Positions 1 to 64,000 of a DNA stretch of 64,000 bases are shown here, piece by piece. A program made the position numbers and the translations under genes. The notes beneath the pieces were generated by a model that did no database searches, was not told the DNA's origin, and worked only from the letters and a program-made list of their open reading frames with translations. The stretch's first letter is position 1. The number at the start of each line of letters is the position of its first letter. Source of the DNA: Protonemura montana (taxonomy: Eukaryota > Arthropoda > Insecta > Plecoptera > Nemouridae). The stretch covers positions 18,633,940 to 18,697,939 of the forward strand of contig OX387606.1 of the NCBI GenBank assembly GCA_947568835.1, given 5' to 3'.

Positions 1-63
1 TGCTCGTATATATTGCTGATAATTTTAAGAACCAATTTGATAAATGAAATAGAGTGAAGAACT

Positions 64-122
64 GGGGGGGGGGGGGGGGGAAACTGGGCTACATATCAAT
101 ATATATATATATATATATATAT
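64..122. repeat. Poly-G tract followed by (AT)n microsatellite
   Basis: An uninterrupted run of 17 G (64-80) is followed by an AT dinucleotide run (99-122). The open frame across it on the minus strand is low-complexity Pro/Ser and Tyr/Ile and is not a gene. Confidence 0.9.
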
Positions 123-1679
123 CTTGTTCGATAGCATGAATAGGAATGGGATATTGATTAACATTCTGAAAAGGAAATGCAGTTGGTTTACTACCGAGTG
201 GTGGACTCTGTAAAATAGCATAAGCAGAAAGTTTGAGCAAAACCTCAGCAAAATAACCACACATGAATGTCGTACAATTTACAAGTACAATTAAACGGTA
301 CGGGCACATGTTTGTGCAGCAGGTTAGCATAAATATGTATTGAAGTAACTGTATGAGCCCCTCGGTTGGCCCTTCATAAGTGCACCAAGGGCTCTTGAGG
401 ACATGCATTTTGTGTAGTAATGTTAATGTACCACCGCGCTCACTCTAGGTTTACATTACACGACCGACTCAACTCTCAATTGTCTGCAAACCCACGTGCG
501 AGCACAACAAAAATAATGCACGAACCAATAAAATGAGAATAGTTCTCAACGTGTGATTCGTGGCAAAGTAAAAAGCTATTCACCATATCGCATTTACCAC
601 AACGAGAGGCAGTACAAGAAAATCAATTTTCTTTTCAGACAGACATGTTTTCTAGAATGGAATGACCTGAAATAACTGGAGGGTGGTATGTGTGTGTGTT
701 TTGTGTGGGGAGAGCGGCAAGAGCTCTGGTGTAAGGGCCCGGGTCTGGCCTCGGCTTGCAGTACGGGTAGCGTGGAGTGCCTCGGAGTGCCGCATAGTGG
801 CGCATTCAATCAGAACCCTGCAGCCTCAGGATCCATGCAACTGCATCTCAATCGACGGAGAAAATGCACGCGGAATAATTTATCAGCACACTACACTTTT
901 CAGCGCGTTCTTTCAGCGCGCGTGTGTTTGGTATAGATGTTGATTTTATTTAACCTGATTCATTATAGTACTTTATAATTAAGTAATGCCCCTATTTACC
1001 TTTATATTCGAATGCTCTAATTTTATGTGAAAAGGGAGTTATTTTTCAATTCAAGCACTACAAAAATATGAGATATGAACAAAATATGAGTTTGAGATTA
1101 TTTTCAATTATAGTTGAATGTAGAATGTTAGTTTGGAGTTTCTCACTAAAATTAGGAGCAAATTAATTTTTTCCTCGTAAGATACACACAGGTAGCCTAT
1201 TGGATCTCATTGTCCCAAAATTTGCATGTCGATCGCTGGAGCGATTTAAAACATACGAATAGTACCTACCAATAGAACGCAGCGCGTTTTATTCAAGGAC
1301 TAAAAATTTATTTTTACATTACTCACATTTTGAAAAACTTGGAAAACCATTTTCATTGTTTTCTTGCAAAATAAAGTTGTGTTGATTTTCTACTCGTTTG
1401 CTCAATCCTCCTCTTGCATTGTTCGTATGTAATTTAGAGCTAAAACATAGCCGCCGTTTTGTGTTCGTTTGTGTCTAGATCAAATCAATTTGGAGCACAA
1501 AAGTTCAGTTTTTCCTGCACCAGCCTAGTGAGGTGGTGTACGTTGGAGCGATACGATTGTAGTGTTAGATTACATTTCATATCTATGACAATTCGCATGC
1601 CAACTGGCCAATTATAAAATAAACTGATTATGATGTGATAATGACGATGATCCAACCTGCTATGAACTGCAGTACTCAT
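123..1679. other. No gene seen
   Basis: AT-rich sequence with short open frames only. No recognisable domain, splice-linked exon series or RNA gene was found. The segment 680-720 is GT-rich. Confidence 0.6.
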
Positions 1680-1695
1680 TTAACAAAATCCTGAC
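1680..1695 (+). repeat. Left target-site duplication of SINE copy 1
   Basis: TTAACAAAATCCTGAC directly precedes the 5S-like head and is repeated exactly at 2139-2154 after the AT-rich tail. Confidence 0.9.
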
Positions 1696-2138
1696 CGAAC
1701 GGTTTGGCGTGTTGGAAACACCGGTTCTCGTTAGATCACCGAAGTTAAGCAACACTGCGCTGAGTCAGGTATTGAATGGGTGACCATTATACACATGACC
1801 AGTTCTGTTCGGGAGAGAGGTTGGAGGGATGAAAGTTAGTACAGCAACTTCATTCGCCTTGCTTATCAACCTCTCGACAGCATGGATTTGTGGAGGAATC
1901 CTGCTGTTCGAGTTGTACCGTCCTTCGGAAGGGACGTGAAGCCGGTGGTCCCCTTGGTGCTCTTTGACAGGAGTAGGCTACGTGTCAGCTCCGGGTTTTC
2001 CCTCCTCCCTTGTAGGCTAGGTTAGATTCATCATCATCCTCATCATCATCCACTCATTCACCGACGCCATTAGACCAGTGCCGCAGGGCCAGTTGTCAAA
2101 ACAGTGCGTCGTTAAACACCACAAATAATAATAATAAA
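1696..2138 (+). mobile_element. 5S-rRNA-derived SINE, full-length copy 1
   Basis: The first ~100 bases resemble 5S rRNA, including GGTTCTCGT..GATCACCG, the box-A-like AGTTAAGCAAC (1743-1753) and the box-C-like segment ending in ATGGGTGACC (about 1768-1785). These are the internal RNA polymerase III promoter parts of 5S genes. A body region follows, with a block near 1920-1960 (CTTCGGAAGGGACGTGAAGC). It ends in a tail containing GTGCGTCGTTAAACACCAC and an AAT/ATA microsatellite. It is flanked by a perfect 16-bp target-site duplication, TTAACAAAATCCTGAC, at 1680-1695 and 2139-2154, which shows LINE-mediated insertion. Related copies lie at 46.5 and 58.6 kb, with a truncated one at 5.0 kb. It is non-coding. 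The perfect duplication suggests the insertion is young. Confidence 0.9.
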
Positions 2139-2154
2139 TTAACAAAATCCTGAC
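2139..2154 (+). repeat. Right target-site duplication of SINE copy 1
   Basis: Exact repeat of 1680-1695, immediately after the microsatellite tail. Confidence 0.9.
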
Positions 2155-2950
2155 AACCGAAATGATTATTCTCAAATCTGGGAAATCTCGGTTAACTTTT
2201 TATAAAACCTATCTTTGATTTTCCATACGACTTGTGATAGGCGGGTGATTTCTTAAGATGTAGGTGCAGTCTTGCACCAAGGGTGACCTCATGCGCTCAG
2301 GGACCATGGAGGTGTAACATCATCAAAACAGGGGCTTACCGTGAACTGCTCAAAGCTCGCAGATCTGTTATCTGCAACAACCTGAAAACAAATTACATCT
2401 GTAAACATACACAGAAAATGACAGAGTTCACACACACACATAAACTAACAACATCACATAAACGGGACTTACAAAAAAATAACACTTCTCAAATTCTATT
2501 GACAAATGTAAAAAAAAAACATTCGTTGGAACTGTTCATCATGATTTTAAACGGAAACGCGTCACCGATTTTAACCAGTTACATATTAAATTGTTCTAAA
2601 TTTTATTCTTCAGTGCCCGATTGACAGGAGTACCGTGCAAGGCTGGCACACCCTCGTTAACACGTCGTATCATTAACAGGCGAGTTAGCAACGCAGGTCG
2701 ACATTTGATTGGCTCTGTCAACACACCAGTGTTGTTTGACAGAAGTTGATATTCCAGTGCAACACTAATCACTTCCACGCGTGGCTTTATATTGATGCGA
2801 ACATGATATACCTAGCTCTAAAATGATGAAATGTGCTCAACACGCGTCAATTCACAGAGTTTTCAATTAGTAATCCCGTCTACGCAAGTTAACGTATTGT
2901 TTTTTTTTAAGTCAACGCTTGCTGTCGACTTTAGAACTGTAGAGTTGGGT
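2155..2950. other. No gene seen
   Basis: A 113-codon open frame at 2283-2624 is Lys/Thr/His-rich and matches no family I recognise. No exon-like structure was found. Confidence 0.5.
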
Positions 2951-3058
2951 TAAAAAAATTGAGTTTATAGGTTTAATCAGAGGGTCGGCGATTATGTTAA
3001 ACTTTCTGCTGAGCAAACGAGCCGGCAACACGTGGTGACGAAAAGTGCCACACGAGGG
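2951..3058 (-). repeat. Dispersed repeat family X, copy A
   Basis: Read on the minus strand, this shares TGCTCAGCAGAAAGTTTAAC, an upstream CCACGTG..GCCGGCTCGTT block and a downstream ACCTATAAACTCAAT block with copies at 14.96 kb and 18.61 kb. The element class is unknown. Confidence 0.65.
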
Positions 3059-4945
3059 AGCTTGCGGTTGTCCTTTTTAACACAATTCTAAAATTAAATA
3101 ATTAAAACTCAAAATATCGATACATGTATATCAATCGTTGAGGTTAGCAATTTTATAGGGATGAATTAAATGAAAACCAGTCTCAAACGCGAGTAATATA
3201 CAAGAAAAAACAAAATGATCCACCTGAACACTCAAAACGACGGTGACTCCACCTAGAAGTATAATTCATTTTTGTCGGTAAAGTAGTAATTTAATGACTA
3301 TTTTCCGGCGAAAATGGTTCAACATTGGCGTAATGGTGGTACGTTGAAATTTGAAAAATAAAATAAACGACATACCTCTGGCATGGCACCAAAATGCATA
3401 TAAGGTAACCTATGCACTCTCCTACCAAATCTCTAGTTCGGTTATTATAAGCAGCATTGTGTAGCTTCATCGAAATGCACTTTATATAAGTAATTACCGA
3501 GGTCAAGCACTTGTTGGCTGGACTGCACTCGAGGAAGCGCCGTGTCAATGCGAAATAGCTGTTGACGCATAACTTTCCTTTATGCATGCCTTGATTTCCT
3601 TTGATGACATCTAATGTGGAATCGTATCCAAATTGGAGCATGTCCAAACCGTTCAAACAAAACTTTCTGGACAATACGTTTGATTTTTATTAAAACTAAT
3701 AGCTCAATAAATAATCGTATGCCAAATTCTATACAAATTTCAAAAAGGAACATTTGTAATAAAGTTATTTCGAGTTACCAAAGACAAGGGTTGTGACCAT
3801 TTGGATAACATGCGAGGATGAACCGTTCTATGTTTCCAAAAAACACTGTAAAAACCTATTGTTGTCAAAACATATCGCTTGAACAGCACCTAACAATACG
3901 TGACCTACAATATTCAAAATAAATTGTGCTTACCCGGAGAAAATCTCGGCTTAATTCTACATGCGCGCTAACAGCGAAGCGAATTAACAATGCTGATCAA
4001 GATCTCCACAACGCCACAGACACAGCGACAGGCTTTGTCAGAGCCTAACCTGAAATCCAGGAATAGTTAGGTAATCCAGTGGTCAAGTGCATTATGTCCG
4101 CGACTACCAAGGGCGTATGTAGTGTACCAGCCGCAACTATGGGCGACAATTGCGCCACCTGCATCTATTCACGAGCTTGTTAGGTAGCCAATTCGAAGCT
4201 GATGATAATGACAGATAATGCGACTAAAATCAATGCATTGTACACGATCGTGATTTGATATTCTGAATGCGTTTATTCACACGGTGTTTTGGATATGTTG
4301 GGGCGATATGGGCGCTTACTGTGTGGTAGCTGGTGATAAGAGAATGCGTTTGTGTGGAGGTTGGCGCGTAGGATTTGTATCAAATTCAGTGGGGATGAAA
4401 TATTGGGATAGATTATAGAATAAAGGTGTACCTACACGTGTAGAACTGATCTATGAAATCTAGTAAAAATATTTTTTGGAAGTTTTAGTGAAAGATCTTT
4501 GTAAAGTGTGAAAGATCTTGAAAATCTGTCTAAGACTCTTTAGACCCAGTAAATTTGTGTGACCTTGCACTGGTCGAAGGACGAGCACGGAACATATAAA
4601 CTTCTATATATTTTAGATTTTGTATTGCTTAAATATTAATTTTTATGTGGAAAAAATTTAAAATCCATCAAATTTTGCTGGCCTAATTGTTGAAGCTAGA
4701 ATCGAGGTAGACGGGTAGAATCGAGTCCATTGCAGGCAAAGAATTCAACTTTATCGAAACAGGGCCCTTTTTTCAAAAATATTTTGAGTATATTTCGTAC
4801 TGAAGTTCATCCTGAACTTAGGAAAAATAAATGGTTTTTTAGGGGGTGGGAGGATAATTTTGGCAAGTGGGGTTAACAATTGAAAAAAAAAGACGCCATG
4901 TTTCTACAACATACTCGATTTCTAGTCTTTTTACTTTCCTGACAA
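3059..4945. other. No gene seen
   Basis: Short unrelated open frames only, the longest being 127 codons on the minus strand at 3291-3674 with no recognisable domain. Confidence 0.5.
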
Positions 4946-4960
4946 GGTCAGGATATTTCT

Positions 4961-5026
4961 CGATTATCGAGGTTTAACGACGCATTGTTTTGACAGCTGG
5001 CCCTGTGGCACTGGTCTAATGGCGTT
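4961..5026 (-). mobile_element. 5'-truncated 5S-SINE tail, antisense
   Basis: The reverse complement carries CGCCATTAGACCAGTGCC and GCGTCGTTAAAC, matching the 3' end of SINE copy 1 (about 2066-2117). It is bounded by a perfect 15-bp direct repeat, GGTCAGGATATTTCT, at 4946-4960 and 5027-5041. It is therefore a real 5'-truncated insertion of only ~66 bp and not a deletion remnant. Confidence 0.85.
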
Positions 5027-5041
5027 GGTCAGGATATTTCT

Positions 5042-5458
5042 GCAAAAATTGGTCTGGAATCACCACAGAATCTTTCCCCTGTAGAGAACCGTGTTCAGTG
5101 TCTTTACCTTTAGTTCCAATGGTAACTGTCTACCAAATCAGTTCTTGCATTCACATCATTGCAAAACGAATTCGCAAGCTAACTTTTACTTTAATATATT
5201 TAAATATTAAACCAAATGACGGCAAAGCTTTACAGAGATCGTGCACACTGTATTGATTTTGTTTCAATGCCAACCATTGAAATTAAAAGTATGCAATTAT
5301 CGAAAAAAAATAACTAAAATTAGACCGCGATAAAGAATTTACAGGGAAATGAAAGCAACTTTAAATAAAAACTTATTCATGGTATTTTCAATTGCATGTA
5401 AAGGTCATTTCCGGCTTGCAGTAATTTTACATGCGATAAACCTGGGTCGAATCACATG
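5042..5458. other. No gene seen
   Basis: AT-rich, no feature recognised. Confidence 0.5.
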
Positions 5459-5527
5459 GCATAGCAGAATGCCACTAACTCCCGTTTAGTTTAGTTGAGC
5501 GTTAGTGGCATTTGTTTTGTGCTACGC
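5459..5527. other. Stem-loop, pre-miRNA-sized
   Basis: Perfect 12-bp arms AATGCCACTAAC (5468-5479) and GTTAGTGGCATT (5501-5512) enclose a 21-nt loop. Outer TAGCA/TGCTA pairing lies beyond an asymmetric internal loop. The size is compatible with a small-RNA precursor or a decayed inverted-repeat element. No known miRNA seed was recognised. Confidence 0.4.
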
Positions 5528-7251
5528 AGGGGTGTAAAAACAAAAAAATATTTAGTTTTTTTTGCTGAAGTTTATCGTTTTGATTTTTCGAGTCCGCATC
5601 CAGTTTTGAAGGTGAATGCGGCAACACTTTTAATTTACTTTGTCAGAAGTGTTTATGAAATTTTTTAAAACCTTGATAGTAAAATGAAAACTAATTAAAA
5701 GCAAATCTCTCATTTTAATTAATAAATCAGACCATCAAATTCTCATAAAATTATCCACGCTGCAAATATTTTTGATATTAATTTTACCCAGGTGTAGATT
5801 GTGTGTATGTTTTGAAAAGCAGCCGATTTACCTCAAAGTATGCACAAACCAACGCAACTTTCAAAGAAATTTCTAGCCAAGCTCATACTCAAAGGGAAAT
5901 GAATGTATATATATATATAAAAATATTGAAAAGCAGAAGACTAAGTTTCACACCCAAGTTACCGTATATCTCTTTGACAGCACTAGAACCTTGTTCTTGC
6001 TCAGAAGCAAGAACATTTGATCAACGGACGCGAATGCACTAAAGATGCATGCATGTTATGCAGGAGTTTGCGACTATGAAACACAACTGCAACGATGTAG
6101 CAAGTAGTATTTTAAAGTTGATTTAAATATTTCCCTTCTAACTAGAGAGAAAACGTAGAAAAAGAACCTAAGTCACACGAAACAAACATCAAATTTGAAT
6201 AGAGTTCGTTTAACTCTTCTGTGAAAAGGCTTTTGTATCTAAAACATGATACACAACTTGAAGAGTAAAATTAAATTCATGAGCGTTGCTTGCACAAGAC
6301 CGTTCACCGGTTGCGTTTGAAGGCATCATCTTTGAAATCTTATTGCTAATAAGTATCATATAGTTGCGATAAGTTAAGCATACGCAAAGATAAACCACTT
6401 TTCACCAACAAAAGACACCTCTCGCGTGAAAGTCAATACTGACCGTCTGCAATTAGTGTAAAAATAAGACAAATAACAGTACGAACGGCTACGACGGCGA
6501 CAACTACGGTGGAAGGGTGTGTTCAGGGACACGGAGAGAGTCACTGCTGGTGGAAATCGAATTTTCCGACACCGAGAGAGGAAAAACAAAGGAAATAAAC
6601 TGCCCATTTTATGAGCTACAGAAAGCTTCGTTGGTGGAAATATGAACTTCATAAATAATGGTCTATGAGTTGAAATACAGTAGTCGCAGACGTCTGGAAA
6701 GCGATCGTTGGGGCGCACACAATTTCGCAGCGTTTAAGAACGTGAAAACTACGCCGAGTGGAAAGTAGAAACTACTTGAAAAGAATTTCAAATGCGCGTT
6801 TCGTGTCAAAATATATCGCATTTTAAGTAGAGTGTGTAATGCCGTTACCAGACACATAATTCGTTGTGAAACTAATCTATAGGGTGTGACAAAGTTGGTT
6901 TTCACCGTTCGGTTAGCGCGCAATTAATTAGAATTGTGAGCTTAATAAAACTGCGCCGATAATTTTTGTTCATCGCGTGAGGTTGTGGTCGAGATGCCAA
7001 CAACATTGACAATGACACGAGTCAAAATAGCAAAACTAAAACACTAATTCGATTGTCAATTGTCCACTCATCCATCGTTACATAGTTGAGCTCTGTAACT
7101 ATTTAAACAACCCCCGGGTTTACCTCATTTCCCTGGTCAATGCTGCAGTAGCAACACTAGCGTTGTTTTGTTTTAATATAATTTGCCATTGTTGATGTCA
7201 TAAAAGTGTGGTTAAAGTGACACGAACGAGCGTTTGTCGTGTTATCGCTAT
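5528..7251. other. No gene seen
   Basis: Several open frames of 60-114 codons (5803-6042 plus; 6210-6923 minus) have no recognisable domain or plausible splice links. They are judged chance frames. Confidence 0.5.
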
Positions 7252-7265
7252 CCCCTAGATGGCGC
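7252..7265 (+). promoter_or_regulatory. CTCF-like motif
   Basis: CCCCTAGATGGCGC matches the CTCF core consensus CCASYAGRKGGCRS at 13 of 14 positions. It lies in a GC-rich patch (about 7240-7340) in otherwise AT-rich DNA. The same ten-base core TAGATGGCGC occurs on the minus strand at 26761-26770. A motif match alone is weak evidence for binding. Confidence 0.3.
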
Positions 7266-9925
7266 GCATGGCTTGCCTGGTAGACCACTGGACGGCAGCT
7301 AGCTCGCCGCCACGCGCCCGTCTCTGCACGGCCAGAGAGTAGCTTTCATGTTTAACACAATACATCAATTAGATAACAGCGAGAACATTTCGTAATTATT
7401 CATCATTCGTAGGTCCATGGCGTAGTTGTTTGGTATTTCGGGTGAGAGCGTTGATAGAATCACGCACAATCGGTAAACTATTTCCAGCCATGTGATGGCG
7501 TTCATGGTTATCATGGTCATCAAAGGAAAATGTGTTGTTTTCAAATCAATCTCGCAGAAACATTTAATCCAGCGAAACTCGAACGAGTGTGTGCACCTCT
7601 TAAGAAATGACTCACATGTTCCGGTCGCAGAGATTATCTGGTAACGGCTGCGTTCGCTCTTCAATTATATACACAATTTTTATTCTGGCCGAATGATTGT
7701 GCACTTAACAGATCCATAAGTGCTCCCCTATTGCTAACCCTCTTTGCCCATTAAAACCCTTCGCTTAAATCGCATAAAATGTCAATCTTTTATTTTAAAT
7801 TCCCGTTTAATTATCTCAGCATTTTGCACTTGAGTACATGGATTAGTTAGGTGATACTGCAGAGGGGGTAGCAGCTTGCCCCAACTGAGCTGAAGGCAGG
7901 CGATGCCTTCATGGCTCTCTGTTTTACGGGAGGTTTTATTGGAATAATGACTCGGTGGTCAGTTTTATGTCATTTCAAAACTGAACGCCAGCCGGAAAGA
8001 TCGCAAAATGGATAAATAAAAAAATAGTGTATTACACTAACTTAAAGAAGGACTTTAGTGCTTTTATTTATGATCAAAACGGTAAAAAAAATATAGAAAA
8101 ATACGAGTTTAATCTCCATATCCCGGGTCTGACATTGCCGATCTATTGACCCGTCGAAGACATCGTGGTAAATTTGAGAGGAAATAATATGCAGAAAGCA
8201 AAGGAAATTTCTATCGAGCATGGTCGAATTGTAGACAGGCTCAATTTTCCTGTACGCAGCCATATAATTTATTTTATGAATGCCGGTCGCATTTGAAGTG
8301 TCGCGCGTTTCGGGCCCACGTATAGCTGGCACAAGGAGTTAACTACTACCATTCTACTTCAACTTTGTTTACGAGGCGCTCAAAATTGCAAAAGCTTGAT
8401 GAAACCCAAAGTAAACCTCCCTTAAAGTAACCTCCCCTTCCACTGTCGTTCCCTTAAAGAAACACTTCAATATTGAGCTCGAGTCACAAGTCTTTGAGCG
8501 CAGAGTTAGTTTGAGACTACATTCTAGATGTTGACTTGCCTGCTGCTACACTAGGAGATTTTCTAAAAGAAAATCGACGATGAGAAAGAATAGGCAATTC
8601 CCCTTTTACTATTTTTCTTGACACAGCCTAAGATAAAACACTGAACAATAATTTTACCCTCAATTTTCTTGGATTTCTTACTGTCGAATGAATGTTTAAA
8701 ATATAACAGTAACAATAATTAGTGTATTGGTACCTCCACCACCCGGCACGTCCATTTCGGATGGCCTGACAGGAACGCGAAAAATCGCTTCATTGCTTAA
8801 GAAATAAATAATGAAAAATAAAAATGTAGCTAACAGCTATCATGGCAGGAACAGACCCTGAAATCGATTTGCATATTTTGGTAAGCAGAAAAAGAAAAAG
8901 AAAGATACACTCTTTCAACTGTTAATTGTCTTCTGGCGACTGCATCAACCAACTTCATCAACGACGAGCGCAAGCTTTGCTTTTTGTATAAAATCAAAAT
9001 ACAAATGATTGATTAAAATCCAAGCATTTTCCAATCTTCCAATTTCCGCAAACTATTCAAAGTTTTCCTTGTAAACTCAAGCGCTGGGTTAATTACTTGT
9101 GTACCACCTTGTCCCAGTCTCTCTCGTCGCTAGACGAGGATTAAGACAAAATTAGAAGACCTTGCGCTAGGGGGTGGATAAGAAGTTTCCAAAGAAAGCA
9201 ATTTATAAAAATGTTGATTAAAATTGCCAAAATCTGTTGTCAAAATTTCCTGTTCCCACCTAATTGATAGACACACCGTTCGAAGCTTTTTCCTATCGCA
9301 ACACAATGGAGGTGCAACAAAGACAGTGAAGATCTAACAAATGTCGGCGACAACGACGTCGACACTGTCGAGGAAAACGCCGAATAAACCCACAACTGTC
9401 ACCAGGGTTCTTTTTCCCTTCAACGTCAACGTCTTGCCCTATGGGAGAGCTAGTTAATAATAGGATTAAACCTATTATCTTAATCCACGTCATGCGAGAA
9501 TGATTAGAGGATCGGCTTCTATTATTTAGCAAACAGCTCAACCCCCCAAGGGTAGGTCGTCATTAAAACCAACATGAACGCCAGATAGCAGCGAGATTTT
9601 ACAATGGTTGTCCTCCGTGTCTCTCTTATCACTGCACTGCATGAGGTCACTGAATGCATCTGAAGATGCACTCAAGAAGTGCATTCAAGCCGGAGGTCAT
9701 GGAGAGGATTGGTTCTATTATGTTTTGAAGGAAATTAGATCCCTTATGATTCCTTGAATGTTGGTGTGGAAAAGCTAATAGTGTTGGACTTCCTTAGCTG
9801 CATGTGTTGCTATATGTTGACTGCACGCTGCAAGCAACACCTGTGCAATTGCAGTCGTAGAATGAAGGTAAAGTGACGAAGCGACACGATCTTGAAATCA
9901 CGCCCTACCAGTAAAGATGTAACTC
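7266..9925. other. No gene seen
   Basis: Open frames up to 99 codons (7365-7664 minus, 8042-8332 minus) have no recognisable domain. Confidence 0.5.
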
Positions 9926-9960
9926 TACACGCTAAAAAAATTGGAGTCAAAAACCACTCC
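9926..9960 (+). repeat. Left terminal inverted repeat
   Basis: Starts TACACGCTAAAAAAATTGGA and continues into GAGTC..CCACTCC. It pairs with 13262-13296. Confidence 0.85.
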
Positions 9961-9967
9961 AAAAGAG

Positions 9968-10330
9968 TCAATTCTCACTCTTCTAATACGACAAAATGTG
10001 CCCTCTCCTTTGGGAGTGGAACTCGCTCTTTCGAATGAGTCATCTCATTTCACTCTTTCATTGAGTGAAATATTTGGACTCCATGAAAGGATCATTCTCA
10101 CTCTTTTAAAACGACAAAATGTGCCCTCTCCCTTGGGAGTGGAACTCGCTCTTTCGAATGAGTCATCTCATTTCACTCTTTCATTGAGTGAAATATTTTG
10201 ACTCAATGAAAGGATCATTCTCACTCTTTTAAAACGACAAAATGTGCCCTCTCCATAATGAGTGGAAGTCATTCTCTCGAAAGAGACATTTTATTTCACT
10301 CCTTTAACGAGTCAAAAATTTCGACTCTAG
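9968..10330 (+). repeat. Subterminal tandem array, 123-bp unit
   Basis: ATTCTCACTCTT followed by ACGACAAAATGTGCCCTCTC recurs at about 9971, 10094 and 10217, a 123-bp period. The first two units are nearly identical and the third diverges after about 45 bp. Because 123 is 41 codons, a spurious 86-codon frame (9941-10201) stays open across it. The units are dense in GAGTG/CACTC, suggesting transposase-binding subterminal repeats and not coding sequence. Confidence 0.85.
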
Positions 10331-10714
10331 TTTCGAAATATTCGAAAATTTCCTGGGATTGCAATGCTCCAAAACGAGTGAGTGAAAGAATTCATTGGAA
10401 TCCTGTAAAAAGGATAATTTCGTACGCCTTGATAGACCTGTCACCTGAAGTTGTTTATTATTTTTCGCTAGATGCTCGTGTGCATGCATTGCTGCATTGC
10501 AAGTGCATCGCATGATCGTACATTTTACTCCTTACGTGACATTTTTATTTTAGTCATGGGCAAGGTCTATCAAGCTGTACTTTTTGAAGGTGGAAATATT
10601 ACAACGAATTAATTTCGGATCATAAAAATATTTTATTGAAAACAGAAATAAAAATTGAATTTTAAGCAGAAAAAATGGGTGAAATGATGTATTGAATTTT
10701 TTAAATTCCACAAT

Positions 10715-11317
10715 GAACTCTCTATAACTGAAATTAGAGGTCAAGAGACAAAAATTAGAGAATGCAGATCGCCACGATTAAATTGCAATTTCAAGAGAAA
10801 TTAACCGATTCATCATTAAGTATAGCAAGTACAACTGGAAGTAGAGTTCAAAATGCAGACATAAAACCAACTCTCTATAATGAAATTAGAAGTGAAGAGA
10901 CAAAAATCAGAGAGAACAGATCGCCATCGATTAAATTACAATTTTAACACAAATTAAACAATTCTTTGAATGTTCTCAAGGTCAGAGAAATTCTCATTTA
11001 AGTAAACAAATTTATTGAATTTATTTAAACTCTTTTTGTGTGATATACTTATCTTAAATATAGATAAATATCTTAAGTATAGCAAGTACAACTGGAAGTA
11101 GAGTTCAAAATGCAGACATAAAACCAACTCTCTATAATGAAATTAGAAGTGAAGAGACAAAAATCAGAGAGAACAGATCGCCATCGATTAAATTACAATT
11201 TTAACACAAATTAAACAATTCTTTGAATGTTCTCAAGGTCAGAGAAATTCTCATTTAAGTAAACAAATTTATTGAATTTATTTAAACTCTTTTTGTGTGA
11301 TATACTTATCTTAAATA
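10715..11317 (+). repeat. Tandem duplication, 257-bp period, plus degenerate third copy
   Basis: The segment 10818-11060 is repeated base for base at 11075-11317 (offset 257). A 14-base AT-rich junction, 11061-11074, separates the copies. A third, diverged partial copy lies just upstream (about 10715-10793), sharing AACTCTCTATAA and CAGATCGCCA. Perfect identity over ~243 bp implies a very recent duplication or an assembly artefact. Confidence 0.9.
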
Positions 11318-11422
11318 GTTTAATACTTTAGTCATAACTCCTAGCATATTTCAAATTCCAAGCGATCTGGGTAGCAATACTAATGTTCTCATAAATTTTA
11401 TATTGTCATATTGTCATAAATT

Positions 11423-12905
11423 TTAATCAATTTGAACGTTCAACAGGGACGCGTCTAGCCCTGCTGTAGCCGCAAGGTTGCTTGACTTAACATTCATTAC
11501 ATACAGGCGAGTTTCGACAAAATTGTAGAAACGTATCAAGTTCGATGGGTATGCTACATTAAAAACATAGAACGTTTTAAACAACAAGTCAAAAGCCCTT
11601 ACTGGGCACTTGCCGACTGCGACATGAAATCTATCCGCGACGATAAAGTAATCGCCTCCCTCCTCCAGGCTGCCAACACACAGGAGGAACGGTTGGACCT
11701 CTCCCCCCCCCCTTGCGTGCTCGCCTTGACGAAGGCGGTAATGTCTGCCCCTGCCTGAAAGTATCGACATTAAATTAGAGCTTGTTTTAATAGTCAATCT
11801 TGTAATCAGTGTGACGTTGCTGGACAGGTGTGAGGTGCATGATATATCTTATCATGGAGAAGATACTTCAAGCTTTATTTACAGTGACTTATTTAATTTT
11901 TTTCACAATATCCTATTTAGTGATGACTTTAATTTAATAAACTGATGGGTTTGGGAAAATTGTCAGGATTTTTACAAAATCATACAGTGTAGACACGCCA
12001 TTATCTATTACAATTTATGAAGCCAAAATTTTGAAGAGCATCATTTTATAGCGAAAGTGGAAACAGTCAAACTAAACGTACCTTAACAAACCGCAAAAGA
12101 GAGTCGTTGGGGATCGCCGTTCCCTTTTCAAGTACTGCGTCGCCAGAAGTTTTTTCTTGCTGGCGTTGCATGCTGGCAGCAGAGTCGCCAGAAGCAAAAT
12201 TGCTCGAAGATCATCTGCAAATGTCAAATTACCAGTGGAAATTATTAATATTCTTATTACCTATCGCGATTCGCGATAGGTAATAATCGAAATCATAAAA
12301 CATGTGGTGTTATGCTTACCATTTGCTATTTTTTTTTGACATATTGAAGGACTTGGGTTTGAATTGTTCGCAATACTTCAGTATCCGAGAAGTACAGCTT
12401 TTTCGGAACTTCGATAAAAAGTTTGTTGACTTGCTCTCTTCCATTCGGTTGAATTCGCGATTTACCTGAAACAAGTAGGAAATGATTGGACTGCAAGGAT
12501 TATAAGAACGTTTTATCAAAGAGTTTGCTGTTTAAAAGTATAATGCGTGCAGCGTACCTGGTTACCATCAAAGTCGATCAGCCTAGGGTACTTCCCAATG
12601 ATGTCAGTTATGGAAGGCGAATTCTCGTTTATTTCTTTCCTCCTCATTTCAAATGTATCGTCCATAAGATCTTGGATTTCACCTTTTGTCGATTCATCTG
12701 GTTTAGTAAACTGCATCAGAGTTACCTGTAAAGCAAGCGTTGAAATTTACCTATAAAAATCCAAGTACCTCGTGTGCAATTCAAAGTTTGATCATAATGT
12801 TCTATTACCTTTGAAAGCATTTGCCAATTCTTCCGGAATTCCTTTTTTGATTAGAAAAAGTCGAAGACCTTCCAAGTCCAAATTCATAACACATTCTTCC
12901 TCCAT
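11423..12905 (-). pseudogene. SAMD3-like gene remnant, five exons
   Basis: The inferred minus-strand exons are 12905-12809, 12725-12558, 12465-12320, 12202-12082 and 11754-11423. Each internal edge has a GT donor and AG acceptor; exon 4 needs a weaker GAG acceptor, because the nearby CAG acceptor at 12215 would read into TGA. Exon 1 starts at ATG (MEEECVMNLDLEG) and resembles the first helix of a SAM domain (LRLFLIKKGIPEELANAF). Exons 2-3 contain IIGKYPRLIDFDGNQ joined to VNREFNRMEESKSTNFLSKF. Exon 4 has VLEKGTAIPNDSLLRFVK. The last exon has QPFLLCVGSLEEGGDYFIV, then VRAFDLLFKTFYVFNVAYP, and stops at 11425-11423. This order matches uncharacterised SAMD3-like proteins as I remember them. Exon 1 ends in phase 1 but exon 2 is open only in phase 0, so part of the SAM domain is missing. 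Exon 4 to exon 5 is off by one base at a G10 run. It is therefore probably inactive. The biochemical function of the family is not known to me. Confidence 0.7.
12254..12286. repeat. 33-bp perfect palindrome in an intron
   Basis: Arms TTATTACCTATCGCGA (12254-12269) and TCGCGATAGGTAATAA (12271-12286) are exact reverse complements around a single T. It sits in the 117-bp intron between exons 3 and 4 of the SAMD3-like remnant. Confidence 0.95.
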
Positions 12906-13261
12906 GGCGAGTTGCGACACGCACTGATCACTTCACTTCAAGACCGAGGTAGCTACTGAATGAAAGTTAAAAATGCTCCGAATCGACAGTTCGCTGGGTA
13001 GTAAGATATGAGTCACACTCTCATAATAGTTGAATGACTGTCGAAATGTAGATTCAGCATTTCTCACGTAAGCTCCAGCCACTGCTCCAGCCTCAATCCG
13101 GAGTTAACCGCTTCCTTTAATAAGTACCCGATACCCTGCACTCATTCCAAAGAGCTAATTCTGTGCACTCCTTGTCAAAGAGTGGGAAAACAACACATTT
13201 GGGAGTCAATATTACAGAAAGCCACTCTTTCAAGTGTCAAATTAGACGCCACTCATTCAAG

Positions 13262-13296
13262 GAGTGAAATTTTCACTCCAAATTTTTTAGCGTGTA
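13262..13296 (-). repeat. Right terminal inverted repeat
   Basis: On the minus strand it starts TACACGCTAAAAAATTTGGA and ends in TTTCACTCC. It mirrors the left end with a few mismatches. Confidence 0.85.
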
Positions 13297-14960
13297 AGTT
13301 TCCTAATATAGCCAACTACATGGGCGACAGACAAAGTTATTAAATGCGTGCTTGCTAGTAAAACAACTCACGCGTACTCGTCATTTTAATTTCAACAATT
13401 GCAAGTCATAATGTAACAAGAAAACAAAAAGTAGACGTCAGAAAATAATCAAAAGGCGAAGGAAATTTTCCCGGGAACTCGCCTCTTCCTGGTTGTTTGA
13501 GTGCAATTTGCATGCAAATCTAAAAATCTAATTAATTATTAGGTTCCTGCAATGCAGGTGAAGTAATTTTCTACTTAAATTACCGCAAAGGATTTATGCA
13601 CGCATCTGAACGCTGAGTTTGCATAATTCTTTTTGGGCTACTGTAAAAGCTCTAGCTTGTTGCCACCAATTTGACGGATATGGGTACAAACATTACTTTA
13701 CATTAAGTTACGATATTAAACTGTTTTTTATTTAAGTATTTCATGAAGTGACTAAGAAACATGATTGATTACTTGCCATAGTGCATTGCTGTTATGCGAT
13801 GCACCACCATACCAATTTAATATTAATTATATCTGTTAACATGACCCACCTGAAGTATGAGCAATCAATTGTATTATGTTCGTACATGATGTAAATATAA
13901 ATAAACCAAGAGGTGAACAATCCCAGTAGTGTTACCGAGGCGAATGAGACGCACGGATGTACATAAGGAAGAAGCCACAGAAAGCCAGACAGTCGTGCAT
14001 AGTGCGTAGCCACCTGGACGTAGACCAAAGGGTATATATGCAAGTCAAGAGGAAGATTGTTTGTGGTTGTGGTTCGGGAGTGAAGTTGTATGTTGACTGC
14101 GACCTCTTGACCTCTCTGGCTGGCAAACCGCCTGTCCCCTCGTCGCTACCCCCAACCACCCACGCATTTTGACATCATCTCGCCGATGTATAAGGGTCCT
14201 CCACCGAGCCTGTTATTACATCACAGTGATACTGGCTATGCATACACGTGGCACGGTACGGTTCATCATATAGTGTATGTTGTTGAAATTTGGAATCTAT
14301 TTGTACGGAAACTTTTACAATTCGGTACTGCGATATCACAAAAACCAATCAATTGTGTTTAAACGAGTGATAGTGAAACTGATAGTGTGAGGCCAAATTT
14401 TTATGTCTTTTACGTTCGGTTGCTGTTTTTATTTTGCCCTTGTCCACAATTTATAGTGCCTCTGACATTTTTCGTGAAATTGCTTTCCTTCTCATTTAGC
14501 AAAATACTCTTTATCGAGACCCGTATTCTTGTAACGAGTTTTCTAGCTATTATGTTCGAACGTCGGGGTTAGAATACAAGGTGTATTTTTAGCGACCGTT
14601 CTACATTTTAAATCTTGTTGGAAAAAAGGAGCCGGGCATTCATGCCCAGAACAAAGCTTGCAAAGTGTGAAACGTATAACTAGCATTAGCTTTATAGGTT
14701 CATCCAGAGAACCAGCGCTAGTGTTAAACTTTCTGTGCAAAAAAATACACATCTTTCAACTAAAATTACGGCGAAAATGGTAATTGCTTCTAGAATCACG
14801 ATGGAGTCACTATATTTTTGAAAGATAAGAGTTTTTAATGTTGTTATTTCTCTCAGTGGATTAGGCTTTAGCCATCCCCAATAACGCTAACCTCGACGAT
14901 GGATACACATTCAACTATATTTGAGCAATTTCTTTTAATTTAGATTTTTTTTTATACGAC
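13297..14960. other. No gene seen
   Basis: Open frames at 13792-14172 on both strands (71-83 codons) lack domains. No RNA gene was found. Confidence 0.5.
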
Positions 14961-15025
14961 CGTCAGCATGTGGCTTCTACTATTACCACGTGATGCCGGC
15001 TCGTTTGCTCAGCAGAACGTTTTAT
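14961..15025 (+). repeat. Dispersed repeat family X, copy B
   Basis: Contains CGTCAGC, GTGGCTTCTAC, ACCACGTG, GCCGGCTCGTTTGCTCAGCA, matching copy A (2951-3058, antisense) and copy C (18611-18718). Similarity ends soon after the CTCAGCAGAA block. Confidence 0.6.
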
Positions 15026-16639
15026 ACCAGCACTGGGACTTTGGTACCAGGCAATTTCTACCCGTTCATGTTAATAATGTTGTTCATCTCAAATAAATTT
15101 CCCGCTATTTTAGAACCCGGCACCTCCACCGTAGTTTACACTCAACATTTGGGGTGAACGGCAGTGACGCATAGGGTGAGAATCTTTGGCAGGCTCATTC
15201 AGAGCAGCATCATATTGAAGCAGCCATGACATCGCGAGATGATTACATTATTCAATCAACAAGTGAGAAGGATTTTTCCTCAAATCTCTCTGAAATTCGA
15301 ATCAAAACCCCGTCGACACATTCAATGTTCCCCTCTCGCTCCAACTCTCCACCGTCCTCTGACGCTTCGCTCTCTTACACTTTCCGCATAACGAATTCAA
15401 CCCAGAAATAATACCTCATGTGCATGTCACTTCCTCTGCCTTCAGGCAAAAATTACAACTCACACTTCTTTTTTATTAGTATTATATTTTATATTTTTAT
15501 TTTTCATATTCTGTTCCATTTTTGCGAGCTGTCAAATAAAATGAGATTTTCACACTCACTGCTGTCAGTAGCAAACTGTACCTCCATTTCCTTCCTTGTT
15601 TTGTCCACAGGCGAACGCGTCACCCGATCTTTTTGCTCCCATTGAGCGCTTCGGCAATAAGAAAAAAAAGCAATCAAACATATTTCTAAGCTCTTCAATT
15701 TCCCATTGCTGCCAATAACTGCACACGAAATAACAAAGCATGTGAATGATTAATCTCTGCAATCTTCAACCAAGGAAAATCTCTTATACGTGTGTGCAAG
15801 AAAATCGATAATTTTTTTTTTAATTCCCATCAAGAAATAATCCAATGAGCAATTGCGTCTATAGGTAGAGTCTGCTATCAAGAAATTCCCGTGTTCCCGT
15901 TCCGATCCCGATATTCTGGCGTAGGTAATTGTTAACTGTGTTCGTATGGGAACCGCTAAAAAGAATCCCGTGGGAAATCATCCCCACTCGTCCACAAGAA
16001 GGGCGCCAACTGTCAGATTAACACGGGATTACGGGTAAAGAGGGTTTCCGGTTGTTCTTATGATATCACAGTAGGTAATCCTGCCCACATTAAGTGCCGC
16101 GGATTCAGGGTAACTTACAAAGCCAAAGTACGGAGGGGAAAAATTAGAATTACTGAAATAACTCACTAGGTGGAGCGATGATACCGTAATAATGTTTCCA
16201 CGAAACTTTCAAGCGAATTCGTAGTGTCTTTATTTGGCATTTAAATTTTTTTATTCAGACTATCGAGGGCGTGAAAAACGGAAAATTCGGCCATTAAACT
16301 GACAAAGTCTTCTTTCGTGCGGGTGTTAACACCTAGCCTAGCAGATAACACTAATTTGTTTCATTCGGTAAAGGGCTTGCGACATTCTTAAAAAAATGTC
16401 TAAAAAGTCGATTTAAAAAAGAAATTTTTAAGGCAGTGATAACGAAAAGGTTTGGTTGTTAATGGTGCTACTTAGCATAGCAGCTGAAGACATCGTTAGT
16501 CCAAGATAATGGAAGAATGGAGAACAGCTTAATGCGTTATCAGAGAGATTAATCCAACTTAGGAAGGAATCGGGAAAACAAACGAACTAGAGCTGTCATC
16601 GGTTCAATCAGTGTTTCTGTGAACTATTAAAAAAGGTGG
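15026..16639. other. No gene seen
   Basis: Short frames only, e.g. 15226-15411 and 15418-15645, low complexity or Phe/Ile-rich. Confidence 0.5.
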
Positions 16640-16810
16640 CCAGAGTTCCTAAAATGCGTGACACGAAACCGACGAGGTCGTTCCTGGATTTCGCCGGGAG
16701 ATTGTGCCAGAGTCCCACCTTGGAAACTCGCACGGTGAAATCGAAAGCTGCTTTTTTGAATATCATAGCCGAGGTTAAAAAGTTTTCAATAGAATCTCCC
16801 CGGCTAAAAG
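16640..16810 (-). pseudogene. Possible LINE reverse-transcriptase C-terminus remnant
   Basis: On the minus strand a 70-codon frame contains FDFTVRVSKVGLWHNLPA. This resembles the R.S.LWN.LP motif near the C-terminus of many LINE ORF2 proteins, but with an atypical VGLW spacing. No tail or target-site duplication was identified. It could be a coincidental match. Confidence 0.3.
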
Positions 16811-18610
16811 CCCATATCACCTCGTCACTTGATATTCATTGGTGAGCGCATATACGAGAGGATCTTATTGGCTAACCCTTCTGCCTTTCAATCACTCAGA
16901 GGGCCCAGTGGTGAACGGTGCATAGGGGTGCTGCAGAAAATGTACCTCAAAATCACGCATGCCTGATAGTCAGACAAACCTACATTTTTTTTAATTTTTT
17001 ATAAACCAAAGAATATAATTTGTTCATCGCGCTGATCTTCTCATTTTCCCACAACTACAGTATAATTTCAGAAAAACATACTAACTTGACTTGCCAAATA
17101 CACACACGTTGTGAATTTTCCACCAGTCAGTTGCAATTTCTTGCAAGTTGGAGTTAAAACTAAAGAAATCACACTTTCCTTGTAAGTTCCAAGAGAGAGA
17201 CGACGAGTTTTCTTAAATCCTACCAATCCGCCACTGTAAAGTACCCTTCATTTTGAATTGCAAACTACTTTACTATATGGCAGCTTGCCGGTAAAAGCAC
17301 AAATATTTGACTGAGCAAATACGAGCGACTTCAGATGGATATATTCGGGAGTCTACATCATTTGCATCAGCTTTTGATTAATCCTCGTCCTGCCTATCAT
17401 TGCATTGCAAGTATTAGAGAAGCTTTCAATCCTTCCTTGCTCCTGTGTGAGGAGCACTCACACCATAAAAGCAACGAGCATTGTAGAAGGGGTAGGGGAG
17501 ATTTACAGGATCCGCACATCCCTGGATAACGATGGGAGAATCCCCTACTGCAGCGATCCGCTTTCACGATTTAAAAGAATGCCCACTTCGCATTGCTCAG
17601 CAGTTGAGATTAAGAAAAGAAAGACTTTCCTTTTTTTGTTTACTGAAAATGCGAAGATGCAAACCCAGGGATGAATATAATTAACCTAATTATTGTTCTT
17701 ATCAATCCCACGAGGGCAAGCCTCAGCAGAGAAACAAGACAACCACGTAGTGTGCGACAGTAAAAAAGTTTCAAAGTGTTCCGGATTCATTACGGTTTTG
17801 TGAAATGCTCTGTTGATATTTTGTTGCTCGCTGCGTTTGTAAAAAAAAAAATCCAGTGCACCCATTTTGCCAAGCGGATCAGGAGTCAGCTCCTGCCTTA
17901 GTATTATAAAGCAAAATAATTCTCAAATAACATTCCTTAGCATACGCTTAATTCGCTTTGCTGTGACTTTGTTCGTAATTAACGACGGATAATTATTATT
18001 CCCAAGCAAACTTTAAGCTCAAAGTAAATGCAAGAGTAGTTATCTCCAAACTTTAGATTACTACATATATAGGAGCCAGCAGGAACTTTACAAAAGTGAT
18101 TTGAGAACTTGTGCTTAGGCGAGTGGTGCGATGGTTCGCGCGCGCTATCAATTACAAAACATTTGCTAGGTTGGTTAAATTGTTAGCCCTGTAACGAGAC
18201 GCCAGAGTTTTGGGTAATTGAGCTTACTGTATCTTAACAAGCCGCACAACGTCTTGCACTTAATTTACCTGGCAATTAATTTAATACATTAAATTCGGCG
18301 ACCAAAACGAGAGTCGGTGAGGCCATATGTACCACATTTATGTAACCGTGTAAATGCCAGGCGCTGTGTGTAGTGTAGAGCAATATAATACTAATACCGT
18401 ACTAAACTGTCTTCGTAAAATACAGCCACCATCGACTACTTTACCGACAAACACGGAGGATGCCACTAGGAGGAGTCACTGTAGTTTCGAGTGGTAAGAA
18501 ATTTTATTTCGTGATTTCTTCCATTCAAGACTTTTTAAAGCTCAGGTAATCTTAAGTAATACTAGCCTCAACAATTGAGAAACATTTGTCAATATTTTGA
18601 GTCGGACAGA
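16811..18610. other. No gene seen
   Basis: Frames at 17335-17674 have no recognisable domain. The rest is AT-rich. Confidence 0.5.
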
Positions 18611-18718
18611 CGTCAGCGCCATCGCGTGGCATCTACCGATACCACGTTTCTGCTCAGCAGAAAGTTTAACATTCATGTTTGGCCCTCTAAGTATACCTAT
18701 AAACTCAATGGTATAAAC
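18611..18718 (+). repeat. Dispersed repeat family X, copy C
   Basis: Shares CGCGTGGCA, ACCACGT, CTCAGCAGAAAGTTTAACAT, CCCTCTAA and CCTATAAACTCAAT with copy A, but lacks the GCCGGCTCGT block present in A and B. Confidence 0.65.
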
Positions 18719-19992
18719 ACTATAAGCTCTTAAAATCCCTGCTGCATGCGCAATAACACTTAGCCCGCAGTTGTCGAAGAGCTTGAAAAGGAAGAGGTCA
18801 AGTGTACTTTGCAGAATTATTTGTGAGGATACCTATCCTGGTATACCCAGGATAGGTGGCACTGACGTCGAGGAACAAGTGCCCCGACTAAAGACCATAA
18901 AACGATTTTCATCGGAACGTGAATAAGGGAAATGGGTACAAAAAGATGAATGAAACACAGTGCTCGCTGTCGTGTATATACGAACAGAAGCGGCGTGGAA
19001 ACAATGTGCATGTGTCGCCAAAAAATAACAGCGTGGTATATATATTTTTGGGCAAAAAGGGAAAATAATTACACTGTAAGCTCAGAAGAAGGAAAAAGCT
19101 TCGACGGTTTCGAAAACGGGTCGCCTAATTTGCATGAAGCTGATACAATATTTAAAATGACTTATATGAATAGTGGCTAGAGGGGCTACTTGTAGATAGC
19201 AATAGGGAAGCGGTTCTTCGTCTATAGGGTATAAAACTAAAAGTAGAAGGACAAAGAAGAATCGAGGAGAATTAAACTCCGATAGATCGAAGTTTTTTGC
19301 CTTCCAATAAAGTAGTAACAAAATTCTGTGCAATCCTCCTCCCGTCCTGGTTGCCGTTCGGCAAAGCTCACAGCTAGCATTGCACGCCGTTCGCTTTCGC
19401 ATTCGAGATTCACGAGCGCACCAAAAAACCATTTGAAACAACTCTTTGAACGAGAGTCAAAGAGTTGACCGCAATATAACGTTATGTTTTGTACAGAGAT
19501 CAAGCTTGTTTATTCTGGATCTTGTTGGCGTCACAAATATAAACATAATAAAGCGCCGGAAATAATATCGTTTTGATTTAAAATTACCGCAAACGTTCGG
19601 AAAACACTTCCCTGTTTACCTGTTTGGTTTAGCTGCCTCTATGGGCGCAATAAAAATTTCAAACCCAGTTTTCAGAAAAAATAACTTACATTTTTTTTAT
19701 TTAGCCGTGGCTACCAGAAATCGATTTGTTTGCTTTCAAGTTGCGATTAATGATTTTGCTAAAATCCTGGACCCTGTAGTCAGCACGATATGATCCCTTC
19801 TCCGCAAGACATAATCCTTGGGTTTCGTTTAAGCCATGTGGAACCTTCCTCTAAGACCCTTGACAATCTTGAGCAGTTCTTGGAGGATTATTATAACCAT
19901 CTTAGCCCACCGACCAGCCGAAATTATTTTGCGAGGATGCCACGGGTTTGTTATTAGTGGTATACATATAATTAAACTCACAGAGAATATTA
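18719..19992. other. No gene seen
   Basis: A small hairpin lies at 19439-19467 (CAACTCTTTGA/TCAAAGAGTTG). Overlapping minus-strand frames at 19082-19503 have no recognisable domain. Confidence 0.45.
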
Positions 19993-20019
19993 CCCCCCCC
20001 CCCCCCCTCCCCCCCCCCC
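19993..20019. repeat. Poly-C tract
   Basis: C15, one T, then C11. Confidence 0.95.
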
Positions 20020-21454
20020 TCCTCACACAGAAACGAGAACGCCGAGGATTCGAATTAATTCACAATTAGAAAGTTGAACGAGGGTAGTATATAAATATTC
20101 AAATATGACTCAAATATTTCCATTTTCGTTCTCTGATTTCTGTTTTCGCAAAGTAATTCATCATATTTTATTGCTCTCGTAGCAGAGGCGAGCTTTTGTT
20201 ACTGAATTGGCCTGCCAAAACTAAATAAATGAATTGTGGAATATCTGAGCAGCTAGAATCCATGCAGCGATCGCATACGTTAGCGCCGTGCCCAAAGTTG
20301 TAAGACATCCTGAATAGGCATCAGTTAGTTGATGAATCGCCTTGCGTACGACGTGAACACGATGACAGATGGATGATGGATGGATGATTCGGATGATGAA
20401 TGCAGGGGAAGAGGAAAACTATCGCCGCCAATAACATGAATGTTCTCGACTGCATTCGAAAATAAGGCACACGTTGAGACTGAACAGCCCGGCACCGCCA
20501 TCGAGCAACGGCAATCGCCCAAGAACCAAAGAATAACGTTTTCTGATTATTATTTGATTCGGCAAACAAATGATAGGCTTACGCAAACGATCCGTATAGC
20601 AGTGGAGTCAATGTTTCCTCAGAGTGCCTTATAGCAATCCGACCACAAAAAAGCGAAGGAGGTAGGGGCCGAACATTTACGTCCCTCTTTATGTATAATT
20701 CATATCGGGGATAAAAAAAAGAGTAGGTGGTGTCCGGGCAGGGTGCGCGGGGCACGGCGGGCCGCGCGCGGTGACTGAGCGACGAGATGACTTGCTCGAC
20801 TCTCAGCCCACACCCCCGGGGACCGGGAATCTATAATCGTACATTTCCAATTTGACGAGAGGCATACGAAAAATCGGACGGCATTCGCACACGTGACATC
20901 CGGTCTCGGGTTATTTATTGGCTACCATTACCGGAACGCGGCCAAACATTACCGATATTACCACACAAACCAATGCGCGACGCGATGCTTCTCTGTTCTT
21001 AGAGGGGACCGACCCGGCATTGATGTCTCGGATTTTCTTGCTGTCGATAGTGTGAGGGTGGTAGGGGGACGGTGTTGTCAACGATAGTTTTATCTGTGAA
21101 TATACTGGTAGTCAATGACCAATTTACTTGCCATTTCGTCGTCTACCCAATGCTTTTCACTGAGATCGCTCTCTCACGAGGAGGTGTAACTATTTAAAGA
21201 GAAAAACAGGGTATAAAAAATGGAAACCCTTTAAAGACGTTTTTACCTTTAGGGGCTGATTTCCGTTATTATTTCCGCTGTGCCGTTGTTTGTTACTTGC
21301 TTAGCAATAGCCAATCAGAACATTTTTTTTGTTTGTTAACGACCTGTTAATTACTTAACGTGAATTTGGAATACAGGAATTGGTATTTTGTTTGTTTGTT
21401 TTAGTCTTAGCACTCATGTGTCCAGCAGCAACTGGTCTTTCTAGAAAGTATTTT
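20020..21454. other. No gene seen; GC-rich patch at 20725-20825
   Basis: The patch 20725-20825 is strongly GC- and CpG-rich compared with its surroundings and could mark a promoter. No adjoining exon was recognised. Confidence 0.4.
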
Positions 21455-21745
21455 AGCCGCACGGTATCTCCATCGAATCAAAACAACAAAGATGTCATTT
21501 TCAACCTACAAGGCGAAATTAAGGACATTATTAATGGATAAGGAATTTTATAGCACAGAAGAGTTTATAACACATTTTAGTACCTGACCTATGTAATTCT
21601 GTGGATACGTCTGCAGAAAAATAACAAAGAGTTTTAAACAATCAAAATTTGGACAAATTGTAACTGTATCGTATTTAAGGCTTGACTGTCACCATATCAT
21701 GTAAAATGTTTTGTAATTGACAATAAACAACAATTCAATTCAAGG
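21455..21745 (+). mobile_element. LINE 3' end (5'-truncated)
   Basis: The final codons (about 21474-21587, ending in TGA) read TYKAKLRTLLMDKEFYSTEE, the pattern at the C-terminus of several invertebrate LINE ORF2 proteins. About 155 bp of 3' UTR follows, with AATAAA (about 21722) and a tail of ATTCA-like repeats ending near 21745. The reverse-transcriptase core is absent, so this is a dead 5'-truncated copy. The clade cannot be fixed from so short a piece. Confidence 0.6.
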
Positions 21746-22102
21746 AGTAGGTTTCTTCAAAACAGGGGTTAATTGGTTCACCTGCTGCAGTTTATGAACT
21801 AAACTTCTAATACAAATATTATTTTCAAGCAGTTTACTCTACTGGGTGCTAGGGTTTGGAAAACGACTACGTGCTATTCTTGGGAACCATTTTTTCCAAG
21901 CACCAAATTCAATTTTTTCATTGTTTTCTTGAAGTAGCATGGTACTACGGACATTTTGTAAAAGTAACGTCTCAATACATTTATAACTAGGGAACAAAAA
22001 GGTGGTAACATTGAATTTTAGGAGGTAATTAACGTACTTGATTATACTGACAAAAAACTTACTTAAACCAACTGACCCGGACCGGTTAACTTAAAACTGA
22101 CA
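21746..22102. other. No gene seen
   Basis: AT-rich. Contains ACCGGTTAAC just before the palindrome. Confidence 0.5.
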
Positions 22103-22153
22103 TTTCAACTGACCGGTGTACCGTTGTTACAACGGTACACCGGTCAGTTGAAA
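22103..22153. repeat. 51-bp perfect palindrome
   Basis: 25-bp arms (22103-22127 and 22129-22153) are exact reverse complements around one central T; the core of each arm is CTGACCGGTGTACCGTTG or its complement. An imperfect relative of the arm, AACTGACCCGGACCGGTTAA, occurs just upstream (about 22066-22090). Confidence 0.95.
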
Positions 22154-23606
22154 AGTAAACACATTTATCACTTTATACAGCGAACGAAACTGACAATCAA
22201 TTCCTGATAAAATCTGCATTCAGACAAAAAATATCACAATCATTGCAGCGCAAATATTTACCTCATTTGTTCCGCCGCAAAAAAAAAAAAAAACCTACGG
22301 AAAATTTCGCGCCGATTGGAAAACAAACAGAAAACACATCCGAACGCGATGCTTAAAGTTTTATGCACATACGATATTCAAGTACATGGGTTCGATTTCC
22401 TATTAGCAAATGTTTTATTCTACACGAGCTGCCATATAGAATACATTTTCTACAAACTTTGTCTTATTCATCGGCGCATTCATCGACGCCGTGCACGAAT
22501 AAACATATGAATGAATAGTCATCAGAATCAATATTTGCGATGCTGTGATGTACCATTATGTCCATGAGAGTAGGGAACGGGTGGTGGATGGGACTGCAAC
22601 GGGGCCGGCAGCCACTCTGCAAGTACCATCCACCCCGTGCCGATCCGAACAGCCGGCAAGGGTAGCGGTACTTCGATGATCAATCACGCGAAATCTCCAT
22701 CGCAATGTTACATGTACCAGCGGCCTAAGTGCGCTTAAAACTGTAATGCTCTACATGACAACTTTTACTCTAATGGATTATTCTACATTGCGAAAGCGAA
22801 TACGAGATGACTTGAATGTAATGCTTGCTCGAACTAATTGAGATTCTGAGTCTGGGTTATTGTGAATTGCATGATACTTAAGTTATATGAGAAATATAAT
22901 TGAAAATATTACCTAGTGAGGAGGTATACCCAGAAAGGTTAGAGTTGATCACAAAACTATTGGTTATGGCGCTATTGTGTCACTTTTCTTTCAGTAATTG
23001 GCAATTGGAAAAATGTTTTTTCACTGAGAAATAAAGTTTGAAATCTCATTTCTTTGTCAGAGGAGCTATGGAATTTACTTCCTGAATAAAAACCTTTTTC
23101 GCTAGAAGCAGAAGTATTTACTTTAAAAGAGAATTGTTTCTGAAAATTAGCCAACAGAGAGCTGTGAAATGGTTTGGATTGATGTAAGTGGAACAGATTT
23201 ATTGACATGCAATGATTCTTATTCCATACATTTCGGAGCTGCAACTAATGCAACTCCGGACAAAGTGCATTCTGCAAGAAACCACTTAATATCTCTTGCC
23301 AGCGCAATCGAAGGAAGACAACAATGCCACGTTGAAACATCGAGACCGGAAGTAATGTGACATGTCTTATGATATAAATTACCGCTAGATGAGTAAGTGA
23401 AACTTACATGTGAGTACTTGCGAGAATCTATTTCTTATTCATGAGACAGGGAAGATAATAAATCCAATCCCAACTCGATCTGTCAAATCTAACTCATATT
23501 TTCATCGTTTTGTAATTTCGCCCATCACGGCGTTGATTCACACGATGAGTGAAAAGCACTTGGAAAACGCTTCAGTGTTGTTTGTTAGACGTTGTTTCAT
23601 AGCCAA
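22154..23606. other. No gene seen
   Basis: An imperfect inverted repeat, GGGTGGTGGATGG (about 22579) versus CCATCCACCCC (about 22627), can form a hairpin. No gene-like exon was found. Confidence 0.45.
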
Positions 23607-23627
23607 GGGGGGGGGGGGGGGGGGGGG
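23607..23627. repeat. Poly-G tract (G21)
   Basis: Uninterrupted run of 21 G, followed by AAGGGGGAGG. Confidence 0.95.
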
Positions 23628-25425
23628 AAGGGGGAGGCTGTGAATTTCAATGACTGTGCAAAAAACTAGCAAAACCCGCGGAAATCGTTGCATTTACTTA
23701 CAAAATTTAATATGTTTCTTTCTATCTTTTTGTAAGTAAAAAAAGTAATTCACAGACTTTTAATACATGATGTAGAATGTTGATAGAGAGAGTGCTGAGA
23801 AATAAAGTTAAGCAAGATATTGTCACTACACATAAAGGGATTTCTGCTTTGATAAAAGTATCACCGACTTAGAATAACATAGACCTTGATCAAGCTACAG
23901 AAAAAGAAAATAAATGTCTTCTATTTTCTTCTATGCACGAGGTCTATATCCTCAACGAACAGTTCTATTTTCTCTGAATTTCCATCGTTGCTAGTACGTG
24001 GAATGGATCCTGCTTTCCATCTTCCGATATTCGTCTCCTTTTTAGTCGCTCGATTATTTATTGAAAAGCAAGACGAACGATAACCGACTTTATAAAAGCC
24101 TTTGGCCGATCCCATCAAAATAGCGGTCACATACACAGCCGGATGCTCACGGCCATAAATCTGGACACCGTTGCAAAAAACTCCCTATCTCAAGTGCCGA
24201 AGAGAAGCCCCCACGCAAAGACATCGCCAACCGCCGTATGGCCATCGCCGTAAAGCTCTCATGCAGCGAAGATTTTAGTAAACGGAAAATTTTTAATTGA
24301 CATGGATGACATTTTCTTGAGCGAGAAATGTTTTCCAGGCGGTTCGTACAGGAAAGTCCAAAGGGTCGCGTAGATTCGACCTGAAGATTGAAAAATTTCA
24401 CTGAACATTCCGGGCACATAGCGCAGAGAAGTTATCCAGCGAAGCAGTTAAGCGTCGTTCGATCTTCTGCAGAATCCAGTGACATCCGCAGATCGATAGC
24501 CGGGAGATTGCAAGCGACGGCTCTTCGGGAGAAAGATAATGATAGCGAGTACAGAGATGAGAAAGAGAGAAATGAGAGTACTGTGTGAGTACAAAGCGCA
24601 CTTTGTCATTTCGCAGAAGGTTATAAATTTAATGTAAATAAACTGAATTGAAAACACAGAGTTCATTGCCTAGAAATGTGTTATGTTGATATAAAAAATA
24701 TTTTTCAGCAACATTCCAGACAAATACCAATAAATGTTGGGGCAATATGTATTGTTTTCTAGACATTGATTTAATTTATAATACGTACAAATAGCATTTT
24801 TGATAGATTCAAGGGTCAATTTTACATGCAATGGTAGTTATAAAATAGTTTCCCAATGCGATTACTTTTACACCAATCTATGATTTTAAAAAAGGAAATC
24901 AATTATTATAGGTACTACAATCAGCATCAATCTCTGTAGCGGCGTGGTGGCACTGCTCAGATCTGATAGCGTGGTGCTTTTTCCATTGTCTCGCTAGGAA
25001 AGCACTTGTCGCAGGGGTCGCACGTTTTCTATTCAATACAGAAAGGGGCTGATAGCGTCTTTTTGGGCGTTTTCCACCTCGGATCGCGCCCCGCCCGCAA
25101 CTAATCGCGTCTATCATCTTGCCCCTGGCCGATACACGATGCAGGAGTGCAGGGATAAAAGAATCCATTTTGTCAGCGTAATGCATCCGAGGCATATGAC
25201 CGCAATTAATATCCGCACATTGCTTGTCTCCTCGCCAAAACCTTGTTCAATCAAAGTTGGCATAAGAAAATTGCACACGACACAGAGACCTTTATCAACT
25301 TCATTCACCTTTCGTGACAACTCTCTGTCAAGAAAATATCCTTCGAAATAAATAAAGCTGATAACAAATTACACAAAATATAGGTAGTATATCATTTGAG
25401 TTAACAAATATAAAGACCTCGCCTT
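23628..25425. other. No gene seen
   Basis: Overlapping short frames on both strands at 23886-24666 and 24899-25351 match no family I recognise. Confidence 0.45.
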
Positions 25426-25451
25426 CCCCCCCCCCCCCCCCCCCCCCCCCC
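25426..25451. repeat. Poly-C tract (C26)
   Basis: Uninterrupted run of 26 C. Confidence 0.95.
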
Positions 25452-25599
25452 TTATACCAAGATGTCTGCAGAAGTTGCTTTTAATCATATCCGACGCTTA
25501 TTGTTCGAGTCGTTTTTTTTTTAAGAAAGAAATGAAGCCAATCTAAATCTATGCACGTCGCCGACTGATAAGACGTGGGCATGAAGGGGTGAGCGGTAT

Positions 25600-25860
25600 C
25601 GGCGGGCTGGGGGTGCCCCGTTTATCTGGAGCCTCCTCGCGACGGGCGAGTTAGCGACGCACGACCACTCCTAGTTGCCGCAACGGACCGCCGACGCCGA
25701 CGACGCCGCGGGTTCATCTTTGCCGCCGACGCCGACGCCACCGACGGCGGCGTGCGTAGCATCCCAACGCGACAACCTGTCTGACCAGAAGAACAAAGCG
25801 GCGCGTTCTGGAAATCGTGGCTGGGTGGGATGGGGATGGGAGGTGCGGGCGGCTGCGGCA
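25600..25860. repeat. GC-rich patch with GACGCC-type hexamers
   Basis: Repeated GCCGACGCCGACG motifs (about 25688-25750) lie in a CpG-rich patch. Open frames across it on both strands are repeat-driven (Asp/Ala/Pro or Arg/Ser). The same hexamer recurs near 37.2 and 52.28 kb. Confidence 0.7.
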
Positions 25861-26408
25861 CTAGGGAAGAATTTTTATTTTATGCTTCCAGTTCCGTTTG
25901 ATTCTGTTCAGTGTCACGCAGATATAAAAAGTATTTTTTTTTAGCAACCGTTGTCACGAATTTAAGCAATGGATTTGATAGGCTAAATGTTAACCTCAAA
26001 AACAGTTGGCTTTTATTGAATATTGATCCTTCGTGGTTAAAATAAGATGGTTCATTTTTTCCTCAACACGCTAAGAAAATGTTGGGAAATGTAACATTCT
26101 CCCGAGTGTATTTTACGGGCAACGGAAAGCCTATGTACTTTTACAATCTTCTTCTAGCGACGTAGATTTACATAATACCTTTTCGATAACGGTCAAATAG
26201 AAACGTAATGCCCTGCAAAACTTGTTCGACCGGCACGTACCTATATATAGGGCATGCTAGTTGAAATTGAGCACGATTTTTGGTACATAAAGGACACAGA
26301 TGTAATTGGGTGCGTCCATTGTTCCGTCTGCGACGTCGACGACTTTAGGAACAGTCGACGTGGGGGTGAGAGGCGTCGGGAGCGTCGGCGTTGTGAAAGG
26401 AGGATGGA
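25861..26408. other. No gene seen
   Basis: AT-rich, then a GACGTCGACG/GGCGTCGG-type GC-rich stretch at 26330-26400. Confidence 0.45.
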
Positions 26409-26432
26409 GGGGGGGGGGGGGGGGGGGGGGGG
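26409..26432. repeat. Poly-G tract (G24)
   Basis: Uninterrupted run of 24 G. It creates artificial Gly/Pro stretches in frames at 26254-26649. Confidence 0.95.
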
Positions 26433-29400
26433 CGTTGGACGTGCCGGACTTAGCGTCGAGTGAGATGTCAGTTAATGAACGAAGGGACAGAAGTAGAATA
26501 ACTAAGCAGACCACACAATAACTAACTGTCGGAGTTACACAAGGATTCTCCGTTATAATTACAAGGGTTGAGATATATAAATGTACATTAGAGGGGGAAG
26601 AAGACATAGAAATGTTAAGAAAAATATCTGCCCTTCGATACGTGGTCAAAGTGGAAAGGGGCTAATAGTTTTGCATTGCAAAGTTTGAGGACATCGAGTT
26701 TGAAATTGTACCCACGTGGGTCTTTGCGCTCTCAGGATCTAATAGCAAACACCACCCTTCGCGCCATCTACGGAGTCATCACTAAACAACTACCAGTAGG
26801 CTACAAATGTTCCCCTTCTCCCCAAATTAGAGGTACCAAATTCTCCCCTTAGTTTCTGGGTTTATTCCGATCGGATAAATAGATCGGTAAGGATAAGACG
26901 AAACACAATTCATTTAGGTCTGTTGTCAGCAAAATATTACAGCCAAGTCATCAGAAATCAGTGACCACCAGACCATCAGATCGTAGGCAGCCATCCCATA
27001 GCTTACTCCAGGATGCAATCGACCATAATCCACTAAAGATCATCCTTTGAAGCATTGATATTCAGGGAACGAATGTTACTTGACGACGCAAATGTTATTT
27101 GACCCGTGTTCAATGACGGAGACGGTAAATTGACTTCGGAGACGGTATATTGCACTGAGAGTGTATACCTATAAGGATAAAGCTAAAAAACGCCATTGGT
27201 ATTGCCTACATGCGCCTCATGGAAGTTATAAATAAAATTCTTTCGTGAACCTAGTACCATACCTAGAAACTGTTGCAATGCCTTCAACTTTCCATCCAAC
27301 CGATTCTATTTTCTCATGTTATGCAACGGAAAATCTTTCACATTCGATTCCCACACGGTCACCACTAATTAGCTAACAGAGCGTAAGTCACCGATGGCGA
27401 TACCCGAGCTGTTGTTAATAAATATCTAATATAACAGCTCTGGCAATTTTCGTGAAGTGTCAAAGCATTGACTGTAATATTGCATCGGTGGAAAGCACTT
27501 GCTATGTGCTACACAGCAGCATCAAAGTTTGCCCAATGTCGACAAGCAGGCGTTTGCAGGGCTAGCCAGTGTAGCGTATTGCTGAGTTCAGTTTAGCGTG
27601 ACGACGAGCAAACATGGCTCGAATCATGGCCTGCCTGCATATAGGCCGCCCGAATGTATAGAGGAGAAATGAACGTCGTCGCAAATAAACCAGACGAACC
27701 GCGAACGCGGGGCAAAGACAACCAGCGTAGAAAAATAAACAACAATGTTGAACGTGACTTTAATGTATGATTTAGACGTAGTGCGGCTCCTGTTTAATAC
27801 TATTGTCACAATATTTTTTGTAGACCTTTGTCGGCCTTCAGAAGATTATAGAGGTAGGCTCATGACGGCAGGAAAAACAATTTTCTGAATGCTTTAAGTG
27901 GAATTTGCATAAGTTTACAGAGTAGCAAAAAACAAGCGAGGAATACCTTTATTGCTCTGTGTAGTTGATGCACTTGATCTAAAATCAATATATGCGTCCA
28001 TCCTTCAGGCTTACAAAATGATACCATGATTAAACTAGGAAAAGCAATCAACGTTAATTTGAACTCGTCTGCGCAGGCAAGTTCATTGGTGAACGTGGCA
28101 CCTCCACCGCTGAGAGACGCTGAGAGACGCAGCCCTCTCATCTCCGTCCACTGTCCAATATCCACCCCTGGTTTTTAGACTCAATGGCCATTGCATGAAT
28201 GGCCGGTTAGGGTCTATTGGCTACGTCATATAGGACGATATGGCAAGGGTATATAATATATTGGGGAGCGGGGATGGGGAATGAATGACCATCAGTGAGA
28301 GGTTGATGCGTGAAACAAGGAAGGACGCGGATGAATGCAGTGAATGCACTGATTAGTGAAGATGTTATGGGTGAATATAGTACTCATGGTTTCTGTGTGC
28401 TGTAGTGCGCTTGTGTTTCAAAAGGCAAAATGGTCAACCCCTGGCGCGACGCTATTATTTTGTTTTTGATGAAACATTGATTGTGACTGGTAGCAATATC
28501 AGTTTGTGTAGGCCAAGACTCTTATATAGATCTGCAAAATTATAATCGGTTATTTCTACTTATGTTTGAAACAATTTTGAAAACAATTTGAAAACTATGT
28601 TTGGTGATATAATGCTGCTTTAGTCATTGGTATTGTACTTGTACGTAAAGGGGAAAATGACTGCTGTGCAGGCTCATTCCGTAGCTTAAACGGCGAAATT
28701 TCCACTAGAAACTTGATTGTAGTAAATTGCATCCGAGTTTAATTGGAGTTAATTAGTTTCAATATGAATGAAGTTCGTATTTGCTTTTCATGGATTACTA
28801 AACAAAACGTTGTCCACGTGTATAGTATATGTTCGAGCTCAATGCATTAATTCAAGCATAAAGCATAAAGCATATATGGATGGCTCGAATTGTTTCGGGC
28901 ATCGGCTTGTAGTGCCCATGCACGCGCACATGGAAATCATATTCCCGACTTTCGCTTTCAATTAAAGGAAGTGTTTTACCCAAAAGCCGAGGACTTATCT
29001 GGAAAAAGAATAATTTACAAAAAGAAAAAAAAGTTTTAGTAGATTGGTGAAAATTTCCACATTCCCTGATCTTCTCCGTCAACTTTTTATCGCGGTCTTA
29101 CAATTAAGAAATACTCGAAAAGTTGAGCGATAAAAAAGTCTGCCATGCATCGCAATTTCCACACCTCGCCAAAGGTACAAGTGTAGAATATATTTCTCGT
29201 TTAAAAAGCGGTTCTCCAGCCGCATGCGAGCAGTACACGGAATAAATTACAAAGAAAAGTTTCTCCAATTGCTAACATACGCTGCCGTGCAATTATTCAA
29301 ATGTCAAATGCTCCAGCTCATAGCAGCGAGGATTATGAGTTTCGCACGGAATTTGCATACCTATATAGGCTAACAGTGGCGCGTTACGTTTTACATATCA

Positions 29401-31302
29401 TTGCACAGTGGCGTTTTGAATTCGCTTTTTTCGTTATTTATCATAAAGGAAAATGTATTCAACGCTAGCTTTACGATGGGGCAAAAAAAATCTCATAAAT
29501 AATTTCTACACTTGGAAGTGTGAGAACACCGAGATGGAAAAGAAATACATTTTTACGCCACATAATACACAGTTTTACATTCGGCTCGAGACCATTTGTC
29601 TTGCGGTTTTAATTGTTATGCAAATTAATTGCAAGCTCAGCGGAACTGCAATGAGAAGACATATATATATTATACTTGCAATTAGTGAAGCAAACTGCCG
29701 ACAGAAACAACGCCAGCAAATCACGATATTGGATCTAATCGCGAATTGGAGCGGAGATGAACACATTAAAGTGCACGATCTACATTTTTAATTGAAACTT
29801 ACCCGGGTTACGTATCACCATAATTGTAAAAAAATCAAAGAAACTAAACTACACTGAGTTTACAGAGTTTCAAATGACTTATTTACTAAAGTAAATTGCG
29901 CATTACATGAATATGAAACTAGCGTGTGGGGTTCGCCCGACTTCAGATGTTATTTTGGATTTGTAACGCGCGAGAATCCACGCAAGGAACCACTTTTCTC
30001 TCGCGCCAAGTCGACATCCTGATAAGAGAGTGATGAACATGTCATTTCGGTATAAGAATCGATCTGCATACCGCACGTCGCGACTCCTGAGGGAGCGTTG
30101 CCCTCCATATGATCCCCATCCGCCCTTTAGAATGAAACATAAATCACTGTCAGACTGTCGGAGAGGTCAAAGGTTACGGGCAGGAAGACAAACAAAAGTC
30201 AGCTCGGCCTACAATTTCGATTCGATGATAATTCCCAAGAGCCCAATTAAGCCAACCACGAATGTTTCGAGAAGTGCAAAACCGGGACTTGGGAGTTGAA
30301 ATTTGCAAATCATCTGGCAGGCGGTCACTTTTAGCCAAAAGCCTCCGAGGATTTCACAAAATTTCTTAATTTGCTTAATACAATTAAATCATTCCGTCGC
30401 TATGTAGGTTTTTGAAATATTATAGAAATGCGAAGAAGAAACACTTTAGCTGGTGTAAGAAGTTAAGGTGGTAGGCCAGAGACCTGAGCAGAACGATTGT
30501 AATGGCTCTTACAAACATTCTGAAGTCAGTTCTCAGCCTCAATCCGTGGCATCGAATTGAAACTGGAAATGTGTGCCATGCCATGCGACTAAAGTGTATT
30601 ACATATAATAATCAGCTAGATTAATATTTGAGTTATAAATTAAGAGAGTTGTCAGTCTCTCTACCTCTCGACAACGCTCATCTAAGTCAACAAGTAATTA
30701 AATTTCAAATTCTAGGCGATGTAATAATTTTATTCTGTTACAATAGCACACTGGTATGAGCACGCCGTACAAGCTCGAGCACAGACCAGGCGGAAAATCA
30801 AATTATTTTAGTTTAAATTAATCCGAATCCAAATTCTAGTTGTGATTAGCTTGTTTTAGTCAACGCGTAGGGCTGACTCATACTCATTGACCTGCAAAAT
30901 TTACTTTACAGCGACGGAGTTGTTATTTTTTGGCACAAAATGTGCCACAACGACGATTCAAATAATCAAATCACTTTTTGTTAAAAAAAAAAATGTAAAG
31001 AAAATACGTGCTATTTTAAAACGACGCTATCATAAACAACAGAAGATATCTCCACGCATATTCTTGTATTTAAAAATCATGTCTGTGGTTTAATTTCGGA
31101 AAATCGCACTAGCTTTTAAGAAAACCTCGCAGAAAATTCCCACTGTGAACATTTTCACAGTGTGAGCGATAAACATTTTCATCCCTCACTTAAAGATCAA
31201 TTTGTGCTTCTTACTTAACCACGTGTCTGAGCGAAGGCTGCGTTTGAGGAAGCCGAGACGCTGAAAGGGGGTGTGGTGGAAAGTTAACGGGAAGATTGGG
31301 GA
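26433..31302. other. No gene seen
   Basis: Frames of 60-112 codons (for example 27860-28165 minus, 29453-29791 plus, 30030-30299 plus) have no recognisable domain, no partner exons and no poly(A) context. A short 20-bp-period duplication (GGAGACGGTA) lies near 27120-27157. Confidence 0.45.
26761..26770 (-). promoter_or_regulatory. CTCF-core-like motif
   Basis: The reverse complement is TAGATGGCGC, identical to the core at 7256-7265. The CCA part of the full consensus is not matched, so this is weaker than the 7.25-kb site. Confidence 0.2.
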
Positions 31303-31314
31303 GGGGGGGGGGGG
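31303..31314. repeat. Poly-G tract (G12)
   Basis: Uninterrupted run of 12 G. Confidence 0.9.
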
Positions 31315-34300
31315 CGAGAAGAGTTCTCCAAACACGCACATCATAAGTGTCAGTCGTGCATCACAAGGCATTGATTAAAAGCCAGGCGAGAGTTGCAGAC
31401 GAAATTTCACGAAATTACGACGTGGTTATGAACGGCGCCGGCGCAATGAGGAGCGGATTAACGCGGCATATGACGTGGCACCGAATCCATTTAATAACGA
31501 AAACTAATTAGTGCTTCAATTAGGTGAAATTTCAGTTCTCTCTTTGGCGGCATATCATTACTGACACAACGGATATTGAATATTAGAAAACCACAAGAGT
31601 TCAGCAAAGTTGCGATTATAAATTATAATTAAAAAAAATAGAGAGGGAAACTTACAAGCTACATTTTTCACTTGATCAGAAAAAAAAAATAGTTTGAAAT
31701 TATTCATGTTGCTCGTCGAACATTTTTAAATCAAAAAGATGAAGATGGCTACAGAAAGTTTCCTCTCCTTCTAGTCTTTGGTATATAACCGTATAGATTT
31801 CGCGTTCCATTCAATTAGGAGTTTTATTATTTAATGTTTTTAAATTGAGTTATTATACAATCTTTCTTACCTCATCTTTACCTTCACAGAATATCTGAAT
31901 ATCTGGGAGTCATCATAGCCAAGACGGCAAGGCTCGCCTCGCGCTTCCCGGGGAAGTGTGAAGTGAATGAAAGGTCTCCAGACGGGTGTAAAAAAGAGCG
32001 AACTTTCCACCTCGCCTAGCTCAACCAATCGTTTTAATTTTCAACGCTTTGTTTTTAAGTGTTATTTTATCCCCACACTTTTCGTGGGGAGCTCTCCCCG
32101 GAATGTGATGATGCGTTCTTGCAAAATTCTCAAACTTCACTCCCTCGACTTAATTTTCACTGAGAGAAACTTCATCAGAAAGTATAGACCTCACCAAAAG
32201 AACGCATTTTTATTTAAAAAAAAACATTCATTAATCAATTCTATTCGTTGATCGAAACCGAGGCGCAATTTTCAGTGACTTTCAGTGATTATGGTCCTAA
32301 GTTCGAGTCCTGACCGGCCTATTTCTCTGTACCCGGTTTCAGCGGTTTAATTTTCCTGTTTATATACAGCCGCGTATTGCGTACCGTAACAAGTTTCGCT
32401 ACGATGTTCCGCTCATTTCTTTTCCTCCGCCATTCTTTCGCGGGGTTGACAAGGAAGGGTGGCTCAAGGGATTACGGTCCCCCCCCTTAACTCCCTCTGA
32501 TGGAGATTATGTCTGGTAATATAGATTCAAAAGTTTGTTCTCGGAATCTCACCCTGGAGGACTCGGCAGAACAATTAATTAAGACCTCCTCGGCTCCTTG
32601 GCTGCAGGAGCCATCCTCCTCCTCCATGAGTGTATGCTTAAACAGGAGGTTAGTCAGGGAATTGTGCATGACGCTGGTTAAGACCAGCACAGAGATATGA
32701 ACCAAGTGCCTTGCGAGCCCGCAGGCTAGCAATGGCTTCCGATGCAAGAATTTTTAAAGGAAACTTTAAGACTAAATTTCCACGCTCTTTTCTTTGGTCT
32801 GATATTTTATTTGAGAAGGATTATTATCTGCTAGATGCTTTGCATGTATGGTTCTAGGTCTTGGAAACAGCAAGTCAGCCTGAAATAAGCACAATTGCCG
32901 GCTTCTTTCCGTTTTCCACGACGCTTTTCCTAGCCAAACAAAGCGGTCGGATATATTTTCCTTGTTTCTTTTCCCGGCCTAAGTTATTGCCTCAGTTGAC
33001 CGCATTAAACGCATTAAAAGTGTTTACTTTTTGCTTTTTTTTCTTCTCGGCCAAACAAACCATTGGATTATTATTTGCCTTTGTAACTTTCTATTGTTAA
33101 GCTAGCGGGCTATTTGCATTGTTTTTATTTATTCAGAGCGAAATGAAATTAGTCCTACAAAATTGACTACAGCCAAAACAGCAAGCGTTAAAAACGGGGA
33201 CCGGGCAGCGGCTGGCATACATCATAACGACAGCCAGCAATTGTCAACAATTCACTGGCAAATCAGGTCAGTAAACTTTGGTGACAAACATTGACATGCT
33301 TGTTTCGACAGTTAAATATGGCTTTCCTAGAGCGAGGTATTTGCCTGGGAGATGCGTACACGCCCAAGATAGAACCACTTGCGTGAAGGGTAGGGGTGTT
33401 GACTCAAAGTTTGCCCCACCACGAAACTCGCTACGCAATCATGCAGTGCAACGTATCGCGATGTTGAAGTTATGCCGAGGAAATTGATTCTAGGATGATT
33501 ATTGAGGGACAGTGTTTCACTGTGTCGATGAGTACTGATGAGAAAATCGGAAGGGAAACGCCAAATTAATACGTCGTGTAATATTATTCGCTATGAAGTC
33601 CAATTAGTGATTTATTGGCATGCCCGCAGCAGTCTCCCGATGGGGGCGGTTTGAAGAAGAGTTAAGGGGTAGTTTGCAATCAGGACAAGGTACTAATGCA
33701 ACTTTTCTCAAATACCCCGAGGAACTTTAGAAACTACAAATGGACGCGGAGAGGGTATAATTTTTCATTTTGCTCTTTTTTACCGACAAAACACGAAATT
33801 ATTGTGAGTTTCTAACTAATTCCACTTAACTAGGAAATTAACGATTTCGCTTGATTATCAAATTGCACCCAGGCGGGCAACGAAACGTACCAGTAATTCA
33901 CATGACTGGGCTTGAAACCTATTTTGTTTCTAATAAACCATGGAAGTGGTGCCGATTCCAGCTCATGATTGGCTTCCAGCCGGGAAAGTGCATACTAATA
34001 TGCTACAGCTGGGTTAACCCCCGTCCCAGGACTAGCACTAGCAAGCGTCTAGCGCATATATCAATACACAGCCGGTACGAACTCGCGCAATTTAAATCGA
34101 AAACTACGTGAAAGAGAAATGCAGAACGCGGAAAGTAACGTTTCACATAAAAGCATGCGCCTATATATATCGGCAATGGCATGTAGAAGCTTCAGCATTG
34201 TCGAGTACAGACATTTCCATTGTGATTGAAAGAAATAGCAAGTCGCTTGAATGTAAGTACTAGGCGAACGTCATCGCGCCGTTGTTAAAAATGTATAGGT

Positions 34301-36350
34301 TACGGAAAAGTGAGGAGGTCATTATTCAGGATACCTCAACGGAATTTTCGTTGCTAGTGCCGGCATCCCATCATTTTGCATAGAGCTTGCATGTAACATC
34401 TACCAGAATAGAGAGGTAATGAACTCGGATTTGCCTAGAGAGTGGCGATCTTTCCAATTGATCGCCATGCTGAATACACGTCAAATTGCCCATAAGCATA
34501 TCTGCGCCTATTAAAGGGTCTTGTACCCCACTAATTGAAATAGCTATTGTAAAAAGCTATTGTAAATTATTGTAAAAAGAAGCTACAAAAGTAAAAACTA
34601 ACGGAGAAAACCGTTAAGAAAATTTAAAACCAGTTAAAACAATTATGGCGGATCTTTCGCCAGAGACAGCCTCTCCATGACCGTACTGGGCTCACTGCAG
34701 AGAAGCGGTCCACGAATGATGCATGATTCCATTCTGGGTGTCGATACGGAGAACAGTGTCAGCATCAGCAGGGAATGCCACAGCAGATAGAAACGCGCTC
34801 ACGGGCAGACGCGTAGATGGGAGACGAATGATTGAGATGTAATTGTTGTGTGCTGATGGTTTGGCTTGAGGCTTCATGTTTGTGATTGGATATTTACATG
34901 TCGGCCCGCGCACAGATTGAAAAGTTGACGCAAGCCCCCAGCCAATCACCGAATGTCATGTTGACAAATAGAGCTCAACAATGACTTACTCAATAATGCT
35001 ACAAACTTGGGCGTAGGCGACGTCGCCGACGTTGATTGCACGCGCGACAGGCTGGAGCAGAAAACACACGTGTTGGTGTTTGTGCGCGTGAGTGTGTGGA
35101 GCCAAGGTAAAGAATGGTGAAATTGACGGGGGAAATGCCTGTGTGGGAATTTCAAAGAAAGAAAAACTGTGCTTTATGGTATTGGACTGTACATAAAGAC
35201 AGGCGGTAAAGACACGGCGCCTCCACCCCGGAGAACGTGGAACAGTCAGCGTACGCTTTTCGTGACACTGTCAAAGCAAGCATGTGGCACGTCTTTTTGC
35301 CTTTTTTTTTGCATGGCTGTAATTTGTCAGATGAAATATTGTGTCAACTTATCATTCGGCTGGGCGTCGCAGAGAAATATGGGATTAAAGTGTGAATCAC
35401 GTGGAAAAATCAACCCCGCCGGCGTTATCGCCGCTGGTAGTAAAAACCGCAGAAAAGAGTCTGCGCAACAACCTAGAGTAATAGTTTCTACGTTATTGCA
35501 TACAAACGAGTTTGCATTGTGGAAATAATTGAAACCATTCTTTTAATGGCCTTAATCTTAATATTGTTGTAAATTGAGAGGGTTTCACTTGGTCGGTCGC
35601 TCGTGAAAAATATGTGCTATTTAAAGCAAAACTGCTAGGGGTGGGCGGTGTGGGAGGGGTGGTGTTGTAACAAATGCATTGCAATGAATAACTAGAAGGG
35701 GTAGGCTAGCCGGGGGGGGCTGTACCGTCATTATATATGTATAGTTGATGTTTTACGGGGTACACGCTTTAATGAAACTAGGCTGACGCTATACGCGCGC
35801 TCGTGGGTGGGTGGGGTAGAGGTGGGCGATCCAATCACTCGCGCTCTCTCACCCCCTCGGGTTTAATCCGCTATTCGTATGTAAATGCCTTTTATTGGTC
35901 GTCTGACTTTATTAACAGGGTAGCTTCCACCTCAAGTGTACAGACCTTGGCATGTACAGCTTGCGATGGAAGAGACCTAATTCCTTATAGCCCGACTCCT
36001 CCTGCGTTTCTTGTTGCCTATTTCGGCGGCGCGCACAATTTCAATTTGCGACTAGCTACCTGTTTACATTTTATGAACGTTTGGAAGCGTCGCCGAAACT
36101 TTGATAAAAATAGGAAAGTAGTCTTCCTACCTGTAGGTGCGGTACGTACCGTATCTTATTACTTTTATATATTCACCGCGATATGCTGGCAACGCAACTA
36201 AGTATATAGAACGAAAACACCGTCATCGCGCGTAGTTATTCCGCTACGAAATTTGCAGATGAAAAATGATTCTAATATCCGTTCTAAAAATTTAAAATTA
36301 AAATCGATTCCGAACAAGCCGGCTATAAAATGCAATCTCTTTTTACTTTT
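31315..36350. other. No gene seen
   Basis: Frames up to 132 codons (35169-35528, 35803-36201 plus) lack recognisable domains. An isolated B-box-like GTTCGAGTCC at 32301-32310 has no matching A box or cloverleaf. Confidence 0.45.
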
Positions 36351-39300
36351 ATTGCCGTGATTTCCGGAGGGTCCTGGCAGTGGTCCCGGGTCCCCGAGTC
36401 CGGAGCCCGTGGACTGGCGTCGAGTTTGGCGGCACACGCATGCTAGGTTCCCTGGGGAACTATTCCCGACGCTCCCGGTGCTGCAAGACCCGCGCGAATG
36501 TTGCCGCCGCCCGCTGGATTTACACCCTTATCGCGAACACGGACCGTGAATATTTGATGCGACACAATTGTGCGGATTTTCTCCTGTCGTTTGACAATAT
36601 TCATATTCATGTTGTAGCTGGATGGGCACCTTTCGAGCTGCTATAGGTGCGCCAGGATAGTCGCCGTATGTGAATCATCGCACATAGAGATGTCTGACTT
36701 CAAAAATAGAGACAATTTCATTTGAATCTGTTTTGGCCGATCACAGTGGAAATATGTCTTACTTTTAGACTTAGCTAGATGTACGAATAGTCTTTGATAT
36801 CATTTCGAGATAGAAACAGCGCAAGAAAATCGAAATGCGTGTCAAAAGAAAACAGGAACGTGGCGTTTCGGAATTCACAAAGAATCCGATAAAAGTGAAT
36901 GAGTTCAACAAAATGACAAAAGCTCCTAAAAGTCTTACGGTCCACGCCCAAATTCTAACATGACATTTCCTTCGACCTAATAAATTGTCGCCTACCAGTG
37001 CAAACAGTAATTCATTCAACTCAATCCAGAACGTTCGGAAGGTTGCGTTTTGAAAAACGAGTAACAATACCTCATTCGAATCCTTTCAATCAATCAATAA
37101 AATAACAGTTTATTTCTGGAAATTTACTTAAATAGTGACGGCGATAATGCAATAGCTCACATCGTACGTGGTGATTTTCTGCCCCATTTCTCCACCGGGA
37201 TGCTCGGCGTCGGAGTCGGCGTCGGCGTTGGTGGCGTCCCTTCCACGGCCCAGCGCAGACATCACACGTGGCGAAACGTGAGACATTAATTGAGGTGTCT
37301 CGTTTGATTTCCCTGGTTCGGTCCAGTGGCCACCGGAGCGCTGGACCATCGCGCTCCGTACGGATCCGGTTTGTTGGTCCATTGGGCCCGTGTATAACCA
37401 TCAGATTAGCCGCAGTTAGCATCGAACCCGTGGACACCAGGGAATTGATCAGGGCTGCACAAACATCTCTACGTGGCCAATGCTTTGTCGGCGTTCAGCT
37501 TTGGTGGGTTATTCACTCCAGATGACAATGAATTGATGCGTCATTTTTTGCTTTGTAAACATGGTGTTGATGCCTCTTAAAAGTCAAGATTTTGTTACCA
37601 ATATGCCAGTATCAGCTAGAAATTCAGACTGTTTTTAGGATCGGGAAAGGCATATGGTCTTTGTGCATGAATGTAGGTTAGTCTAGTTTTCTACCACCCC
37701 TACTAGGTGTCTTTTTGCCCTCCTAAGCAGTAGCTTTTCTGCATCCATTGGCTGAAAGCTGCAACGAAAATACGCGCGATAAAACAAATTCGATAGTAGA
37801 TTACAAAAAGTTGTCCACCCTTGTAGCAAATTCGCGATCGAAATTATTGTAGCCCATTCGGACATTCGGTGCCGTTTTATGTCCGCCACGCAAATTCTAT
37901 TTCATACTCGACTGCGGTAATGCAAAGCCCATTGGCAATGACTATCACGTTCCCCCCGCCCTCGCACCATGTCGCGCTTGTACACGATTATATATATACA
38001 AAAAAAAACACTATTATAATGCCGATGACTTTTCCTTCTCACTTACTCATAACAATATGATACGCAGTTTAATTTCATAGCCCATAAACAGAATGATTAT
38101 TAGAGTAGTGAGGGATTACCGAATCAGAGCTTGGGCCGAATTTCAAGCCTCGCTGCGATGGATAATAGATTCGATCATTCACGGGCGGAATTAATTTCGC
38201 GATCATTTGCGTCGCATTCGGATCATGGGGATTGTTTTCACGGGCTAAGATTTTCTCAGGGGAGAAGAAATAAGGAGCATTGACAATGTGGTCCTCAAGG
38301 TACGGTGGAAATCTTAGTTCCGTGCCCAGATTGTCAAAAGAAATTCATACTTCGTCTCATTGAATTAATACGCTAGCTGTATTATTTGTCTTGCTGACTA
38401 TGAACAAGCTAAATTGCTAAAAAATAAAAATCACGCTTCACGTTCTCTTGTTTCGAAGACAAATGAAATTTCTCAAAGGCACCGTGATGCCGTAATCCTG
38501 TTATTCTATAAAATATGTAAGTTTTAAACGAAAGTTCCCTCTTATTTTGCTCTCCCTATCTTATCCAGCTAATTCCGTTGCTTCCCATCACGGCAACTAG
38601 TGTATTTGATTCTATTTATTCGTCCCTATATACTGCCGACTTTCTAGATCCCGTAATTAAATTTCTCCGCGCTTTTGCACCAACAATGGCATTGAGGTGA
38701 ATGAGATCCCTGCTCTTTTGTTGGCCGGAATCCCCTCGTCCCTGGCAGACGCCGGGTAGTGCACATCGCGATACAGGAATCAACTCCTATTAACGACGCG
38801 AAATGATTAAAAAAAAGCGTTTTTAAAGAAAATCCAATGAATCCAATTATTTTTTCTTCCACTACTACTGTGATTCTAACCCGTCGCAAATAGTAAAGCG
38901 ATATAAAAAAAGAATACAATCGGTGTGTAATTTCAGTAACTATTGTTTGGCTAGACTGTTTCTTTCGCTGTATGTCGCAAAATGTATCCGAGCGATTGTA
39001 AGGATCTCCAATTAAGTTTCTAATTAAAGTCCAAGAACGTCAATGATTCTTGCAGACAATGAATGCCGTAAGCTCACCCTCGATCGGAGCATGGAGTTGC
39101 GGACGCTGTGATGCTCGCTGGCTCACGGAGAGCTGCTGCAAAATAGAAAACATTGTTACGAAACTAATGGCTGGGAAACTCAACGTCGGAATGGAAACTA
39201 AATACGACAACGAAGTCTGGGAAATGCACGCCAAGATAAAAGTGTTCCGTCTGCTAGAAATTTCCATTCACATGTGAAATCGTTTAGAAAACTTCAAATT

Positions 39301-40195
39301 AACAGATTTTGCGCTTTGGGAAATGCGATCGCAAATGGTGATCCCGTCCCGGTTATGGGTTAAAATAATTCAATCCTAGCAGCAAACAATTAAGAGATAA
39401 CATTATTTGATATTCAAATACCAAATAATTAAGTGCCCCATTTATTATGTTCGTACAATGCAAGGAGACATAAAAAAAGGTAGTATTCATTCGTCATATT
39501 TTCTTCGGGCAATGCTTGGACAGACAGAGCTTTGGTTTATAAAATACTACTTGAATTCTGATAAAGTAGAGGTAGATAACAATATGACATGGAATTGAAC
39601 GTGTTTCGATCAGAACTAACCCCGTTCAAGAACACCAATGTTTTCTTTTTTGAAATAGCATCGAATGACCTACGCTTTGAACGACAAAAGACCCAAGTTT
39701 TTCCGCTATTGTTTGAAGATAAGACAAGAAGAAGCAACCCTCATCTGACAAAAATAGCATGAAAGTCCATTTATCTGCCGTTCTTTTGTATCAAACGTGT
39801 TCTTCGATGCAACAATGGCTGTGGCACCGGCAGCATCCCCTATAGTGAGCCAACTAGAGATAAGACGTTTGCCTAAAGCAATGGTCAGGCCTTGTGATAG
39901 ATAATGAAGAAAGTAGAGACAGGGAAATGGAATCGGAGATTTTGCTAAGTTCAAGTTCACGCCAACAAATGCCACGTTGCTTCAGGCTTGGATAAAAATT
40001 AATCCCATTTACACCCATTTAATTATTTTTCCCACGAAAATCACTTTCTCGGAAACAATTTGGCTGTGAATTACATATTCTATAACAATGACACTATTTC
40101 AAGCAATATTATCATGCAGATATTATACGTAAAGGAATAAGAAGCACTTTAATTCCAATTTGAGTTAAACAATGCACCCATTCCAATCATGAATC
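36351..40195. other. No gene seen; GC-rich patches
   Basis: 36360-36540 is GC/CpG-rich. 37200-37240 holds GGCGTC hexamers. The frames here (36380-36646 plus; 37090-37525 on both strands; 39040-39277 on both strands) are not recognisable. An unrecognised exon cannot be excluded. Confidence 0.4.
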
Positions 40196-40296
40196 CGGAC
40201 AAAAGACATTTCTTTGCTTTTAATTTCATTGAGTGGGTAAAATACTATAAAGCAACCAGACAGTAGACTTAGGAAGTAACAGAGATGTCAAGAAAG
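40196..40296 (+). repeat. Direct repeat upstream of the tubulin gene
   Basis: ATCATG.ATCC..GA, TTCATTGAGTGGGTAA, ATAAAGCAA and GATGTCA..GAAG occur in the same order and orientation at 43530-43636, 3.33 kb downstream. The two copies flank the beta-tubulin gene. They are diverged, with many substitutions and small indels. Confidence 0.6.
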
Positions 40297-40554
40297 AAAA
40301 GACGTCTTTCTACTTAATTCACCAACATTTGACAAAGAAGGTAATGACCATTACAATGACTTACAAAAACCCCTGGCATTTCCTCCTTCAAATCATTCCT
40401 ATCCATATAGAGAAACTTGATTTTGAGCACCAGTGTCCAAAATAAAACTTTAGTGGGAAAAATTATGGATCTTTTTATTTAAAAAAATGCATTTTTTACC
40501 GGCCTTGACATGAAACCACAGCCCCTGGTGCACAGTTTCAGGAGGCTTTGTTTT

Positions 40555-40694
40555 CAACAATAAAATAGAACAACAGTCAGCGAGCTGCCAAGAAACAAAA
40601 CAGTTTTTTGAAGATATTACGTTCGTCTCGACGAAAACCTTTTTTTAACGATTTAATTTATAATCCGATAATTAGCCTATAATCCGAATTAAAT
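40555..40694 (+). promoter_or_regulatory. Presumed promoter/5' UTR of beta-tubulin
   Basis: AT-rich DNA directly upstream of the start codon. It contains a TATA-like AATAAAATA (about 40559-40567) and two TATAATCCGA repeats (about 40661 and 40678). The start site cannot be placed, and an upstream non-coding exon is possible. Confidence 0.25.
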
Positions 40695-42530
<1,836 letters not shown>

Positions 42531-42695
42531 AAAAAATTGCCTTGCTTCAGTTTTGACCTATATTTATTTGGACACTTCGTTATTTGTCGTTGGTGATCAT
42601 CGCAAATCAATGACAAATAGGAAGGTGGCATTTTTAAAGGCTAATTTATAGTATTTTATTTGATATTCCATATTTTTTTCTATGATCTCGTCGGA

Positions 42696-42701
42696 AATAA
42701 A
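42696..42701 (+). terminator. Polyadenylation signal of beta-tubulin
   Basis: AATAAA lies 166 bp after the stop codon and is followed by GT-rich sequence (TTTGTGTTATTGAG). The 3' UTR is therefore about 190 bp. Confidence 0.7.
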
Positions 42702-42770
42702 AATTCTTTGTGTTATTGAGCTAATTGTGCTATACGAGGAATTTTATGAAAACTAAACAGTGGATGATTT

Positions 42771-43232
42771 ATGTATAAACAAAAAGATACGCATCAATGC
42801 CAATTAAGTTTTTTAATATCTAATTCAAACCAGATAGCCTTATCTGGAGCACCTGCATGGAACGACATTAAAAGAATAAATCTCCCAGCCAAACTTCTGG
42901 GAAAGAACTACCACCCCTGGAAGATCGAGCTGACACGGTATTGCTTCGACATAGGGCTTCACTCGTTTGTTGGCCGGGCTTCCAGACTTTGGAACAAGCT
43001 GCCAGTGCCGGCCATCGATGTCAAAGAACTCAGAAGAAAGCTGAAGGCTAACAACTAAAAGGAACTCACTACCTTTATTACTACCTATTAGTATATTCCA
43101 TTCCATAATAATGTTATATACCACTTGGACCAACAATTCTTAATTACTATTCAGCCACCGGAGGCCTACAATATGCACTTGTAACTGCTCCCAAGCTGTC
43201 AATAAATAAAATGAATGAAATGAATGAAAATG
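42771..43232 (+). mobile_element. LINE 3' end (5'-truncated)
   Basis: The frame ending at 43058 reads SFVGRASRLWNKLP, then VKELRRKLKANN and a stop. This is the typical C-terminus of jockey/CR1-like LINE ORF2 proteins. About 150 bp of 3' UTR follows, ending in AATAAA and an ATGA/AATG microsatellite tail (about 43203-43232), as in CR1/L2-type LINEs. The catalytic reverse-transcriptase domain is missing. It lies about 70 bp beyond the tubulin poly(A) signal in the same orientation. Confidence 0.65.
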
Positions 43233-43529
43233 AATACAATTTTCTTCGCGCATTTTCAGTTTTTGCACTTTAAAAAAAAAAATTTATAGCTATTTTGTGG
43301 TTATTAAGTGCAATACAGGTACAAAGTCTTGATACCTGGAACTCCGAAGTTCGATACCTGAAAGGCACTACATTGTCATTTTGAAGGCACTTCCCGCAGA
43401 GGTGGACCAAGGCTTTAAATTTTTCGTACGAAATTGGAAAAGATTTTAACAGTTTTTTTTTTTTAATTCCATGCACAAAGTTTTAAAGTAGAGAATTTGA
43501 AGCTATTGAGGAAACAAAATTTTCTCCAA
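43233..43529. other. No gene seen
   Basis: AT-rich, nothing recognised. Confidence 0.5.
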
Positions 43530-43636
43530 ATCATGCATCCAGATAAACTACAAATTTCCTTTCCTTCTAATTCCATTGAGTGGGTAACGCAATAAAGCAA
43601 GCAGCAGTAATACTTATTAAACGGATGTCAGGGAAG
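43530..43636 (+). repeat. Direct repeat downstream of the tubulin gene
   Basis: Diverged copy of 40196-40296, with CCATTGAGTGGGTAA and CGGATGTCAGGGAAG. Confidence 0.6.
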
Positions 43637-46503
43637 AATTGGCTGCTCACAAAATGCAACTTTTGTTTCATTAATGCAAGGCAGAAGAACATGGTTGCTA
43701 CAAAACTCTTTTCACCCGCCTCTTTCTTTTATTCGCCAAGTTTTGGAAGTTATTGCGTCACGAGTCACTGGTTTTTATGTTACGACGGAAACACAATTTG
43801 AAATTGGATGGCGAATAAAAGGGAAAAATAGTGTAGCTACCTGGCCTGGAGAACGGCTGCCTATATATATATATATATATATATAGTACCTGAGTGAAGC
43901 CGCCACCAGCTCCGGCGAGCAACGGAAATGCAGAAGAAAATGCATTTGCATTGCATCACTTTGCGCACTCAATTTTATGTGGTCTCTCTGCTACTAGAGT
44001 AGACATCTTTTCCATCAAAAAGGACATTTTATAACTGCATTAAGGAATGATTGCACTGAAAGTGCACTGAGAATGATGCAGCTTTTATAATCTGCACCAA
44101 AATTCGGTGTCTATACGTAGTTAGTTTGATACTTATGTGCCAATAAAACTTTTCCACGTGAGAACCGAAGGAAACGAGTTCGTTCAATAACGTACCTTGA
44201 ATCGAGCTACTTTGATTGCGAATACGGTACCGCGTCAAGTTTGCGCTGCTGCTAGGCTAGATTAATATTCTCGGTCCCAGAATTGATTGCCTCAAAGGGA
44301 ACTAACGTTTCGATTAAACTGGAGAGAAAATCAAGAGGTAAAAATAGGGGGAATTTCAATATAATAACGATTAAAAGTGCTACATAGAACGAGTTAAACG
44401 AACCCAAATCTAACGAGCGATTATTTTTCAATTTGACTCTCAAGTTCGCTCAACGTGCTTTCATTTGCCATTACACTTTTATTTTTAAGTGTATGGAAAT
44501 TTGAACGCAAAAAGCCACCAGTTGACTTTTCAACGGAGCACAGCGAAAAGCTTTGTGTATTTTACAAAGCATACAGGAGCTGTCTCATCTTACTCGGCTA
44601 AAACAGTGTCGGCCACGAACGGTCATAATTCAAAATAGTAAAACTGATCCCAGACCAAAATGGGGCACTCATGGTTTTGATGTTTTCTTCACGTGGTGCG
44701 GCTATAGGTGTACATTTTGTGTGGGCACAGGAGTTGTGGGGTCAATAAATGTCTTCTCTCTCATCAGCAGTAGATTAAGTGTATATTGTTGAGGTGGGAA
44801 GACAGGCGTGCACGAGCGGACAAGTCGGGAAGAACCGGGAAGAACAGGGAAGATGAGGGAGCGAACAGATTGTGCTGGGACTTGAACTAATCGAGGCAGG
44901 GACTAGGCGAGTACGTGCAGATGAAACCTTTAGTGGAGCTGTAGTATCTCGCCACGGCGTTTGCTCTCACCATTACACATATTATTCTCATGTATCTACT
45001 GCAGAACGATATAGTAAATTGTAAAGTTAATTCCCTGAAAGGGGAAAATTTAACTCCGTGCGTCCATAATTTCGGTGCGTATAATAGGAAACAGTTCGGG
45101 TTGGTTTTTGAAATGAACCTGCAGGCGTGGCTTATCTGGAGTTGGTCTTGATTTTAAAACGAAATTTGATTCTCGTCTGGCTTTTCTTCTTGTCTGCTAC
45201 AATAGTTAAGTCTGTGTGATCTGCAAAGGAATGGTATGAAATTTCAGCGTCTTCTTGCTGGATTTGCTGGCGGATCGTTTGAAGCTTTGTGGCTGATGCA
45301 TATTACTTGGGTAAGATGATTGTCGTCTGCTCGCGTACCGAACCACACCGTCTTAGCTGGGATATGCACTGAATTCCGCGGTAAGATTTTACTAGGTAAA
45401 CGCTTCTCGCGTTTTCACTCGACGTGCACATCTAATTTCTCTGCATGCTGTAAAATTAGCATTTAATGAAATGGTTATCCAAAAATAATGAAAGAACTGG
45501 AAATCGCGAGTATTAAAGTTACACAAAGCAAAGTATGAAGCAAAGCCAGTTATTTGAATTTTTACAAACCCTAAATAGAAAACAACTAGCCTCTTGCAGG
45601 TGCATGGCTACTTTTACTGTATCTATCTACTAGTTATTGGAAAAAAATTGGAGTTACCTATTGGGTGGCCTATTATAATCTGATAGCTCTAATAATAATA
45701 GCTCTGATAGAGATAATTCATCTCTTTAAGAAAAACAAATTGCTTTTTTAAATCTTTAAAACTACATTTAAATCTACAAAATGAATCGAAAAATACCTCA
45801 TGACTCTTTACGATGGTTTTTAAACTCATGTCTACTTGATTTATCCTTAGCACTAGTTTGAACAAAAACTGTTTGAAATGGGTTTTGAATGCTAAGTAAA
45901 GGACAACTAAATTTCCCGACGCTTCGTAACATGTACCTAATAGTTACTTAAGATAAAATTAAGATAAAATTATTAAATAATAAAATAATAAATAATCAAA
46001 TAAAGAAAATAAAGATAAAAGATTAGACTACATTTTCAAAAAATTAACTGCTATCATTTTGGCTAGGAGTTTTTGACGCCAACATGCACTAAGAATCCAG
46101 CAAATGGTTTTCATCCAGAGCTTTTTTTTTTTTTTAACATTATGAACATCCGCAAAAGCAAGCAAGCAAGCAAGCAAGCAAGCTCCTGCCTTTCTTATCT
46201 TCATGTCTTAAGGCTATTTAAGTAGAGTTTGTGTAAAAAGAAAAGTGGTCTATCAGACGGCAATAACCGTAGCAAGGTGAAGTTGGAACCAATAGGTTGA
46301 GATCAAGAGGAGGCACCGGGACCCCGTGGGAGTCGAGCGACCGTTTCAACCGCGTAATATGTGTAACACATTGGAGAGAATTACATTTCCCGAATGGTTA
46401 CGCCAGGATCGTCAAACTCTACTAAAAAAAACACACAAAATGGCCGGTTTGCTGCAAACTAAAATATGGTATGATTTTTTGTGCTTTACTTTCGGAAAAG
46501 TAC
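43637..46503. other. No gene seen; microsatellites
   Basis: (AT)n lies at 43862-43885 and (AGCA)n at about 46157-46183. 45940-46020 is a simple A/T-rich tract. No gene-like frame was recognised. Confidence 0.5.
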
Positions 46504-46920
46504 CGAACGGTTTGGTGTGCTGGGAACACTGGTTCTCGTATGATCACCGTAGTTAAGCAACACTGCGCTGGGTCAGGTATTAGATAGGTGACTATCTTAC
46601 TCATATCCAGTTCTGTTCGGGAGAGAGGTTGGAGGAATGAAAGTTAGTACTGAAATTTCATTCGCCTTGCTTATCAACCTTTCGACAGCATGGTTTTGTG
46701 GAGGAATCCTGCTGTTCGCAGCGTACCGCCCTTCGGAAGAGAAGTTAAGCCTGAGGTCCCCTTAGTGCTCATTGACAGGCTATGAGTCGGCACTGAGTTT
46801 CCCCTCCCCTTATTTCTAGGCTAGGTTAGGTTAATTAGTCTTCATAATCACCCACTCATTTGCCATAATCACGTCATTAGGGTCCTTTATCAAAACACAG
46901 CGTCGTAAAAACACACAAAG
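46504..46920 (+). mobile_element. 5S-rRNA-derived SINE, copy 2
   Basis: Starts CGAACGGTTTGG and carries GTTCTCGTATGATCACCG, AGTTAAGCAACACTGCGCTG and TAGGTGAC, so both 5S-like promoter boxes are recognisable. The body matches copy 1 (GTTCGGGAGAGAGGTTGGAG; GGAGGAATCCTGCTGTTCG; CTTCGGAAGAGAAGTTAAGC). The tail GCGTCGTAAAAACACACAAA is shorter and has no AAT repeat. No clear target-site duplication was found, so it is older than copy 1. Confidence 0.85.
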
Positions 46921-47204
46921 AAATCAATCACGGACAATTATAACGCGGTCATAGTAATTAAAATAATCATTTTAATAATAGTTCTTCCTTGACCTTGAAA
47001 GAACTCAGCGAAGAAGCAATTTTTTAATTTATTGAATCGATAAAGAGTGACTTGACGTTGGCTGCTACACTGGAAACCAAATATATTTTTTTATCTAAGA
47101 AGACCAATTTTTACAAAACTCTTAACTCCTAAATAGACATATAAATACATATAATAATATAATATAATTAATTATAAATATTTATTTGAAGTTTAATAAA
47201 CACA
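46921..47204. other. No gene seen
   Basis: AT-rich, with weak similarity to 47880-48110 (ACAAAA..CTTAAC). Confidence 0.4.
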
Positions 47205-47300
47205 GTATAAGAGTTAGTAAACACACTGATTTGATCAATGACTATTCCAAGATTACATCAGGAGAATGTTTTGAAATATCACCAATAAAACCCTTGGCGT
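47205..47300 (+). repeat. Direct repeat, copy 1
   Basis: AACACACTGATTT, ATCAATGACTATT and AAGATTACATCAGGAGAATG are shared with 48112-48207, offset 907 bp, with roughly ten differences over ~95 bp. Confidence 0.85.
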
Positions 47301-48111
47301 GTAAATATAGGTAGTTTAGGGTATATACGTTTTTTTTGTAGACCAGTTTTGCGATTAGGTAGCTTATTAAACACCTAGAAATGGTAAAAGAATGCTTGTC
47401 CAGAACCATCTGCTAGTAAAAGGTAATTTTACGTTTTAAATCTATCTTTAAGCAGTTAAATATTCGAGCAGCAGGACTGACTTGAATTTCAAAAATATAG
47501 TTAAGGTTTCTGCTGGAGAGTACGGTACCTCCAGTAACCCGCTAAACCATGAAAATATGCTACAAATAATCCACATTGCTGAGAGTAATCAACACTTCGA
47601 TTTCTTAACTCTACTTCTTAAACTTTTCTGGTTTTACTCAAGTACAATCAGCGCATGCCACGTTAAGAATGAATATTTTTTCCAAACAACCCGGTTTATA
47701 AGCTGAAATTGGTCGAAAAATGTGTATGTGTAACATTATGAACTTTGAACTTTATGAACTAAGAAATATGTCTCTTTCTTTGGACTCAAGCCGGAAAATG
47801 TCAAAGTTGATAAAAAAAATCACGGAGCCACAAATAAATTCCAAGGAAAAGATGATTGTCAAGAGTAAATGACCTTTCGGGGTCCAGTTTTACAAAATTT
47901 CTTAACCCTGCGTTGGGCTTCTTACCCATGGAAACATCCGAATTTCCTGAATAAGATGGACACTTATGATATTTGATATATTAAGGTATTTTAGGTATTA
48001 AGGTTTAAGGTATTTTTATATTTATATGTATCAATATATTAATATATTATAGTAGAAAATATCTTTGTAACCGGCAATGTGTATCCTGGAATACCTTTAC
48101 TGTACACAATC
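47301..48111. other. No gene seen
   Basis: AT-rich sequence between the two repeat copies, with a TTAAGGTATTTTA-type simple stretch near 47983-48020. Confidence 0.5.
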
Positions 48112-48207
48112 TTAGAAGAGTTAATAAACACACTGATTTTATCAATGACTATTTCAAGATTACATCAGGAGAATGTTGTAAAATATCACCATTAAAACCC
48201 TCTGGCG
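48112..48207 (+). repeat. Direct repeat, copy 2
   Basis: Copy of 47205-47300. With weaker flanking similarity upstream, it suggests an old segmental duplication of a few hundred bp. Confidence 0.85.
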
Positions 48208-48819
48208 CTATAGCGTCCATCGACGTAACATTCTGCATACTGTTTGGATATAAAGGAACCACATAATTCGCTCTCCCAGAGACAAACAAGTTTTCATGCG
48301 CAACTTGCCGCGCAAAACAGATCTTCTTCTATTGCCGATTCCGGTTATAGATGAGAAACGAAAAGAAAGTCACTGATCCTGAATGACCCACTCCCCCCTT
48401 CCCACACACGCACACTTGCATACTTTTCTCCACGCATGACATGCTGGAAGGATGTGCATCGCTAATCATCGTTGCTGAAGTGGGATTTTCAGAAAACCAA
48501 TCAAGAAATTGTATTTTTAACCAGAAGATACCATTGAAAATACAAACTAATTGAGGACGCAGAAGACGAAATCAGCATCGTATTTTATAAATCATATTTA
48601 TTCTAGACTCTTTTAGTAAACAAAACACCTAAGTTTCAAATAATACTTCACAAATCACCAGGCATTGGTTGATATTTATTATGATTTTATGACTGACGAA
48701 GTCCTTGGTTGTCAGCATGAGTGACGTGAAGTGGTGGCATGAAAAAGAAGAACTGCTCCACAAATCTTTGAAAGGCAGCAAGTCGGAAGGTTTTGAAACG
48801 TACACTTTATGGAGTAGGT
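48208..48819. other. No gene seen
   Basis: Nothing recognised before the tandem array. Confidence 0.45.
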
Positions 48820-49420
48820 CTATCGATGCACCGATATTGCTCTGCGGGTTGCGTTCTGGGGCACGATTGGAAATCATAGTAGATTTAAAAATAATCCACA
48901 AGGCTTTCAAATGGCGCATGACGAATACAATGCTTGGCAGATAGTTCGTTTTTGTGTGTGCCTTCAAGGTTTGCAAGAGGTTAGGTGGAGGAGCCGTGTT
49001 TGTTCTGCGGGCTGCGTTCAGGGGCACAATATGAAAATATTTTCAAGTTGAGAAGTCATGCATGAGGTATTCAGATAGCGCACTAAAGATGAAATAACTA
49101 TCTGAACCCAATTGTAAAGCATACAAAACGAGGAGGTGGATGAGCCGAGTTTGCTCTGCGGGCTGCGTTCAGGGGCATTCGTTTGATACACATGTTAAAT
49201 GCAAAAAAGTCCTACAATGCTTAAAAAACATTCGAGTAATACAAATGTGTTATAAGGTTACTAAAAAAACTTCATTCTATCACAACTCAAAGACCCAACT
49301 GAGAAAAGTGAACATTCAAGTGGAGGAGCCGAGTTTGCACTGCGGGCTGCGTCGTGTAATCCTAAACAAAGCACGCAGTTTTTGTGACCGTGTTAAATTG
49401 TTTTTTTATTTCACTATTTT
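48820..49420. repeat. Four-copy degenerate tandem repeat, ~150-185-bp spacing
   Basis: CTGCGGGCTGCG or a one-base variant recurs at about 48842, 49005, 49156 and 49340, spacings 163, 151 and 184 bp. In copies 2-4 it is preceded by GTGGAGGAGCCG or GTGGATGAGCCG, and in copies 1-3 followed by TTCTGGGGCA or TTCAGGGGCA. Weaker similarity continues downstream of each block in copies 1-3. On the plus strand, read in the same phase, each copy gives LLCGLRSGA or a variant, but the frame is not open between copies. It could be duplicated exons of a decayed gene or an old minisatellite. Confidence 0.7.
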
Positions 49421-50344
49421 GTTAAGCGACGACAGTTGAACACTGAGCTGTTTTTAAATAAATTCGCCGCCCTTTGAAAAGGTGATAGCATAAATACCGT
49501 TAATTATCAAGGCAAGCCATTGTCATCACACTTTCTAGAATATTTTAATATCACCCGGACAGGTCATATCGTTCCACCATATTATGATAATACGTTCCCT
49601 AGTCGAGGAGAAACGATTTCCATCGCGAACATCAGAAGTGAAACCATAAACCCAGCTGCATGTAACCCAGAACACCGCTCAAAGCAGCGCGTCTGCGAAT
49701 TTGAATAGCGAGCTCGATAGCGTAGGTAACGCAAGTCCACGAGCAAGCAGCACAGGAATTAGCCCCATGACTTTGATCATACGACGAGAAGAGGCTCTTG
49801 ATTGGAGAAGTCAAGACTTTAATCTCATTAGGGGAGAGCTGGACGACTGTCTCATCACAACCTCCGTCCTTCTATCCTTCCGCCTCAGCCGCACGGCACT
49901 CGACGAGTTCGACTCACAGGCGTCCTCCACAAAGCAAGAGAACTTACGACCAGAAGAAAATATAATTGATGCTGGATTATAATTTGCTAATCTCAAAGAG
50001 AGTCAAGATCAAGAGATAATCCATTCATCCGTCTTCATATCAATAGGTAGTGGTGCATCATTCTCGTGCCACACATATATCTAAACTAAATCTATTTACG
50101 TCCGTTGCCATTCACCACAACATAAACTTGCAGGAACGATAGTTTACCGGCAATGCGATCGCAATTTGGAAAATGGTTTAAAGCGTCTCTTAATTCTAAC
50201 GATCTGAATGCATTGTCGCATTCTGATTGTCTACTTAAAAATAAAGAGTATACACTATCTCCTGTTGCACGAATGCTTACTGCTTAGCTAGGTAGAACGG
50301 ATGATGGCATTTTCAGCACCATATATTACCCTATGTCGCGTCGC
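49421..50344. other. No gene seen
   Basis: A 93-codon plus frame (49701-49982) has a normal-looking composition but no recognisable domain. Confidence 0.4.
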
Positions 50345-50384
50345 GTGTGTGTGTGTGTGCGAGTATATATGTGTGTGTGTGTGT
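50345..50384. repeat. (GT)n microsatellite
   Basis: Two GT runs separated by GCGAGTATATAT. Confidence 0.9.
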
Positions 50385-53300
50385 TAATTATTGGGGCCGT
50401 TTCGCGTGGGATGCCCGGGTGTGGTAGGGGAGAACGATGGTAGTAATTGTCACGTGACTGATTGTACCGGCATGCTAATGTCGCGCGCTACTCTGTTATA
50501 TGGCGCAATCATCGCAGTTAAAAGATACGCTCATTAACAGCTGTTTTAATCTAGAAAATATGGTGTTTTACTTTCACTTTTCGTGCGTTCTATATATATA
50601 TATTTTTTTTTTTTCTGTTGAGTGCAAACAAATTATCCTGTTTATGCGGACGTGAACGTGAACAAAACTTGGGCGAAAACCCTAATAATTTTAGGTACAA
50701 CGTACACTGAGTATCTGTATCTTATATGACTGTGCAGCGACCCTCAGAATTGCTGTACTCCGATTTGCGATTTCATTGTCTCCAGCAATGTCTTGATAAC
50801 AGATTGTTTGGGAGCGTCTAGCCATGCCGTTCATTAACGTTACAATCAGAAATGCACAGTTGAGGGACCGTGCTGAATGAGGGTCGATGCATTAACATCC
50901 TAAATATCATCCGATGTTGATCTCGGCAATGTTGTCTAGAAATGTTGAATAAGTCATCATTAATTAATTTGCGGTACGTCTTAGAGTTGAACGAACCTAA
51001 TGAATGATTAAACACGTTTATAAGACGATGAAAACCTAATGAATTCAATAACATTTGCATTCAATTATAAAAAACAATTTTCTTTGTTTCAAACGGCATT
51101 TGTTATCACAATTTTCTTATAATTTTACACTACTGCTAACATCGAACAGTGTAAAATCAACATTGTTCATAATTTTTTTAATTTTGATATAAAAAGCCTT
51201 AGAGGGTAGATGCAAGCAGACCTAATAATATGCGGATCTCTTTTATTGAAACTTGAAAGAAAATGAAAATTCGTTTTCTCTTTCGCTAAGCGAAAGGTTA
51301 AGTACAATTTTTCCGTCCATGGGTCTAAGATGCATTACGTACCCAGCATTCTGAGGTCAACGGGGCACAAAACGTTGATTAAAAGTAAGTTAGTGCAAAG
51401 AGTTTGGGGAACATATGACATCTTGCAGCAAAGAGCAGGTGCACTGCAATTGAATTTTCTAGTCGAAAATAGTTGTTATTCTAGCCACGAATGGTACCTA
51501 GATCTTGGATCGTAATCTAAGGTGATGCTACACACTCATGAAGACACTAAAGCATTTCCCGTTGCATCTGCTGCTGCCGGTTTGCAAGTTAGCAAATTGG
51601 CAATGTCGTAAATGAAATGAATTGTAATTTAGTTCAGTTTTTTAATCGACTTATAATTATGCAATTATTGGTATTTGTATTAAAAAAAGCCCACAGCAAA
51701 AAAAAAGAGTTTTCAGAGAAATCATAAATAATTCTAGAAAGTTCCGTGCTGTTTTTATCTTCACTTGCTGAATAATAATTTTTGTTGAAGAAACTCTTCA
51801 ATTCTTAAAAAAGAATAACTCACAATTAAGAAAAAAAAGAAACGCTTAAAGTACACAAACTTGTTGTTCAAGCTAAGAAAAGTTTCCTCCTATAGCCTTT
51901 CAACTATATAATACAACGCAGGGTTAGTTTACAATAATTTCCATGACACGCAAATAAACAAACTTCATTAAATCCATTTTCTTCGCAGAAGAAAAACTCA
52001 GATTCAAGTTATTTGCGATGCCACAAGAAATAAAATAGAAATCTTAAGATTTCTTTTTCGCAAGATACTTTTCTGGAAATGTGCTGGGCGAGCATAACAA
52101 ACGATATAACATTTTTTAAACGAATGACTTTGCGACCAGCGCTTGAACTCGCCGGGTGTGATTGATTTCGCAACTTTCCGGTGAGCAATGCTTGCAATGA
52201 TAGCAGGTAATTGTCTGGGAGGAACAGTGTGAACCGGAGGTCTTCCATTAAACGCGGCGACGCGGCGCCCCAGCTACCACCGACGCCGACGCCGACGCCG
52301 AGGGATAAATGATATAATCCAAGGTGTGACAACGCGGTATCTGTCACAAATATAACCGTGTCGTTCAATTCGCGAGGTTAATAACGCGACGAGAATTGAG
52401 TCCTTCTTAAAATTGAAAAGAAACTAATAAACGAGTTCACACATGAAAGATGATGGTTTGAAAAACATAAGTCTCCCAGACAGGTACTACATCCTATTGC
52501 CTCGTGAATGTCTTTTGTGGTTTGCAAGTTTGGAGGTATTGTGATGTTATTTGTAAAATGATATAAAGATTCTTTTCCTGTTTTAAATAACTAGAATGTC
52601 TATAGAGATTGAATAGTTTAACCAAGGCTTTGCAAACACAATTTAAGTTTCATTGTTAGATGAGCGTAGCGATATTTTGGGATGATAAATTATGAAATCG
52701 ATCCACTGTATGGATCGAAGCAAAACAGCCAAATTGAACATTTTCAGCTGTAAATGTCGCAATAAAAAAATAAAACACATACCGGCTCAAAAACTTTGCA
52801 AGCACTTCATTTGGATGTATTTTACATCTTTGCAAAGTTTGGTGAAAAAATACCGAACACTTTCGGCGGTAAAACTCCAAAACAGTTGTAAGAAACCTGA
52901 AAAATTTCGTGAATATTAATAGTTTCAAAACAATTTGACGGATTTTTCTGAAAAAACGCATGAGATCTAAGTTTTAAACACAAAAATCTGCTCTGAAAAT
53001 TGCGTTTAAATAAAAATACCACTAAAGCGTGAACAAAAAGACGAAAAAACAGGTGTAAGTGAAATTGAATATTTCGCTCCTCTCACTTCGCTCATCGACA
53101 ATAAAGGTCTCAATTTGGTAACCTCACCTAACGGATAAAAACTCGACACGTCCATTTTCAACAAATCGTTTTTCACTTAAAATCCAATCAGAAAATTTAC
53201 AAAAATATTCATCATCCTCAACAGAAACAATTCCCGCCGAATCAGAAAACCCTTCATGTATCGTTTTACTGTAAGTGGATGCACTGTGGCGAAAATGTAA

Positions 53301-53496
53301 AGCCGAGTCGAAATGATCTAGTGCACAAGACAGGATTCTGTCAGAGTATTTGATAGTTTTTCTCTTTGGTAAAAAGCCGAGGGGTTCGGTTTCAGATGGA
53401 TGTTTGCAGCCATATTGGAAGGAATGGCTCATAATGGCGCTCCAGCACCGATTAATCCGGGTCACCGATTACAGAATGAGATAGCAGAGCGACTTC
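50385..53496. other. No gene seen; GACGCC hexamers at 52274-52302
   Basis: CCGACGCCGACGCCGACGCC-type repeats lie near 52280. A stem with 11-bp arms (AAACTTTGCAA, 52791-52801; TTGCAAAGTTT, 52830-52840) is present. Frames at 52656-53022 and 53124-53465 are not recognisable. Confidence 0.45.
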
Positions 53497-53511
53497 GCCG
53501 TCGTCGTCGTC

Positions 53512-53571
<60 letters not shown>

Positions 53572-53572
53572 G
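53497..53572. repeat. (CGT)n / (GGC)n trinucleotide repeat
   Basis: A CGT run passes into about 20 GGC triplets. It is open in several frames as poly-Arg (plus) or poly-Ala (minus), but no supporting gene structure is visible. Confidence 0.9.
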
Positions 53573-56152
53573 GAACGTTTGCTAACAGGCATGGTACGGG
53601 CGCACCAATGCCAGGCGCGCGAGTAGATTAAACTTCTACGCCATGTTTGTCTTCTTCCACGAGAAAACGTTTCGACTTCCATTTCCGATCCCTGCCATGA
53701 GACGAATCTCTTTTGTTCAATCTCCATATTTCCTACCCCTGCGTTGCAGACGCCGTGCGCCCCCCAAACACCGGCTAATCTGCCCGTGAATCACGATCGC
53801 GTCTTGTTCTTCTGTTTATCTACTTCTCATTTCGAAGGTGTTTATGTGAGAGGAATACGTTGATTCGAAAGAAAAGTGTATTTCCTGTTTTTTTTTAAAT
53901 CTGCGTGTTCATCGTCTTCTGTTGGCTGCTAGAAAGGTTAGCTAAGATAATTGCATGCCGTGGAGAATGTATGATTACAAAAAAATACCGTTACTTTGAA
54001 ATGATGGTTCATTTCTGAGCCCCCGAACGGACGTAATCGGTCGTAAAGGAGACCCATAAAACGTAACATCATGCTTTGAAAATAAAAATCATATCGTCCG
54101 CGGCGATACGAAAGCCGGCGAGGAAATCTGCGGCTGCAGTGACTAGAGCTTAGTCCGCGACTGCGTTTGCGGCAATACCCAGTTTCAATTGTAGGCTATT
54201 ACTGTTAAAAATATCTCAGAAATGTATCTTTCCATCGGGCTTGGCCAGCTGTTTCCTAGCTGGTAGACCACAGCATCTATTCTAACAACACCTGCTATGC
54301 GACACTTGGTACCCTTGCACCCGAAAGAGCATTGCGGTCAATCTGCTCTGCGCATGGCTGTAGATGCTGGTTCACCTAATTCTAAACGTGTTCCAAGCAT
54401 GCCAACTTATCTAATAATGTGCTCTAAATAAATCCCAAGCCATAAAATTGCCCTTTAAAATACGGGTTACCCCTAGCACGGCGATAAAGTCATCAAGACC
54501 AATACCTGAGCGCGCGAAAGTCTCTCAAGTTGTGACGCACTATTGGATCTATACACCATGTGGATATAGAGGCAGAGTAGGTGTGAATATTTTTGAGAGA
54601 CCCAAGGTGAAATAAGCTAAGCCAAGATGATGTGAGAGCTTTGAAAGGAAGCTAGCTGGTGCAAAGCGTAAAGCCACTTTGCATGAGAATGGAACGCGTC
54701 TGATTTACCCGTCTAATGCAGCGCAAAGTGTTTCCGTAGCGCGCGCATGCCATTATGGGCCCGAGTCTATAGACGCGGCCGAAGCGTCTCCACAGGTGAA
54801 CAAGATGGCTACCGATGCCACGTAAGCATCGGCGGGTACAGACGGGAGCAAAATGAAAAGGTTCGTGTCGATTGGTGCGCGCCGGTGTAGAATTGTTGCA
54901 TGTGATCGAAAAAAATGTCGTGGTCTTTTCAAGGATTCAAGGATTTTTGTTTTTACCGGTTTAAGACCGTTCAGGTAGCACGTATGAGAGTTTTTAAGTA
55001 CTTCCTTTTGAGCTGTACACGGCGTGAAAGTTAAGAGGAACGAACACATTGTAGTTGTATCACATTTTCCAAAGAACCTCACTGTACCTTTCTTGCTCAA
55101 CAAGTTCTTTGCATAATAATATGACATGGTTCTGGCGGATGGATTTCACGTAATCCTTAAGGTGACGTCAGAACGGAGGCTAAGGTTAATATAGGTTTAG
55201 TTTAACTTACAAATGTCAGCAGATTCGAGTGAAAAAGCTACGTCGGGAGGGTTACTTTCATGGGAGAGAGAAAAGACACGAATGAGTGATTCTTTTCAAG
55301 AGACTTTTCTTTCTTGGCTTTCACTAAGAACTGAGAAAAGGAGTGAGACGAAAATAAGAGAGGCGAAAAACTGTTACCGTAATGAGGTCTTTGTAGCAGA
55401 AATTTCAGCAAGGACCACAGTAGGAAATATCTCCTAACATTTCTGCTCAAAACATCTAGATTTCGGTTTATTTTTTTCCAATAGACAAGAATTGTCCACA
55501 TGGCTAGACCCAATTAGAATAGTTTGTCTCACAAGAAGAAAAATTATTTTCTTGCTGTTTTCAAAAGTACAACTGTACACAGAAAATATCCACATTCCAT
55601 TTTCAACGATATTTTTTTTATCGATGAGATGTAATAGAAAAATGTCATTCGAAGAAGATAAAACCTAAAGCGGTTTTCCAAGATATTTTCTCCTGGAAGC
55701 CTCTCACCGTAATCTTATTTCGCCAGGTATCGTGAGTGCCTATTTGCGGCGGACAGCCAGGAAAAGTGAGAGGGAAAATGAGGGGATAGTTTAACGAATC
55801 ACGTCTTTTCTGGACCATTTCCCTTATAATACGAGCCATTGGTTGGCTACGTTCTTACAGCTTTATCTGATTTAAGATAAACGCTTGCAGAATTAACGAA
55901 AGCGACAAGCAACACAATAGAACACAAAACCTATTAGAAATAACCCCTAAATACCGTCATCGTTTTCAGTGAAAATGCAGTTAAGTGATTATCAAGTTCA
56001 AAACAAATCATCGTGTTGTTATTAGACAAAATGATGCTGTTGCCTATTTAAAAAAATAACTTTAATACCATACGTTTTCAAAAGGAACATTGAAAAATTT
56101 CCCTGCATTATAATAATAATTGTTTTAAATTATTTTGCCAGTTCCAGTTTGT
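53573..56152. other. No gene seen
   Basis: Frames at 54753-55127 (minus) and 55213-55513 (both strands) have no recognisable domain. Confidence 0.45.
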
Positions 56153-56322
56153 CACGGGCTGGATCCACAAAGCATAGTTTAAGTTCAACCAACGAAACTT
56201 CAATATAATTAGCCAACCATAGACGGTGTTTCTAAATTTTTAGAGGTAACAATCGTAATAAAAATGTAAGCCCCAAATGTATGGGGGTTAAGCTTAAACT
56301 CTGTTAAGTGCATCCGGCCACA
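56153..56322. mobile_element. Probable MITE
   Basis: The left end (56154-56190; GGATCCAC, AGTTTAAG, AACC) and the reverse complement of the right end (56283-56322; GGATGCAC, AGTTTAAG, AACC) align as ~35-bp imperfect inverted repeats. They enclose ~95 bp of non-coding DNA, ~170 bp in total. The target-site duplication and superfamily are unclear. Confidence 0.55.
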
Positions 56323-57486
56323 GAGAGTTTTTATCTGAAGTTATTTTATTTTGAAACAGCTGCTGATGTCCATATCTTGTGAACTTTCGTTCCAAGAGGC
56401 CACCGTTTTAATTCGTCTTAATCAAAATGACCTTGTGTTCGCCAGGAAAAGTCGGACGCTTTCCTCGCGTCGGCCATTAACCGAGATAAAGTATGATTAC
56501 ACGAGCATGAAACCGCGGTCCTCCGTTTATCAAAACGGTATAATGCATGGCTTAAGATCCCAGCGCCAGTTAATCCTCCTCGAAAACGCAAAACGCTGAC
56601 ACGTTTTTTCCGACCCACGTTTGTACAAAGGTGCAGTAAAAGTTGACGTCTTGACGTCGCTCGAGCGAAGCCAGCTCTCCTCGTGGCTGGATACACAATT
56701 ACTATTCACTCGGCAATAAAAAGGAAATCCGAGAAACAAAACGAACAGTTAAGATAAGTCGGGAAGATTCGCCAAAGAGTTTCGCTTCTCTATTCCATCC
56801 CCTTTACCCCATCCCTCGCGAGGGTCATAAAAACAAGAAATGGACCGAGCCAGAAGAATAATACAAGAGAGGGCACAATATGTTTTCTGACTTTCATTTT
56901 CTTGTTATTGGAATCTTAAGATGGCAAATCTAATCTTATATTTACAAGCATATATGGACTCGGCTCGTTTAAGTACTGTCGGAAACAACGGCATAGACAA
57001 AACGTTATAAGCCCCTAGATTTTGGACCGTCGTTTTCTTGTGGCTATTTACATTATGAAGTGGAAAGGCGCACGCGACTTTTCCACGAGAGCAGCAACCG
57101 GTTTCGAATGGCTTTCCAGTTCACATCCAATTGACGTTGAAGTCGCTGTAAACCAGTTCAAAAGTAACTGCTCCTGAATGTGTCTAAACAACCAATAAGG
57201 CTTAAAACCTGCCGTCGAGGGTATCCGGGATCGAGCCCAACACGGGGCAGGTCGAAGTAAGATCGGGACATGTTATTGCATTCCTCGCTCACAGATTGGG
57301 CATGAGGTCGTTCATCTGTTAAGTAGCTTTGCCAATAACGGAGCAAATAGGCTGTGCGTGCCTGGCATTCTTGCCTCACACGTCACCCCGTGGATTTGGT
57401 GGAGGGCGGGTGGGGGTTGTGGGGATGAAATAACAACAAGCCCCGCTGAAGAATGAGGTGTGATATCCCCTCGCAGGATCACTTCG
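56323..57486. other. No gene seen
   Basis: A B-box-like CTCGATCCCGG on the minus strand (about 57227-57238) has no cloverleaf. Short frames only. Confidence 0.45.
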
Positions 57487-57515
57487 TTTTTTTTTTTTTT
57501 GGGGGGGGGGGGGGG
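57487..57515. repeat. T14 then G15 homopolymer tracts
   Basis: T run 57487-57500 immediately followed by G run 57501-57515. Confidence 0.95.
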
Positions 57516-58617
57516 AGGGGTGGCGGGGGAACACTAATTTCAATTCAAATCTGTTAGAAATACGTGACTGCACTTTCTCGATCGTGGAAGAAAGGTGGCT
57601 CCGGACAACATGTCGATGATTTTCATTATTGGAAAACGGGGGGACGTTTGAAAACGAACATAAAATTCCAGGTGAAGAAGTTTTAGTCAACATGGCCCCG
57701 TTGCCGAAAACACTTCTGAGCATTGATTTTAGATTTAAGCGTGCCCCTAAGTAAAGCTATATACATTAGGAAAAGTTAGCGAAATCGTGTGCACGCCCTT
57801 TCTTAATCTCCAGTCCGAATTTCAAATCTGATAAGCCAGTTAGTTTCAAATGTCTTAACGCAAGCCACCCTCGACCAGGGGAAATATTTCTCTTGACAAG
57901 ACCGTGCTATGCCCTCCAGCAGAAAACAGAATTTTCATTCCTGATTTTGCGGACGACCAGGCAAACAGTTGCGAGGACAGTGGTCCATCCACCCCTGGTG
58001 AAGGGGTTACATAGTGATGGGATTTCACAATGCGAATCATTTGTCAGAAAAATACAACAAAGGGTCGACCGTGGACGCCAGGGTTACCCCCAAAACGAAC
58101 CACGTCTGCTGTAATCATTTTTTTCTTTATACTCGTAGATACTGTTTTGTATTTTTTGTATTTTATACAATTACAATGTCTCGTTTTATGTGTGGGGAGG
58201 CCGCTATAACTCTTGCCCAACGTGTTGGATCGATCGTGGCAACGATTCGGACACTTCGGCTACAGATTTATCATCTGGAAAAAGAAGCCTAAACCACTGG
58301 TCAGTGCATTCTCGAAGATTTAACAATATCTCGTCAAACACGGTATTCCGTTTGGTGGAAAAAACAATAAAACAACCGTGAAAGTAAATGGACGTTCGTT
58401 GTGTATAGTATTTAACAGAATTAACGATTTAAAAAGGCATGCAGGTTTTTTTAATGATGAAAAGGAGGAAGGGAAGCGTGGTTTTGCAGGTTCACTGCGT
58501 TTGAGCCTGTTATGGGCAGAAAAACCACTCAAATTCACACTCATAGTTTCCAATCCACACCTTGAAAATAAAACAAATAAGAGGCCTCCCTTAATCCGTT
58601 TCTAAACGTCTATGGTA
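57516..58617. other. No gene seen
   Basis: Overlapping short frames at 57855-58605 are not recognisable. Confidence 0.45.
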
Positions 58618-58978
58618 TCGAACGGTTTGGCATGTTGCAAACACCAGTTCTCATGACATCATCGAAGATAATCAACACTGCGATGGAAAATGTTTTTGAT
58701 GGGTGACCATCATACATATGTCAACTTCTGTTTGGGAGAGGGATGAGTGGGATGAAAGTTAGTACTCGAATTGCTTATCAACCCCAGCATGGATTCGTAG
58801 AGGAATCCTGTTGTTCCCGATGGCGATGAACCGTCCTTTGGTAGGTTTGTGTTAATCAGGTGATCCTCTTGGTGCTCTTTGACAGGAATTGACTTCTGAT
58901 GACCATCTCCATCATCACCCACTCATATACAGACGCTCAATATCACAGTGCCAATTGTCAAAATGTCGTTAAAAAAAG
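58618..58978 (+). mobile_element. 5S-rRNA-derived SINE, copy 3 (degraded)
   Basis: Starts CGAACGGTTTGGC. The 5S-like head is decayed (ATCATCGAAGATAATCAAC; GATGGGTGACC survives). The body keeps GGGATGAAAGTTAGTACT, AGAGGAATCCTGTTGTTC and TTGGTGCTCTTTGACAGGA, and the tail ends TTGTCAAAATGTCGTTAAAA. It is about 80 bp shorter than copy 1 through internal deletions, with no clear target-site duplication. Confidence 0.85.
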
Positions 58979-61900
58979 CTAACATCTGCCGCTTACATAT
59001 CTATCAGCTGAAGACTCATCACACCAATATTTTCATCTCAACCTGAAGTCATCTATTTTTAATTTGGTTATTACAAAACTGATCACTAATAATTTTGCGA
59101 ATCAAACCAAGCGGTGACTGCTGGCAGCATACTGTAAGTAGAGGTTCGTTGTGTTTAAAATATCGACTGTGCTTATTATCATCTATCTATAAATTACCAT
59201 TTGTATCTGGAGCAAGTTAATTATCAGCATAATTCGACGCTTATTTATACCCGGGCGCCGTGTACAGGGACGCCGGTTCGAGTCCAGACTGGAACGTCGT
59301 TACACAACAATGTGACTTGAGCCGTTATGCGCTCGCTCTTTCGGTCGTATCGCGCACTGCTAATAGACATTTTAAATGCTATTACCCACTTAAGAGGAAA
59401 TTTACTCCTCCAAGCCGAAGTAATTAATTTCTGAGCTGAGACTTAATTTATATTGTGTCCTCGCAGAGAGCCCTGTGGGTGCCCCGGGTTCCTCGCCCGA
59501 CTAGTGCCCGCCTCGACTTCCCTGTCAGCCCACGTGCATCTTAGGGTGCTGCAGCGCAACGTAATTTCCGCAGCCAATAAAACTGCCCAGTTAGCTAAAG
59601 CAACGTTGCATTACCGGCACATAGTACATCAACAAGCGCCTGCGAGAGCTAGTTAGCTAGATTGTTACAAAAACGAACAGTGAATGCAATTAAAAACTTG
59701 GAAATTATGATCGAGACTGCACTATTTTCAATTGCTCAGAGGTAGAAGTCAGAAAACTTGCTTGGAATTCGTGTGAAATTGCAAAATAAATTACGTTAAT
59801 TGCTGTAAAATCACTTCAGGTTAAAAGTAAGAGGTATGGGCACGAAAAGTTGTTATTTTTTTGCATATTTGAACAGATTGGTTTCATTATAAATGCTGAT
59901 AAAAATGGCGAGGAATCTTTGTGGATTTGAAGTTTAAGAAGACTACAAAGTTGAGCCTACACGAGTGTTATGACTCCCAGCATGAACCATTTACACTAGT
60001 CTTAGAATGAAAAAGGTACAGAAGATTCATGCGCAGTAGACACTGTAATAAAATGGCGACGAGCCACATTATGCAATGTTTTATCACTAACTTAACTTTA
60101 ATTAAAGTATTTCTCATGAGCGCAAGTTTTCCTGCACGTATTAATAGTTTGACATCGTCCGGGAGAAAATGTCGCCGCCTGTGTTATATATAGCATCCGG
60201 TTTTATGTAATAAAGCATGCACTCCAGGACAAAAAGCAAATACCTGCATGGCTGGGGGCTATCAGTATATACCCACTGTTATTGCTACGAGACTGTTTCG
60301 GCTTGGCAAGAGCATCAGGAAACTGCAGCACTGTATATTTTGTCGGAAATAAATGAAAATCTTCTCATTGCATAGCCTTTTTGGGTATTTTCTTTCTTGT
60401 TCGAATGCCCGCTATTTTGTATTGCAGCACAATTTTATTCCAACTCAGAGATTCGATCGAGCTGGGAGTGAATTCGTTGCAGCTTCAAAAAAGTGCAGCA
60501 AGATATCATTTATCGCATTCGATACATTATGTTTGACCAGGATAATGTCATAAAAGGTGTTTGTGCAGCCACATAGGCGCTATTTTTATACATTTTTGAA
60601 CCAATCACAGTTTTGAAAGAAGTTTTCTTTCATCTGGAAACCCCATCGAGGGTCCACAATACAGAAGATGATTTTCCTTGTAAAACCAGCATGCGATGGA
60701 CAGAGACGGGTATAACGGTCAAATAAAACAAACCATTGACTTGCCTTTGAAGAAAATGTCCAAAGACAAGTTCTGAGTCGTCAAAGGAAGTTCAAAAAGA
60801 AAACAAATTTAGAAACTGCAATGGAGAAATTCAATTTAATTGAATGAAAGGATCGGCAAAGGAAAAATCGGCTTTAAGCACGGTCTTATTTTGTCTAAGT
60901 GTAAGCACTATTCGTGTCAATTTCAGACATATTTGGTATTGTGTACAGTTTTTTTCATCTAAAGGAAAGTTAATCGGCGAAGCACAACGAGAATACTAAA
61001 AAAAGAACGATGATGCGATTTCAGCGCGATTACCTTCAAGCAATTGCAGTCTGTAAAGAGTTTTGAATTGGATTGCAAGTACAATGCAATCACCAGCAAC
61101 TCGGTAAGTCTATCGGGAAACTATTTCGTCGCGTCCTTGGAGCTAGGTAAAAGCCGCGTCAAATTAGTGACACCGACAGAGTTATCTCCAAGCCGGCCGA
61201 GGTGAAGGATTCGGGCAAGGGGTGCCAACCCATGTAACCCTTTGTTCACTAGAATTATCCGAAGGGCTTAGGGTAGTTCTTAACCTCTGGCCCCTACTAA
61301 GGGGTGGAAAACCAGCACAATTTATTGCTCGCCCAAAATCTTCATCCCTTTACGCTTGAACTTGCGGCGTTACACACGAATTCGGAAAGAACACCGGCGT
61401 GCAATTAAACGTGCACAACAAATTACGGCGTTAAATTACTTCGAGTTAAAAATTAGACAACCTAAGGGACAAATTTTCCACGTGGAAATTGTGCAGAGGT
61501 GACATAATATAATAAACGCTTCTCTTTTGCCATGTACGAGCCCAAAGTTGGGCTGGAAATCGGTGCTAGCACCGAGTGGAGATATCACAAGTTGGTGCGA
61601 CATGCTCTGCAGAATCCTAAGTTTCGTTAATGGGGTGTGTCTCAAGCTAAGGATGCATCGCATATTTCTTAGACGGTTAAAATCTACATCCACCCTTAAC
61701 GTTATTATCCACGGGTATTATAATATTAGGGGCGAGTAATTAGAATGCGCGTGCATAGAGCCGGCGATGGCGGCGGCGAAAGCACCTCACCTAGAGTGGA
61801 ATCGTCCGGAGCACTTTTTCTAAACGCGCTAATTCGCACCTCATCAACCGCACGTTAATTTATATTGCCTCGCATATCGCAGGAGGTTTTTTCTCCTTTC

Positions 61901-62377
61901 ACAAAAACGTCTTAAATAATTTGCTTTTTTTTAAGAACTTGTATGATTTCGCACTCTTTTTTTTTTTAGAAAAAGCAAGTACTTTAAGAAGTAAATGTAA
62001 GTAAACGTATACTGTTGTGACTAGTTTAGGGCTTCCAGATGATCGAGAGACTTATGACACTCGTTTAATAGCAAGTTGCGCAAGTTTGAAAACAAATTGA
62101 AACTTTTTCTACTACTTCGGTTCAAATCTGTATTTTGTTCGTCTTTCGGAATCGTATCTGTATTCTGTTTTTTCAGACAGCCTATTGTAACCGTTTCATC
62201 AAAAGCTGGTGCGCCCTCATTTCTTAGGTCTCGTGGTCACAAGCAGAGTATAATAATTGATGTACCCGTTGATAAAGCGGCATTGTTGGCAGCATGGTTG
62301 ATAGATCTTGTAATTTAGGGTGTGACCCGACGATACTCCAGAGGTGACTAGCACGACGACTCTTTGGGGGGTTGTTT
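58979..62377. other. No gene seen
   Basis: Isolated B-box GGTTCGAGTCC at 59275-59285 without an A box. A tRNA-head-like GCCGGCCGAGGTG near 61193 lacks a partner box. Frames at 59453-59656, 60353-60553 and 61436-61739 are unrecognised. Confidence 0.45.
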
Positions 62378-62401
62378 GGGGGGGGGGGGGGGGGGGGGGG
62401 G
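62378..62401. repeat. Poly-G tract (G24)
   Basis: Uninterrupted run of 24 G followed by AGGGCGGCAGGGCGGGCGGG, a strong G-quadruplex-type sequence. Confidence 0.95.
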
Positions 62402-62550
62402 AGGGCGGCAGGGCGGGCGGGCGGAGGGTGTAAAAGACGCGTCGTCGCCTCGCCTATATAGGATAACCTATTCATACAGGACCGATGTGGAAATTATTAA
62501 AAATCTCTTTTGACAGGCATCAAAGGGGATATACTCCCCGGCACCCGGTA

Positions 62551-62566
62551 CCCCCCCCCCCCCCCC
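62551..62566. repeat. Poly-C tract (C16)
   Basis: Uninterrupted run of 16 C, only 150 bp from the G24 tract, so the two strands' G tracts face each other. Confidence 0.95.
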
Positions 62567-64000
62567 AACCACCGACAGTATACCACCACGTGGCCAATGT
62601 GTTCGAAAGAATAATAGAATGAAGAACGGGCCTCAACCTCGTGCTAGAAGGCTTTGAAAGAAAATTCAATAAAATCTCGGTGACTTAAAAAAAATACTGA
62701 CTCGGAGAAACAAAACAAACGAAATTTATGACTTTCTATTAAATTACTCGCACAGGTAAAACTTTTTTGAAGCAATGAAAACCAAAATACCTAACAAAAT
62801 CCCTTCACTTTAGGATGCACATATCAGAATTAAAAATTAGCGTCAGTCATAATATTTGGCGTTGATCTTTCAGCTGCGCGCTGCGACGCGTTGGGTTGGC
62901 ATTCGCCGGGGAGGTGGTGGTTGGGAGGGGGGGTGACGAACTGGGTTGTAGGGTTGGGGGGGGGGGGACGATGTAGATTCAGCAGGATCATCAATCAAAA
63001 GCCGAAGTGACAATACACGGCGCTGAGAATTTGTTTTCACTGACGTCACGTCGTAAGCTTGATTTTCAACCAAACATCCATTAGTTACTCGAAAACCAAA
63101 GACGGAAATGTTTTACTCGGTAAAGGAAATGACCCTGCAAATAATCTTTGAGACATATGGCGATAAATTTGGCGAGAGAGCATTGTTTTTTTCTTTGTGC
63201 GTAAAGTCCACTGATCTCTAAAGCTTCCTGCAAAAGATAACTGGAATGCGGGTGGATTTGGCGAAAATCTTGCCGGTCCCAATTATCAAAGAGAAGAGCG
63301 GGCCTGTCAAGGTCACACGTAAAAAAATAAGACTGACCGATTTTAAGCATTCATTTCAAATCCAGAATAACGAGCAAGGAAATACAGTGCAGTGACTGGT
63401 CAGACAGTAATAGTTCTTCAAAACATAAAAAAAAAACTCGGCAAGTTAAATAACAAAAAAACATTTCGTTGCATTTGTGTAAGAGGTAAAGGTACTAAAC
63501 AGTTGTTCCTTTCCAGCCCTTGAGTCAGAGAGTCTTCAGAATGTCAGCTCCATTTAAACTGGCCTTTAAAGGGCACAGTATTATTAAACCACCGGTATTA
63601 CTTGGATTTACTCCGCCAAGTACCACTAAATTGTGAATCCAAGTGGGGCAATGATATACCTATCATGGTCTTAGAAAACATAGCTGCAGTGCAGCAAACT
63701 GTTTGCACGTTCTTTAAAAAGATACAAACTCGTGGAATGAATTCCAGATTTGTTTGAAAATATAATCCACGCAGTGCATGTGACGAAATCAAGTAATGGA
63801 TATGCTACATGTCATCGCTGTCGCATTTGGAACTAGATTTCTCTTTGATTCCAGCTTGTGTTGATAGATTTCAAAAAAGAAAATGACAGACGATTGCTTA
63901 TGAACTCGGATAATCAAACAACTAACTCCCATCGGTGTATGATATGGACCTGGGTATCGATCATTTCACTTTTTCGCTAGAGATCACGAACGTGATCTCG
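62567..64000. other. No gene seen; G12 tract at 62956-62967
   Basis: The minus-strand frame at 63081-63350 (89 codons) is not recognisable. The window ends in a small palindrome, GAGATCACGAACGTGATCTC (about 63980-63999). Confidence 0.45.

Follow-up and report, generated by a model that had tools for sequence, protein, structure and literature searches.

A terminal-inverted-repeat element enclosing a five-exon gene model and no recognisable transposase

The window, by which is meant the whole 64-kb stretch of DNA that was analysed, has a GC content of 40% and a CpG observed/expected ratio of 1.05. At 9926–13296 it accommodates a 3.4-kb element with terminal inverted repeats (TIRs) at its tips, which enclose a spliced gene model of five exons on the minus strand and no recognisable transposase (Table 1). 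The span narrows to 9928–13294 if the outermost TA is a duplicated target. In self-BLAST the element matches only itself and is thus present as a single copy within the 64-kb window, and the protein model finds there its own exons and otherwise three matches only, at E values of 0.9–6.7.

Table 1. Coordinates, strand and basis of the features assigned within the element.
Feature	Coordinates	Strand	Basis
Left terminal inverted repeat, TACACGCTAAAAAA...	9926..9952	+	27 nt, 25/27 matching 13270-13296
Left subterminal array, GAGTG/CACTC in both orientations	9944..10327		motif counts
123-bp tandem unit, 2.9 copies, within left array	9971-10327		tandem-repeat analysis
Left half without Pfam match	10716..11317		six-frame Pfam search
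Exon 5, long frame VQPFLLCVGS...AFDLLFKTFYVFN..., ends in stop codon	11754-11423	-	open segment and splice sites
Exon 4, frame DDLRAILLLATLLPACN... from 12214, open; alternative first base 12202	12214-12082	-	open segment
Exon 3, VNREFNRMEE...; A9 run at 12337 near end	12465-12320	-	open segment and splice sites
Exon 2, DESTKGEIQ...YPRLIDFDGNQ	12697-12558	-	open segment and splice sites
Exon 1, MEEECVMNLDLEGLRLFLIKKGIPEELANAFK	12905-12809	-	open segment and canonical splice sites; no Pfam match
Right subterminal array, GAGTG/CACTC; between right tip and start codon	13101..13278		motif counts
Right terminal inverted repeat	13270..13296	-	pairs with left arm

Elsewhere in the window a beta-tubulin gene is located at 41134–42530, in at least two pieces. 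Its best match in the PDB is 8snb (598 bits, the next scoring 590), a few substitutions are encountered at positions common to the two best PDB matches, and the gene is possibly a specialised or relaxed paralogue. Entry 8snb is a sea-urchin sperm axoneme, which gives no more than a hint of affinity given how strongly tubulin is conserved. These features mark the window as nuclear DNA of a eukaryote, probably an animal. A 5S-headed SINE-like repeat occurs as three interspersed copies (1694–2058, 46502–46860 and 58615–58887), 69–83% identical in pairwise comparison, each beginning with a match to Rfam RF00001 (5S rRNA) that for the third copy lies below the gathering score. Directly after the first of these copies comes the left arm of a 58-nt inverted repeat (2060–2117 and 4972–5029), whose arms are 93% complementary and 2.85 kb apart and which possibly represents the tail of the repeat in opposite orientations or another element. 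The window also contains several long C/G runs, including one of 26 C at 25426–25451.

The TIR arms of the element are 27 nt long and 93% complementary, and are paired by self-BLAST with an E value of 1e-4. Matching stops just outside a TA that is present at both tips, the flanks past this TA being unmatched. The outer TA may be a target-site duplication, in which case the repeat reads (TA)CACGCTAAAAAA, or it may be part of the repeat, which then begins TACACGC. Exact inverted pairs of 14 bases had been considered as a further line of evidence, as the window contains 290 of them compared with 1–5 in 20 resamplings; the count was set aside because all but 27 of these pairs (263 of 290) consist of homopolymer alone. 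A look-alike at 26067 (CACGCTAAGAAA) was likewise discarded: the self-BLAST list offers no convincing inverted partner for it, the surroundings inspected being 25600–26900. The TIR 14-mer is found in at least 120 stretches of viral_contigs, and none of the 120 loci listed as carrying it has it in both orientations; the extended TIR has no match, a search of the plasmid collection returned no match, and a full-text literature search on the TIR letters yielded 24 papers, none on transposons as judged by title.

At both ends of the element lie subterminal arrays of a short motif. Occurrences of ACTC and GAGT together amount to 22 in 425 nt at the left end (52/kb) and to 8 in 166 nt at the right end (48/kb), approximately eight times the window density of 6.2/kb, and not one of the equal-sized windows outside the element reaches the count of either array. 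The 33 motif copies listed, 24 of them in the left 495 nt and 9 in the right 197 nt, are disposed in both orientations and have a commonest-base consensus close to AANGAGTGAAA (plus its inverse). The first GAGT is placed at position 19 from either tip, which does not constitute independent evidence as it falls inside the TIR; the first inverted copy of the motif is found just past the TIR, 31 nt from the left tip and 32 nt from the right. Further towards the centre, the left half of the element harbours a 257-bp tandem duplication (10816–11317) with 100% matches and a partial third copy of the same unit (10716–10811, 85%). This duplication is either a very recent event or an assembly artefact. 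A different structure, a 33-bp palindrome with fully complementary 16-nt arms and a 1-nt spacer, occupies 12254–12286 in intron 3.

A six-frame Pfam search of the element, in which stop codons were read as X, returned no family at E values up to 1 in any of the six frames. When 5 kb on either side was searched, four weak matches appeared at E values up to 0.1, all below the cut-offs and none to a transposase. The identical method recovered both tubulin domains at 40–45 kb, a positive control that was run on the three plus-strand frames only. This approach would overlook a transposase that has diverged beyond the reach of Pfam. The inverted termini, the GAGTG/CACTC arrays at both ends and the lack of a recognised transposase had all been proposed in a previous sequence-only reading of this DNA, and each of the three has been borne out.

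The gene model is composed of five open segments that extend on the minus strand from 12905 to 11423, all bounded by canonical GT-AG sites, and the exon coordinates imply introns of 111, 92, 105 and 327 nt. To judge from these sites and from the open segments, the transcript would be spliced. The right array separates the start codon from the right tip, the two being 391 nt apart. Polyadenylation-like hexamers are present inside the element and count for little, as AT-rich DNA contains many of them. The GC content by codon position is 48/36/51% in the exons versus 35/27/36% in the introns; in these figures one short segment was read in an incorrect frame, and introns have no real frame by which positions could be assigned. 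Codon preference, trained on the tubulin gene of the window, assigned −0.153 to the modelled frame versus −0.168 and −0.284 to the shifted frames, so that the modelled frame is not clearly favoured, and among 777 open stretches 6.6% attain the G1-G2 measure. Because these last two measures are indecisive, the coding support derives from the open frames, the splice sites and the contrast in GC content.

How far the gene has decayed depends on the acceptor chosen for exon 4. Exons 1–3 join in frame. The acceptor before 12214 leads to an immediate stop in exon 4; the exon-4 frame from 12214 that resembles the SAMD3-like family (DDLRAILLLATLLP) does not share the phase of exon 3, and this model takes two more changes to arrive at the long exon-5 frame. 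If exon 4 instead starts at 12202, behind another AG that could serve as acceptor, the reading stays open from the ATG through exons 1–4 into exon 5, for 219 residues, and a single break precedes the long exon-5 frame (VQPFLLCVGS...YVFN). Between one and three frame breaks are accordingly required, and the two models have only one break in common, bracketed around the run of ten G at 11712. Homopolymer runs of at least six bases in the modelled exons are A6 at 12848, A9 at 12337, A6 at 12155 and G10 at 11712. An initial model with breaks at three such runs (A9, A6 and G10) proved not to be forced, its exon-4 break having rested on likeness to that family, and it is superseded because the acceptor at 12202 removes both that break and the preceding one. 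A single frame break may thus be all that interrupts this copy of the gene. The sequence-only reading had described a 'spliced minus-strand gene remnant': a five-exon model with canonical splice sites bears out the first part of this description, whereas 'remnant' may overstate the decay and is withheld here, as the G10 break sits where slippage or an assembly error is likely.

The gene is possibly SAMD3-like, as that reading named it: it would share with such proteins a short SAM-type start, a YPRL block with an EFNRM-like segment after it, a LLL--LLP segment and a QPFLL-VG ... AFDLLFK--YVFN end. Exon 1 may encode the initial half of a SAM-type domain. Only 32 residues of the SAM-type segment precede the first intron, which points either to a truncated domain or to an incomplete start model. 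No match, SAM included, was obtained at E values up to 10 when the exon pieces and the joined model were compared with Pfam, a search in which the HMMER filters drop most weak matches, and the PDB yielded none for the gene protein at E values up to 10. The motif AFDxLFKxxxVFN, drawn from the gene itself and from the SAMD3-like proteins, occurs once in the window and in none of 100 shuffles. In viral_contigs, peptides of exon 5 led to 21 stretches and those of exons 2–3 to 14, none of which was confirmed; a degenerate motif found nothing, a looser one found 11 stretches, none of them a relative, and tblastn of the gene model against the loci retrieved gave nothing at E values up to 5. The single stretch retrieved from genome_contigs (L121) was dismissed as a relative, being a 54-residue open frame with no further likeness. 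A structure prediction for the exon 5 frame had a mean pLDDT of 38 and was unusable. Among the literature matches listed, as judged by titles and abstracts, no paper links SAMD3 with transposons, those on CACTA/Mirage/Chapaev elements, SINEs and echinoderm transposons contribute nothing decisive, and the terms SAM, SAMD and sterile alpha have no occurrences in the available part of PMC10027918. With one copy in the window, no relative in the collections searched and no Pfam match, the suggestion that a SAMD3-like gene defines the element, or that the element is a new transposon type, is unsupported.

On balance we consider the element to be probably, with moderate confidence, a non-autonomous cut-and-paste TIR DNA transposon of a eukaryotic and probably animal genome. 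It has the paired TIRs without a recognisable transposase that characterize such transposons, and it is most likely moved by borrowed machinery. The combination of a TIR, a subterminal array in both orientations and an internal gene is the layout of CACTA elements, for which reason the element is read as non-autonomous, with a transposase from elsewhere. In our best reading the end architecture is CACTA-like and the gene inside is carried as cargo or, with lower probability, serves the element as an accessory gene. A transposase made at another locus would recognise the ends, and the subterminal motif may be bound by a protein that the element encodes or that associates with the transposase, by analogy with TnpA on CACTA repeats. 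The gene would have been acquired or kept as DNA, introns included; it would then travel as cargo or, with lower likelihood, work in the service of the element.

The choice formulated earlier, between a gene of the element's own and a captured passenger, remains a fair statement of the alternatives. The passenger form, in which the best explanation becomes Pack-type capture of a host-gene fragment that lies between non-autonomous ends and has no role in transposition, appears to us quite possible, if short of probable. The brevity of the SAM-type start, the lack of a Pfam match and the retention of introns are consistent with it, and capture of host fragments between constant subterminal regions is documented as frequent in CACTA elements (PMC8195511, in the portion available). 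The gene model does, however, keep its start codon, splice sites and stop, which is more than is usual for a random fragment. Few breaks are needed, and only that at G10 is common to both exon-4 models; this suggests recent integrity and speaks for the converse view, that the gene encodes a SAM-type, TnpA-like accessory protein that would bind the GAGTG arrays and regulate or assist transposition, the transposase gene having been lost from this copy. The whole gene model is located inside the ends, its start codon behind the right array conforms to the layout of an element promoter, and the left 1.5 kb, in which no coding is recognisable, could be the site of the lost transposase. Nevertheless, the window contains a single copy, so that ends and gene are not seen travelling together, Pfam detects no DNA-binding domain, and the SAM-type start looks truncated; we regard an own gene as somewhat unlikely.

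Two other proposals concern the ends themselves. A host gene flanked by chance by unrelated solo ends, or enclosed in a nested arrangement, might account for a structure seen at only one locus in which the exact 257-bp duplication and the 33-bp palindrome bear witness to local rearrangement. We deem this very improbable, as the ends are inverted, an inverted motif copy lies 31/32 nt from the tip in both, and a single motif makes up the two arrays. The question of class is compatible with any of the preceding explanations: the TA at both tips would suit a Tc1/mariner-type or other TA-targeting element instead of one of CACTA/Mirage/Chapaev type. Pfam reveals no transposase domain of any kind, subterminal arrays in both orientations are not known to be typical of Tc1/mariner, and we consider this classification quite unlikely.

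Uncharacterised SAMD3-like genes are abundant and multi-copy in animals. A more far-reaching conjecture, which we hold to be unlikely, is that a TA-targeting TIR family has the SAMD3-like gene as a recurrent core constituent, that the encoded protein attaches to the GAGTG arrays much as TnpA does to its repeats, and that the abundance of the gene in animals is due to this transposon family and not to host genes. If copies elsewhere have both ends and gene, a role in transposition could be assigned to a poorly understood protein family of animals, and binding of the protein to a defined DNA motif would become testable. If copies share the ends only, the locus would exemplify gene capture, with introns kept, by a TIR element in what is probably an animal genome.

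The features of the element can be set against those of known systems. With the uncharacterised SAMD3-like proteins of animals the gene would have in common a YPRL-type block and an AFDxLFKxxxVFN-type end; compared with them it is apparently shorter and possesses only the first part of the SAM-type start, this likeness being one to which no tool match corresponds. Tc1/mariner elements are characterized by a TA duplication and a DDE/D transposase: the element has a TA at both tips, as a duplication or as part of the repeat, and, by Pfam, no transposase domain.

CACTA (En/Spm) elements, with TnpA and TnpD, have a short TIR beginning CAC, to which that of the element is alike provided that the target comprises the outer TA. 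Inside both of their ends they carry arrays of short motifs, and such arrays, direct and inverted, are present here too (subterminal direct and inverted repeats of CACTA are described in an excerpt of PMC8978399). In these elements the transposase binds the TIR (PMC8978399, in part) and TnpA the subterminal repeats (PMC8195511, in part). Most CACTA copies are without both ORFs (PMC8195511, in part), and copies that lack the ORFs and contain captured sequence are common (PMC8195511 and PMC8978399, as far as the excerpts go), a condition that the element resembles. On the other hand, its TIR reads CACGC where CACTA/En-Spm (CMC) elements start with CACTA or CACTG, and the TA at its tips, whether duplication or part of the TIR, differs from the 3-bp target duplication of CACTA, the range for the superfamily being 2–3 bp. 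Transposase_21 of CACTA has no match in the element, as expected for a non-autonomous copy. Membership of CACTA is not claimed in view of the CACGC terminus, a target that is TA at best and the absence of a transposase. The animal CACTA family Spongebob has a printed TIR that starts CCCAGCC, unlike that of the element, whereas the Hydra element is reported to have a 2-bp target duplication, with which the TA described here would compare if it is a duplicated target, and copies without an identifiable intact transposase occur in the family as they do at this locus (PMC4298943, in the portion available).
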